IMG/VR virus record: IMGVR_UViG_3300033141_001118
Span: 1-35,953 of that record
From: a virus
Length of the DNA: 35,953 nt
Reading direction: 5' to 3' (one strand)
The notes beneath the pieces are model-generated. The model was not told the origin of the DNA, made no database searches, and saw nothing but the letters and a program-made list of their open reading frames with translations. Of the stretch, positions 1-35,953 are shown in pieces (the first letter of the stretch is position 1; every line of letters starts with the position of its first letter). Made by a program: the position numbers and the translations under genes.

Positions 1-13
1 GGACAACTAAACT

Positions 14-415
14 ATGAATATAGAAAAACAAGTAGTATCACTAGAACTAGCTAAAGAGCTTAAAGAAGCTGGGTATCCGCAGGAGAGTTTGTTTTATCAT
101 GTGGCGTTTGCAAGTGGAAAAGACAACTTAATTGTTCAAGATCCTAGATGTATGGAGAATTTTGACCATGAGGAGTTTGAGATTTACTCAGCTCCCACTG
201 TAGCAGAGTTAGGTGAGGCGTTGCCAGAAGATATTGAAGTTCAAGAAGATGGATATTTTCTAAGGATTGATAAGTACATGAATGAATGGACTGTTGGATT
301 TTCTAGAGGAGCTAATTTATATTTTCCCCATAAAGACAAATCAGAAGCCAATGCCAGAGCGTTGATGTTATTATATTTAGCAAAAGAAGGTATAATTAAA
401 CTCAATGAACTATAG
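14..415 (+). CDS. Conserved phage protein of unknown function
   Basis: A 133-residue soluble, acidic protein. The order KELKEAGYPQESLFYHV near the N-terminus, APTVAELGEALPE in the middle (about residues 61-73) and EANARALMLLYLAKEG near the C-terminus is a pattern I recognise from small phage proteins of unknown function, usually among accessory genes. No catalytic motif or membrane segment is visible. It is the first gene in the window and its last codons overlap the next gene by 11 bases, so the two are probably co-translated. Function not assigned. Confidence 0.8.
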   Translation: MNIEKQVVSLELAKELKEAGYPQESLFYHVAFASGKDNLIVQDPRCMENFDHEEFEIYSAPTVAELGEALPEDIEVQEDGYFLRIDKYMNEWTVGFSRGANLYFPHKDKSEANARALMLLYLAKEGIIKLNEL

Positions 416-770
416 TTACATTCACGAAAAAGTAAGAAAAGAATGGGGTAAAGCAGACCACTGTGAATTATGTGGTAAGACTGATAAAAAAAGATATTGT
501 TGGTCAAACAAAACACACACATACAAGTTTAGAAGATCATCTTGGTGGCAACTATGTACTGGATGCCATAGAAAATATGATCTTAAGAGATTTAATATAA
601 CTGTTTGGAATAAAGGAATTAAAAAGGATAGAACAAGAATGTGTCCATATTGCAAGAAAACATTTAGTGCTAATAGAAAGGCTCAAGTTTATTGCGGAGT
701 GTCTTGTTCAAATAAAGTTAATGGTAATAAACCTAAAAAGCTATATCTAAAGAAAGAAGGCTTACTATGA
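405..770 (+). CDS. Double zinc-finger protein, possible HNH-like nuclease
   Basis: A 121-residue basic protein with two clear metal-binding knuckle pairs. The first is C20-x2-C23 with C51-x2-C54-H55, separated by an aromatic/basic stretch; the second is C80-x2-C83 with C97-x3-C101. The first half resembles the zinc scaffold of small phage HNH endonucleases, but I do not see a convincing catalytic H-N-H series, so a nucleic-acid-binding zinc protein is equally possible. It overlaps the upstream gene by 11 bases and its stop overlaps the next ATG (ATGA), which indicates translational coupling. The SD is weak. Confidence 0.75.
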   Translation: MNYSYIHEKVRKEWGKADHCELCGKTDKKRYCWSNKTHTYKFRRSSWWQLCTGCHRKYDLKRFNITVWNKGIKKDRTRMCPYCKKTFSANRKAQVYCGVSCSNKVNGNKPKKLYLKKEGLL

Positions 771-1114
771 AATCAAATAAGAGTGTAGAGTGGGTTGAGG
801 AGCAATGTCAAGCTAGGTGGGTTGAGAGAGATAGGTTTAGAGTAATGTGTGGTCATCCTATGCCATGTCCAAAACACTCTGATAGGGAAGAATATATACA
901 AAACTTAATAGACAAAGCAGTAGAGGCAGAAAGAGAGAGGTTTTTGAAGATGTCAAGAAAAGTAATGAATGGACTTATTACTGAAAATGTTAAAGATGTT
1001 GAAGCTAGTGATTTAAAAAACACTGATTCAAGATTAACATATCTATTGGGATTAAATGATTCTGCTGAAGATTATGAAGAAGAACTAAGAAACAAACTAA
1101 CAAAGGAGAAATGA
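767..1114 (+). CDS. Hypothetical protein with short Cys/His cluster
   Basis: A 115-residue charged protein starting at an ATG that overlaps the upstream stop (ATGA). A possible SD, AAGG, lies 6 bases before the ATG. The N-terminal third has C14 and a compact CGHPMPCPKH cluster (about residues 28-37) that could bind a metal; the rest is Glu/Lys/Arg-rich and probably helical (AVEAERERFL onward). No family recognised. Its place in a run of small overlapping genes suggests an early accessory role. Confidence 0.75.
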   Translation: MKSNKSVEWVEEQCQARWVERDRFRVMCGHPMPCPKHSDREEYIQNLIDKAVEAERERFLKMSRKVMNGLITENVKDVEASDLKNTDSRLTYLLGLNDSAEDYEEELRNKLTKEK

Positions 1115-1126
1115 ATAAAACAAAAT

Positions 1127-1330
1127 ATGATAAATAATGAAACACTAACCGAAGAATACAATAAAGCTAAAGAAGTGACCACTAATGAAGACCTTATAAT
1201 TGAAATGTTAACAGAAACATTCGGAGCTAAAGAGGTGAATGATTGGCTAGCTAGTAGAGCAGAAAAGGCCAGAGATTGGACTGATGAAGATGAGATTGAA
1301 TTTCAAGTAAGTCATATAGGGGCAATGTGA
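1127..1330 (+). CDS. Small acidic hypothetical protein
   Basis: A 67-residue acidic helical protein with no Cys and no recognised domain. The only Trp-containing patches are NDWLASRAEKARDW in the second half. The next gene begins with GTG inside its last codons, which supports it as a real translated member of the operon. An 8-codon ORF just upstream in another frame is not credible as a gene. Confidence 0.65.
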   Translation: MINNETLTEEYNKAKEVTTNEDLIIEMLTETFGAKEVNDWLASRAEKARDWTDEDEIEFQVSHIGAM

Positions 1331-1482
1331 GACTGACTAGAAAGCCTAAAACCTGTAAGGATTGTAGTGAGGAGTTCTTGGGAGGAGCAACCGCACTCTA
1401 TTGCTATGACTGTAAGAATAAGCGAGTTAATAAAAACAAATCAAAATATAATAAAAAGAGAAATCAAGAGAGGAAGAAGTGA
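1327..1482 (+). CDS. Small zinc-ribbon protein
   Basis: A 51-residue ORF starting at GTG 1327 and ending at TGA 1480-1482. It reads MRLTRKPKTCKDC at the start and carries CKDC and CYDC knuckles (C10/C13 and C26/C29), followed by a very basic tail rich in Lys, Arg and Asn. This is the usual form of a small phage zinc ribbon that binds nucleic acid. Both ends overlap neighbours by 4 bases (GTGA-type junctions), the strongest evidence that it is a real gene. Role unknown. Confidence 0.7.
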   Translation: MRLTRKPKTCKDCSEEFLGGATALYCYDCKNKRVNKNKSKYNKKRNQERKK

Positions 1483-1964
1483 CTATTACACGACACAAGA
1501 AAAACGGGATATTAATAGAATTTAATAATGGATTGAAATTATCCACTATTTGGGGGTATCTTAATTACTGTGAAAATAATGACAATCCATCAAGTGATGG
1601 ACTAGGATTTGGTGTTCAGAAAGATGGTAGTAAAGACGTTGAATTCATGTTTACTGCTGGAGATAGTGAAACTATTAAAAAACTATGCAAGAGGTTTGGA
1701 AGTGATGAAAACCTAAGTGGCTATGTCCCACTAGAGAAGTGGTTAGAAATGCTCTCTTATATACAAAAAATAGATAAGCCAGAGCTAGAGCATGAGATTG
1801 AGAAGTTAAACACAAATATTCGTAAATATAATGAAGGCAAGGCTAATGAGTTGTATAGGGTAAAACCAACAATAGACAATGTTGATAACCTTTGGTGGAG
1901 ATCAAACAAAGCTAGAGATAAAATAAACGAAATAATTGACCATATAAATAAGGAAAGTAAATGA
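1479..1964 (+). CDS. Hypothetical protein, C-terminal coiled coil
   Basis: A 161-residue protein that starts at GTG 1479, coupled to the upstream stop. The first 80 residues look globular; residues about 100-161 are highly charged and helical (ELEHEIEKLNTNIRKY, then NKARDKINEIIDHINKE). No known family, catalytic motif or membrane segment is apparent. Its stop overlaps the NUMOD4 gene start by 4 bases. Confidence 0.7.
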   Translation: MTITRHKKNGILIEFNNGLKLSTIWGYLNYCENNDNPSSDGLGFGVQKDGSKDVEFMFTAGDSETIKKLCKRFGSDENLSGYVPLEKWLEMLSYIQKIDKPELEHEIEKLNTNIRKYNEGKANELYRVKPTIDNVDNLWWRSNKARDKINEIIDHINKESK

Positions 1965-2203
1965 CTAAATGGAAAGACATCCCAGAATACGAGAATAGAT
2001 ATCAAGTTAGTAGTGATGGGCAGGTAAGAAGTAAGACAAGATATGCCACAGCATTTGGAGACAAGAAGCTCATTAAAGGTCGAGCATTAAAGGTGAAATC
2101 AATACGAAAAGATGGTTGTATAATATATGGATTGTTTGGAAACAATGGAAGATCTAAGAGTATCAATGTAACTAATTTAGTAAAAGAACTATGGAAACAG
2201 TAG
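1961..2203 (+). CDS. Stand-alone NUMOD4-domain protein
   Basis: An 80-residue protein that begins with a NUMOD4 motif: W-K-D-I-P-x-Y-E-x-x-Y-Q-V-S-S-D-G-x-V-R-S at residues 4-24. NUMOD4 normally lies at the N-terminus of HNH homing endonucleases and helps bind DNA. Here the protein ends before any HNH catalytic part, and no HNH remnant is seen in the next 200 bases, so it is either a truncated homing endonuclease or a small DNA-binding protein. It starts inside the upstream stop codon region (ATGA). Confidence 0.8.
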   Translation: MTKWKDIPEYENRYQVSSDGQVRSKTRYATAFGDKKLIKGRALKVKSIRKDGCIIYGLFGNNGRSKSINVTNLVKELWKQ

Positions 2204-2234
2204 ACAAACTTGACTAAAAATGATAGTCTGAACT

Positions 2235-2399
2235 ATGAAGAAAAAACAGAATTATATTTGCACCCCAGAAATAAAACTAAAGAGATCAAACGAGGTCTTT
2301 AAAGCTAATCTTCCTAGAAAAGGTGTTGATTATGTCATCATCAAGCGTGTTGGAAGTAATAAAATTACCCTATGTGTGGAGGATTACCCAGAAAAATAA
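2235..2399 (+). CDS. Small basic hypothetical protein
   Basis: A 54-residue ORF (starts MKKKQNYICTPEIKLK, ends CVEDYPEK). It fills the space between the NUMOD4 gene and the next gene, and its TAA is directly followed by the next ATG, which is the spacing seen throughout this region. SD is weak. No family recognised; the content of Lys, Arg and beta-branched residues suggests a small folded protein. Confidence 0.55.
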   Translation: MKKKQNYICTPEIKLKRSNEVFKANLPRKGVDYVIIKRVGSNKITLCVEDYPEK

Positions 2400-2612
2400 A
2401 TGATTGTTTACAAAACTGCCCAAAATCACCGAAGTATTCCTCAAGGAACTAGGTTTGTGTTTGTTAGATCAAAACAACTATTTAAGTCAACTAATAACAA
2501 ATTCATGATAACTAATCAGGAGAGTAGAAGGTTTCCAGGATTAATAGAGATAGACGAAGAGATATTAAAGGAAAAGAAACGTAAAAATAATAAATGGCGT
2601 ATGAAGTTCTAA
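2400..2612 (+). CDS. Small basic hypothetical protein
   Basis: A 70-residue basic protein whose ATG abuts the stop of the 54-residue gene before it. The pattern is beta-rich (GTRFVFVRSKQLFK, then FPGLIEIDEEIL) followed by a Lys/Arg-rich tail (KEKKRKNNKWRMKF) that could contact nucleic acid. No recognised domain. Confidence 0.6.
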   Translation: MIVYKTAQNHRSIPQGTRFVFVRSKQLFKSTNNKFMITNQESRRFPGLIEIDEEILKEKKRKNNKWRMKF

Positions 2613-2625
2613 GAAAGGAATAATA

Positions 2626-2907
2626 ATGCCAAAACAAAAGAAGATAACAGAAAAGTCATATAAACCAAAGAACTATGCTAAACATAGAGATGCTTGGATA
2701 AATGAGCTTGTAGAAGCTAATGTTAATCCTATTTTATATAAACTCTCACAATATCCTATTATTGGAAGACTGTTCTCTATGAATACAGGAGTAACTGTTG
2801 AAGTAGAACACTTGAAAGCAACTAAGGGAACTTTAGGCGGTCAAAAGATTGTTGTTACAAACAATGGTGAGACTATTGGAGAGAGAATATTTTGGGTTAA
2901 GAAATGA
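2626..2907 (+). CDS. Hypothetical protein
   Basis: A 93-residue basic protein preceded by a good SD (GAAAGGAATAATAATG). The N-terminus is Lys-rich and helical; the C-terminal half looks like beta strands (GVTVEVEHLKA, KIVVTNNGETIGERIFWV). No family assigned. Its stop overlaps the following ATG by 4 bases. Confidence 0.7.
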   Translation: MPKQKKITEKSYKPKNYAKHRDAWINELVEANVNPILYKLSQYPIIGRLFSMNTGVTVEVEHLKATKGTLGGQKIVVTNNGETIGERIFWVKK

Positions 2908-3323
2908 AACAACATATTACTATAGAACAACTAAATAATTTGAGTGATAAGGGTAAGGGGAAGCTTAGGGAGTGGTGGATACCGATTGAGGGAAACATTA
3001 TTTATGTTGAGAAAAATTGGTTAGGCGATAAAAAGGGGAAAAGTGTTTTGTTTGATGATGTTGAGCAGGGTGACGGCTTATTCTTTTTATATAGCAATAT
3101 GACTTACTACCCATCTGCTGAATCAATTAATGAGGACAATGTTATTATTTGGCCTCTCCTCTCAATCGGTCAAATGATTGAGTTTTTAAAAGATGAGATT
3201 AATTTTAATCTGGATTATTCATCACTTGATGATACATGGGGAGTATTAACCAATGAGTGTGAAGAGGGAAATAAGGAGCTTTGCGACGCACTTTGGGAAG
3301 TAGTGAAGAAAGCTTTAGAGTGA
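2904..3323 (+). CDS. Conserved phage hypothetical protein
   Basis: A 139-residue acidic protein starting within the upstream stop (ATGA). The opening ITIEQLNNLSDKGKGKLREW and the later LLSIGQMIEFL segment are reminiscent of small phage proteins of unknown function that begin with this helical motif. Many Trp and acidic residues, no Cys cluster except near the C-terminus. Function not assigned. Confidence 0.75.
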   Translation: MKQHITIEQLNNLSDKGKGKLREWWIPIEGNIIYVEKNWLGDKKGKSVLFDDVEQGDGLFFLYSNMTYYPSAESINEDNVIIWPLLSIGQMIEFLKDEINFNLDYSSLDDTWGVLTNECEEGNKELCDALWEVVKKALE

Positions 3324-3448
3324 AGATTATTATTTTTGCAATATTATTCCTAATATTTGATTCAGTCTTCTTCGGAAGAGATAACACCTTTTTAATAGTG
3401 TTTCTAATTGGTTATTCAATACCATCAATAATTAGTTGTGATGAATGA
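3320..3448 (+). CDS. Small membrane protein
   Basis: A 42-residue ORF from GTG 3320, overlapping the upstream stop (GTGA), to TGA 3446-3448. Almost the whole chain is hydrophobic: KIIIFAILFLIFDSVFF, a short charged turn GRDN, then TFLIVFLIGYSIPSIIS. This predicts one hairpin of two short membrane segments. It is the last gene before the terminase promoter. Role unknown; small membrane proteins of this kind are common in phage early regions. Confidence 0.6.
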   Translation: MKIIIFAILFLIFDSVFFGRDNTFLIVFLIGYSIPSIISCDE

Positions 3449-3468
3449 TGTGTTATATTGATTTTAAT
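3432..3468 (+). promoter_or_regulatory. Promoter with late-type motif before terS
   Basis: Extended -10 TGT-TATATT (3451-3459) with a weak -35 TTAGTT (3432-3437) and a 16-base spacer, followed by GATTTTAAT. It is the most divergent of six copies of the TGN-TAYATT-CRRAYTAKT motif. A start site near 3466 would give a leader of about 25 bases to the terS ATG. Confidence 0.55.
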
Positions 3469-3490
3469 AACAAATAACACAAAAGGAACT

Positions 3491-3775
3491 ATGTCGAAAG
3501 GAACGAGTAATCAAACTCCAGACAAAAGTAACTTACGAGGCAAGGGAACCCCCCCTATTAGTAGACAGAAAGCTTATTCAAAAGCAGCCTCTCATTTTCA
3601 CGAAGCATTACAAACTGCAGTAGATGTCATGAGAACATCTAATAACGATTCAAATCGTATTAGTGCTGCAAAGATGATCATTAATAAGGTTCTTCCAGAT
3701 CTAAAGGCCTCTGATATTACAACAGATGGTGAATCATTAAGAAAGATTATCTTTAATGTCGACCTTGGAGATTAA
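3491..3775 (+). CDS. terS: Putative terminase small subunit
   Basis: The small subunit would recognise phage DNA and load the large terminase onto it. The reading frame opens at 3458, but I choose ATG 3491 because AAAAGGA lies just upstream and the -10 element covers the earlier codons. The 94-residue product has a basic, flexible N-terminus (SKGTSNQTPDKSNLRGKG), then helices HFHEALQTAVDVMRTS and RISAAKMIINKVLPDLKA, which resembles the C-terminal oligomerisation part of small terminases. The main evidence is position: it overlaps terL by 20 bases. No clear helix-turn-helix is seen, so the call is moderate. Confidence 0.6.
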   Translation: MSKGTSNQTPDKSNLRGKGTPPISRQKAYSKAASHFHEALQTAVDVMRTSNNDSNRISAAKMIINKVLPDLKASDITTDGESLRKIIFNVDLGD

Positions 3776-5183
3776 TCTAAAACCAAACGTAAAACAAAAA
3801 CTAGCTTATAGACGACTCTTAGATAAAGAAACAAGATTTGTCTTTATGGGTGGTGCTGCTGGTGGCGGTAAGTCATGGTTAGGGGCTGAGTGGATTATTG
3901 CAATGAGTTATAAGTATCCAGGGACTAAGTGGTTTATTGGTAGAAAAGAATTAAAACGACTCATGGCCTCCTCAGTAGTTACTTTTTACAAGGTTTTAAA
4001 GTGGCACAACATCCCCAAATCAGATTGGAAATTAAACGGACAATATAATTATCTAGAGAACACTACTAACGGTTCTAGAATAGATCTTCTTGATCTTGCC
4101 TATAAGCCGACAGATCCAGACTTCGAAAGACTGGGATCTCTTGAATATACAGGTGGCTGGATAGAAGAGGCTGGAGAGATTCACTTCAAAGCCTTTGACG
4201 TTCTTAAAACTCGTGTAGGCAGACACGAAAACACAAAATACGGATTATTGCCACCAAAGATATTGGGAACTTTAAATCCAAGCAAGGAGTGGGTTTATAG
4301 AATTGTATACAAACCCTGGAAAGAGGGGAGTTTGACATTAGACTATTCCTTCATTCCGGCTTTCTACTACGATAACCCTCACACAGCAGAGGAGTATGGT
4401 AAGCAATTAGAAATGATATCTGACCCAGTGACTAGGGCTCGACTCAAAGATGGTAACTGGGATTATGATGATGATGAAAACGCCCTAATCAAATACGAAT
4501 CTATTTTAGACTTATTTACTAATGTACCGATACCGAACGTAAATTCTTATCTAACAGCTGACATTGCAAGGTATGGGAGTGATAAAACTGTAATTGGTAT
4601 ATGGATGGGATTAGACCTAATTAAAGTAATAGAGATGAAAAAGCTTAATACAGTACAAGTTGCTGAGAAGATTAAAGAGATTATTCATATAAATAGAATA
4701 CCTCGTAGTCATGTGATAGTTGATGAAGACGGCATAGGTGGTGGTGTAGTGGATCAATTACCAGGAGTAAAAGGTTTTATAGCTAATACCTCACCCATTA
4801 AATCACAAGATCCTCAGTTCATGGGAAATGATAAGAAGTTATTCACTCCTAATTACAAGAACCTAAAAACTCAATGCAGTTATATGTTGGCTGATAAGGT
4901 GAACAATCATGAGCTTTCTATTAGTGGAGAAGTGTCTGAAGAGATTAAAGAGTTTATTGTTCAAGAACTACAGCAGATTAAAAGGAAGATTACTCCAGAT
5001 GATAGCAAGCTGCAGTTAGTTCCCAAGCAGGATATTAAAGACGCTATAGGAAGATCCCCAGATTATTCTGACATGATGATGATGAGGATGGCTTTCGATG
5101 TTAAAAAAGAGAAGGTGTTTAGACCACCACCACTAAATGAAATAAATCAACAAGACTTTGGTGGAGTTAATTTTGATTTTTAA
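3756..5183 (+). CDS. terL: Terminase large subunit (ATPase-nuclease)
   Basis: A 475-residue DNA-packaging motor. The ATPase half has Walker A GGAAGGGKS at residues 32-40 and a Walker B-like GGWIEEAGE with catalytic Glu at 137/138. A coupling motif LGTLNPS follows. The nuclease half shows the RNase H-fold acidic residues: D269 in LTADIARYGSDK, D323 in VIVDEDGIGGG and D439 in SPDYSDMMMM. Length and order match the Terminase_6/XtmB-type large subunits. The start overlaps terS by 20 bases. It would dock on the portal encoded just downstream and cut the DNA during headful or site-specific packaging. Confidence 0.96.
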   Translation: MSTLEINLKPNVKQKLAYRRLLDKETRFVFMGGAAGGGKSWLGAEWIIAMSYKYPGTKWFIGRKELKRLMASSVVTFYKVLKWHNIPKSDWKLNGQYNYLENTTNGSRIDLLDLAYKPTDPDFERLGSLEYTGGWIEEAGEIHFKAFDVLKTRVGRHENTKYGLLPPKILGTLNPSKEWVYRIVYKPWKEGSLTLDYSFIPAFYYDNPHTAEEYGKQLEMISDPVTRARLKDGNWDYDDDENALIKYESILDLFTNVPIPNVNSYLTADIARYGSDKTVIGIWMGLDLIKVIEMKKLNTVQVAEKIKEIIHINRIPRSHVIVDEDGIGGGVVDQLPGVKGFIANTSPIKSQDPQFMGNDKKLFTPNYKNLKTQCSYMLADKVNNHELSISGEVSEEIKEFIVQELQQIKRKITPDDSKLQLVPKQDIKDAIGRSPDYSDMMMMRMAFDVKKEKVFRPPPLNEINQQDFGGVNFDF

Positions 5184-5188
5184 ATAAC

Positions 5189-5225
5189 TGGACAGTAATT
5201 TGTTTTATGTTACATTCGGATTAGT
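5189..5225 (+). promoter_or_regulatory. Promoter before portal gene
   Basis: -35 TGGACA (5189-5194), 16-base spacer, extended -10 TGT-TACATT (5208-5216) and the downstream part CGGATTAGT. A perfect 14-base palindrome, TTAGTTATAACTAA (5221-5234), overlaps the expected start site, so the mRNA would begin with a short stem or the site could bind a dimeric regulator. Leader to the portal ATG is about 28 bases. Confidence 0.7.
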
Positions 5226-5249
5226 TATAACTAACCCAAGAGTATCACA

Positions 5250-6983
5250 ATGATAAATAAGAACGATCTTCAATATATTATCTCTACAGCCAAAGACGAG
5301 GGCTATGAATTCCAAGAACGACGTAGGTCTGATTGGAGAGAAAACTATTCCCTATACAGAGATAAAGTAACTATAAACAGACTAACTCAAAGACAATCTG
5401 TAAACATTCCCATGATGAAAGGTGTTATTAGAACCCTTTTGTCTAAGGTTAATGATATGCCTGTTCTAGAGTTTGACAACTTAGATAATGATAAACAAAA
5501 AGAGCTTTTCTTTAACGAAGTATGGCAAATAACATCAGAAGAGAACAGACTTAAGTTAAAAGACTTAGTTGATAAGAAGCAAGTTATGCTTTATGGACGG
5601 TCATTTAAGAAACTTAATGTTGTTAATGGTAGGTTTGTAGTTGATATTATTGATCCTCATGACATGTTAGTTAGTAGGTTTATGGATCCAACAGATATTG
5701 ATAGCTCTGACTATGTGATTCAACAGCACATCTTTTCAACATTTGCAGATGTTAAAGAAAACTCTATGTATGATAAAAAAGTAGTTAGAGAATTGGAAGA
5801 CTATTTTGAATCAGAACAGGGATTAATTAAGTCAGTAGAAAACACCGAGTCTTTGAGAGAAAAGAATGATCGTCTTAGAGATATGGGGCTAGATGATGTA
5901 GATAATCCAGTATTAGGACAAACAGTTGTTGAGCTTAATGAGGTGTTTATAAAGACATGGAATGAAGAAACTGAAAGAGAAGAAATTATATTTGCAGTCA
6001 CAGGTGAAGGTTTGGTTTTATATGCTGAGTGGCTTAATGAGGTAATTGGCGAGACAGTAGATGATTTCTGGGCTACACACTACCCATTTGAATCATGGAC
6101 AGATGACATTGAGAACACAGATTTTTGGAGTGATGGTGTGGCAGATACTCTTAGAACGCCAAATAAAGTTGTTAATAGTTGGTTTTCACAGATGGTAGAG
6201 AATAGAACTCTTCGTAACTTTGGAATGAATTACTATGATTCTAATCAATCTGGAGAAGATGCTCCATTCGTTCCTCAAACATACTCACCAAGACCTTGGG
6301 GCTGGTATCCAGTGCCAGGTAATCCAAACGATAAGATTAAGAATGTAGAAGTGCCAGCATTACACGGAAACTTAGAAGATCTTAATTTTGTAATTGGAAT
6401 GGGTGAAAAGGCAAGTGCAGCAACTGCTATCGCTCAAGGAGTTACAGAACAGAGGAGAATTACTTTAGGAGAGGTTGAGTTATTAGCTGGAAATGCCAAC
6501 GAACGTATTCAATCTATGAGTACCTACTACATCGATTCATGGAAGGCATTCGGTCATAAATATATTAAAATGGTTGAGGCGGTTGGAGATGAGTTAGATT
6601 CTTATAAAATCTTTAAAAAAGGTTTCAAAGGTAACATCTTTAAGAAGGAAGTTGAGCCAAGTGATTGGGCAGCTAAAGAAGGTTATGGAGTTAGAGTAAT
6701 TTCAGCGACTGATAAGTCACAACAAGACCTAGAAGAAATACAAAAACTAAACGCAGCTAAACAATTGATGGTTGGTAATTCTGCCCTAGATAAATTATTT
6801 AAAAGAAGAATGCTTGATACTAGTGGATTATCACCAGATGAAATCAAGGAAGTCATGGCAGTGGAAGAAGATAGATTAAAAGCAATTGAACAACAGCAAA
6901 CAATAATGCCAGGGATGGGACAGGGAGCAGGGCCAACAGCACCACCAGCTTTGCCAGCACCCCAAACCCCAGTCTCAGCATAA
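5250..6983 (+). CDS. Portal protein
   Basis: A 577-residue protein directly after terL, the usual place of the portal, which forms the dodecameric ring at one capsid vertex. The N-terminal region (RRSDWRENYSLYRDKVTINR), the central stretch around HYPFESWTDDIENTDFWSDG and VADTLRTPNKVVNSW, and the long helical C-terminal part with GEKASAATAIAQGVTEQRR fit portals of podovirus-like phages. It ends in a Pro/Gln/Ala-rich tail (PPALPAPQTPVSA) that is probably disordered. A dedicated promoter precedes it, while the SD is weak. Confident on context and overall pattern. Confidence 0.9.
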   Translation: MINKNDLQYIISTAKDEGYEFQERRRSDWRENYSLYRDKVTINRLTQRQSVNIPMMKGVIRTLLSKVNDMPVLEFDNLDNDKQKELFFNEVWQITSEENRLKLKDLVDKKQVMLYGRSFKKLNVVNGRFVVDIIDPHDMLVSRFMDPTDIDSSDYVIQQHIFSTFADVKENSMYDKKVVRELEDYFESEQGLIKSVENTESLREKNDRLRDMGLDDVDNPVLGQTVVELNEVFIKTWNEETEREEIIFAVTGEGLVLYAEWLNEVIGETVDDFWATHYPFESWTDDIENTDFWSDGVADTLRTPNKVVNSWFSQMVENRTLRNFGMNYYDSNQSGEDAPFVPQTYSPRPWGWYPVPGNPNDKIKNVEVPALHGNLEDLNFVIGMGEKASAATAIAQGVTEQRRITLGEVELLAGNANERIQSMSTYYIDSWKAFGHKYIKMVEAVGDELDSYKIFKKGFKGNIFKKEVEPSDWAAKEGYGVRVISATDKSQQDLEEIQKLNAAKQLMVGNSALDKLFKRRMLDTSGLSPDEIKEVMAVEEDRLKAIEQQQTIMPGMGQGAGPTAPPALPAPQTPVSA

Positions 6984-6992
6984 AGGAAAAGT

Positions 6993-7322
6993 ATGAATAA
7001 GCTTAATTTGAGTATGGATAAAATGCTCAGCTCAATGGGTCTTAAATATGACGACCTCTCAAGTGATGAGAAGGAAACATATTACCAGATGTTAGAGGTG
7101 TCTGAAAAGAAAGCCCTTTCTTCCGAAGAGATGAAGAATTATATTCAAGTAATGATTAGGTCAGTTGAAGCTGAACTTGTTGACACTAAAGAGAAGAGTA
7201 GAAAATCAATTTTCTTAAAAGCTAGATTAAAGAACTACATCCTACTGGAGTCATTTTTATTAGGCCCAGATAGAGCTAAGAAGTCTCTTGAGAAGTATGT
7301 GGGTACTCTGAAAACAGTATGA
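6993..7322 (+). CDS. Hypothetical helical protein in head operon
   Basis: A 109-residue helical, charged protein preceded by ATAAAGGAAAAGTATG (good SD). It has no cysteine and no known motif. Regular heptad-like segments (MKNYIQVMIRSVEAELVDTKEKS) suggest oligomerisation. It lies between portal and scaffold, so a minor head or assembly role is likely, but no family is recognised. Confidence 0.75.
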   Translation: MNKLNLSMDKMLSSMGLKYDDLSSDEKETYYQMLEVSEKKALSSEEMKNYIQVMIRSVEAELVDTKEKSRKSIFLKARLKNYILLESFLLGPDRAKKSLEKYVGTLKTV

Positions 7323-7337
7323 TATATTCGAATTATT
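7320..7337 (+). promoter_or_regulatory. Late-type promoter motif
   Basis: TGA-TATATT-CGAATTATT overlaps the end of the 109-aa gene and lies 20 bases before the next ATG. It matches the motif before portal, capsid and the genes at 17227 and 24295 in every constrained position. No recognisable -35 hexamer. Confidence 0.5.
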
Positions 7338-7357
7338 AAGTAGTAAAAAAGGAAATT

Positions 7358-7561
7358 ATGAAATTACCACAAAAAGCACAAGAGGCCTTAGACAAGGTTT
7401 TAGCTAAAAATCCAGCAGTTTTAAGAACTATGGAAATTGCTTTTCTAAGAGCAAGACAAGAATACCTCTCTGATGAACAGAAGAAGAAGTTTTCTAGTGT
7501 TTTAGTTAAGGAAAAGAAAGTAGCTAAAAAATCTAAGAAGTCAGTTAAAAAAGCTAAATAA
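7358..7561 (+). CDS. Small basic protein with Lys-rich tail
   Basis: A 67-residue protein with SD AAAAAAGGAAATTATG. The first part is helical (KLPQKAQEALDKVLAKNPAV); the last 17 residues are almost only Lys, Val, Ala and Ser (KEKKVAKKSKKSVKKAK), like histone-tail or protamine-like DNA-binding segments. It sits between portal and scaffold, so it could bind packaged DNA or the acidic scaffold. No family recognised. It has its own copy of the late promoter motif. Confidence 0.7.
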   Translation: MKLPQKAQEALDKVLAKNPAVLRTMEIAFLRARQEYLSDEQKKKFSSVLVKEKKVAKKSKKSVKKAK

Positions 7562-7594
7562 TAAATAGTAACCAAACCCAGAAAGGACGGTTAT

Positions 7595-8359
7595 ATGAAT
7601 ACTCCAGATGTTCGGGAAAAACCCGAAGTTGATTTAAATGAGCTTGATGAGCTTAAAGGTCAAGAAGAAGAAACCTCAGAAGAATTAGAAGAGGAGAACC
7701 TCTCTGAAATAGAAGAGGATAATTCTGATGATGTAGTTGAGGAGGAAGAAGAAACCCCACCTAAACCAGATGTAGATTACAAAGAGAAGTTTGCTAATTC
7801 TACTCGTGAGGCTCAAGTGTTAGCTGAACAGAAGAAGAAGTTAGAGGAGCAACTAACAGAGCTTACTAAACCTAAAGTAATCAATGATGACTACATGAAG
7901 GATAGATATCCTGATTGGGAAGATATGACCGACATGGAAAAACGCTTCATGAAGAAGCAAGAGGTGTTAGATCAAAAGTTTGCTGATTTGAATAAAAAGA
8001 CTAATGAGTTTAACAATGATAGAAAATGGAGAACTAAGACGCAAGAGTTTGCATCATCTCCAGAAAACATAGATAAGTACCCAGCTTTAAAGAGTCAAGA
8101 AGCTGAGTTTATAAAGTTCTCTAACAAACCAAGTCGCAAGGGTTTAGACATGGATACTCTAGCTAAGGTATTTAGTTTCGAAGCTGGCGTAGAAGTAAAA
8201 CCAAAGAAAAAGAAAACTCTCTTCAGTAGGTCAAGTGGCCCTGGTAAAAAACCAGTGAAGAAAGGTTACTCAGCTGAAGAGGTTAAAAAAATTAGAACTA
8301 ATAGTCCACGAAAATATAATGAGCTAGTGAGAACTGGCAAAATTAAAATTGATCTATAA
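7595..8359 (+). CDS. Putative capsid scaffolding protein
   Basis: A 254-residue protein directly before the capsid gene, the usual place of scaffold. The first 60 residues are strongly acidic (runs of E and D such as EEETSEELEEENLSEIEEDN), followed by a coiled coil at about residues 60-95 and 135-150, and a basic C-terminus (KKGYSAEEVKKIRTNSPRKY) that would contact the inner face of the capsid protein, as in P22-type scaffolds. There is no protease motif. SD is AGAAAGGACGG. The call rests on charge pattern and position. Confidence 0.8.
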   Translation: MNTPDVREKPEVDLNELDELKGQEEETSEELEEENLSEIEEDNSDDVVEEEEETPPKPDVDYKEKFANSTREAQVLAEQKKKLEEQLTELTKPKVINDDYMKDRYPDWEDMTDMEKRFMKKQEVLDQKFADLNKKTNEFNNDRKWRTKTQEFASSPENIDKYPALKSQEAEFIKFSNKPSRKGLDMDTLAKVFSFEAGVEVKPKKKKTLFSRSSGPGKKPVKKGYSAEEVKKIRTNSPRKYNELVRTGKIKIDL

Positions 8360-8382
8360 GTTATAGATAAGAGGCACGTCAG

Positions 8383-8401
8383 TACCCCCATTTAGGGGGT
8401 A
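8383..8401 (+). terminator. GC-rich hairpin between scaffold and capsid genes
   Basis: TACCCCC, loop ATTTA, GGGGGTA: a perfect 7 bp stem after the scaffold gene. It is followed only by a short, interrupted T stretch, so it is a weak intrinsic terminator or an mRNA 3' end protector. The capsid promoter -35 starts 2 bases after it. Confidence 0.5.
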
Positions 8402-8402
8402 T

Positions 8403-8439
8403 TTGACTTTCAGTGGCTATTTGCTACATTCAGACTAGT
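8403..8439 (+). promoter_or_regulatory. Promoter before major capsid gene
   Basis: -35 TTGACT (8403-8408), 16-base spacer, extended -10 TGC-TACATT (8422-8430), then CAGACTAGT. The palindrome GACTAGTC (8433-8440) covers the expected start site. The leader to the capsid ATG is about 72 bases and ends in a strong SD (CAGGAGAAATATT). This is the best promoter in the window, which fits the demand for capsid protein. Confidence 0.75.
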
Positions 8440-8508
8440 CAAGCCTAACTTCTAAAGAAACAGAAACGGCCTAAGCAAAGTATAAAGTAGTATTTCAGGA
8501 GAAATATT

Positions 8509-9594
8509 ATGGCAGATTACGCCACAAAACTAGCTGAGGGCTTTTCACAAAAAGTGGTTTCCCTCTTCTTTGAGCGATCTTTAGTCATGGATGTAACAAA
8601 CCAAGACTACGAAGGTGAAGTCAAAGATAAGTTGAGTAAACTCAACATTTTAACTTTCGAAGCATTAGCTTTGAAAAACTACACAGGTGCCGACATGACT
8701 GCCGACGACCCACAAGAAAGTGTAGGAGTATTAAATACAGATCAACAGAAGGCTTATTACTTCAAGATCAAATCCCTTTCAAAATTCCACTCTTGGATTA
8801 AAAATCCAGAAGGAACTCTTTTGGACAACACAGCAAAAAGCTTAAAACAAACTATGGACGCTTTCGTTTTAGCTATGCATAGTGATGTTGCTGCAGGTCA
8901 CAGACTTGGAACAGATTACATAACAGGTACAGTTGCGGTTGCAGCTACAACCGGTGTTGTAACTGGATCAGGTACAACCTTCACAGCTGATATGGTTGGT
9001 AAAGGATTTAAAGCAGATGGTCACAGCGAATGGTACAGAGTTGCTACTTACACAAGTGGTACTAGTATCACTATTGAAGATGACAAAGATGATGTCACTT
9101 CCGCTTACACTGGTGGAGCTATCTCCGCAACTGCTACCTACATCGTTGAAGCTAACACCGCAGTGACTTTGACCAAAACTAACGTTTATGGTTATATCGC
9201 TCAATTAGGTGAGAAGCTTGATGAAGCTGAAATTCCAGCAGAAGATCGTTGTTTAGTTATCCCTCCAAAGGTTCACACACTTTTGGTACAGGCTGACGAA
9301 CTCATCCCTGCAGTAAGTGAAGCTTACCAAGAGGTAATTAAAAAAGGTTATGTTGGAGATGTAGCAGGATTCAAAGTCTACAAATCTAACCAAGTTGATG
9401 GTGATAATGTCGATGGATTCAATATCCTCGGATTACATAAATCTTGGAACACCTTTGCTATGGGATATGTTGAGACTGGTATCGAAGACTTAATTGGTAA
9501 CTTCGGCCAAGCTTACAAAGGTCTTACTATCTACGGTGCTAAAGTCGTAGACGAACGTCGTAAGGCTGCTGCCCTAATCTTGGGAATAGTATAA
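8509..9594 (+). CDS. Major capsid protein with inserted beta domain
   Basis: A 361-residue protein with the strongest promoter and SD in the window, following the scaffold gene. The N-terminal half (SQKVVSLFFERSLVMDVTNQ, then LNILTFEALALKNYTG) and C-terminal half (VIPPKVHTLLVQADELI, then GFKVYKSNQV and KAAALILGIV) fit the HK97-fold coat proteins of P22-like and related phages. Between them, about residues 137-210, lies a separate beta-rich segment (GTVAVAATTGVVTGSGTTFT ... EWYRVATYTSGTSITIEDD). That segment is of a type usually found in phage tail and fibre proteins, and would form a surface knob on each capsomer. Confidence 0.9.
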   Translation: MADYATKLAEGFSQKVVSLFFERSLVMDVTNQDYEGEVKDKLSKLNILTFEALALKNYTGADMTADDPQESVGVLNTDQQKAYYFKIKSLSKFHSWIKNPEGTLLDNTAKSLKQTMDAFVLAMHSDVAAGHRLGTDYITGTVAVAATTGVVTGSGTTFTADMVGKGFKADGHSEWYRVATYTSGTSITIEDDKDDVTSAYTGGAISATATYIVEANTAVTLTKTNVYGYIAQLGEKLDEAEIPAEDRCLVIPPKVHTLLVQADELIPAVSEAYQEVIKKGYVGDVAGFKVYKSNQVDGDNVDGFNILGLHKSWNTFAMGYVETGIEDLIGNFGQAYKGLTIYGAKVVDERRKAAALILGIV

Positions 9595-9604
9595 AGTTAA
9601 TTCT

Positions 9605-9633
9605 TAGTAGGGGGGTTTAATCGCCCCCCACTA
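9605..9633 (+). other. Strong RNA hairpin after capsid gene
   Basis: TAGT-A-GGGGGG, loop TTTAATCG, CCCCCC-ACTA: a 10 bp stem with one bulged A, beginning 11 bases after the capsid stop. No T-run follows, so it is more likely a 3' end stabiliser that keeps capsid mRNA abundant than a full terminator. Confidence 0.6.
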
Positions 9634-9649
9634 GGCAGAAAGTAATACA

Positions 9650-10189
9650 ATGGCTGCAACAGTTTTAATTCGCAGACTCACAGGGTCAGGCCCAACAGCA
9701 ACAGATATCACAGGTATCAACACTCGTGCTAACGCCGAAGATGCCCATACAACCGCTGGTACATCCAACCCCGTTCGTATTCCTGCCGCTGGTACAAATT
9801 ACTCATATTGGGTTGTTACCCGCTTAGACGCAACAGTTACCCCAACAGGTACTATCAATAACCTTAAATGGTACAGTGATGGTGCTAATGGATTCGGTAC
9901 AGGTGTTACTTGTAAAGGTAATACTGCTACTGGTTATGTTCAAGCAACAGGTACAGCTGGAGAAACAGGCGATATTTTAAACACCACTAACTATGCAACC
10001 CTAGCAGGTGCACCAGTTGACGTGTTTACTCACACATCTGCTTCACCTAAATCAGTCACAGGATCTGTTTCAAATCCCACTACTGGTGAATTTGGAGATA
10101 GATTTGTATACCAGATAGAGGTCGACTCTACTGCTAGCCCAGGGGCTACAGGATCAGAGACCTTTACATACAGATACGACGAAACATAA
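9650..10189 (+). CDS. Virion surface protein, possible capsid decoration
   Basis: A 179-residue Thr/Gly/Ala/Ser-rich protein with very few Lys residues, predicted all-beta (ATVLIRRLTGSGPTATDI, TNYSYWVVTRLDATVTPTGT, FGDRFVYQIEVDSTASPGAT, SETFTYRYDET). This composition matches phage structural proteins. Its position right after the capsid gene suggests decoration or head fibre, and expression from the capsid promoter past the hairpin. Codons here are noticeably less AT-rich than neighbours, as in the capsid gene, consistent with high expression. No exact family recognised. Confidence 0.75.
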   Translation: MAATVLIRRLTGSGPTATDITGINTRANAEDAHTTAGTSNPVRIPAAGTNYSYWVVTRLDATVTPTGTINNLKWYSDGANGFGTGVTCKGNTATGYVQATGTAGETGDILNTTNYATLAGAPVDVFTHTSASPKSVTGSVSNPTTGEFGDRFVYQIEVDSTASPGATGSETFTYRYDET

Positions 10190-10216
10190 ACATTAATTAA
10201 AAAAAGGAGCAATACA

Positions 10217-10606
10217 ATGCTTATTAATTGGAGAGTCACCTACAATAATGGTGACAAATTTAAACAATACAATGATATTAACGACCCAGAAAACACTGAA
10301 AACAAGTATAAAGACATTGATAGAAGCAATATCAACTTATTTGCTTTATACGCTGATAATAACCTTCTTTTATGTTATCACTTTGATGGCAATAAACGTC
10401 TTATCTATAGGCGTAGAGTTTACAAAAGACCTGGTTTACAAGATGTTGTCACCTACCTCGTTGGATGGCAAGAAAACATTAGAGGTAAAAACGTACAATC
10501 AATTAGCGTCTTATTCCCAGATGGACACATCGAGATTATTGACAGGTGGCAAGAAAACATGTTGTTTGATGCCCCAGAGCCAATTTCCGGAGAAGATTGG
10601 GAATAG
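10217..10606 (+). CDS. Conserved phage protein of unknown function
   Basis: A 129-residue protein with a strong SD (AAAAAAAGGAGCAATACAATG). It starts WRVTYNNGDKFKQYN and continues with DIDRSNINLFALY, YRRRVYKRPG and a closing DGHIEIIDRW stretch. This arrangement is known to me from small proteins encoded near phage structural genes, with no established function. No membrane or catalytic motif. Confidence 0.75.
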   Translation: MLINWRVTYNNGDKFKQYNDINDPENTENKYKDIDRSNINLFALYADNNLLLCYHFDGNKRLIYRRRVYKRPGLQDVVTYLVGWQENIRGKNVQSISVLFPDGHIEIIDRWQENMLFDAPEPISGEDWE

Positions 10607-10618
10607 AAGGGTTTTATC

Positions 10619-13552
10619 ATGAGTTTACCTACTCATAGTTTAGACCTAGAAAAAAGTAGCTCTCAATATGCGTCAATAACAGATGCTAGTCAAACCGGCC
10701 TAGATTTAAGCGGAGATTTCACTATTGAGGCTTGGATTAAGACAGAAGATGATTCAGCTTCATTATGTATAGCTTCTAAATATGATAGAAATTCTCTTAG
10801 ATCTTATAGACTTTTTATTGATACTGGCTCAGCTTTCAATATTGATGTCTCTGATGATGGCAGTTCAGACACTGGACATTTAATTAGACTAAAAGCGGAG
10901 ACTATCGTTTCAGTCCCAGGAGAGTGGCAACACATTGCAGTTACTTTTGATATTTCCACAGAGACAGCTGTTTTTTATTTAAATGGTATTCAATATTCAA
11001 GTACCTTGGAAATAGGAACTACTCTAGGAGCAGCTCTTTATGATACTAGCACTGATTTTGCTATTGGAACTAATTTTAATAGTGGAGTAGATCTCCCGTT
11101 TGATGGATTAATTACTAATTTAGCAGTATTTTCAGACATTAGAACACAAAGTGAAGTTTTATCAGATATGTATGATGAATCACTATCAGATATTAACTTA
11201 GTTGGATATTGGAAATTAGATAATGATTATACAGATGAAACAACAAATGGTAATGATCTAACATCATCAGGATCACCCACATTTTCAACAAATACTCCTT
11301 GGACAAAGATAATTTTTGAGGACTATTTCACGGAGGGAGGGAACCCTGATTTAGAAAATCACACTCCTGATATTGGTAATAGTTGGACAAAAATAGAAAC
11401 CATTAACAGTGGTGGTTTAATTGCTTATGGAGCTCTAAATCAATTAAGATCAAATGGAACTGGTACTAGTAAAGGATCACTATATACAGCAGATATTACA
11501 TATCCAAACAATTATTATGCTAGTATGACCATGACTTATGGTGATAGTGCTGATGACACAAATACTATAGCGGTTAGAATTCAAGACGAAGATAATTATT
11601 ATGCAGTAAGATTTAATACTCAAGTTTTTCAACTATATAAAGTTGTTGGTGGAACAGCCACAGCCCTTGGATCAGCTCAAGGAGCAGTAGCTTCTAACGG
11701 GGACACTATTAAACTCGAAATAGATGGTACTACCTTAACAGCATACATTAATGGAAGTTCTCAACAATCTGAGACAGTTACAGATCACTCAAGTGCTGGT
11801 AAAGCTGGTGTTGGTATGGGAGCTAATGTTGTGGTTACAGATGATCAAAGTGCTCAGCAGTTAGATGACTTTAGAGTAGAGGCCTTAGTTGATCCAAATG
11901 CCACTGGTGGTGATATTAGTTATGATGGTGATGATATTATTCACACTTTTAATAGTGGTGGTACTTTTACCCCAGATCAATCTCTATCTGTAGACTATAT
12001 AGTAGTTGCTGGCGGTGGATCAGGAGGCTCTGAGGGTGTAGCATCTAGAGGGTCTGGTGGTGGCGGTGCTGGTGGATATAGACCAGGAACTAGTCACTCA
12101 GTCACAGCTATAAACTATACAATCACTGTGGGTAATGGAGGAACTGCTCCAACTGGTGATAATGTTGGTGATGATGGTGATGATTCAGTTTTTGATTCGA
12201 TAACTTCTACAGGTGGTGGCGGTGGAGGACAAAGAATAACCGATGGTAGAGACGGTGGCTCTGGTGGTGGTGCCAATGATCAAAGATCTGGAGGTGCAGC
12301 TTTACCAGTAACCTCACCAGTTCAGGGGTATGCTGGACAATCTCATACTAACTTTGGTGGTGGTTCTGGTGGTGGTGGTGCAAGCGAAACCCCAACTGCA
12401 GGGTCTGGTAGTGATGGTGGTGATGGTGGTGATGGTATATCAAATTCAATTAGTGGAACAGCTACATATTATTCTGGTGGCGGTGGTGGTGGTGCTTATT
12501 CAACTGGAGCATCAAGTTCTGGAGGTTTAGGTGGTGGAGGAAATGGTGGTGGTGATAATCACGCTACAGAACCACAGGACGGAACAGCAAACACAGGTGG
12601 TGGTGGTGGTGGTGCTTATGATTCAACCGGAACTGGCGGAGACGGTGGAAGTGGTATTGTTATCATTAGATATGAACATCAATCTCCAACCTCACAAGTA
12701 ACTAAAACTCACACAACTGATTCTTACTTAGAAAGCGGAGCAGTAGAAAAAACTCATACTACTGATTCACACTTAGTTGATAGAAATACGCTTACCCATA
12801 CAACTGATTCTTATTTGCAATCACAAGAGATAGTTGTTCACACAACAGATTCTTTATTAAAAGATCAAGTTGAATTAAATCAAGATACAGATTCTTATCT
12901 ACAGTCACAAATAGAAAAAACTCATACTACTGATTCCTATTTAATAGCTGAATTTGAGATAACTCATGACGCAGACTCTTACTTACAAGGCAGAATTACT
13001 TTAGCTAATACAACCGATTCTTATTTAGATCAAAGTGGATTTTTAACCCACACAACAGATTCAACTCTACAAAGGGAAGTCGAGTTTACCCACACAACTG
13101 ATTCTTACATGTCTACAGTTGCACAAGTGGAAAAGACTCATGATGCAGATTCTTATCTCCAAGCCGAGAAGTTTAAAGCTCATAGCACAGACTCTTACTT
13201 ACAAGGAAGAGTAGAAATAACTCACAATACTGACTCTTATTTATCTGGAACTAAAGAGGTTGCTCATTCAACAGACTCTTTTATTCAAATAATAAACGAT
13301 ATACAACACACAACTGACTCTTTATTATTTGAAGAGATTGAAAATACCCACACAACAGACTCTTATGTTAATTATCTTATACTTAAACAACATTCTACTG
13401 ATACATTCACATTAGGATCAATCTTTGTGGCTCATACAACAGATGCCATCTTATCTGAGAATGAGAATGATACATATTTATACACAGAACAAGGAACAAC
13501 TTATACTTATAAATACACTAAAAAGGGAACTACCTACAAAACAATGTACTAG
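10619..13552 (+). CDS. Large fibre/adhesin: LamG, Gly-rich and HTTDSYL repeats
   Basis: A 977-residue modular surface protein, probably a tail or head fibre that binds the host or glycans. Residues 1-225 form a LamG/concanavalin-like domain (FTIEAWIKTED, GEWQHIAVTFD, GLITNLAVFSD, GYWKLDND). Residues about 235-425 are a second jelly-roll-like domain (NYYAVRFNTQ, IKLEIDGTTLTAYINGS). Residues about 440-690 are the glycine-rich fibre domain that opens DYIVVAGGGSGGS and closes GGSGIVIIRYE. From about 697 to 950 there are 18 copies of a 12-16-residue repeat centred on HTTDSYL. The end is Tyr/Thr-rich. The SD before ATG is poor; it starts 12 bases after the preceding stop. Confidence 0.85.
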   Translation: MSLPTHSLDLEKSSSQYASITDASQTGLDLSGDFTIEAWIKTEDDSASLCIASKYDRNSLRSYRLFIDTGSAFNIDVSDDGSSDTGHLIRLKAETIVSVPGEWQHIAVTFDISTETAVFYLNGIQYSSTLEIGTTLGAALYDTSTDFAIGTNFNSGVDLPFDGLITNLAVFSDIRTQSEVLSDMYDESLSDINLVGYWKLDNDYTDETTNGNDLTSSGSPTFSTNTPWTKIIFEDYFTEGGNPDLENHTPDIGNSWTKIETINSGGLIAYGALNQLRSNGTGTSKGSLYTADITYPNNYYASMTMTYGDSADDTNTIAVRIQDEDNYYAVRFNTQVFQLYKVVGGTATALGSAQGAVASNGDTIKLEIDGTTLTAYINGSSQQSETVTDHSSAGKAGVGMGANVVVTDDQSAQQLDDFRVEALVDPNATGGDISYDGDDIIHTFNSGGTFTPDQSLSVDYIVVAGGGSGGSEGVASRGSGGGGAGGYRPGTSHSVTAINYTITVGNGGTAPTGDNVGDDGDDSVFDSITSTGGGGGGQRITDGRDGGSGGGANDQRSGGAALPVTSPVQGYAGQSHTNFGGGSGGGGASETPTAGSGSDGGDGGDGISNSISGTATYYSGGGGGGAYSTGASSSGGLGGGGNGGGDNHATEPQDGTANTGGGGGGAYDSTGTGGDGGSGIVIIRYEHQSPTSQVTKTHTTDSYLESGAVEKTHTTDSHLVDRNTLTHTTDSYLQSQEIVVHTTDSLLKDQVELNQDTDSYLQSQIEKTHTTDSYLIAEFEITHDADSYLQGRITLANTTDSYLDQSGFLTHTTDSTLQREVEFTHTTDSYMSTVAQVEKTHDADSYLQAEKFKAHSTDSYLQGRVEITHNTDSYLSGTKEVAHSTDSFIQIINDIQHTTDSLLFEEIENTHTTDSYVNYLILKQHSTDTFTLGSIFVAHTTDAILSENENDTYLYTEQGTTYTYKYTKKGTTYKTMY
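12707..13470 (+). repeat. 18 tandem HTTDSYL-type coding repeats
   Basis: About 18 units of 36-48 bases encode [T]H-[TSDN]-[TA]-D-S-[YLHF]-[L] followed by 6-9 variable residues. The DNA core resembles CAYACAACTGATTCTTAY but varies at synonymous sites, so the repeat is under protein-level selection and is not a recent DNA expansion. Two further units lie in the protein encoded at 15864-16916. Confidence 0.85.
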
Positions 13553-13562
13553 TTAAAAGACT

Positions 13563-14930
13563 ATGCCAGGAGAATATCAAATTAAATCATTTAGGGGCGG
13601 AAAATCTGAATACACTGATAAAGGTGTTTCTGGTTCTTTTAAAAGTGGTTCAAACCTCAACATTAGAACTGAAACAGATGTTTTACAAGCTAACCAAGCC
13701 TTAAAAGATGATGACGGTGGAATTGTTACTGACCTAATCAAATTCTGGGTAAAGGGCACAGATGGTCACATGTACGGATTTGGTGACACTGGAAAGATTT
13801 ATCAAAGAAACTCTAGCACAGGGGTGTATTCTCTCAAGTATACTGACCCTGATGGCGAGATACGTGGAGCTAGTATGTGGTTTAATCCAACAACTAACTA
13901 TATTTATTGGTCTACATCAACAAAACTGCACAGAAAAGAACTTCCTGGGTTATCTAATTGGACTGATGTCGATGCAGACGCTTCTTGGCCTAAAATAAAT
14001 CTAAGTTCTACTGATTACCACACTATGGCTCAAGCTAACGGGTCATTAATGATTTGTAATAAGGATTTTTTAGCTATGGTTGGGTATGATGATTCATACA
14101 CTAACGAGGCTTTAAACTTATTTCCTGGTTTAACCTCTAAAACACTCATTGAAAGAAATAACCAAGTTATTATTGGAGCTGGTGACGATGATAGCCAATC
14201 TTATTTGTTCACATGGGAGCAGACAGCTCTTAGTTGGATAAATAAACATAAAATCCCAGTTAAAAATATCAATGCTATTGCAGACGCCGAAATTCTCACG
14301 ATGCATGGCGGTGATGATAAGCTTTACTTTACTAATATGGTGGATAACATGCCAATTATGACAATGGATGGTGAAGTTAATCCTAACGGAGTCGCAGAAG
14401 ATGAGGGCCTAGCTTTATACGGTGTTTATGGCGGTGACAACACCGGTGTGTGGAGTTACGGAAGAAAACGAAGAAACGGTGTATATGCTCTTAATCTTGA
14501 GTATGGAGTTACAGCAGATGAGATAGGAGCTATATATAAACTCGGGGAAGACCTCTTAGTTTCATTCAAAAACGGCTCTGATTATGGAGTTCTACACATT
14601 GATACATCAAATAAAGCCGATGCAGAATATATCTCACTAGATTTAAAGAGTCCTCACAAATATGCTCAGATTACTAACTGGGAGAAGGTGGATTTAATCA
14701 CTGATGCAATACCAACTGATTGTGGGATTGAAGTTCAATATAGAACTGATAGAAATACTGGTAGTTGGATAGCTGCTCAAACAGCTGATGGAAGCACAGA
14801 AGTAACAGAGGGTATCAATCCAACATTCTTTATTAATTCTAATGGGAAAATAATAGAAGTTAAAATAAAACTTAATGTAAGTGGTAATACCACACCAACA
14901 ATACACGAATGGTATCTCTCATTTAATTAA
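13563..14930 (+). CDS. Tail structural protein, beta-propeller-like
   Basis: A 455-residue beta-rich protein with repeating blades rich in Gly/Asp and Trp (DGHMYGFGDTGKIYQRN, NYIYWSTSTKLHRKEL, GSLMICNKDFLAMVGYD, NNQVIIGAGDDDSQSY, NGVYALNLEYG, EDLLVSFKNGSDYGVLHID). These spacings fit a beta-propeller such as those in podovirus tail nozzle or hub proteins. The C-terminal 80 residues (IEVQYRTDRNTGSWIAAQTA) resemble a closing beta-sandwich. It lies among fibre proteins; tail tube/nozzle is my inference, with a receptor-binding role as the alternative. Confidence 0.7.
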   Translation: MPGEYQIKSFRGGKSEYTDKGVSGSFKSGSNLNIRTETDVLQANQALKDDDGGIVTDLIKFWVKGTDGHMYGFGDTGKIYQRNSSTGVYSLKYTDPDGEIRGASMWFNPTTNYIYWSTSTKLHRKELPGLSNWTDVDADASWPKINLSSTDYHTMAQANGSLMICNKDFLAMVGYDDSYTNEALNLFPGLTSKTLIERNNQVIIGAGDDDSQSYLFTWEQTALSWINKHKIPVKNINAIADAEILTMHGGDDKLYFTNMVDNMPIMTMDGEVNPNGVAEDEGLALYGVYGGDNTGVWSYGRKRRNGVYALNLEYGVTADEIGAIYKLGEDLLVSFKNGSDYGVLHIDTSNKADAEYISLDLKSPHKYAQITNWEKVDLITDAIPTDCGIEVQYRTDRNTGSWIAAQTADGSTEVTEGINPTFFINSNGKIIEVKIKLNVSGNTTPTIHEWYLSFN

Positions 14931-14932
14931 AA

Positions 14933-15448
14933 ATGTCAAACATACTAACACCAGAAACCATCCAAGAACAGCCATTACCAACTACCACGGTGAGTGGGAC
15001 TATTGCCCAATATGAGGATAAATCCACTAAGTCTGTTTTTGTGCCAGATGGTCAAAAAGATATAACATATCCTACTCAAACTATAGCAAACAACGTCATA
15101 GCTGATTCAATTGACAGCCAATCTCGTAGAATATTGGCTGATTATGAGTTTGGGCAGTATGGAGGTATTCAGGTGGGAAAGTATGTAAATGGAAGTAGTG
15201 GAGATATTAGAATTTCACCTAATGGAATGTTGGGACGTAATTCAGATGGAGACACCACTTTTAGTATAGATGGTACGACCGGAGACGCTTCTTTCGCTGG
15301 AACTATTTCCGCTGGTTCAGTTATTGCTGGTAAAACAGAGATAGGAGACGATGGTAATGTTTATATAGATGGTGCTAATAATAGAATTATAGTTAGTGAT
15401 GGGACTGATGACAGAGTTTTAATGGGTAAACTAGTCGGAGGTTTCTAA
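14933..15448 (+). CDS. Tail tip/fibre attachment protein
   Basis: A 171-residue protein. Its C-terminal 90 residues hold the series GDIRISPNGMLGRNSDGDTT, FSIDGTTGDASFAGTISAGS, VIDGANNRIIVSDG (partly varied), which is typical of the ends of tail-tip and central-fibre proteins in many phages. The N-terminal 80 residues would be the anchor. It starts 2 bases after the preceding stop and abuts the first DYGFKVSK-module gene, so the two are likely partners. Confidence 0.75.
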   Translation: MSNILTPETIQEQPLPTTTVSGTIAQYEDKSTKSVFVPDGQKDITYPTQTIANNVIADSIDSQSRRILADYEFGQYGGIQVGKYVNGSSGDIRISPNGMLGRNSDGDTTFSIDGTTGDASFAGTISAGSVIAGKTEIGDDGNVYIDGANNRIIVSDGTDDRVLMGKLVGGF

Positions 15449-15861
15449 TGGGAGATTACGGGTTCAAAGTTTCTAAATCTGGATTTGATGTTACTACAGC
15501 AGGAGATAAAGACCTAGCTTTTAGTTCTTCCTTTAATACTTTCAAGATTGGTGATCCACAGAAAGGTAGCTGGACTGTTGCTTCATCAACTCAATTTGGT
15601 CAAAAAACAATAACCCTCACTGGATATACAATCCCACCAGTTTACTCAATATTTATCAGTGTTAATGGTAATAATTACTATGTAAATAATGGAGGATTTA
15701 TTGAGAATGTAGACGGAACAAATGATTTGTTTCTATCAACTTATGTTGATAATTCTGCTACTCCTGTTTTATATATTGAAGCAGACATAAACGCTAACCC
15801 ACTATTTACTTCAGAAAGAATTATTAAGTATTATCTCTATTTAGGGATAGACGATATCTAA
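15448..15861 (+). CDS. DYGFKVSK-module fibre protein (short)
   Basis: A 137-residue beta-rich protein opening MGDYGFKVSKSGFDV, the same module that begins the next gene. After the module (about 40 residues) come strands such as TQFGQKTITLTGYTIPPVYS and NGNNYYVNNGGFIENVDG. The ATG overlaps the upstream stop by 1 base (TAATG), with SD GGAGG at 15436-15440. Likely a receptor-binding or fibre-tip component, one of three related modules. Confidence 0.7.
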   Translation: MGDYGFKVSKSGFDVTTAGDKDLAFSSSFNTFKIGDPQKGSWTVASSTQFGQKTITLTGYTIPPVYSIFISVNGNNYYVNNGGFIENVDGTNDLFLSTYVDNSATPVLYIEADINANPLFTSERIIKYYLYLGIDDI

Positions 15862-15863
15862 TT

Positions 15864-16916
15864 ATGGGAGACTACGGATTTAAAGTATCTAAACCAGGCT
15901 ACGATGTTAAAACTTGCACAGACAAACAATGTGTTTATACGTCAAAATATGGATCTTACAAAACTAGAATGAGTGGCTCCATCTCACTCTCATCAGGAGT
16001 TAAAACAAACATCACTCACAATTTTGGATATAACCCAAACTATTTTGTGTTTATTGATGATACTGATAGTGAGGGAAACTCTGGTGTATTTCCCATGGGA
16101 GGTTTACAGGTAGTGTTCAACACAGGTGTATCACTCACTCACTATACTGATGCTAATAATTTATATGTCACTTCCCAGAATACTGCTACTGCTTATTATT
16201 ACATCTTTGCAGAAAAAGGATCTGATAGAGGAACTCTTCACTCAACAGATTCTTACCTTGAAAAACTCAAATCTAAAACCCATACAACAGATACTCTCTT
16301 AAATAGAGGAGACCACGGATTTAGAATATCAGAACCAGGAGTAAATGTACTAACTGCAAAGCCAGACGAATTATTGATGTCTTCAAAGTATCCAAATTTT
16401 AAAGAACTAGCTAGCGGATCATTCACTTTTAAAACAGGAATTGATACTCAACTTAATGGAGGAATAAACTCAACTCAAACAACTATTACAGTGGACGCAA
16501 CAACAGATTATTCTAATACAGGTGTCATTTATGTAGGAGATGGGTCTTTTGGAAGCTATGAAGCTATTAAATATACTGGTAAAACCTCAACTACTTTCAC
16601 AGGTTGCACTCGAGGTTATTGGAGCACAACAGCTCAAAGTTGGTCTGATAATGACTCAGTAGCCCCAGGATTTACTATTAAAACAGCTTACACACATAGT
16701 TTGAGTTATTCTCCAGTTGCTTTTACTTGGGGATTGGAAACAGTTTATGGAAATTTATTTGCTCTTCCTTATATAACATCTGGCTCATCTATTGGTTATT
16801 ATGTCACCTCGACAGGAATAGAGGTATATAGATGGTCTCAAGCTTTATTTTATATACCAGCTGGAGGTGAAGAATGGGGTATTAAGTATCACTGTATGTA
16901 CGACAAGGTTAAATGA
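15864..16916 (+). CDS. DYGFKVSK-module fibre protein with duplicated module
   Basis: A 350-residue protein with two copies of the module: MGDYGFKVSKPGYDV at residues 1-15 and GDHGFRISEPGVNV at about 150-163. Between them lie a beta domain and two HTTDSYL-type units (LHSTDSYLEK, THTTDTLLN), which tie it to the 977-residue fibre. The second half carries a surface beta domain common in phage structural proteins (TQTTITVDATTDYSNTG, then KYTGKTSTTFTGCTRGYW). It was probably produced by tandem duplication and fusion of the upstream gene's module. Confidence 0.75.
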   Translation: MGDYGFKVSKPGYDVKTCTDKQCVYTSKYGSYKTRMSGSISLSSGVKTNITHNFGYNPNYFVFIDDTDSEGNSGVFPMGGLQVVFNTGVSLTHYTDANNLYVTSQNTATAYYYIFAEKGSDRGTLHSTDSYLEKLKSKTHTTDTLLNRGDHGFRISEPGVNVLTAKPDELLMSSKYPNFKELASGSFTFKTGIDTQLNGGINSTQTTITVDATTDYSNTGVIYVGDGSFGSYEAIKYTGKTSTTFTGCTRGYWSTTAQSWSDNDSVAPGFTIKTAYTHSLSYSPVAFTWGLETVYGNLFALPYITSGSSIGYYVTSTGIEVYRWSQALFYIPAGGEEWGIKYHCMYDKVK

Positions 16917-17197
16917 TTATCTTTTATAACAAAAACACACACCATATCACAGGAATAATAAGCGGAAGACTTCACTCTAAACATGTACTTGAGAAAACTT
17001 GGGTGGGTAATCCAGAGGAAACAAGTAAATTTATAGTCCCTTTTATTAGGGAGAATCCTAGCTCTGACAACTTCATACCAAATGTGTCTTTTGCTAGTAA
17101 AATAAACGAGTTTGAAAGTGGTGTAGAAAATGCTCATAAACACAAGGTTATATTAGGAGAAGGAAGTGTTATTGACATTATTACTATTGAGGTTTAA
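16913..17197 (+). CDS. Hypothetical protein at end of fibre cluster
   Basis: A 94-residue protein, coupled to the fibre gene by an ATGA overlap. It opens MIIFYNKNTHHITGIISGR and is followed by short strands and a basic/His-rich stretch. I have seen this opening (a strand pair with a turn, then GxIxGR) in small proteins beside tail genes, but no role is known. The next gene has its own promoter motif, so this is the end of the transcription unit or a read-through point. Confidence 0.65.
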   Translation: MIIFYNKNTHHITGIISGRLHSKHVLEKTWVGNPEETSKFIVPFIRENPSSDNFIPNVSFASKINEFESGVENAHKHKVILGEGSVIDIITIEV

Positions 17198-17211
17198 CAA
17201 CCTAGAAAAGA

Positions 17212-17229
17212 TGATATATTCAAATTATG
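17212..17229 (+). promoter_or_regulatory. Late-type promoter, leaderless configuration
   Basis: TGA-TATATT-CAAATTATG: the -10 hexamer ends at 17220 and the start codon begins at 17227, exactly 6 bases later, the distance at which transcription normally starts. No SD is present. A TTAACA hexamer (17194-17199) lies 15 bases upstream of the -10. Confidence 0.6.
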
Positions 17230-17409
17230 GAGCAGTATTTATTAGATCGCAAAAATCAACTCTCAGACGCCCAAGAGGCTAACCGCAAGAAAATAAATGC
17301 AGTTTTATCGGAACTTAGAAGAGTAGAAGATGTACAAGTAAGACTTGAAGGTGGCCTACTAGAGATCGAACGCCTATTAAAGGATAACAAAACATGGAAA
17401 CAAGACTAG
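17227..17409 (+). CDS. Short coiled-coil protein, predicted leaderless mRNA
   Basis: A 60-residue, fully helical protein (LDRKNQLSDAQEANRKKINA, then LSELRRVEDVQVRLEGGLLE) with heptad spacing of Leu/Ile/Val. No SD is present; the promoter motif places the mRNA 5' end at the ATG. It overlaps the connector gene by 16 bases. A role in virion assembly is likely from context, and it could be the partner of the connector. Confidence 0.65.
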   Translation: MEQYLLDRKNQLSDAQEANRKKINAVLSELRRVEDVQVRLEGGLLEIERLLKDNKTWKQD

Positions 17410-18095
17410 AACTAGTCACAGAACTACAGGGTAGATTGTCAGCGGTTAGCACATCTACTGTTTTTACCACCACTTGGTTACAAGACCAAATAAGCAACGC
17501 TTATCTTTGGGTTGGTTCAAGAAAACCTTGGCCTCCAAATGAGAAGGGTTGGATTGCAGACTCCTTATTAACTCAAGAGTATTATGACTATCCAGCAAAC
17601 TGTAAGACCGGATCTATTCTTAGACTTACTTTAGATAGTATCGAATATGATAAAAAGAACTTTGAAGATTATTTAGACTATATCAAAGAGAATCCAAGTG
17701 ACACTAAAACAAAGATATTTTCAGAATATGCTCGTCAGTATTTTATATTTCCAGCTCCAACAACTAATGGGACAGACAATATTAATATTTGGGGAACTGA
17801 GCAGGTAGCTAAATTAGAGAATGACAGCGAGGTAACAATTTTTAGTTATTCAGAACCAGACATTAATGAAGCTATTATTTTGAAGGCGGAAGCAGTAGGA
17901 CTTAAAAAGATTGGTAAAACTTCAGAGGCCAAAGAAAGAATTGAGGAAGCCCAAGTTATTATTGAACTTGGATATACTAGGATTGCACACCGAGAACAGA
18001 GGAATCAAAGACTAGATCATCCTAAGTTTGATGTGCCTGATTATTTTAGTGATGGTCAAGCAAGTATAGGTAATTTTGAGTATAAGGAATCATAA
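17394..18095 (+). CDS. Putative head-tail connector/adaptor protein
   Basis: A 233-residue mostly helical protein. The N-terminus TRLELVTELQGRLSAVS, then TWLQDQISNAYLWVGSRKPW, and a later NEAIILKAEAVGLKKIGKT helix pair fit the helical-bundle adaptors that sit under the portal in short-tailed phages (P22 gp4-type). Middle strands (KTGSILRLTLDSIEYDKKNF) form the small beta part. It leads the block of large internal proteins, as in many podoviruses. Family assignment is from pattern and place only. Confidence 0.65.
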   Translation: METRLELVTELQGRLSAVSTSTVFTTTWLQDQISNAYLWVGSRKPWPPNEKGWIADSLLTQEYYDYPANCKTGSILRLTLDSIEYDKKNFEDYLDYIKENPSDTKTKIFSEYARQYFIFPAPTTNGTDNINIWGTEQVAKLENDSEVTIFSYSEPDINEAIILKAEAVGLKKIGKTSEAKERIEEAQVIIELGYTRIAHREQRNQRLDHPKFDVPDYFSDGQASIGNFEYKES

Positions 18096-18097
18096 AC

Positions 18098-19315
18098 ATG
18101 TCACTATTTCAATATTATCAAGAACAAGGTCAATCATTACCCTCAGTTGAATCAAGAAAAAGCACATACGAATCATCTGGTTTAGGTGCTGGTGGGTCTT
18201 ACTCTGGAACAGCTGAACAAAACATAGCCTTAGAAAGTGCTTTAAGAGGAGGAGGTGGAACATCTGCCCCCACTCAAGCACCAACCGGAGGTCAAGCACC
18301 AGCTCCACAACAACAAAATGGTATGGTTGGTGGAGAGTTTCAAACACCACAAGGATTAGATTTATCAAACCCTGTAAAAAAAGATGAGTACGCCAGATCT
18401 ATGGGTTATAGCGGTTGGAATGAATACCAAGATAAATTGAGAGAAGGTGGTGGTAGTCAATCAGGAAGTCAACAAACCCAAGCTTTCAACATCCAAGATC
18501 AATACAACAAATTACTTGAGGAATCAGCAGTTACTGATCTTCAAACAGAAGCAGACACAAAACAAGCAGAAATTAGCACAGCTAGAGAAGAGGCGGCTAA
18601 GCGTGAGTCTGAAGTTAACGAGAATCCATTTTTATCAGAATCTTCAAGGGTTGGACGTATCGCAAAAATCAACGAAGGATTAAATAAAGTTCTTAATAAT
18701 CTAAATGCGGAGAAAGCTTCTCTTGATAACAAACTCATTGATGAAAGAAACAGAATTAATCAACAATTGGGATTCTCAGTACAACAGTATGATATAGATA
18801 GAGCTGCTAGACAGGAGAATATGGACGAGTTTAACTCAATGTTGGCTATTGGAGCTATTGATGAAAACAACATGCAAGAGATTATGAGAATTGCTGGAGA
18901 AACTGGATTATCATCAAGTTTTATTCAGGCATCAATTAGACAATCAAAAATAAAAGAAGTAGAACCTCAAGTTATTAGTAGTACAGATAATGCTGGAAAC
19001 GTAACTATCACAACAATTGATAAAAATACTGGAGAGGTAATCAGTCAACAAGGATTGGGAGCAATTGGAGGATCTAAGGTGGGTAAGTCACAATCAACAT
19101 CAGAAAGAACAGCAGCTCTTCAATCAGATATGGTTGGAGCATTAGAACAAGTTAAAAACTTATACGGACACATAAGCCCTTCTGATTGGCAAGGAGCAAT
19201 GGCTTCTTGGATTGCTAGAGGAGGAACTAGAGATAACTTTGTAGGCAACTTCCAGCAATACGCTGATCCAAATAGGGGAGATTTCGACCAAGTTTATTAT
19301 AGTAGAGATTATTAG
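18098..19315 (+). CDS. Putative internal virion/ejection protein (405 aa)
   Basis: A 405-residue protein. The first 130 residues are low-complexity Gly/Ser/Gln/Pro (GGGGTSAPTQAPTGGQAPAP). Residues about 150-240 are a charged coiled coil (TEADTKQAEISTAREEAAKR, NEGLNKVLNNLNAEKASLDN). The C-terminal region ends in an aromatic and Asp-rich tail. It is the first of three large adjacent proteins of the kind ejected with DNA by podoviruses. The lack of enzymatic motifs and the order connector-ejection proteins support the call. Confidence 0.6.
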   Translation: MSLFQYYQEQGQSLPSVESRKSTYESSGLGAGGSYSGTAEQNIALESALRGGGGTSAPTQAPTGGQAPAPQQQNGMVGGEFQTPQGLDLSNPVKKDEYARSMGYSGWNEYQDKLREGGGSQSGSQQTQAFNIQDQYNKLLEESAVTDLQTEADTKQAEISTAREEAAKRESEVNENPFLSESSRVGRIAKINEGLNKVLNNLNAEKASLDNKLIDERNRINQQLGFSVQQYDIDRAARQENMDEFNSMLAIGAIDENNMQEIMRIAGETGLSSSFIQASIRQSKIKEVEPQVISSTDNAGNVTITTIDKNTGEVISQQGLGAIGGSKVGKSQSTSERTAALQSDMVGALEQVKNLYGHISPSDWQGAMASWIARGGTRDNFVGNFQQYADPNRGDFDQVYYSRDY

Positions 19316-19323
19316 GGGGTTTC

Positions 19324-22020
19324 ATGGCAGACTGGCTTAGTAATATACAACAAACTAAAAAGGTAAAACCTACCACCAAAGCTAGTGGTGCTGGTGGTTT
19401 TCAAGGTGATTGGTTGTCAGGTGTTAAGTCTGGCAAACCAACTTATCAACCAAATCAGTTGGTATCTGAAATTAAATCATTAGCACCTCCTCCAGAAGAA
19501 AAAAAATCTATTTGGACTAAAGCTAAAGAAAGTGGAATATTTGGTCAAATCAAGGCCGGGGCTAAGAGAACAGCAATTAATACTAAAAACTTCTTTAGAG
19601 ACCAATTTAGAAAAGAAAGCGAAAGAGCTGGTGAGGCTCTGGATTTGTATAAAAAAACTCAAGACGTGAGTTCTTTATTCGGAGCTGGGAATAAACAGTA
19701 CGTACAAAATCAGCAATCAACTTTAGATAGACAAATTAGTGAGTTAAAAGCCATACCAAAACCCAGCAAGACTCAGAAGTTTAGAATTAATAATCTACAG
19801 GATAAAAGAAAACAGATTGAAGATCTTGCTAGACTAACTCCAGAAGAACTCTCAAAAAAAAATCTCACTGGAATGAAGCTAGAGAAGAGGGGTGCTGGTA
19901 TTGGAAGAGGAACTCTTGGAAATGTTGAGAGTTTAGCTGGTTGGGTTAAAAGTAGGACTGCTAAAGCTGATCCTGAGACATTCGCTGGACAAGTTTATAG
20001 AGTAGCCGACAATTCACAAGATAAGCTTAATAAGTGGGTAGAATTCACAAGACCAGAGAATCCAGACTTAGCAGACACTTTAATGGAGGGGCTAGGCTCT
20101 ACTCTACCATTTTATATGGTTGGAGGAGTAACTCAGAAACTATCAAAAGGAATTTCTAAAGTATCACCAATGATGGCTAGAGTGTTTGGAATGACTAGTT
20201 CTGCATTCTTAGAGTCGGCGGTGGAGTCAGGCTCAGTTTACGAAGACAATATAGAAGCTGGCAAGAGTAAAGATGATTCTATTAAGGCGGCAGACACAAC
20301 CTTCGGAGCTAATTTAGTAATCAACTTTTTGACTAGTAAATTTGGTTTTGGAGATGATGTTAGAGGAATTAAGGGAGCTATGATTAGATCCTCAGAAGAG
20401 GGGCTTCAAGAGGTATCGCAGCAAGTTGTTTCTAATGTTAATACTGATAAGCCTTGGGATGAGGGGTTAGTCGAGACGGGACTGATTGGCAGTATTCTTG
20501 GTGGAACTTTGGGAGAAGTTGGAAGAATATCACCAACTACAGAGGCTAAGATTGAAGAAGTGATTAAAGAAGAAGTCCCAGTGGTAGACGAGTTAATAAA
20601 GGAAAGACAAGATTTAGATCCAACCTTTGACAATGAGTTAGACAAAAAACAATATGATGAGTTTATTAAAAGTAAACTAGAGGCAGCTAGAGAATCCAAA
20701 CAAGAGGGAGAGATCACAGTAATACAATCAGGTGATGGGAAAATTGTTGATACGGTTCCAGCAACAGCTATTAAGCGTGGTGTAAGTGCGGATACTAAGG
20801 TATTTAATGTTTCTCAAGAACAATTGAATACTACAGGAGACGTTAAAAAGGATAAAAACGGAGAAAGATTGATTAGTGAGGATGTTATTAAGGAAAAGAT
20901 TGAAGGGATTGAAAAAGCGGTTGAAGAAGTTGCCACAGAAGAAAGAAGATCTAAGGAAGAAGAGTTAACAGGAGTTGAAAAAGAATCTAGAGAGGGTGTG
21001 GAAGAAAAAACTCTAAGTGAATACTATTTAAAGCAAGATCAAAAAAAGACATCTCAGGCGATCTATGAGGTCATGACAGAATTAGAGGTTTCTGAGGCTA
21101 GACAAAGAATTTACAAAGAAGGTGATGTTATTGGCGAAATTAAATCAACATTTCCTTCGTGGGTTCCCCCCGAGTTAAGAAGTAAAAAGCTGTTTGATAG
21201 TGTCATAAAGGATATTAGTGATCCAGCTAACATAAAATTTCCTCCAAACTCACAACCAAGAAAACAGGAGCTATATGAAGTGTTATTATCAGAAATAGAC
21301 AGTAGAGCGGAAACAGATAGTGGTAACATTATAGAAAGGATTAAAAATGGAAAAAAAGAAATCAAAACTAGCCAGGATAAAAAAACTGATGATAGCAGCT
21401 CTAAAAGAAGCGAAAGACCAAAAAAGAAATCAGTAGAGAAGAAACAAACCCCTAAAACTGATAAGCGTAAGGGAGGAATCTTTGACCGAACTTTTGACGA
21501 ATTGAAAACAGAAACCAATGTTGAGGATAATTTTGAATCTATTACATTAAGAGATCAAGCAGATAGAGCAAGTAAATATGTCAAGAAGAATCCAACAGAA
21601 TCGGTTCAAATAGCTCTTAGACAAAAACCAGCCCCAAAGGGAATTACTTACGAAGCTATTAATATCGCTGCAGCCCAACAAGCAAAATCAATTGGAGATA
21701 TGCAACTCTATACCGATTTAGTCGCTGCTAGGTCAATTATCCAAGCTAAAAACGCCCAAGCCCTTGGTATTGAGAGGTTAGTAAACTCACTTTCTACAGA
21801 TTCTTTTGTTAAACAAGTGTTAAGAAGTAGAATGCAAACACTATCAACTCAAAAAGGATTCAAAGAGAAATTCACTAGAGGAATGAAAAAGGGTGGAAAA
21901 ATCAAACTTGGATTGGATATACTGTCAGAGACAGCCACCAAAGCAAGTGAGAAGATAAATAGAAAAGTTAAATCAAAGATCGCGTCTGCACAAAGTATTA
22001 TAGATAGTTTAACCTGTTAG
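19324..22020 (+). CDS. Putative large internal virion/ejection protein (898 aa)
   Basis: An 898-residue, highly charged, mostly helical protein. Residues about 246-340 are the only apolar stretch (TLMEGLGSTLPFYMVGGV, VSPMMARVFGMTSSAFLESA, TTFGANLVINFLTS) and could insert into or cross the host membrane as DNA enters. The region about 430-720 is Glu/Lys-rich and probably extended; the C-terminus is basic. No lysozyme or protease motif is visible. Size, order and the lone amphipathic block match ejection-pore proteins. Confidence 0.65.
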   Translation: MADWLSNIQQTKKVKPTTKASGAGGFQGDWLSGVKSGKPTYQPNQLVSEIKSLAPPPEEKKSIWTKAKESGIFGQIKAGAKRTAINTKNFFRDQFRKESERAGEALDLYKKTQDVSSLFGAGNKQYVQNQQSTLDRQISELKAIPKPSKTQKFRINNLQDKRKQIEDLARLTPEELSKKNLTGMKLEKRGAGIGRGTLGNVESLAGWVKSRTAKADPETFAGQVYRVADNSQDKLNKWVEFTRPENPDLADTLMEGLGSTLPFYMVGGVTQKLSKGISKVSPMMARVFGMTSSAFLESAVESGSVYEDNIEAGKSKDDSIKAADTTFGANLVINFLTSKFGFGDDVRGIKGAMIRSSEEGLQEVSQQVVSNVNTDKPWDEGLVETGLIGSILGGTLGEVGRISPTTEAKIEEVIKEEVPVVDELIKERQDLDPTFDNELDKKQYDEFIKSKLEAARESKQEGEITVIQSGDGKIVDTVPATAIKRGVSADTKVFNVSQEQLNTTGDVKKDKNGERLISEDVIKEKIEGIEKAVEEVATEERRSKEEELTGVEKESREGVEEKTLSEYYLKQDQKKTSQAIYEVMTELEVSEARQRIYKEGDVIGEIKSTFPSWVPPELRSKKLFDSVIKDISDPANIKFPPNSQPRKQELYEVLLSEIDSRAETDSGNIIERIKNGKKEIKTSQDKKTDDSSSKRSERPKKKSVEKKQTPKTDKRKGGIFDRTFDELKTETNVEDNFESITLRDQADRASKYVKKNPTESVQIALRQKPAPKGITYEAINIAAAQQAKSIGDMQLYTDLVAARSIIQAKNAQALGIERLVNSLSTDSFVKQVLRSRMQTLSTQKGFKEKFTRGMKKGGKIKLGLDILSETATKASEKINRKVKSKIASAQSIIDSLTC

Positions 22021-22026
22021 GAAACC

Positions 22027-24267
22027 ATGAGCTTCTGCATACCCAAAAAACTAGCTAAACAATTAAAACAAGCTGCTAAGAGTGGTGAGATTAAGATTAA
22101 TGAGCTATATGACATGACTAGTGGTCAAAGAAATGAGTTTTTCAGTAATTATGTGGATGGAGATACAGCAAATAAAATCAACGCAGGATTTGAAAGAGCA
22201 ATGCTGAGTGAGCAACAAACTGCTATGTCTAACTGGGCTAAGCAGGTTTTTATTGGTAAAGAAAAAGGTAGAAGAAAAAATGTTTTAGATAAGATTGATA
22301 AATTATCAGATAAAGGTTTATTAGATCCATCTAGTAGGTCGGCTTTTATGGAAGACTTAGTTGGAGAATCTCTAGGTGTTAAGGTGACAGCAGAAGAGGC
22401 CCAAAAAATAGATAGTTTGTCAGAAAAATTAAGAACAGAAGAAGCTAAGGGATTAGATGGGTTTGGAGTTCCAAAAGTAGGCTACTGGAAAGCTAGGCTT
22501 GAATTAGACAACTACTTATTATCAATAACACCATCCTCAAGAGTTAAAATAACAACTTCCACAATTAGGCGTGGTCTTATGTTAGCATCTATTAAGTCTC
22601 CCCTCGTTAATATTACAGGTAATACCCTATTAGCCTTCGAACAATCACTTGAAAGGAGAATAAAATCAGGAGTTTCTAAGGGATCAGTAAACCAAAAATT
22701 ATTAAAAGAATATAGAAAAACCGCAGTAGATATATTTGGTAAGACAGGGTTTGATATAACTAGAATGCAAGATATTGGTGAAGGAAGAAAAACTCTCGGT
22801 GAAAACATTACTCACTCTCAAGGTGATGGTGTGGTGAGAAAAATGGGTAGAGTTATGGAAGATACGGTTTTTAAACAAATGCTTGGTAAGCCCGATGTTT
22901 GGTTTGCGGCTATGGCTCAAGCGGACTCAGCTAATCTTAAAGCAACAGAGCAAGCTAAAGAAGAGGGGTTTAAAGGAAAAGCTTTAGAAAAAAGAGCTAC
23001 AGAATTATTTAAAGATGCGATGTCCATTAGTCCAACTTCAGATATGGGAAATAGGATTAGAACTAATTCTATAGCTGATGCAGAATTTTCAACTTTTACT
23101 AATGATGGTGGTTTTGCAAAAGCTAGTCTTAAAGCTAGAGATTATTTAAATGCAATACAAGAAGACATTGCTATAGGAGATCAAACAATTCCTTTTGCAA
23201 AGACTCCAGCAAACGCAATACAATTTTCTTTTGATAGTGCCGGAATTTCAGCGGCTAGAGGTATTAAAAACTTTCCAGCTGCAGTTCGCCAATATAGAAG
23301 AGGAGATCCATCTTTATTAAGAGATTCATACTCAGACATGTTTAGATCTGGTTTTGGAATAATGGGAGCTATTTTATTAGCAAATCTATTTGACCCTGAT
23401 GACTTTATTGGAATGTATCCAAGTTCTAAAAAACAAAGAGAATTACTTAAATTAAAAGGAGCAACTCCAAACTCAATTAAAATTGGTGATAAATATTACT
23501 CACTAGATTATTTTGGAGGTTTTAGAGGTTCTTTAGTCGGGATTATGAATGCTAAAAAATATGGAGGTAATGTAACAGAGAGTTTATACAACTTTGCTAG
23601 AGGTAATCTAGCTCAATTAGCAGATATGCCAGGAGTTGAGGAAGTTGGTGAAGCTTATGAATTCATACAGGAAGCAGCACCAGGAGGAAGATTAAGCCAA
23701 GATGAGCTAGTCAGAAGAACTAAAACCCTAACCTCTGATTATTCGAGATCTTTGGTTATCCCAGCTATTTTAAAAGATGTTGCTAAGGCCTTTGACGAAT
23801 CAGAAAGACAAGTTGATTGGAAGAATCCAGCTGATAGGTGGAAGGCAGATATTCCAGGATTAAGACAAACTCTACCTGAAAAATTAGACGTGTTTGGTAA
23901 TGTTTTAAAAGGAGAGCCAGCTTATTCAGTCATGTTATTTGGAGCTAGAGTTAAAACAGCCAAAGATAATGCAATTGTAAATGAATTAAAAGAACTTGAT
24001 AAATCAGATAATTTACCGTCTTTAACTAGACCAGAATACACAAGTTCCAGGGTAAAAGGATTAAAAGAACAAGTTGGAGATAAGAAGTTTAAAGAAGCAA
24101 TGACTTATTTTAGATCTAAGTATAAAGAGGATACTATTAGATTGATTGATTCTAGTAGGTTTAAAAAAATGGAAGATGATGAGAAGAGAAAGGCTATTGA
24201 TAAAATTAAGAATAGTTCTTTAGATAGGATGTTAAAAAGATATCGATATAAGAAGCCAAGGAAATAA
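22027..24267 (+). CDS. Large polyvalent-type internal virion protein (746 aa)
   Basis: A 746-residue protein opening SFCIPKKLAKQLKQAAKSGE, then NELYDMTSGQRNEFFSNYVD. This beginning is typical of large polyvalent or virion-associated proteins of metagenomic phages. A segment SFDSAGISAARGIKNFPAAV leads to an apolar stretch FGIMGAILLANLF near residues 437-450, a candidate membrane contact. The C-terminus is basic (RYRYKKPRK). It is the third of the ejection-block proteins. SD is TTAGGAAACC. No catalytic site identified. Confidence 0.7.
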   Translation: MSFCIPKKLAKQLKQAAKSGEIKINELYDMTSGQRNEFFSNYVDGDTANKINAGFERAMLSEQQTAMSNWAKQVFIGKEKGRRKNVLDKIDKLSDKGLLDPSSRSAFMEDLVGESLGVKVTAEEAQKIDSLSEKLRTEEAKGLDGFGVPKVGYWKARLELDNYLLSITPSSRVKITTSTIRRGLMLASIKSPLVNITGNTLLAFEQSLERRIKSGVSKGSVNQKLLKEYRKTAVDIFGKTGFDITRMQDIGEGRKTLGENITHSQGDGVVRKMGRVMEDTVFKQMLGKPDVWFAAMAQADSANLKATEQAKEEGFKGKALEKRATELFKDAMSISPTSDMGNRIRTNSIADAEFSTFTNDGGFAKASLKARDYLNAIQEDIAIGDQTIPFAKTPANAIQFSFDSAGISAARGIKNFPAAVRQYRRGDPSLLRDSYSDMFRSGFGIMGAILLANLFDPDDFIGMYPSSKKQRELLKLKGATPNSIKIGDKYYSLDYFGGFRGSLVGIMNAKKYGGNVTESLYNFARGNLAQLADMPGVEEVGEAYEFIQEAAPGGRLSQDELVRRTKTLTSDYSRSLVIPAILKDVAKAFDESERQVDWKNPADRWKADIPGLRQTLPEKLDVFGNVLKGEPAYSVMLFGARVKTAKDNAIVNELKELDKSDNLPSLTRPEYTSSRVKGLKEQVGDKKFKEAMTYFRSKYKEDTIRLIDSSRFKKMEDDEKRKAIDKIKNSSLDRMLKRYRYKKPRK

Positions 24268-24279
24268 ATTATTAATTAA

Positions 24280-24297
24280 TGTTATATTTGAATTATG
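24280..24297 (+). promoter_or_regulatory. Late-type promoter, leaderless configuration
   Basis: TGT-TATATT-TGAATTATG: the -10 hexamer ends at 24288 and the ATG begins at 24295, the same 6-base gap as at 17227. There is no SD and no convincing -35, so an extended -10 or a dedicated factor would be needed. Confidence 0.6.
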
Positions 24298-24582
24298 TCT
24301 TACAACCACTCACCAAGTCTAGAAATAGAAGTTAAAACAATCACCTCTGGTTTGATTCAAGAATTATTGCCCTCTAAAAGATTTAGACAATATTTAATGA
24401 TTATTAATAACTCAGAGTCATCTATAAAAATAGCTTATCAAAACTCACAACCCAGTGTATCTCAAATGGCAGACTTAGGAGTTGGTGGTAAAGACATATT
24501 CTTTGATTATGTTCCAATTAGTAAGGTTTGGGTTTACCAAGAGAGTGGCTCAGACATAACTGTTCAAGTAAGAGAGGAATAA
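24295..24582 (+). CDS. Small virion-like beta protein, predicted leaderless mRNA
   Basis: A 95-residue protein with alternating strands (LEIEVKTITSGLIQELLP, RQYLMIINNSESSIKIAYQN) ending KVWVYQESGSDITVQVREE. This opening and ending occur in small phage structural proteins. No SD: the promoter motif immediately before the ATG predicts a leaderless message. Its stop overlaps the next start (TAATG), so both are expressed together. Exact role unknown. Confidence 0.65.
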   Translation: MSYNHSPSLEIEVKTITSGLIQELLPSKRFRQYLMIINNSESSIKIAYQNSQPSVSQMADLGVGGKDIFFDYVPISKVWVYQESGSDITVQVREE

Positions 24583-25973
24583 TGCCAGATTTTAATAGAC
24601 AAAATCCAGAAGAAATAGTTTTATCAACTAATGACGAAAAAATAAGTGTTCAAAATCCACTACCCACAAATGGAGATAGTGTTTATTTTAAAGATTTAGA
24701 TATAGATAATTGTACAGCTTCAGGATTTACTTTTGATGTTGGGTCTGGAACAGAAGAAGAGGTAGTAAAGAGTTTTGTGTCAAGTGTGTTTACTGGTAAG
24801 TCTAACAACTCAATAACTAACCCAAAAACAATATATCTTCAATTTAATAGACCTATTTTAACTTCATCTTTTGGTATTAATTCAGCTCCAGGAAAATACT
24901 TCAGTAATGCCAAGGTGGTTCTTGCTCAAGGAGAATATTCCTGGACTGCTTATGATGATAGTTCCGACAATACTCAACACCAAATATTTTTATTTCCGAC
25001 CGGGCCTGTTAAGTTTAGTAGCATGACAATAACTTTTCACACAGCTAATGAAATAGGCATTGGATTAATTGGTATTTTTAAAAATATAGAGGTTGTATCT
25101 AGAATTCAAGCTTTAAAACCAGATGGGACTGTTACAGATGTTGATGCCACTGCAGGCGGTAATTTGAAATTTAGCTTAGAAGAATTTGATTCTACTTTTT
25201 TAGGAAATCCACTACCTGTGAGAGACCCACTGTTAGAAATTGCTAAAGGTAATGTGACAGGACATTCTGGAGTTAACAAGTTCGGACATGTAGAAGATAT
25301 TGATATAAGTGATGTACCAGTAGATATTTGGAATGGTGGCTCTGTTTGGGTAGCCCCAACAGCAGCAAGAACACATGACATTGTCAGTGATGATGTTAAC
25401 GACGACGTTGGAGATACAGGAGCAAGAACCATTAATATACAAGGACTTGACTCTAACTGGGAATTACAAGAAGAAGTCATCCCAATGAATGGGACGACTA
25501 ATGTAGCCACAGCAAACACCTACGTGAGAATATTTAGGATGTATGTAGTAACAGTTGGATCTAGTCTAACTAACGAAGGAAATATTACAGCAACCGCACA
25601 AGTTGATGGAACTGTAACCGCTGCAATAACCACTGGAAAAGGTCAGACACTAATGGCTATCTACACAATCCCAGCAGGAAAAACAGGTTATATAACTAAA
25701 GGATATACAACTATAACTAGACAGGATAAAACATCTGGAGCAATGGCTGAATTTGAGTTTAGGGGGAGGTTTGACGCAGACGTATCTACTAGTCCTTGGA
25801 GAACATTGTGGGCTGGTGGTATATCAGTTGATGGCTCATCCGCTTATGAGCATAGTTACTCACCATATGTGGCAGTATCTGAAAAGACTGACTTAGTTTT
25901 TAGATGTATTTATGTTTCAGACAACAACACTAAAATAGGTGCTGGGTTTGACATAATATTAATTGATGATTAG
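24582..25973 (+). CDS. Virion structural protein, beta-sandwich C-terminus
   Basis: I place the start at ATG 24582 rather than at the earlier in-frame ATG at 24528, because AGAGAGGA precedes it and it overlaps the upstream stop by 1 base; this gives 463 residues. The N-terminal half is beta-rich with Asp/Asn. The C-terminal half (RTINIQGLDSNWELQEEVIP, MNGTTNVATANTYVRIFRMY, TIPAGKTGYITKGYTTITRQ, SVDGSSAYEHSYSPYVAVSE, KTDLVFRCIYVS) is a domain widespread in phage surface proteins. Likely an appendage protein, made in the same unit as the 95-residue protein. Confidence 0.75.
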   Translation: MPDFNRQNPEEIVLSTNDEKISVQNPLPTNGDSVYFKDLDIDNCTASGFTFDVGSGTEEEVVKSFVSSVFTGKSNNSITNPKTIYLQFNRPILTSSFGINSAPGKYFSNAKVVLAQGEYSWTAYDDSSDNTQHQIFLFPTGPVKFSSMTITFHTANEIGIGLIGIFKNIEVVSRIQALKPDGTVTDVDATAGGNLKFSLEEFDSTFLGNPLPVRDPLLEIAKGNVTGHSGVNKFGHVEDIDISDVPVDIWNGGSVWVAPTAARTHDIVSDDVNDDVGDTGARTINIQGLDSNWELQEEVIPMNGTTNVATANTYVRIFRMYVVTVGSSLTNEGNITATAQVDGTVTAAITTGKGQTLMAIYTIPAGKTGYITKGYTTITRQDKTSGAMAEFEFRGRFDADVSTSPWRTLWAGGISVDGSSAYEHSYSPYVAVSEKTDLVFRCIYVSDNNTKIGAGFDIILIDD

Positions 25974-25994
25974 TATAATTAATAAGGAATAACA

Positions 25995-26090
25995 ATGCCA
26001 AAGAAAATATTAAAAAATAAAAAAACTGGTAAGAAAATCAAACTTAAAAAGAAGAAGAAAAGAAGAACAAATATTAGAAGAGTTGCATAA
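25995..26090 (+). CDS. 31-residue very basic peptide
   Basis: A short gene: SD AATAAGGAATAAC, ATG 25995, TAA 26088-26090 overlapping the next ATG. The 31 residues begin MPKKILKNKKTGKKIKLKKK and end RRVA; 19 of them are Lys or Arg and none is acidic. Placement after the virion genes and this composition suggest a DNA-condensing peptide, similar in idea to protamine-like core peptides of other viruses. Ribosome or RNA binding is an alternative. The clear SD and the coupled junction make a chance ORF unlikely. Confidence 0.6.
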   Translation: MPKKILKNKKTGKKIKLKKKKKRRTNIRRVA

Positions 26091-26476
26091 TGAAAAAGGT
26101 GTATAAAAAACTATACGATAAAAACAAAGACGGTTTCTCTTTGGCTGATAATTTTATGTTATTAGTAGTTCTTCTATACTTTACTGGCGGCTTATTCAAT
26201 CTAGATCTTTATCAAAAGTATGGATACATAATGTCTTTAATGTTGATGATACTTGCCCTGTTTCCAATATTAAACGAGTGGGATCAAAAACCAACTGGAT
26301 TATTCAGACTAATACTAGTCGTCCTTTCTGTTAGGGTGGCTTTGTACTCTTATTTAGTTATATCAATAACTTTTGGTGGGCCATTGTATAATTTCTTATG
26401 GAAACCTTATGATGCTCTTGTAATTATGACCCTCTACTTATTTACTCATAAGGAAATGTGGAATAAAAGAGCATGA
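26090..26476 (+). CDS. Multi-pass membrane protein
   Basis: A 128-residue protein with about four hydrophobic segments: NFMLLVVLLYFTGGLF, YGYIMSLMLMILALFPIL, TGLFRLILVVLSVRVALYSY and a shorter one near YDALVIMTLYLF. The N-terminus is basic (MKKVYKKLYDKNKDG), so it probably faces the cytoplasm. It opens a run of four membrane protein genes before the C39 peptidase, which suggests a lysis or envelope role. No family recognised. Confidence 0.7.
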   Translation: MKKVYKKLYDKNKDGFSLADNFMLLVVLLYFTGGLFNLDLYQKYGYIMSLMLMILALFPILNEWDQKPTGLFRLILVVLSVRVALYSYLVISITFGGPLYNFLWKPYDALVIMTLYLFTHKEMWNKRA

Positions 26477-26754
26477 ATAGACGTGTTTTTATACTATTAT
26501 CTTTAACCATGGGCTTTTTCTCAATTATTATTTTGAATCAAGAAAGAAGATTTCATCTATATCTTAAAAGACAAAATGACATTGAAGAGCTTCTTAGTAG
26601 TAAAGAAAAGGGCCGAAGAAACACATATTGTGATTTTATCCAGCATTTGGAAATTGAACACGAAATAAGTATTATAGAGCAAGCTGAGTGCATTAATGAC
26701 AATACAGATATAGACCAACTAAGAGAGGAGCTTGGTAGTGGAAAAGTTTATTAA
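26473..26754 (+). CDS. Small single-pass membrane protein
   Basis: A 93-residue protein with an N-terminal hydrophobic segment (RRVFILLSLTMGFFSIIIL) followed by a charged, helical region with two Cys. This membrane anchor plus a coiled-coil-like domain is the general form of inner-membrane spanins, but no outer-membrane partner with a lipobox is visible, so that role is only a possibility. It starts inside the upstream stop (ATGA) and the next gene begins in its last codons. Confidence 0.65.
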   Translation: MNRRVFILLSLTMGFFSIIILNQERRFHLYLKRQNDIEELLSSKEKGRRNTYCDFIQHLEIEHEISIIEQAECINDNTDIDQLREELGSGKVY

Positions 26755-27094
26755 CGAAGCCAGGGTTTTACTAATGCCTGTCTTTATTCTCACCGTCGGA
26801 TCTATGAGTAAGTTCTTGCTTTGGGATAACCGAAAGAAAACCTGGAAAGATTTTGTTGTTTTTGTTGTTTTTGGTCTATTTTTAATGATTATTATTACTT
26901 ATCTAATGAATATATTCCAAGAAGTATTTAATTTTTCAAACAGTCTCAGAGAAAATATACTCCCTTTACTATATGCCTTTTCTTCTTTAGGATCTAAGGA
27001 GATATTAGAAATATTAATTAAGAAACTACCCAATCAAATGGCTAATAAAATACTCGGGGGTTTAAATGTAGTCCCAGAAATGAAAAAGACATGA
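26738..27094 (+). CDS. Membrane protein, holin-like
   Basis: The frame opens with TTG at 26732, but GTG 26738 is preferred because AGAGAGGAG lies 7 bases before it; this gives 118 residues. There are two clear hydrophobic segments (EARVLLMPVFILTVGSMSKFLL, then FVVFVVFGLFLMIIITYLM) and a third weaker one (LPLLYAFSSLGSKEILEIL), then a basic C-terminus. Topology and place in the lysis block resemble small phage holins of the LydA type. Moderate confidence. Confidence 0.6.
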   Translation: MEKFINEARVLLMPVFILTVGSMSKFLLWDNRKKTWKDFVVFVVFGLFLMIIITYLMNIFQEVFNFSNSLRENILPLLYAFSSLGSKEILEILIKKLPNQMANKILGGLNVVPEMKKT

Positions 27095-27246
27095 AGAAAA
27101 ACAATTGTTTTAAGCTTATTATTTTTTTAATGATAGTAAATATGTTGATGAGTGTCATTTTCTTGATCAAATTATCAAAAGTTAACAACTCAGTCTCTCA
27201 GCTTCTTAACACAGTCAACACCTGGGAAGTCGAGGTAATAGAATAG
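27091..27246 (+). CDS. Small single-pass membrane protein
   Basis: A 51-residue ORF, starting at an ATGA junction, with a basic N-terminus (MKKNNCFK), one membrane segment (LIIFLMIVNMLMSVIFLI) and a polar C-terminus. It has the size and form of antiholins and other small lysis-region membrane proteins. No sequence family recognised. Confidence 0.6.
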   Translation: MKKNNCFKLIIFLMIVNMLMSVIFLIKLSKVNNSVSQLLNTVNTWEVEVIE

Positions 27247-27267
27247 TGTATTATTAATAGTAATAAT

Positions 27268-28305
27268 ATGAAATTTAAAGAACTATCACAACGCGATCCA
27301 AGATGGTCTAAAAAAAGACTAGGGTATGGAACTGGGACAATAAGTTCATACGGTTGTACTCTCACATGCTTAGCCTCATTCTCTAATTTATTACCAGATG
27401 AACTTAATAGTATTTTAAAAGGCTCTTCTTATAGAAATAGTGCTTTTGCTGGTTCTACTAAAAACCTCATAAATTGGACTAAATTAGAATCTTTAACTAA
27501 TGGACTTATCAAGTTTCATTGGAGAGGTAGAAGTTATAACAACACAAAAGTTAAAGAAGCAATTAAAAAATATGGAGCTTGTCTTGTAGAGGTTGATTTT
27601 GATGGAACTCCAAGAACTAACGATAGACATTGGATATTATTAATTGGAGATAAGAAGGCTATTGATCCTTGGACAGGAAATAAGGTTCCAACCAATAAAT
27701 ATAGTATATATACTGGTTATGCAATTATTGAAGTTAGTCGGAAAGTATCAAGTATTGAGGAGTCAATGCAAACAAATGAACTATTAAAACACATAGGAGC
27801 TGAGAACGAACAGGACGCCATTAAAACTTGGAATAAAGAAATGGCTTTTTTAAAAGATGAGCGAAAAAAAACAAAAGATCTTGAAAGCAAAATTATTTCA
27901 AAAGAGAAAACAATCTCAGAACTAGATAAGTCTCATCAATCTTATCTAGATAAACTTGCTAGTATTCTTTGGGGTGAGGGTGAACCAACTCTCTCAGATG
28001 AAAAGGCGATTAGGGAAAAAATCGAGGAGTTAGTTAAAGTCCGTGATAATGTTGATGAATTAGAAGATAAACTAGATAGAGAAGAGAAGAAACACTCAGA
28101 AGCTATTAGCAGCTATGAAGAGAGGCTTTCTAGTCTTAAGATAGAAATGCAAATAATGCAAGATAAACACTCAAAACAGATAGCTACAGTGACTCAGAGA
28201 GTAGATAAAGAGATTGAAGAACTAAAAAAACAAAGAGAACAGCAAGAAATCATCACTGGATTTATAAATTGGATTAGTAAAATATTTAAAGGAGGAAAGT
28301 CATGA
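27268..28305 (+). CDS. C39-like cysteine peptidase, putative endolysin
   Basis: A 345-residue protein. Residues 1-155 carry the papain-like C39 arrangement: Gln8 (oxyanion hole) in LSQRDPRW, Cys30 in SSYGCTLTCLAS, His121 in DRHWILLIG and Asp133 in IDPWTG. Such domains cut peptide bonds, and in phages may act on the peptide cross-links of the cell wall. Residues about 180-325 are a long coiled coil; the last 20 are basic (WISKIFKGGKS). No SD is present, and an AT-rich sequence (TATTATTAATAG) lies just before ATG. Membrane protein genes around it support a lysis role. Confidence 0.8.
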   Translation: MKFKELSQRDPRWSKKRLGYGTGTISSYGCTLTCLASFSNLLPDELNSILKGSSYRNSAFAGSTKNLINWTKLESLTNGLIKFHWRGRSYNNTKVKEAIKKYGACLVEVDFDGTPRTNDRHWILLIGDKKAIDPWTGNKVPTNKYSIYTGYAIIEVSRKVSSIEESMQTNELLKHIGAENEQDAIKTWNKEMAFLKDERKKTKDLESKIISKEKTISELDKSHQSYLDKLASILWGEGEPTLSDEKAIREKIEELVKVRDNVDELEDKLDREEKKHSEAISSYEERLSSLKIEMQIMQDKHSKQIATVTQRVDKEIEELKKQREQQEIITGFINWISKIFKGGKS

Positions 28306-28481
28306 ACATGACAAAAAAGAATCGTAAAAAATTTGCAAACAATCTATTTAGATTTACAGCTCCAATAGTGGCTGTCTTATTCGGACAACTAGCCTCTGGA
28401 GTTGATTTCAAAGCAGCTTCATTAGTGGCAATTTATGCCTTATATTCAGCTATCAGCGATTATATGAGTAAAGTTAAGTAG
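28302..28481 (+). CDS. Small membrane protein, holin-like
   Basis: A 59-residue ORF with the best SD in the window (AAAGGAGG, 6 bases before ATG 28302). It has a basic N-terminus (NMTKKNRKKFANNLFR) and two short hydrophobic stretches (FTAPIVAVLFGQLASG and KAASLVAIYALYSAISDYM). This is the usual form of very small holins or of phage membrane proteins next to the endolysin. It overlaps the peptidase stop by 4 bases. Confidence 0.65.
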   Translation: MNMTKKNRKKFANNLFRFTAPIVAVLFGQLASGVDFKAASLVAIYALYSAISDYMSKVK

Positions 28482-28886
28482 GTGGTCTTTAGTAAGGATG
28501 TTGAGCCAAACTCAAGTAATAGAGGTAAAGAGTTTTTAATACTCTCTTTATCTTCTTTGGGTTTATTAGCAATTTCATTCCTTGCATTTAGTAAGAAATC
28601 TAAAAAAGAAATAGGAAATAGAGATAAGTGGACGTGCGTCGATTGTCATAAACAATTCAAAGACGGCTGGATGGTTCACGCTTCACATAATTCAAATTCA
28701 CATCATAAGGGCCCTCATTATGATAAACCTGAGAGTGGTGCTATAAGGTGCGTGGACTGTCACCAAGAACAACACGAGCTGGGTACTTCTCTGGGTGAAT
28801 TAAATGACTCAAGGGCGGTTAACTTATTAAAACACCAAGATAGAGTTACAAGAAAGTTTAAAAAGACTGGCAAGTCTTGGTGGTAA
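28482..28886 (+). CDS. Membrane-anchored HNH-like zinc protein
   Basis: Starts at GTG 28482, the base after the previous stop; the only other Met is inside the domain. Residues 18-36 (FLILSLSSLGLLAISFLAF) form one membrane segment. Residues 51-98 hold C52-x2-C55, H66-x2-H69, H74/H75, H79 and C90-x2-C93-H94, then H98, the zinc frame and histidines of an HNH-type nuclease fold. The C-terminus is basic (RVTRKFKKTGKSWW). A nuclease tethered to the inner membrane is unusual. It might act on incoming DNA or only have kept the fold. Confidence 0.7.
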   Translation: MVFSKDVEPNSSNRGKEFLILSLSSLGLLAISFLAFSKKSKKEIGNRDKWTCVDCHKQFKDGWMVHASHNSNSHHKGPHYDKPESGAIRCVDCHQEQHELGTSLGELNDSRAVNLLKHQDRVTRKFKKTGKSWW

Positions 28887-28908
28887 TATTAAATAAAGGA
28901 AAGGAAAC

Positions 28909-29217
28909 ATGACTAGAAAACAATTTTTAGATTTTGCAAAGAGCTTTTATGATGATGCTCATTCATTAATGGAAAAAAAGAACCACGATTATTCAAGAAT
29001 AGACAATCCATTTTCTAACTTTGAGATACAAGCATTTATAGCTGGAGTTTCAGAAGAAAAAACATTCATGATGGCCCTTGGAACTAAAATAGCTAGACTG
29101 CAAGAGTTAGTTGAAAAACCAGAAAATGCCCGTGTTTCAGAATCTCTCACTGACACTTTAGCCGACCTATGTAATTATAGCGTTTTATTAGCAGGTTACT
29201 TGGAATCTAAAAAGTGA
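28909..29217 (+). CDS. Nmad1/DUF1599-family protein
   Basis: A 102-residue helical protein with the DUF1599 (nucleotide modification-associated domain 1) series: KKNHDYS at about 23-29, NPFSNF, TKIARLQELV at about 60-69 and ESLTDTLADLCNYSVLLAGY at the end. The family is related in fold to all-alpha NTP pyrophosphatases and is found in phages, often beside nucleotide-handling genes. SD GGAAAGGAAAC. The next gene, also MazG-like, overlaps by 4 bases, which points to joint action on nucleotide pools. Confidence 0.8.
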   Translation: MTRKQFLDFAKSFYDDAHSLMEKKNHDYSRIDNPFSNFEIQAFIAGVSEEKTFMMALGTKIARLQELVEKPENARVSESLTDTLADLCNYSVLLAGYLESKK

Positions 29218-29570
29218 GAGACCTTCAGGAAATGGCTGGTGACTTCTTAGAAGGGAGACCGACCATGAAGGATAATAATTCTCTTAAAAGGGTGTTTGAT
29301 CTTTTAGTGTTAGAGGTTGCAGAGGTTGCAGAGGTTTTAGACAATCCTAAGATCGTAGGAGGCGAGATTTCGGACGTGATTATCTTTTGTCTAACACTAG
29401 CTAATCTTCATGAAGTAGACCTTGAAAAAGAGGTTAGAACAAAATTAGCATTTAATAATTGTAGGTATACTGCTGATCTATTTCAGGATGGGGATTACAC
29501 GGAGTCTAGAAAACTAGTTAAGAAAAATGAGGTTCAAACTAAAAGAGACTTTTATGGCCTTGACACATAG
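29214..29570 (+). CDS. MazG-like NTP pyrophosphohydrolase
   Basis: Starts at GTG 29214 (GTGA overlap). The 118-residue product has the metal-binding E-x2-E (E34-V-A-E37) and E-x2-D (E51-I-S-D54) pairs of all-alpha NTP pyrophosphatases, and a downstream K/N/R series (RTKLAFNNCRY). These enzymes hydrolyse NTPs or dNTPs to the monophosphate, clearing non-canonical nucleotides or altering signalling nucleotides. It is the last gene before the terminator, about 85 bases downstream. Confidence 0.8.
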   Translation: MRDLQEMAGDFLEGRPTMKDNNSLKRVFDLLVLEVAEVAEVLDNPKIVGGEISDVIIFCLTLANLHEVDLEKEVRTKLAFNNCRYTADLFQDGDYTESRKLVKKNEVQTKRDFYGLDT

Positions 29571-29654
29571 TAAATAAATTTGTAAATTAAATAAATCTCG
29601 TCTGGTTATTCCTACAAAGATGTACGAGGCGAAACATCACTTTAGTGAACATTG

Positions 29655-29680
29655 AACCCCTAACGGGGGTTTTTTGTTTT
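29655..29680 (+). terminator. Intrinsic terminator
   Basis: AACCCC, loop TAACG, GGGGTT, followed by T-rich TTTTGTTTT. A typical factor-independent terminator, about 85 bases after the MazG-like gene, ending the late transcription unit. The GGGGGTTT arm is also complementary to AAACCCCC at 29681-29688, so an alternative fold could melt it. Confidence 0.8.
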
Positions 29681-29769
29681 AAACCCCCGAGGCAGGTAGA
29701 ACAAAAATAAATTTGAAAACTATAAATATGAAGAAATAGTAAATACCTCGGGGATAATTATATTATACC

Positions 29770-30470
29770 ATTTTCAATACTTGCGGGTTATTGAAAATAC
29801 ATATATAAAAATAGTTGTACTTTAACAACAACCACCAGTCTTTTACTTAGATGAGTTTTTTTAAAACTAAATCTTTCTTAAAAAATCTTTTCCGTCACAC
29901 GAAATTATTACATTTACTAAACACGGTCTATAGTCGACGCGTTTAAAATGATTACTTATCCTAACCAAGCTTTGACGCTATACGTGTACCACTAATCATG
30001 GTTTTCTATTTAATTGACTGGTGATTGTTGTTAAAACTACCTATTGACTCTAACTAGCTATATATTTTATAGTTACAGTTGTCCGCTAAGCGGAATCCCT
30101 ACAGCAATCGGGGTAAAAAATACAGAGTAAAGAGACCGTTTTTTTCTGGCAACTAGGTGGTTGCTGAACTTACTCTGTAGGTTGCCAGAAATGAGCGGTT
30201 TTTTAGTATCTCGAGCTTGTACTAACATGGAGCAGGCTTGAGTTACTAGTAAACTAGAGGTGACCAACTGGCAAGCTAACACACCGTCGCAACGGAAAGC
30301 GACTTTAAATAATCCGATGTTAGAGCAGAGCGAAGGCATGACTTGGGTCGGACTTGATGGTTTATATTTGAACCAAACTCGCTATTACGGTGACACTCAA
30401 TGAGTAAGAGAAACCCGTTTAGAACAATCAAATACCGCTTATTAATGCTTTACCTATTCAGCCAATAGGA
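29770..30470 (+). ncRNA. Large structured non-coding RNA candidate
   Basis: About 700 bases with many paired segments and no coding signal. Perfect or near-perfect pairs: 29770-29779 with 29789-29798 (10 bp); 29821-29840 with 30016-30035 (19 of 20 bp); 29854-29859 with 29863-29868; 29948-29954 with 29993-29999; 30121-30130 with 30170-30179 (10 bp); 30143-30154 with 30180-30191 (12 bp including one G-T), crossing the previous helix; 30222-30228 with 30317-30323; 30286-30290 with 30299-30303; 30358-30362 with 30371-30375; 30453-30458 with 30464-30469. Strand and exact ends are inferred from neighbouring genes. Giant phage RNAs (GOLLD, ROOL) are of similar size, but I cannot assign a family from memory. 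Origin DNA is an alternative reading. Confidence 0.6.
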
Positions 30471-30528
30471 GGCTCTCTCATATCCCTTAGAATCAGACTT
30501 AATATTAATACAAGCTTGGATAACAATT

Positions 30529-30714
30529 ATGACTAGTAAAGAAAAAGAACAATTACTAAGTAATCTTAGAAGTCTTTACAAGAAACACCCATCTTTCAGG
30601 AAAGACATTATTAAAATGGCTGAGAAGATTAAAGGATGGCCTAATAAAAAGCCTGAAAAACCGACTCCAAAAACCGACGATCTTAAGGATAATATTATTA
30701 ATTCTCTCTACTAA
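30529..30714 (+). CDS. Small basic hypothetical protein
   Basis: A 61-residue protein (KEKEQLLSNLRSLYKKHPSF, then KDIIKMAEKIKGWPNKKPEK). Basic and helical at first, Pro/Lys-rich after residue 40, acidic near the end. It is the first gene after the structured RNA region. A GGATAACAATT sequence precedes the ATG, so SD is weak. No family recognised; a small nucleic-acid-binding protein is possible. Confidence 0.6.
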   Translation: MTSKEKEQLLSNLRSLYKKHPSFRKDIIKMAEKIKGWPNKKPEKPTPKTDDLKDNIINSLY

Positions 30715-30722
30715 ACTACTAC

Positions 30723-30762
30723 TTGTAATACTATTCATACTTTGGTACTATACTCTTAGTAC
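30723..30762 (+). promoter_or_regulatory. Early promoter with overlapping dyad operator
   Basis: -35 TTGTAA (30723-30728), 17-base spacer and an extended -10 TGG-TACTAT (30743-30751). A perfect dyad GTACTA-TACTCT-TAGTAC (30745-30762) covers the -10 and the start site, the usual place for a repressor. It drives the cluster of small early genes beginning at 30782, 20 bases downstream. Confidence 0.7.
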
Positions 30763-30781
30763 GAACAAAGAAAGAATAAAT

Positions 30782-30973
30782 ATGAATCTTAACCTTTCAA
30801 CATATACAGATGCCGTTAACTACGGAGCTGATAAGAAAATAAAAAGCGAGCACTTTTGTGATAAGTGTGGATTAGAAGTGGGAAAAGATGGATTTTGGGG
30901 AATGTGTAAAGAACATTATGAAGAAGCTATTGGTAATGATCCGGCACATCCAAGTGAATGGATGGAAGTATGA
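30782..30973 (+). CDS. Small zinc-binding protein
   Basis: A 63-residue protein with CDKC (about residues 26-29) and C-K-E-H (about 42-45) that could coordinate one zinc ion. The ends are hydrophilic. It starts 8 bases after an AAAGAA-type SD. First gene under the dyad-controlled early promoter; the next gene starts at its ATGA stop. Role unknown. Confidence 0.65.
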   Translation: MNLNLSTYTDAVNYGADKKIKSEHFCDKCGLEVGKDGFWGMCKEHYEEAIGNDPAHPSEWMEV

Positions 30974-31116
30974 GGGGAGGGTGTAAGTTACCCTTAACAA
31001 TAGCAATAATAGCTATTTGTCTAACAGTAATAAAAGCAAATCAATTTTTAGAGGAAATAGAACAACTTAGAAATTTAGCACTCGGGTGTTATAACGTAAC
31101 AAGAGAGGAATTATGA
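30970..31116 (+). CDS. Small single-pass membrane protein
   Basis: A 48-residue ORF beginning at an ATGA overlap. It has a hydrophobic stretch near the N-terminus (LPLTIAIIAICLTVI) followed by a charged helix (EEIEQLRNLALG). The next ATG overlaps its stop by 4 bases. Such proteins are common among early genes of small phages, but no family is recognised. Confidence 0.55.
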   Translation: MRGGCKLPLTIAIIAICLTVIKANQFLEEIEQLRNLALGCYNVTREEL

Positions 31117-31292
31117 AAGAACAAATTACAAGAGATATGATACATAAAATTAGGCTATTAATAGCAAAGGAAGAGGGAAAAATAAGCGGTTTTCAATTAA
31201 TAAAACCAACGAATGATAGAGAAATTATGAAGGCACATATAAGAATAGTTGCTTTTTTTAATGCTATCGAAGAAATAGAAGGAGGGTATTAA
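31113..31292 (+). CDS. Small hypothetical protein
   Basis: A 59-residue helical protein (KEQITRDMIHKIRLLIAKEE then KAHIRIVAFFNAIEEIEGGY). Both ends fit the overlapping-gene pattern: SD AGAGAGGAAT lies within the previous gene. No recognised domain. Confidence 0.6.
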   Translation: MKEQITRDMIHKIRLLIAKEEGKISGFQLIKPTNDREIMKAHIRIVAFFNAIEEIEGGY

Positions 31293-31295
31293 AAT

Positions 31296-31598
31296 ATGTC
31301 ATTTAAAAGATATGCAGAACTCAAACAGATTATTAAAGGAGCAAAGGAAGAATTGGGAGAGTTAGAAAGAGATTTAATTGAGAAAGTGTCAGAAGAAGAA
31401 GACAGTAAGATGATTAAAAATTACGCAATTTTTAAATTAACTTCAAGAAAGGTTTGGAAATACACTGATAAATTAACAGAGAAGGCAAAACTAGTAACTG
31501 AAAAAATTAAATTAATGAAGAAAGAAGAGGAAATTAACGGAGAAGCTGAATTAGTAAAACATGGGGAAAGCCTTAGATGCACCCTAAAGAAAGATTAG
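31296..31598 (+). CDS. Coiled-coil hypothetical protein
   Basis: A 100-residue, Glu/Lys-rich, mostly helical protein (KQIIKGAKEELGELERDLIE, then KKEEEINGEAELVKHGESLR). SD GAAGGAGGGTATT is strong. There is no catalytic motif. Phage nuclease-inhibitor and recombination accessory proteins can look like this, but the match is only by overall form. Confidence 0.65.
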   Translation: MSFKRYAELKQIIKGAKEELGELERDLIEKVSEEEDSKMIKNYAIFKLTSRKVWKYTDKLTEKAKLVTEKIKLMKKEEEINGEAELVKHGESLRCTLKKD

Positions 31599-31599
31599 A

Positions 31600-31704
31600 A
31601 TGAATTATTTAATAGTTATCATGTGTTTAACATCACCGGCCTGGATTTTATTATTAACACTCAAATTAATTAAAACAAGGGAAAAGAGGAAAAATGAACA
31701 GTAA
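31600..31704 (+). CDS. Very small membrane protein
   Basis: A 34-residue ORF: YLIVIMCLTSPAWILLLTLK is one membrane segment, followed by a basic tail (LIKTREKRKNEQ). It starts right after the previous stop and overlaps the next gene by 11 bases. Short length keeps confidence low, but the strong composition and tight fit favour a real gene. Confidence 0.45.
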   Translation: MNYLIVIMCLTSPAWILLLTLKLIKTREKRKNEQ

Positions 31705-31957
31705 TACTATATTGGAAGCTAATAAGCTAGCAGAGCCAGGAATTAAGACCGCTAAAGAGTTAGAAAAAGCAACAAACGCTCATGAAGAACTACTCAAGTA
31801 TTGGGCTTATGGGGGTGAGGCCATTAAAATAACAGGACATCATAAAACAACCCTAGGTTATCACGTGAGAAACGGAAAGGTCAGAGCCATAGGACATGCT
31901 AGACAAAGACTTTATTTTAGAAAAGATTTAGAAATGATAAAGAAGGTGAAGAAATGA
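31694..31957 (+). CDS. Helix-turn-helix DNA-binding protein
   Basis: An 87-residue protein with a C-terminal HTH of excisionase/MerR type at about residues 47-80: EAIKITGHHKTTLGYHVRNG, then VRAIGHARQRLYFRKDLEMI, including the recognisable winged ending RLYFRKDL. The SD is GGGAAAAGAGGAAAA. It precedes the annealing protein by an ATGA overlap, so it may control this recombination operon; it is also the best candidate for the dyad-binding regulator. Confidence 0.65.
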   Translation: MNSNTILEANKLAEPGIKTAKELEKATNAHEELLKYWAYGGEAIKITGHHKTTLGYHVRNGKVRAIGHARQRLYFRKDLEMIKKVKK

Positions 31958-32379
31958 CAAAAATAAAAGAAGTAAATAAAATTCTTAAAGCTGGTGAGCC
32001 AAATAATATTACAGTTGACACTTACTCAGGATATACAGGATATAAACCTCAATCAGTAGTAGACGCGATGAATGAAGTATTCGGAATAGATGGGTGGGGA
32101 TTTTTAGAAATAGAGACTCATACCGTTAAAGGAGCAATAACCACAAAGAGGGGTAAAAATGATCTAGCAGTTAGTAAGATTGAGGCGTGGATAGGAGATG
32201 TCAAAAGACAAGCTTGGGGTCAAAACCAAGTCACAAAAGGCGAGTATGGACACGCTAAGAAATCAGCTCAAACTGATGCTCTTAAAAAGGCTCTAAGTTA
32301 CTTCTCAATAGGAAGCAGGGCATATCACGGAGAATTAAAAGTAGAAAGTAATAGTAAAAACACAGAAATGGAGTATTAG
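31954..32379 (+). CDS. Rad52-like single-strand annealing protein
   Basis: A 141-residue protein that fits the Rad52/22 (Sak-type) phage annealing family: GYKPQSVVDAMNEVFGIDGW near the N-terminus, then VKRQAWGQNQVTKGEYGHAK and KSAQTDALKKALSYFSIGS. These form the beta-sheet and helix of the ring subunit that binds ssDNA and anneals complementary strands. Shorter than eukaryotic Rad52, usual for phage forms. It sits with a RusA-like resolvase and a NinB-like protein 1-2 kb downstream, a complete annealing-based recombination set. Confidence 0.88.
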   Translation: MTKIKEVNKILKAGEPNNITVDTYSGYTGYKPQSVVDAMNEVFGIDGWGFLEIETHTVKGAITTKRGKNDLAVSKIEAWIGDVKRQAWGQNQVTKGEYGHAKKSAQTDALKKALSYFSIGSRAYHGELKVESNSKNTEMEY

Positions 32380-32380
32380 G

Positions 32381-32971
32381 ATGAAAACACTTAAAATAAC
32401 ATCTAAAGATGTAAAACAAGCAGATAATTATTGGGTTGAATATGTTGGTAAAACCGATGTGAGTGATTATGATGGACACATAGAAATAGAAGGTGGGTTG
32501 GGATATGTAAGATTTAACTCAATTAAAGCTAGTGGTCATATTTTTGCAGAGGCAGGTTCTGGAATCAAAGCAGGTTCTGGAATCGAGGCAGGTGATGGAA
32601 TCGAGGCAGGTGATGGAATCAAAGCAGGTTCTGGAATCAAAGCAGGTTGGGGAATCAAAGCAGGTTGGGGAATCGAGGCAGGTGATGGAATCAAAGCAGG
32701 TTGGGGAATCAAAGCAGGTTGGTTTATTAATTGCAAATTAAAACTAAACATTGGGTTGAGGGTGTTCGCTGGACTTTGTTTGTGGAGAAAACCAACAGAA
32801 GAAGAGATGAAGATTACTTGTGGAAAACTAGAGAGTGGTGAGGTTTGTTATGGAAACCTAATAGAAACAGGGCTACCGGAGGATAAACCAGAGAAGATGA
32901 TTAGTCTTTCAAACGGTAAAAGTGTGAGTGAGTCAACAGTAATAGAGGCTTTAAGGGCCTTAACAGAATAA
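32381..32971 (+). CDS. AGxGIK tandem-repeat protein
   Basis: A 196-residue protein. Residues about 58-117 are ten 6-residue units AG[S/D/W]GI[K/E], the last one being AGWFIN. This hexapeptide pattern would build a left-handed or pentapeptide-like beta-helix. The flanks are an N-terminal beta region (YWVEYVGKTDVSDYDGHIEI) and a C-terminal region with two Cys. Similar repeat proteins occur in phage genomes with no known role. It lies between the annealing protein and the DSIPF-tailed protein, so a link to DNA transactions is possible but unproven. Confidence 0.75.
   Translation: MKTLKITSKDVKQADNYWVEYVGKTDVSDYDGHIEIEGGLGYVRFNSIKASGHIFAEAGSGIKAGSGIEAGDGIEAGDGIKAGSGIKAGWGIKAGWGIEAGDGIKAGWGIKAGWFINCKLKLNIGLRVFAGLCLWRKPTEEEMKITCGKLESGEVCYGNLIETGLPEDKPEKMISLSNGKSVSESTVIEALRALTE
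32552..32731 (+). repeat. Ten 18-base tandem repeats in coding DNA
   Basis: Ten in-frame units of the form GCAGGT-nnn-GGAATC-RAR. Bases are nearly identical; the main changes are TCT/GAT/TGG at codon 3 and AAA/GAG at codon 6. The uniform DNA suggests recent slippage or recombination and length variation between relatives. No spacers, so this is not a CRISPR. Confidence 0.9.
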
Positions 32972-32982
32972 AAGGAAAAAAC

Positions 32983-33267
32983 ATGCCAACATATAAAAAC
33001 ATATTATCAGGATACGTGAACGAGAGACAAGATGGTAAGGGTCATTACTTAGTAATAACTAATACTAGTGATAGAGATATCACCATCCCTAAAGGGGAAA
33101 AGGTATATCTAAACAGAACATCTAAAGATATTCTAGATAAACACCCTAAAGTTCCTCACTATTCAAAGTCAGAGAAAATTGAAGATGAAGCACAAGAACC
33201 ACAAGTAGAAGAGGTAAGTAGTGAAGAAGTAAGTAGTGAAGAGGTTGCAGACTCCATACCCTTCTAG
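32983..33267 (+). CDS. DNA-metabolism protein with SSB-like C-terminal tail
   Basis: A 94-residue protein with SD AAAAGGAAAAAAC. Residues 1-60 form a beta-rich domain (NILSGYVNERQDGKGHYLVI, then ITIPKGEKVYLNR), a type seen near phage recombination genes. The last 30 residues are acidic (EEVSSEEVSSEEVADSIPF) and end in D-S-I-P-F. The tail closely imitates the DDIPF tip of bacterial SSB, through which SSB recruits recombination and replication proteins. It may bind the same host partners. Not a full OB-fold SSB by my reading. Confidence 0.65.
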   Translation: MPTYKNILSGYVNERQDGKGHYLVITNTSDRDITIPKGEKVYLNRTSKDILDKHPKVPHYSKSEKIEDEAQEPQVEEVSSEEVSSEEVADSIPF

Positions 33268-33284
33268 TATAGACTGATGTATCA

Positions 33285-33632
33285 ATGAAAAAAGACAAAC
33301 AAAGAACATTAAAACAGAATAGGAGCTTGCATTTATGGTGTGAGCTTCTTGCAAAGGGGTTAAATGATAGCGGTTTATCTATGATGAGGGTATTGAAACA
33401 AGAGGCTGAGATACCTTGGACAAAAGAATCTGTTAAGGAGTTTTTGTTTAAAGAGATGATGAGAGCTATGTATCAAAAAGAATCTACTACTAAATTAACA
33501 ACAAAAGAGTTAAATAAAACATCTGAGGTATTAATCAGACACTTGGGGCAGAAGTTTTCAATACAAGTGGATTTTCCGTCACTAGAAAGCTTAATAATGA
33601 AACAAAGGATAAGTGAAAATAATAATTCCTAA
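33285..33632 (+). CDS. NinB-like recombination protein
   Basis: A 115-residue protein with RTLKQNRSLHLWCELLAKGL, PWTKESVKEFLFKEMMRAMY and STTKLTTKELNKTSEVLIRH, a pattern shared by a group of phage proteins near recombination genes. NinB (Orf) of lambda is the best-known example with this opening, and it modulates RecBCD-type recombination and binds DNA. The match is from memory of the pattern. It overlaps the RusA-like gene by 20 bases, which supports a recombination role. Confidence 0.7.
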   Translation: MKKDKQRTLKQNRSLHLWCELLAKGLNDSGLSMMRVLKQEAEIPWTKESVKEFLFKEMMRAMYQKESTTKLTTKELNKTSEVLIRHLGQKFSIQVDFPSLESLIMKQRISENNNS

Positions 33633-33954
33633 CTACAAGTTGCCTTCAAGAAACACCCTCTACTCTTCTAACAACTGGAGAGTGAGAAAGAGAGTTGCTG
33701 ATGAAGTACATCAAATGATTTCCGCCTATGTTCCTAGAAAAATGATTACTGGTTTAGTTGATATTGAAATAATAGCTAATTACAAACATAAGCGACGTAG
33801 GGATTCCGATAATGTGGAGTCTAAATTAGTAATAGATTCGTTAAAGGGTAAAGTTATAGAGGATGACGACACAAGATTTGTTAGAAATGTAACAACTAGA
33901 GCAATAATAGGAACGGAGGATAAACTTATCATTACCATATCCAAAGCCGATTAG
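33613..33954 (+). CDS. rusA: RusA-like Holliday junction resolvase
   Basis: A 113-residue protein starting at GTG 33613 inside the previous gene, with SD AAAGGAT. The motif KRRRDSDNVESKLVIDSLKG (about residues 56-75) followed by V-I-E-D-D-D-T-R-F-V carries the Asp residues of the RusA active site (D-x-D-N, K, then the DD pair). RusA resolves four-way junctions during recombination and can clear branched DNA before packaging. Family length (about 120) fits. Confident. Confidence 0.9.
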   Translation: MKIIIPNYKLPSRNTLYSSNNWRVRKRVADEVHQMISAYVPRKMITGLVDIEIIANYKHKRRRDSDNVESKLVIDSLKGKVIEDDDTRFVRNVTTRAIIGTEDKLIITISKAD

Positions 33955-33966
33955 GTGTTACATAAA

Positions 33967-34003
33967 TTGACACTTGCAATATTAATTATACTTTAGTAGT
34001 ATA
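33967..34003 (+). promoter_or_regulatory. Promoter with dyad before the transglycosylase gene
   Basis: Two possible -35 hexamers, TTGACA (33967-33972) and TTGCAA (33974-33979). The second is 17 bases from TAGTAT (33997-34002). A dyad TATACT-TTAGT-AGTATA (33987-34003) overlaps the -10. The ATG begins at 34011, 8 bases after the -10, so a very short or absent leader is expected. No SD is present. Confidence 0.6.
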
Positions 34004-34010
34004 TACATAT

Positions 34011-34625
34011 ATGAAGATAAAAATAGTAAAGAAAAGGCAGGAAAATGCAGAACAATCCATTTTGGCGTTATCAATATCGCTTATTGTATCTTTTGTTTTA
34101 TATATCTATGGCGGTACTCCTGCTAATGCGGATCTTAACCCTCTCGGTGATGGTGAGAGTGTCTTTGGAGGACAAGCAGAGGTTGTTGCCGATTCAAGAA
34201 CAACACCCACACCAACAAGAGTCCCAGAGCCTACTAAGACGCCTAATAAACCACTTAATGAAATAGAAGAGTTAATTCACAACGCTTTTAAAGATGAAGG
34301 AGATATTGCAGTAGCTATTGCAAAAGCAGAAAGTAGATTAAATCCAAATAGAGAAGGAATTCATAAGGCTGGAAAACATAAGTGGAGTAGTGATACCTAT
34401 AAAGGTGAATGCTCTATTGGTTTATTTCAAATTAATTTAGCAAGTGATGCTTGTAATGGAAGACCAGTGCACGCTAGTAAAATCCCAGGTGACACTTTAG
34501 AGGCTAAAATAGCTTGGTTAAAAATTCCAGAGAATAATATAAAGATAGCTAAGCAGTTGTATGAGAGACAAGGTTTTTATCCTTGGAGTACATATACAAA
34601 TGGAGCTTATGAAAGGGAATTATAA
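34011..34625 (+). CDS. Membrane-anchored lytic transglycosylase
   Basis: A 204-residue protein. Basic N-terminus, then one membrane segment at about residues 16-33 (SILALSISLIVSFVLYIY), a Pro/Thr linker (TPTPTRVPEPTKTP), and a lysozyme-like domain from about residue 85. Catalytic Glu107 lies in AIAKAESRLNPN; SIGLFQIN at about 135-142 is the usual second motif of SLT transglycosylases. It would cleave the glycan strands of peptidoglycan from outside the membrane. The signal-anchor lets it leave the cytoplasm without a holin. Separate promoter, no SD. Confidence 0.85.
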   Translation: MKIKIVKKRQENAEQSILALSISLIVSFVLYIYGGTPANADLNPLGDGESVFGGQAEVVADSRTTPTPTRVPEPTKTPNKPLNEIEELIHNAFKDEGDIAVAIAKAESRLNPNREGIHKAGKHKWSSDTYKGECSIGLFQINLASDACNGRPVHASKIPGDTLEAKIAWLKIPENNIKIAKQLYERQGFYPWSTYTNGAYEREL

Positions 34626-35024
34626 ATGAGAGAAATTAAATTCAGAGCTTGGGATAAAATAAATAATAGATTAGTAGATTGTGGGGTTTTTGACGGAATG
34701 GCTTATCTTTGGAGTGAGGGCATGGGGCAATTTGTAACTGAAGATTTACCAGTTATGCAATACACAGGACTCAAAGATAAGAATGGTAAAGAGATATATA
34801 AAAATGACAAGATTGAGTTTACGGTATTTGATTACAACGACAATGACACTCAATATAGTGGAGTTGTTAAGTTTTCAGAGGGTGGATGGAAGATTTGGAA
34901 TAATAAAGATGATCAGTTTTATGGTAGTGATGGAGCATTTAATTTATGGGAAACACTAGAACAAGACTGTGAGTTAAAAGTAATAGGTAACATCTATGAA
35001 AATAAGGAGCTGTCAAATGTCTAG
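34626..35024 (+). CDS. YopX-family protein
   Basis: A 132-residue protein with the YopX opening MREIKFRAWDKINNRLVDCG, the central VMQYTGLKDKNGKEIYKNDK and the ending ELKVIGNIYENKEL. The family is common in phages of Gram-positive and other hosts, without an established function; its fold is beta-rich. Its last 3 codons overlap the next gene, which begins at 35017. High confidence on family, none on function. Confidence 0.92.
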   Translation: MREIKFRAWDKINNRLVDCGVFDGMAYLWSEGMGQFVTEDLPVMQYTGLKDKNGKEIYKNDKIEFTVFDYNDNDTQYSGVVKFSEGGWKIWNNKDDQFYGSDGAFNLWETLEQDCELKVIGNIYENKELSNV

Positions 35025-35298
35025 ACAATCTCAAAAAGAACTAATCAGGAATCTGTTAATTGATAACGGAGAAAAATTTAAACCAGTATTTTGGTTCATA
35101 GGAGAAAGATACAGCGAGTCATTAAATAAGTGGGTATTTATATCTCACAGAGGCCCTGCAAGACTAACAGAGTTATTTCAAGATGGAATTGCGGAGAGAA
35201 AAATGGTTAAGGGTAAAACAGGAGCTAATTATTACGAGTACAGACTCAAGCAAATAAGTAAGTCAGTAGAAACTAGAAAATGGCCTTGGGAGGTTTAA
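35017..35298 (+). CDS. Putative winged-helix phage protein
   Basis: The frame opens at 34996, but ATG 35017 is preferred because AAGGAG lies 7 bases before it; this gives 93 residues. The pattern QKELIRNLLIDNGEKFKPVF, then ISHRGPARLTELFQDGIAER and ANYYEYRLKQISK resembles small phage winged-helix proteins. It could bind DNA; no proof. Overlaps YopX by 8 bases. Confidence 0.6.
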   Translation: MSRQSQKELIRNLLIDNGEKFKPVFWFIGERYSESLNKWVFISHRGPARLTELFQDGIAERKMVKGKTGANYYEYRLKQISKSVETRKWPWEV

Positions 35299-35505
35299 AT
35301 GACAAAAATAATTCAAATAACTTCAGATCATGGATATACTTTAGGATTAGATAATTTAGGTAATCTGTATAGATTAGATCATCAAATTAAAATTTATAAC
35401 AAAAAGGGAGATAGATATAAATATCAAACAAAATGGACATTATTACTCAATGGTGTCAATCATGAAATTAATAGTAAGTGGGAAAAAGACGGGCTTCCTT
35501 TTTAA
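35299..35505 (+). CDS. Small hypothetical protein
   Basis: A 68-residue protein directly after the previous stop, with SD GGGAGGT 4 bases before the ATG. The content is mixed beta (KIIQITSDHGYTLGLDNLGN, YKYQTKWTLLLNGVNHEIN) with many Lys and Tyr. No known family. The next gene overlaps its stop by 1 base. Confidence 0.65.
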   Translation: MTKIIQITSDHGYTLGLDNLGNLYRLDHQIKIYNKKGDRYKYQTKWTLLLNGVNHEINSKWEKDGLPF

Positions 35506-35759
35506 TGAAAAAATACATCTGTAAAAACTGTCACAAATTAGTATTCGGAAAGTGCCCAGTTTGTTTTGATAAACCAATTTGCAGAGTAGATGGATGTAGT
35601 AAAAAAATGCACGGAATGAGAATGTGTGAAAAACATTATAATGAAAATCTAAACGGAGAATATAAAAACATAGATCATTTTGATGGCTATGTTGAATATA
35701 TAAGAAATGAGTTGAGAGAAGAGCAAAGACAATTATTAAAACAAAGTAAAGGAATATGA
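35505..35759 (+). CDS. Zinc-ribbon protein
   Basis: The frame opens at 35478, but ATG 35505 is the natural start, as it overlaps the upstream stop (TAATG). The 84-residue product has CKNC (about 5-8), CPVC (about 17-20), then C-x4-C and C-x2-H, two zinc sites. A helical, Glu/Arg-rich C-terminus follows (YIRNELREEQRQLLKQS). Likely nucleic-acid or protein binding. Role unknown. Confidence 0.7.
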   Translation: MKKYICKNCHKLVFGKCPVCFDKPICRVDGCSKKMHGMRMCEKHYNENLNGEYKNIDHFDGYVEYIRNELREEQRQLLKQSKGI

Positions 35760-35761
35760 GG

Positions 35762-35953
35762 ATGAAAAAAATAATATGTTTTATCTTTGGTCATGTTGTA
35801 TTTAAATATAATGGCGGTTCTCATGAATCTCCAGAAGAGGCTTGGGAATGTTTCTATTGTAATAAAGACTTAACATATTACGAGCCAAAAGACTTTGGAT
35901 TAGAGTTGAATTCAAAGGTAACACAATATCTAGTAGACAGAGAAACTAGACTG
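35762..35953 (+). CDS. Partial zinc-binding protein, cut by window end
   Basis: An open frame of 64 codons from ATG 35762 to the last base, with no stop. It opens KKIICFIFGHVVFKYNGGSH, then AWECFYCNKDLTYYEP with one CxxC pair. SD GGAATATGAGG. The opening (a Met-Lys-hydrophobic start with FGH) is usual in small phage zinc proteins. The rest lies beyond the window, or at position 1 if the genome is a circle. Confidence 0.65.
   Translation, partial: MKKIICFIFGHVVFKYNGGSHESPEEAWECFYCNKDLTYYEPKDFGLELNSKVTQYLVDRETRL

Follow-up and report, generated by a model that had tools for sequence, protein, structure and literature searches.

Results

The sole large gene-free gap in a contig of an uncultured phage is predicted to encode a structured RNA that is probably a phage leader controlled by transcription attenuation. 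The best explanation of its anatomy is an attenuator that would either release an RNA of about 125 nt or allow continuation into a second structured module. The best-supported part of the RNA is a terminator/antiterminator switch, and not an ornate scaffold. This switch comprises two mutually exclusive folds, and both of them are supported by compensatory changes. The features are compiled in Table 1.

Table 1. Features of the gene-free gap and of the RNA encoded in it
Feature	Position	Strand	Basis
Intrinsic terminator, end of the late (upstream) transcript	29654-29672	+	sole short-loop terminator-like site in 29500-30850
Sigma70-type promoter, TTGACT-N18-TATAGT	30044-30073	+	in the four homologues, spacer of 18 and 6-8 nt between second hexamer and GUC
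Probable structured RNA, about 400 nt, 3' end approximate	30081-30480	+	G+C content, folding
P1 hairpin, UCCGC-UAA-GCGGA, 5' end of the RNA	30082-30094	+	pairs kept through two-sided changes in homologues
P2 hairpin, AUCCC-UACAGCAAUC-GGGGU	30095-30114	+	near-invariant, with an invariant U-G pair
H1 5' strand, UACAGAGUAA, outer antiterminator helix	30121-30130	+	inverted repeat, pairing in four homologues
H1 3' strand, UUACUCUGUA, inside the terminator loop	30170-30179	+	inverted repeat, pairing in four homologues
Inner hairpin, UGGCAAC...GUUGCUG	30147-30166	+	predicted in nascent RNA, four homologues
Conditional terminator (5' arm 30135-30153, 3' arm 30181-30199, U-run 30199-30204)	30135-30204	+	predicted hairpin and U-run
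P5-like long hairpin directly 3' of the U-run (AGUAUCUCGAGCUUG / CAGGCUUGAGUUACU)	30205-30247	+	predicted fold
3' structured module, no detectable sequence relatives	30250-30480	+	z -2.0 for 30207-30480 (weak)

The gene-free gap and its RNA

The analyzed stretch of 35,953 nt (the window) is a virus record, in which genes for terminase, the major head protein and the tail are present. Terminases of Flavobacterium phage 11b and of some Bacteroides and Polaribacter phages share about 43% identity with that of the window. Despite this kinship, the promoters are of the TTGACA/TATAAT type, and the host was therefore left open; a portal alignment and an RNA pattern search of genome contigs yielded no match. 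The window contains a single gene-free gap of more than 350 nt, at 29571-30528, and it is located between the late and the early genes, as had been predicted. The coding strand of the gap contains no ORF of at least 60 aa, so the non-coding stretch is real. An 88-aa ORF on the minus strand (30073-30339) was rejected as a gene; it had a weak match only and lies over the RNA itself. Among the last genes before the gap, one (28909-29217) encodes a protein that resembles the nucleotide-modification DUF1599 protein, and the very last one (29214-29570) encodes a protein that weakly resembles a MazG-like pyrophosphatase. When the latter was used as bait, no relatives were obtained. Searches of the window with ARAGORN and Rfam revealed neither a tRNA nor a tmRNA.

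The gap can be divided in two: up to 30040 it is AT-rich, and the portion at 30081-30480, which immediately follows the promoter-like site, is richer in G+C. Pairing within 29700-30040 is mainly due to one imperfect 31-nt inverted repeat (29821-29851 and 30005-30035, 84%), the arms of which enclose 153 AT-rich bases just before the promoter. A search of the window and of the retrieved loci revealed no other copy of this repeat, which could be part of an origin or a small mobile element. This pre-promoter part is a feature separate from the RNA.

The G+C content of the structured part is 43.5%, compared to 25-30% in the flanks. The G+C richness that had been ascribed to 29770-30470 applies to this part, but not to the remainder; the count of 57 of 120 nucleotides for 30241-30360 was exact, and 16 of 598 segments of this size in the contig are equally rich. 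Pairing beyond chance was corroborated: there are 18 inverted repeats of at least 10 nt, and the folding z value was -5.9 for 29770-30528 in comparison with dinucleotide shuffles. It was -4.0 for 30081-30480, where 0 of 100 shuffles folded as well, and the strongest stretch was 30101-30250, with -6.7 against shuffles. The original prediction had envisaged one giant RNA of about 700 bases, flanked by a terminator and an early promoter. A terminator is indeed located upstream, but the promoter lies inside the claimed stretch and not at its edge, and the RNA part comprises about 400 nt.

A structured phage RNA that is absent from Rfam had also been anticipated, and this part of the prediction held. 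Rfam covariance searches at gathering thresholds yielded no match to the RNA, and a permissive search of 29550-30550 (E up to 5) gave chance matches only, none of them to GOLLD, ROOL, HEARO or OLE; membership in these classes is thus not supported. In four of four homologues, folding of the 125-nt unit is 9-18 kcal/mol more favourable for the sense strand than for the antisense strand, and two U-G pairs are invariant across them. This argues for a function in RNA and against a DNA cruciform.

Homologues of the first 125 nucleotides

Relatives were collected with terminase and portal searches, and 80 IMG/VR loci were taken from each. Three homologues of the first 125 nt or so of the RNA were found in other uncultured phages (H, L272 and L319), and a covariance model scores the four members, including the window, with 109-134 bits. 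The portal relative H (G062, L284) matches 30092-30204 at 73% (E 7e-11). A topology search for long terminators with a loop able to pair with sequence upstream of the hairpin, which shuffled controls pass at about 9%, selected L272, G004 and G021 beside H. L272 was afterwards found to share P1 and P2 by sequence, and L319 was added by a pattern scan. The four homologues have the promoter geometry TTGAC(A/T)-N18-TA in common, with P1 starting 6-8 nt later; a promoter scan alone did not exceed shuffles (7 sites versus 4.0 expected). G004 lacks domain I sequence similarity, shares the second module and has kept the topology, and its non-coding gap is found at a comparable place, upstream of terminase. 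In the more distant relative G021 (L146 1540-1625), the switch topology is present behind a promoter-like site, without sequence similarity to the window RNA.

On the whole records of the relatives, the covariance model scored high for H, L272 and L319 only; hits at 18-26 bits, some of them antisense of true sites, were judged to be chance or self-complementarity. Whole-motif fits in relaxed RNA pattern scans came from the same phages only. Blastn gave no match for the gap against phages or for the switch against plasmids, and chance-level matches only for the gap against terminase relatives. An exact 15-mer scan returned 61 stretches, which were judged to be chance hits, as gap blastn against the loci found no extended match. 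Long non-coding gaps that fold well are also present in several other relatives, but they could not be aligned. A tRNA-Asn gene is located in the structured gap of one relative (G007, L173 4850-4922). We regard the RNA as a family of a known kind with four sequence members that is absent from Rfam 15, and claim no family membership for it.

Two mutually exclusive folds

The two adjacent 5' hairpins P1 and P2 are the most conserved part of the RNA. When the RNA is cut before the terminator 3' arm, it folds as H1 plus the inner hairpin in four of four homologues, and P1 and P2 are recognisable in each, shifted in L319. In this predicted fold, the upper portion of the terminator 5' arm is tied up in the inner hairpin. 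In its full length, the RNA folds into the long terminator, an 18-21 bp hairpin followed by the U-run in four of four homologues, and this fold is 12.8-16.6 kcal/mol lower (7.9-19.1 kcal/mol in G004 and G021). It is the only long sense-strand terminator in the window. The geometry implies that a complete H1 and a complete terminator exclude each other: one H1 strand precedes the terminator 5' arm, the other one lies in its loop, and few nucleotides would have to span about 18-21 bp.

Covariation among homologues, on which the original prediction had been made to depend, is present for the first 125 nt (P1, P2, H1 and the terminator), and no translated conserved ORF runs across them. With four sequence homologues the power of this analysis is small. 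For P1, P2 and the terminator together, 97.3% of the cells are paired and eight pairs have changed on both sides (97% paired for the terminator); 0 of 500 shuffles reach this pairing, and slid controls collapse to 37-49%. H1, with its register set by hand, is paired in 37 of 37 cells and has kept 36 of 36 double changes, and the inner hairpin is paired in 28 of 28 cells. The strength of H1 exceeds that of shuffles in the window (p 0.0063), H (0.0023), L272 (0.0063), G004 (0.0007) and G021 (0.0007), where L272, G004 and G021 were chosen by topology, so that their p-values are not independent and the window and H provide the cleaner evidence. In L319, H1 requires a bulge, and the ungapped test gave p 0.56.

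The P2 loop (30100-30109) is near-invariant across the homologues (UACRGYAAKC) and mimics the upper end of the terminator 5' arm. It is complementary to the inner 3' strand (30159-30166) and to the terminator 3' arm, with shuffle p values of 0.0006-0.043. This complementarity follows partly from the likeness of the loop to the terminator 5' arm; the likeness itself is the conserved fact. In L272, the pairing is cognate: the loop scores 21 on its own terminator 3' arm and 9-11 on others.

The second module and downstream sequences

Directly after the U-run, L272, L319 and G004 have a helix in common by sequence (UUGUURGYU, or close, paired with AGCUAAUAA). The P5-like hairpin of the window occupies the same position without sequence similarity, and we infer that it is homologous. 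A likeness of AGCUAAUAA to the end of the tmRNA tag was dropped, as no tmRNA was found. The short motif AGCGAC was seen by eye to recur at 30290-30310 of the window and in the second part of L272, L319, G004 and L172. Near the end of the structured part, an AGGAGG Shine-Dalgarno-like site (30464-30472) is present, but no start codon follows it at the customary spacing.

In L272, an 80-aa ORF (2258-2500) directly follows the U-run and separates the switch from the second RNA module, and an ATG directly after the U-run opens short frames also in L319 and G004. No Shine-Dalgarno site is evident for these frames. In H, a strong terminator closes the region, and a new early promoter follows before the first early gene. 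Therefore, the RNA is its own unit there, and control of the early mRNA is not general. In the window, no terminator was seen between the RNA and the 61-aa ORF at 30529.

Discussion

The leader contains a terminator-type hairpin with a U-run in four homologues, together with a mutually exclusive antiterminator that shows compensatory change, in a small sample and with the H1 register set by hand. We propose that the host polymerase would start at the sigma70-type promoter and make P1, P2 and then H1 with the inner hairpin, which would have a head start, as their strands are synthesised earlier. H1 and the inner hairpin would lock the upper terminator 5' arm and thus delay the terminator. Upon emergence of the terminator 3' arm, the far more stable 18-21 bp hairpin could replace H1 and the inner hairpin, and transcription would presumably stop at the U-run after about 125 nt. 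Otherwise, the polymerase would read on into the second module, to about 30480, and possibly into the first early ORF. The P2 loop, acting in cis or, conceivably, in trans from released short RNAs, might pair with one of two targets, the inner 3' strand or the 3' arm of the terminator, and so tip the balance in one or the other direction, as the CI RNA does with seqA and seqC in P4. The free energies favour termination at equilibrium, and in this model the antiterminated state would depend solely on kinetics.

The phage would thereby carry a strong terminator in its leader that acts conditionally, and copies of a single pairing element would compete there. It is possible, albeit doubtful, that the decoy-loop leader is a new RNA-only timing or immunity device of phages, the short product of which acts in trans on its own nascent copies. 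If this is true, RNA dosage decides whether the polymerase passes into the second structured RNA, and the topology outlasts sequence similarity, as in G004. The RNA family offers a direct test of whether RNA alone sets the timing of transcription in uncultured phages, and the switch topology is a search rule that can be used where sequence search fails.

Instead of forming a switch, the leader might act like put of phage HK022: P1 and P2 would bind RNA polymerase directly, terminators would be ignored, and the long hairpin would be the first one overridden. The put RNA is about 70 nt long and has two stem-loops, and putL closely follows the early promoter PL (PMC9378689); P1 and P2 are likewise two adjacent stem-loops just downstream of the promoter, at the 5' end and in the most conserved part, and the leader of some relatives holds two or more terminator-like hairpins. 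However, judged by the description in PMC9378689, the put stems are far larger than P1 and P2. Moreover, put requires no antiterminator helix, whereas here both H1 and the inner hairpin have been conserved, and the P2 loop is explained by its complementarity to the terminator arms, with matching changes in L272. A put-like mode of action is thus unlikely.

That the RNA is a plain short phage sRNA is slightly less likely still. The U-run-ended product of about 125 nt would then be functional, and H1 and the inner hairpin would be folding intermediates or a target-binding form. The strong terminator-like hairpin with a U-run in four of four homologues, the free-standing promoter and the exposure of the P2 loop for pairing would fit this explanation, but it leaves selection on H1 unexplained. 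In addition, a second module follows, and sequence conservation of its first helix in L272, L319 and G004 implies readthrough. Our preferred reading, attenuation, includes both the short product and the readthrough.

A large scaffold-type RNA of the GOLLD or ROOL sort is highly improbable. The phage setting, the strong folding and the lack of protein coding would be compatible with it, but the specific setting suggested by the original prediction was not recovered: there is no tRNA in the window and no Rfam match, the length is about 400 nt, an internal U-run follows the long hairpin, and the 3' part folds weakly better than chance. Least probable is a DNA-level element, a replication origin or a protein-binding cruciform, which would fit the AT-rich stretch with its inverted repeat just upstream, but not the much better folding of the sense strand of 30081-30205 in four phages, the invariant U-G pairs or the fixed register of the promoter.

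Comparison with known systems

GOLLD and ROOL are large ornate RNAs that are often found near tRNA islands and form nanocages (PMC12286853). The window RNA resembles them in being phage-encoded and structured, with unknown function, and differs in its size, the lack of an Rfam match and the absence of a nearby tRNA. The nearest working analogues are HK022 put, the pT181 attenuator, IsrK and P4 CI/seqA-seqC. Like put, where two stem-loops open an early phage transcript (PMC9378689), the RNA begins with two such elements; here, in contrast, the stems are smaller, the loop is complementary to adjacent terminator arms, and the RNA has its own antiterminator helix. In the pT181 and pIP501 attenuators, the 5' portion of the terminator stem is held by an antiterminator, and a loop-loop contact biases the choice (PMC4878617), much as proposed for the window RNA. 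These are plasmid rep leaders; here, a phage is concerned, no antisense transcript was identified, and the putative regulating loop is part of the RNA itself. Gifsy-1 IsrK is a phage RNA for which, as proposed here, one promoter yields a short terminated and a longer readthrough form (PMC4825925), but the target of IsrK is translation of its readthrough mRNA, and the window RNA has no Rfam match.

In contrast to P4, no lysogeny genes were recognised among the window proteins scanned, and the window RNA matches none of the Rfam families by sequence. The complementary element of P4 is the processed CI RNA, whereas here it is a 5' hairpin loop, the action of which in trans is hypothetical. In P4, and as predicted for the window RNA, an untranslated phage leader with premature termination yields a short RNA from one transcript, and complementary copies are located upstream and downstream (PMC4825925); here, the inner strand and the terminator 3' arm are the two copies within the leader to which the P2 loop is complementary.
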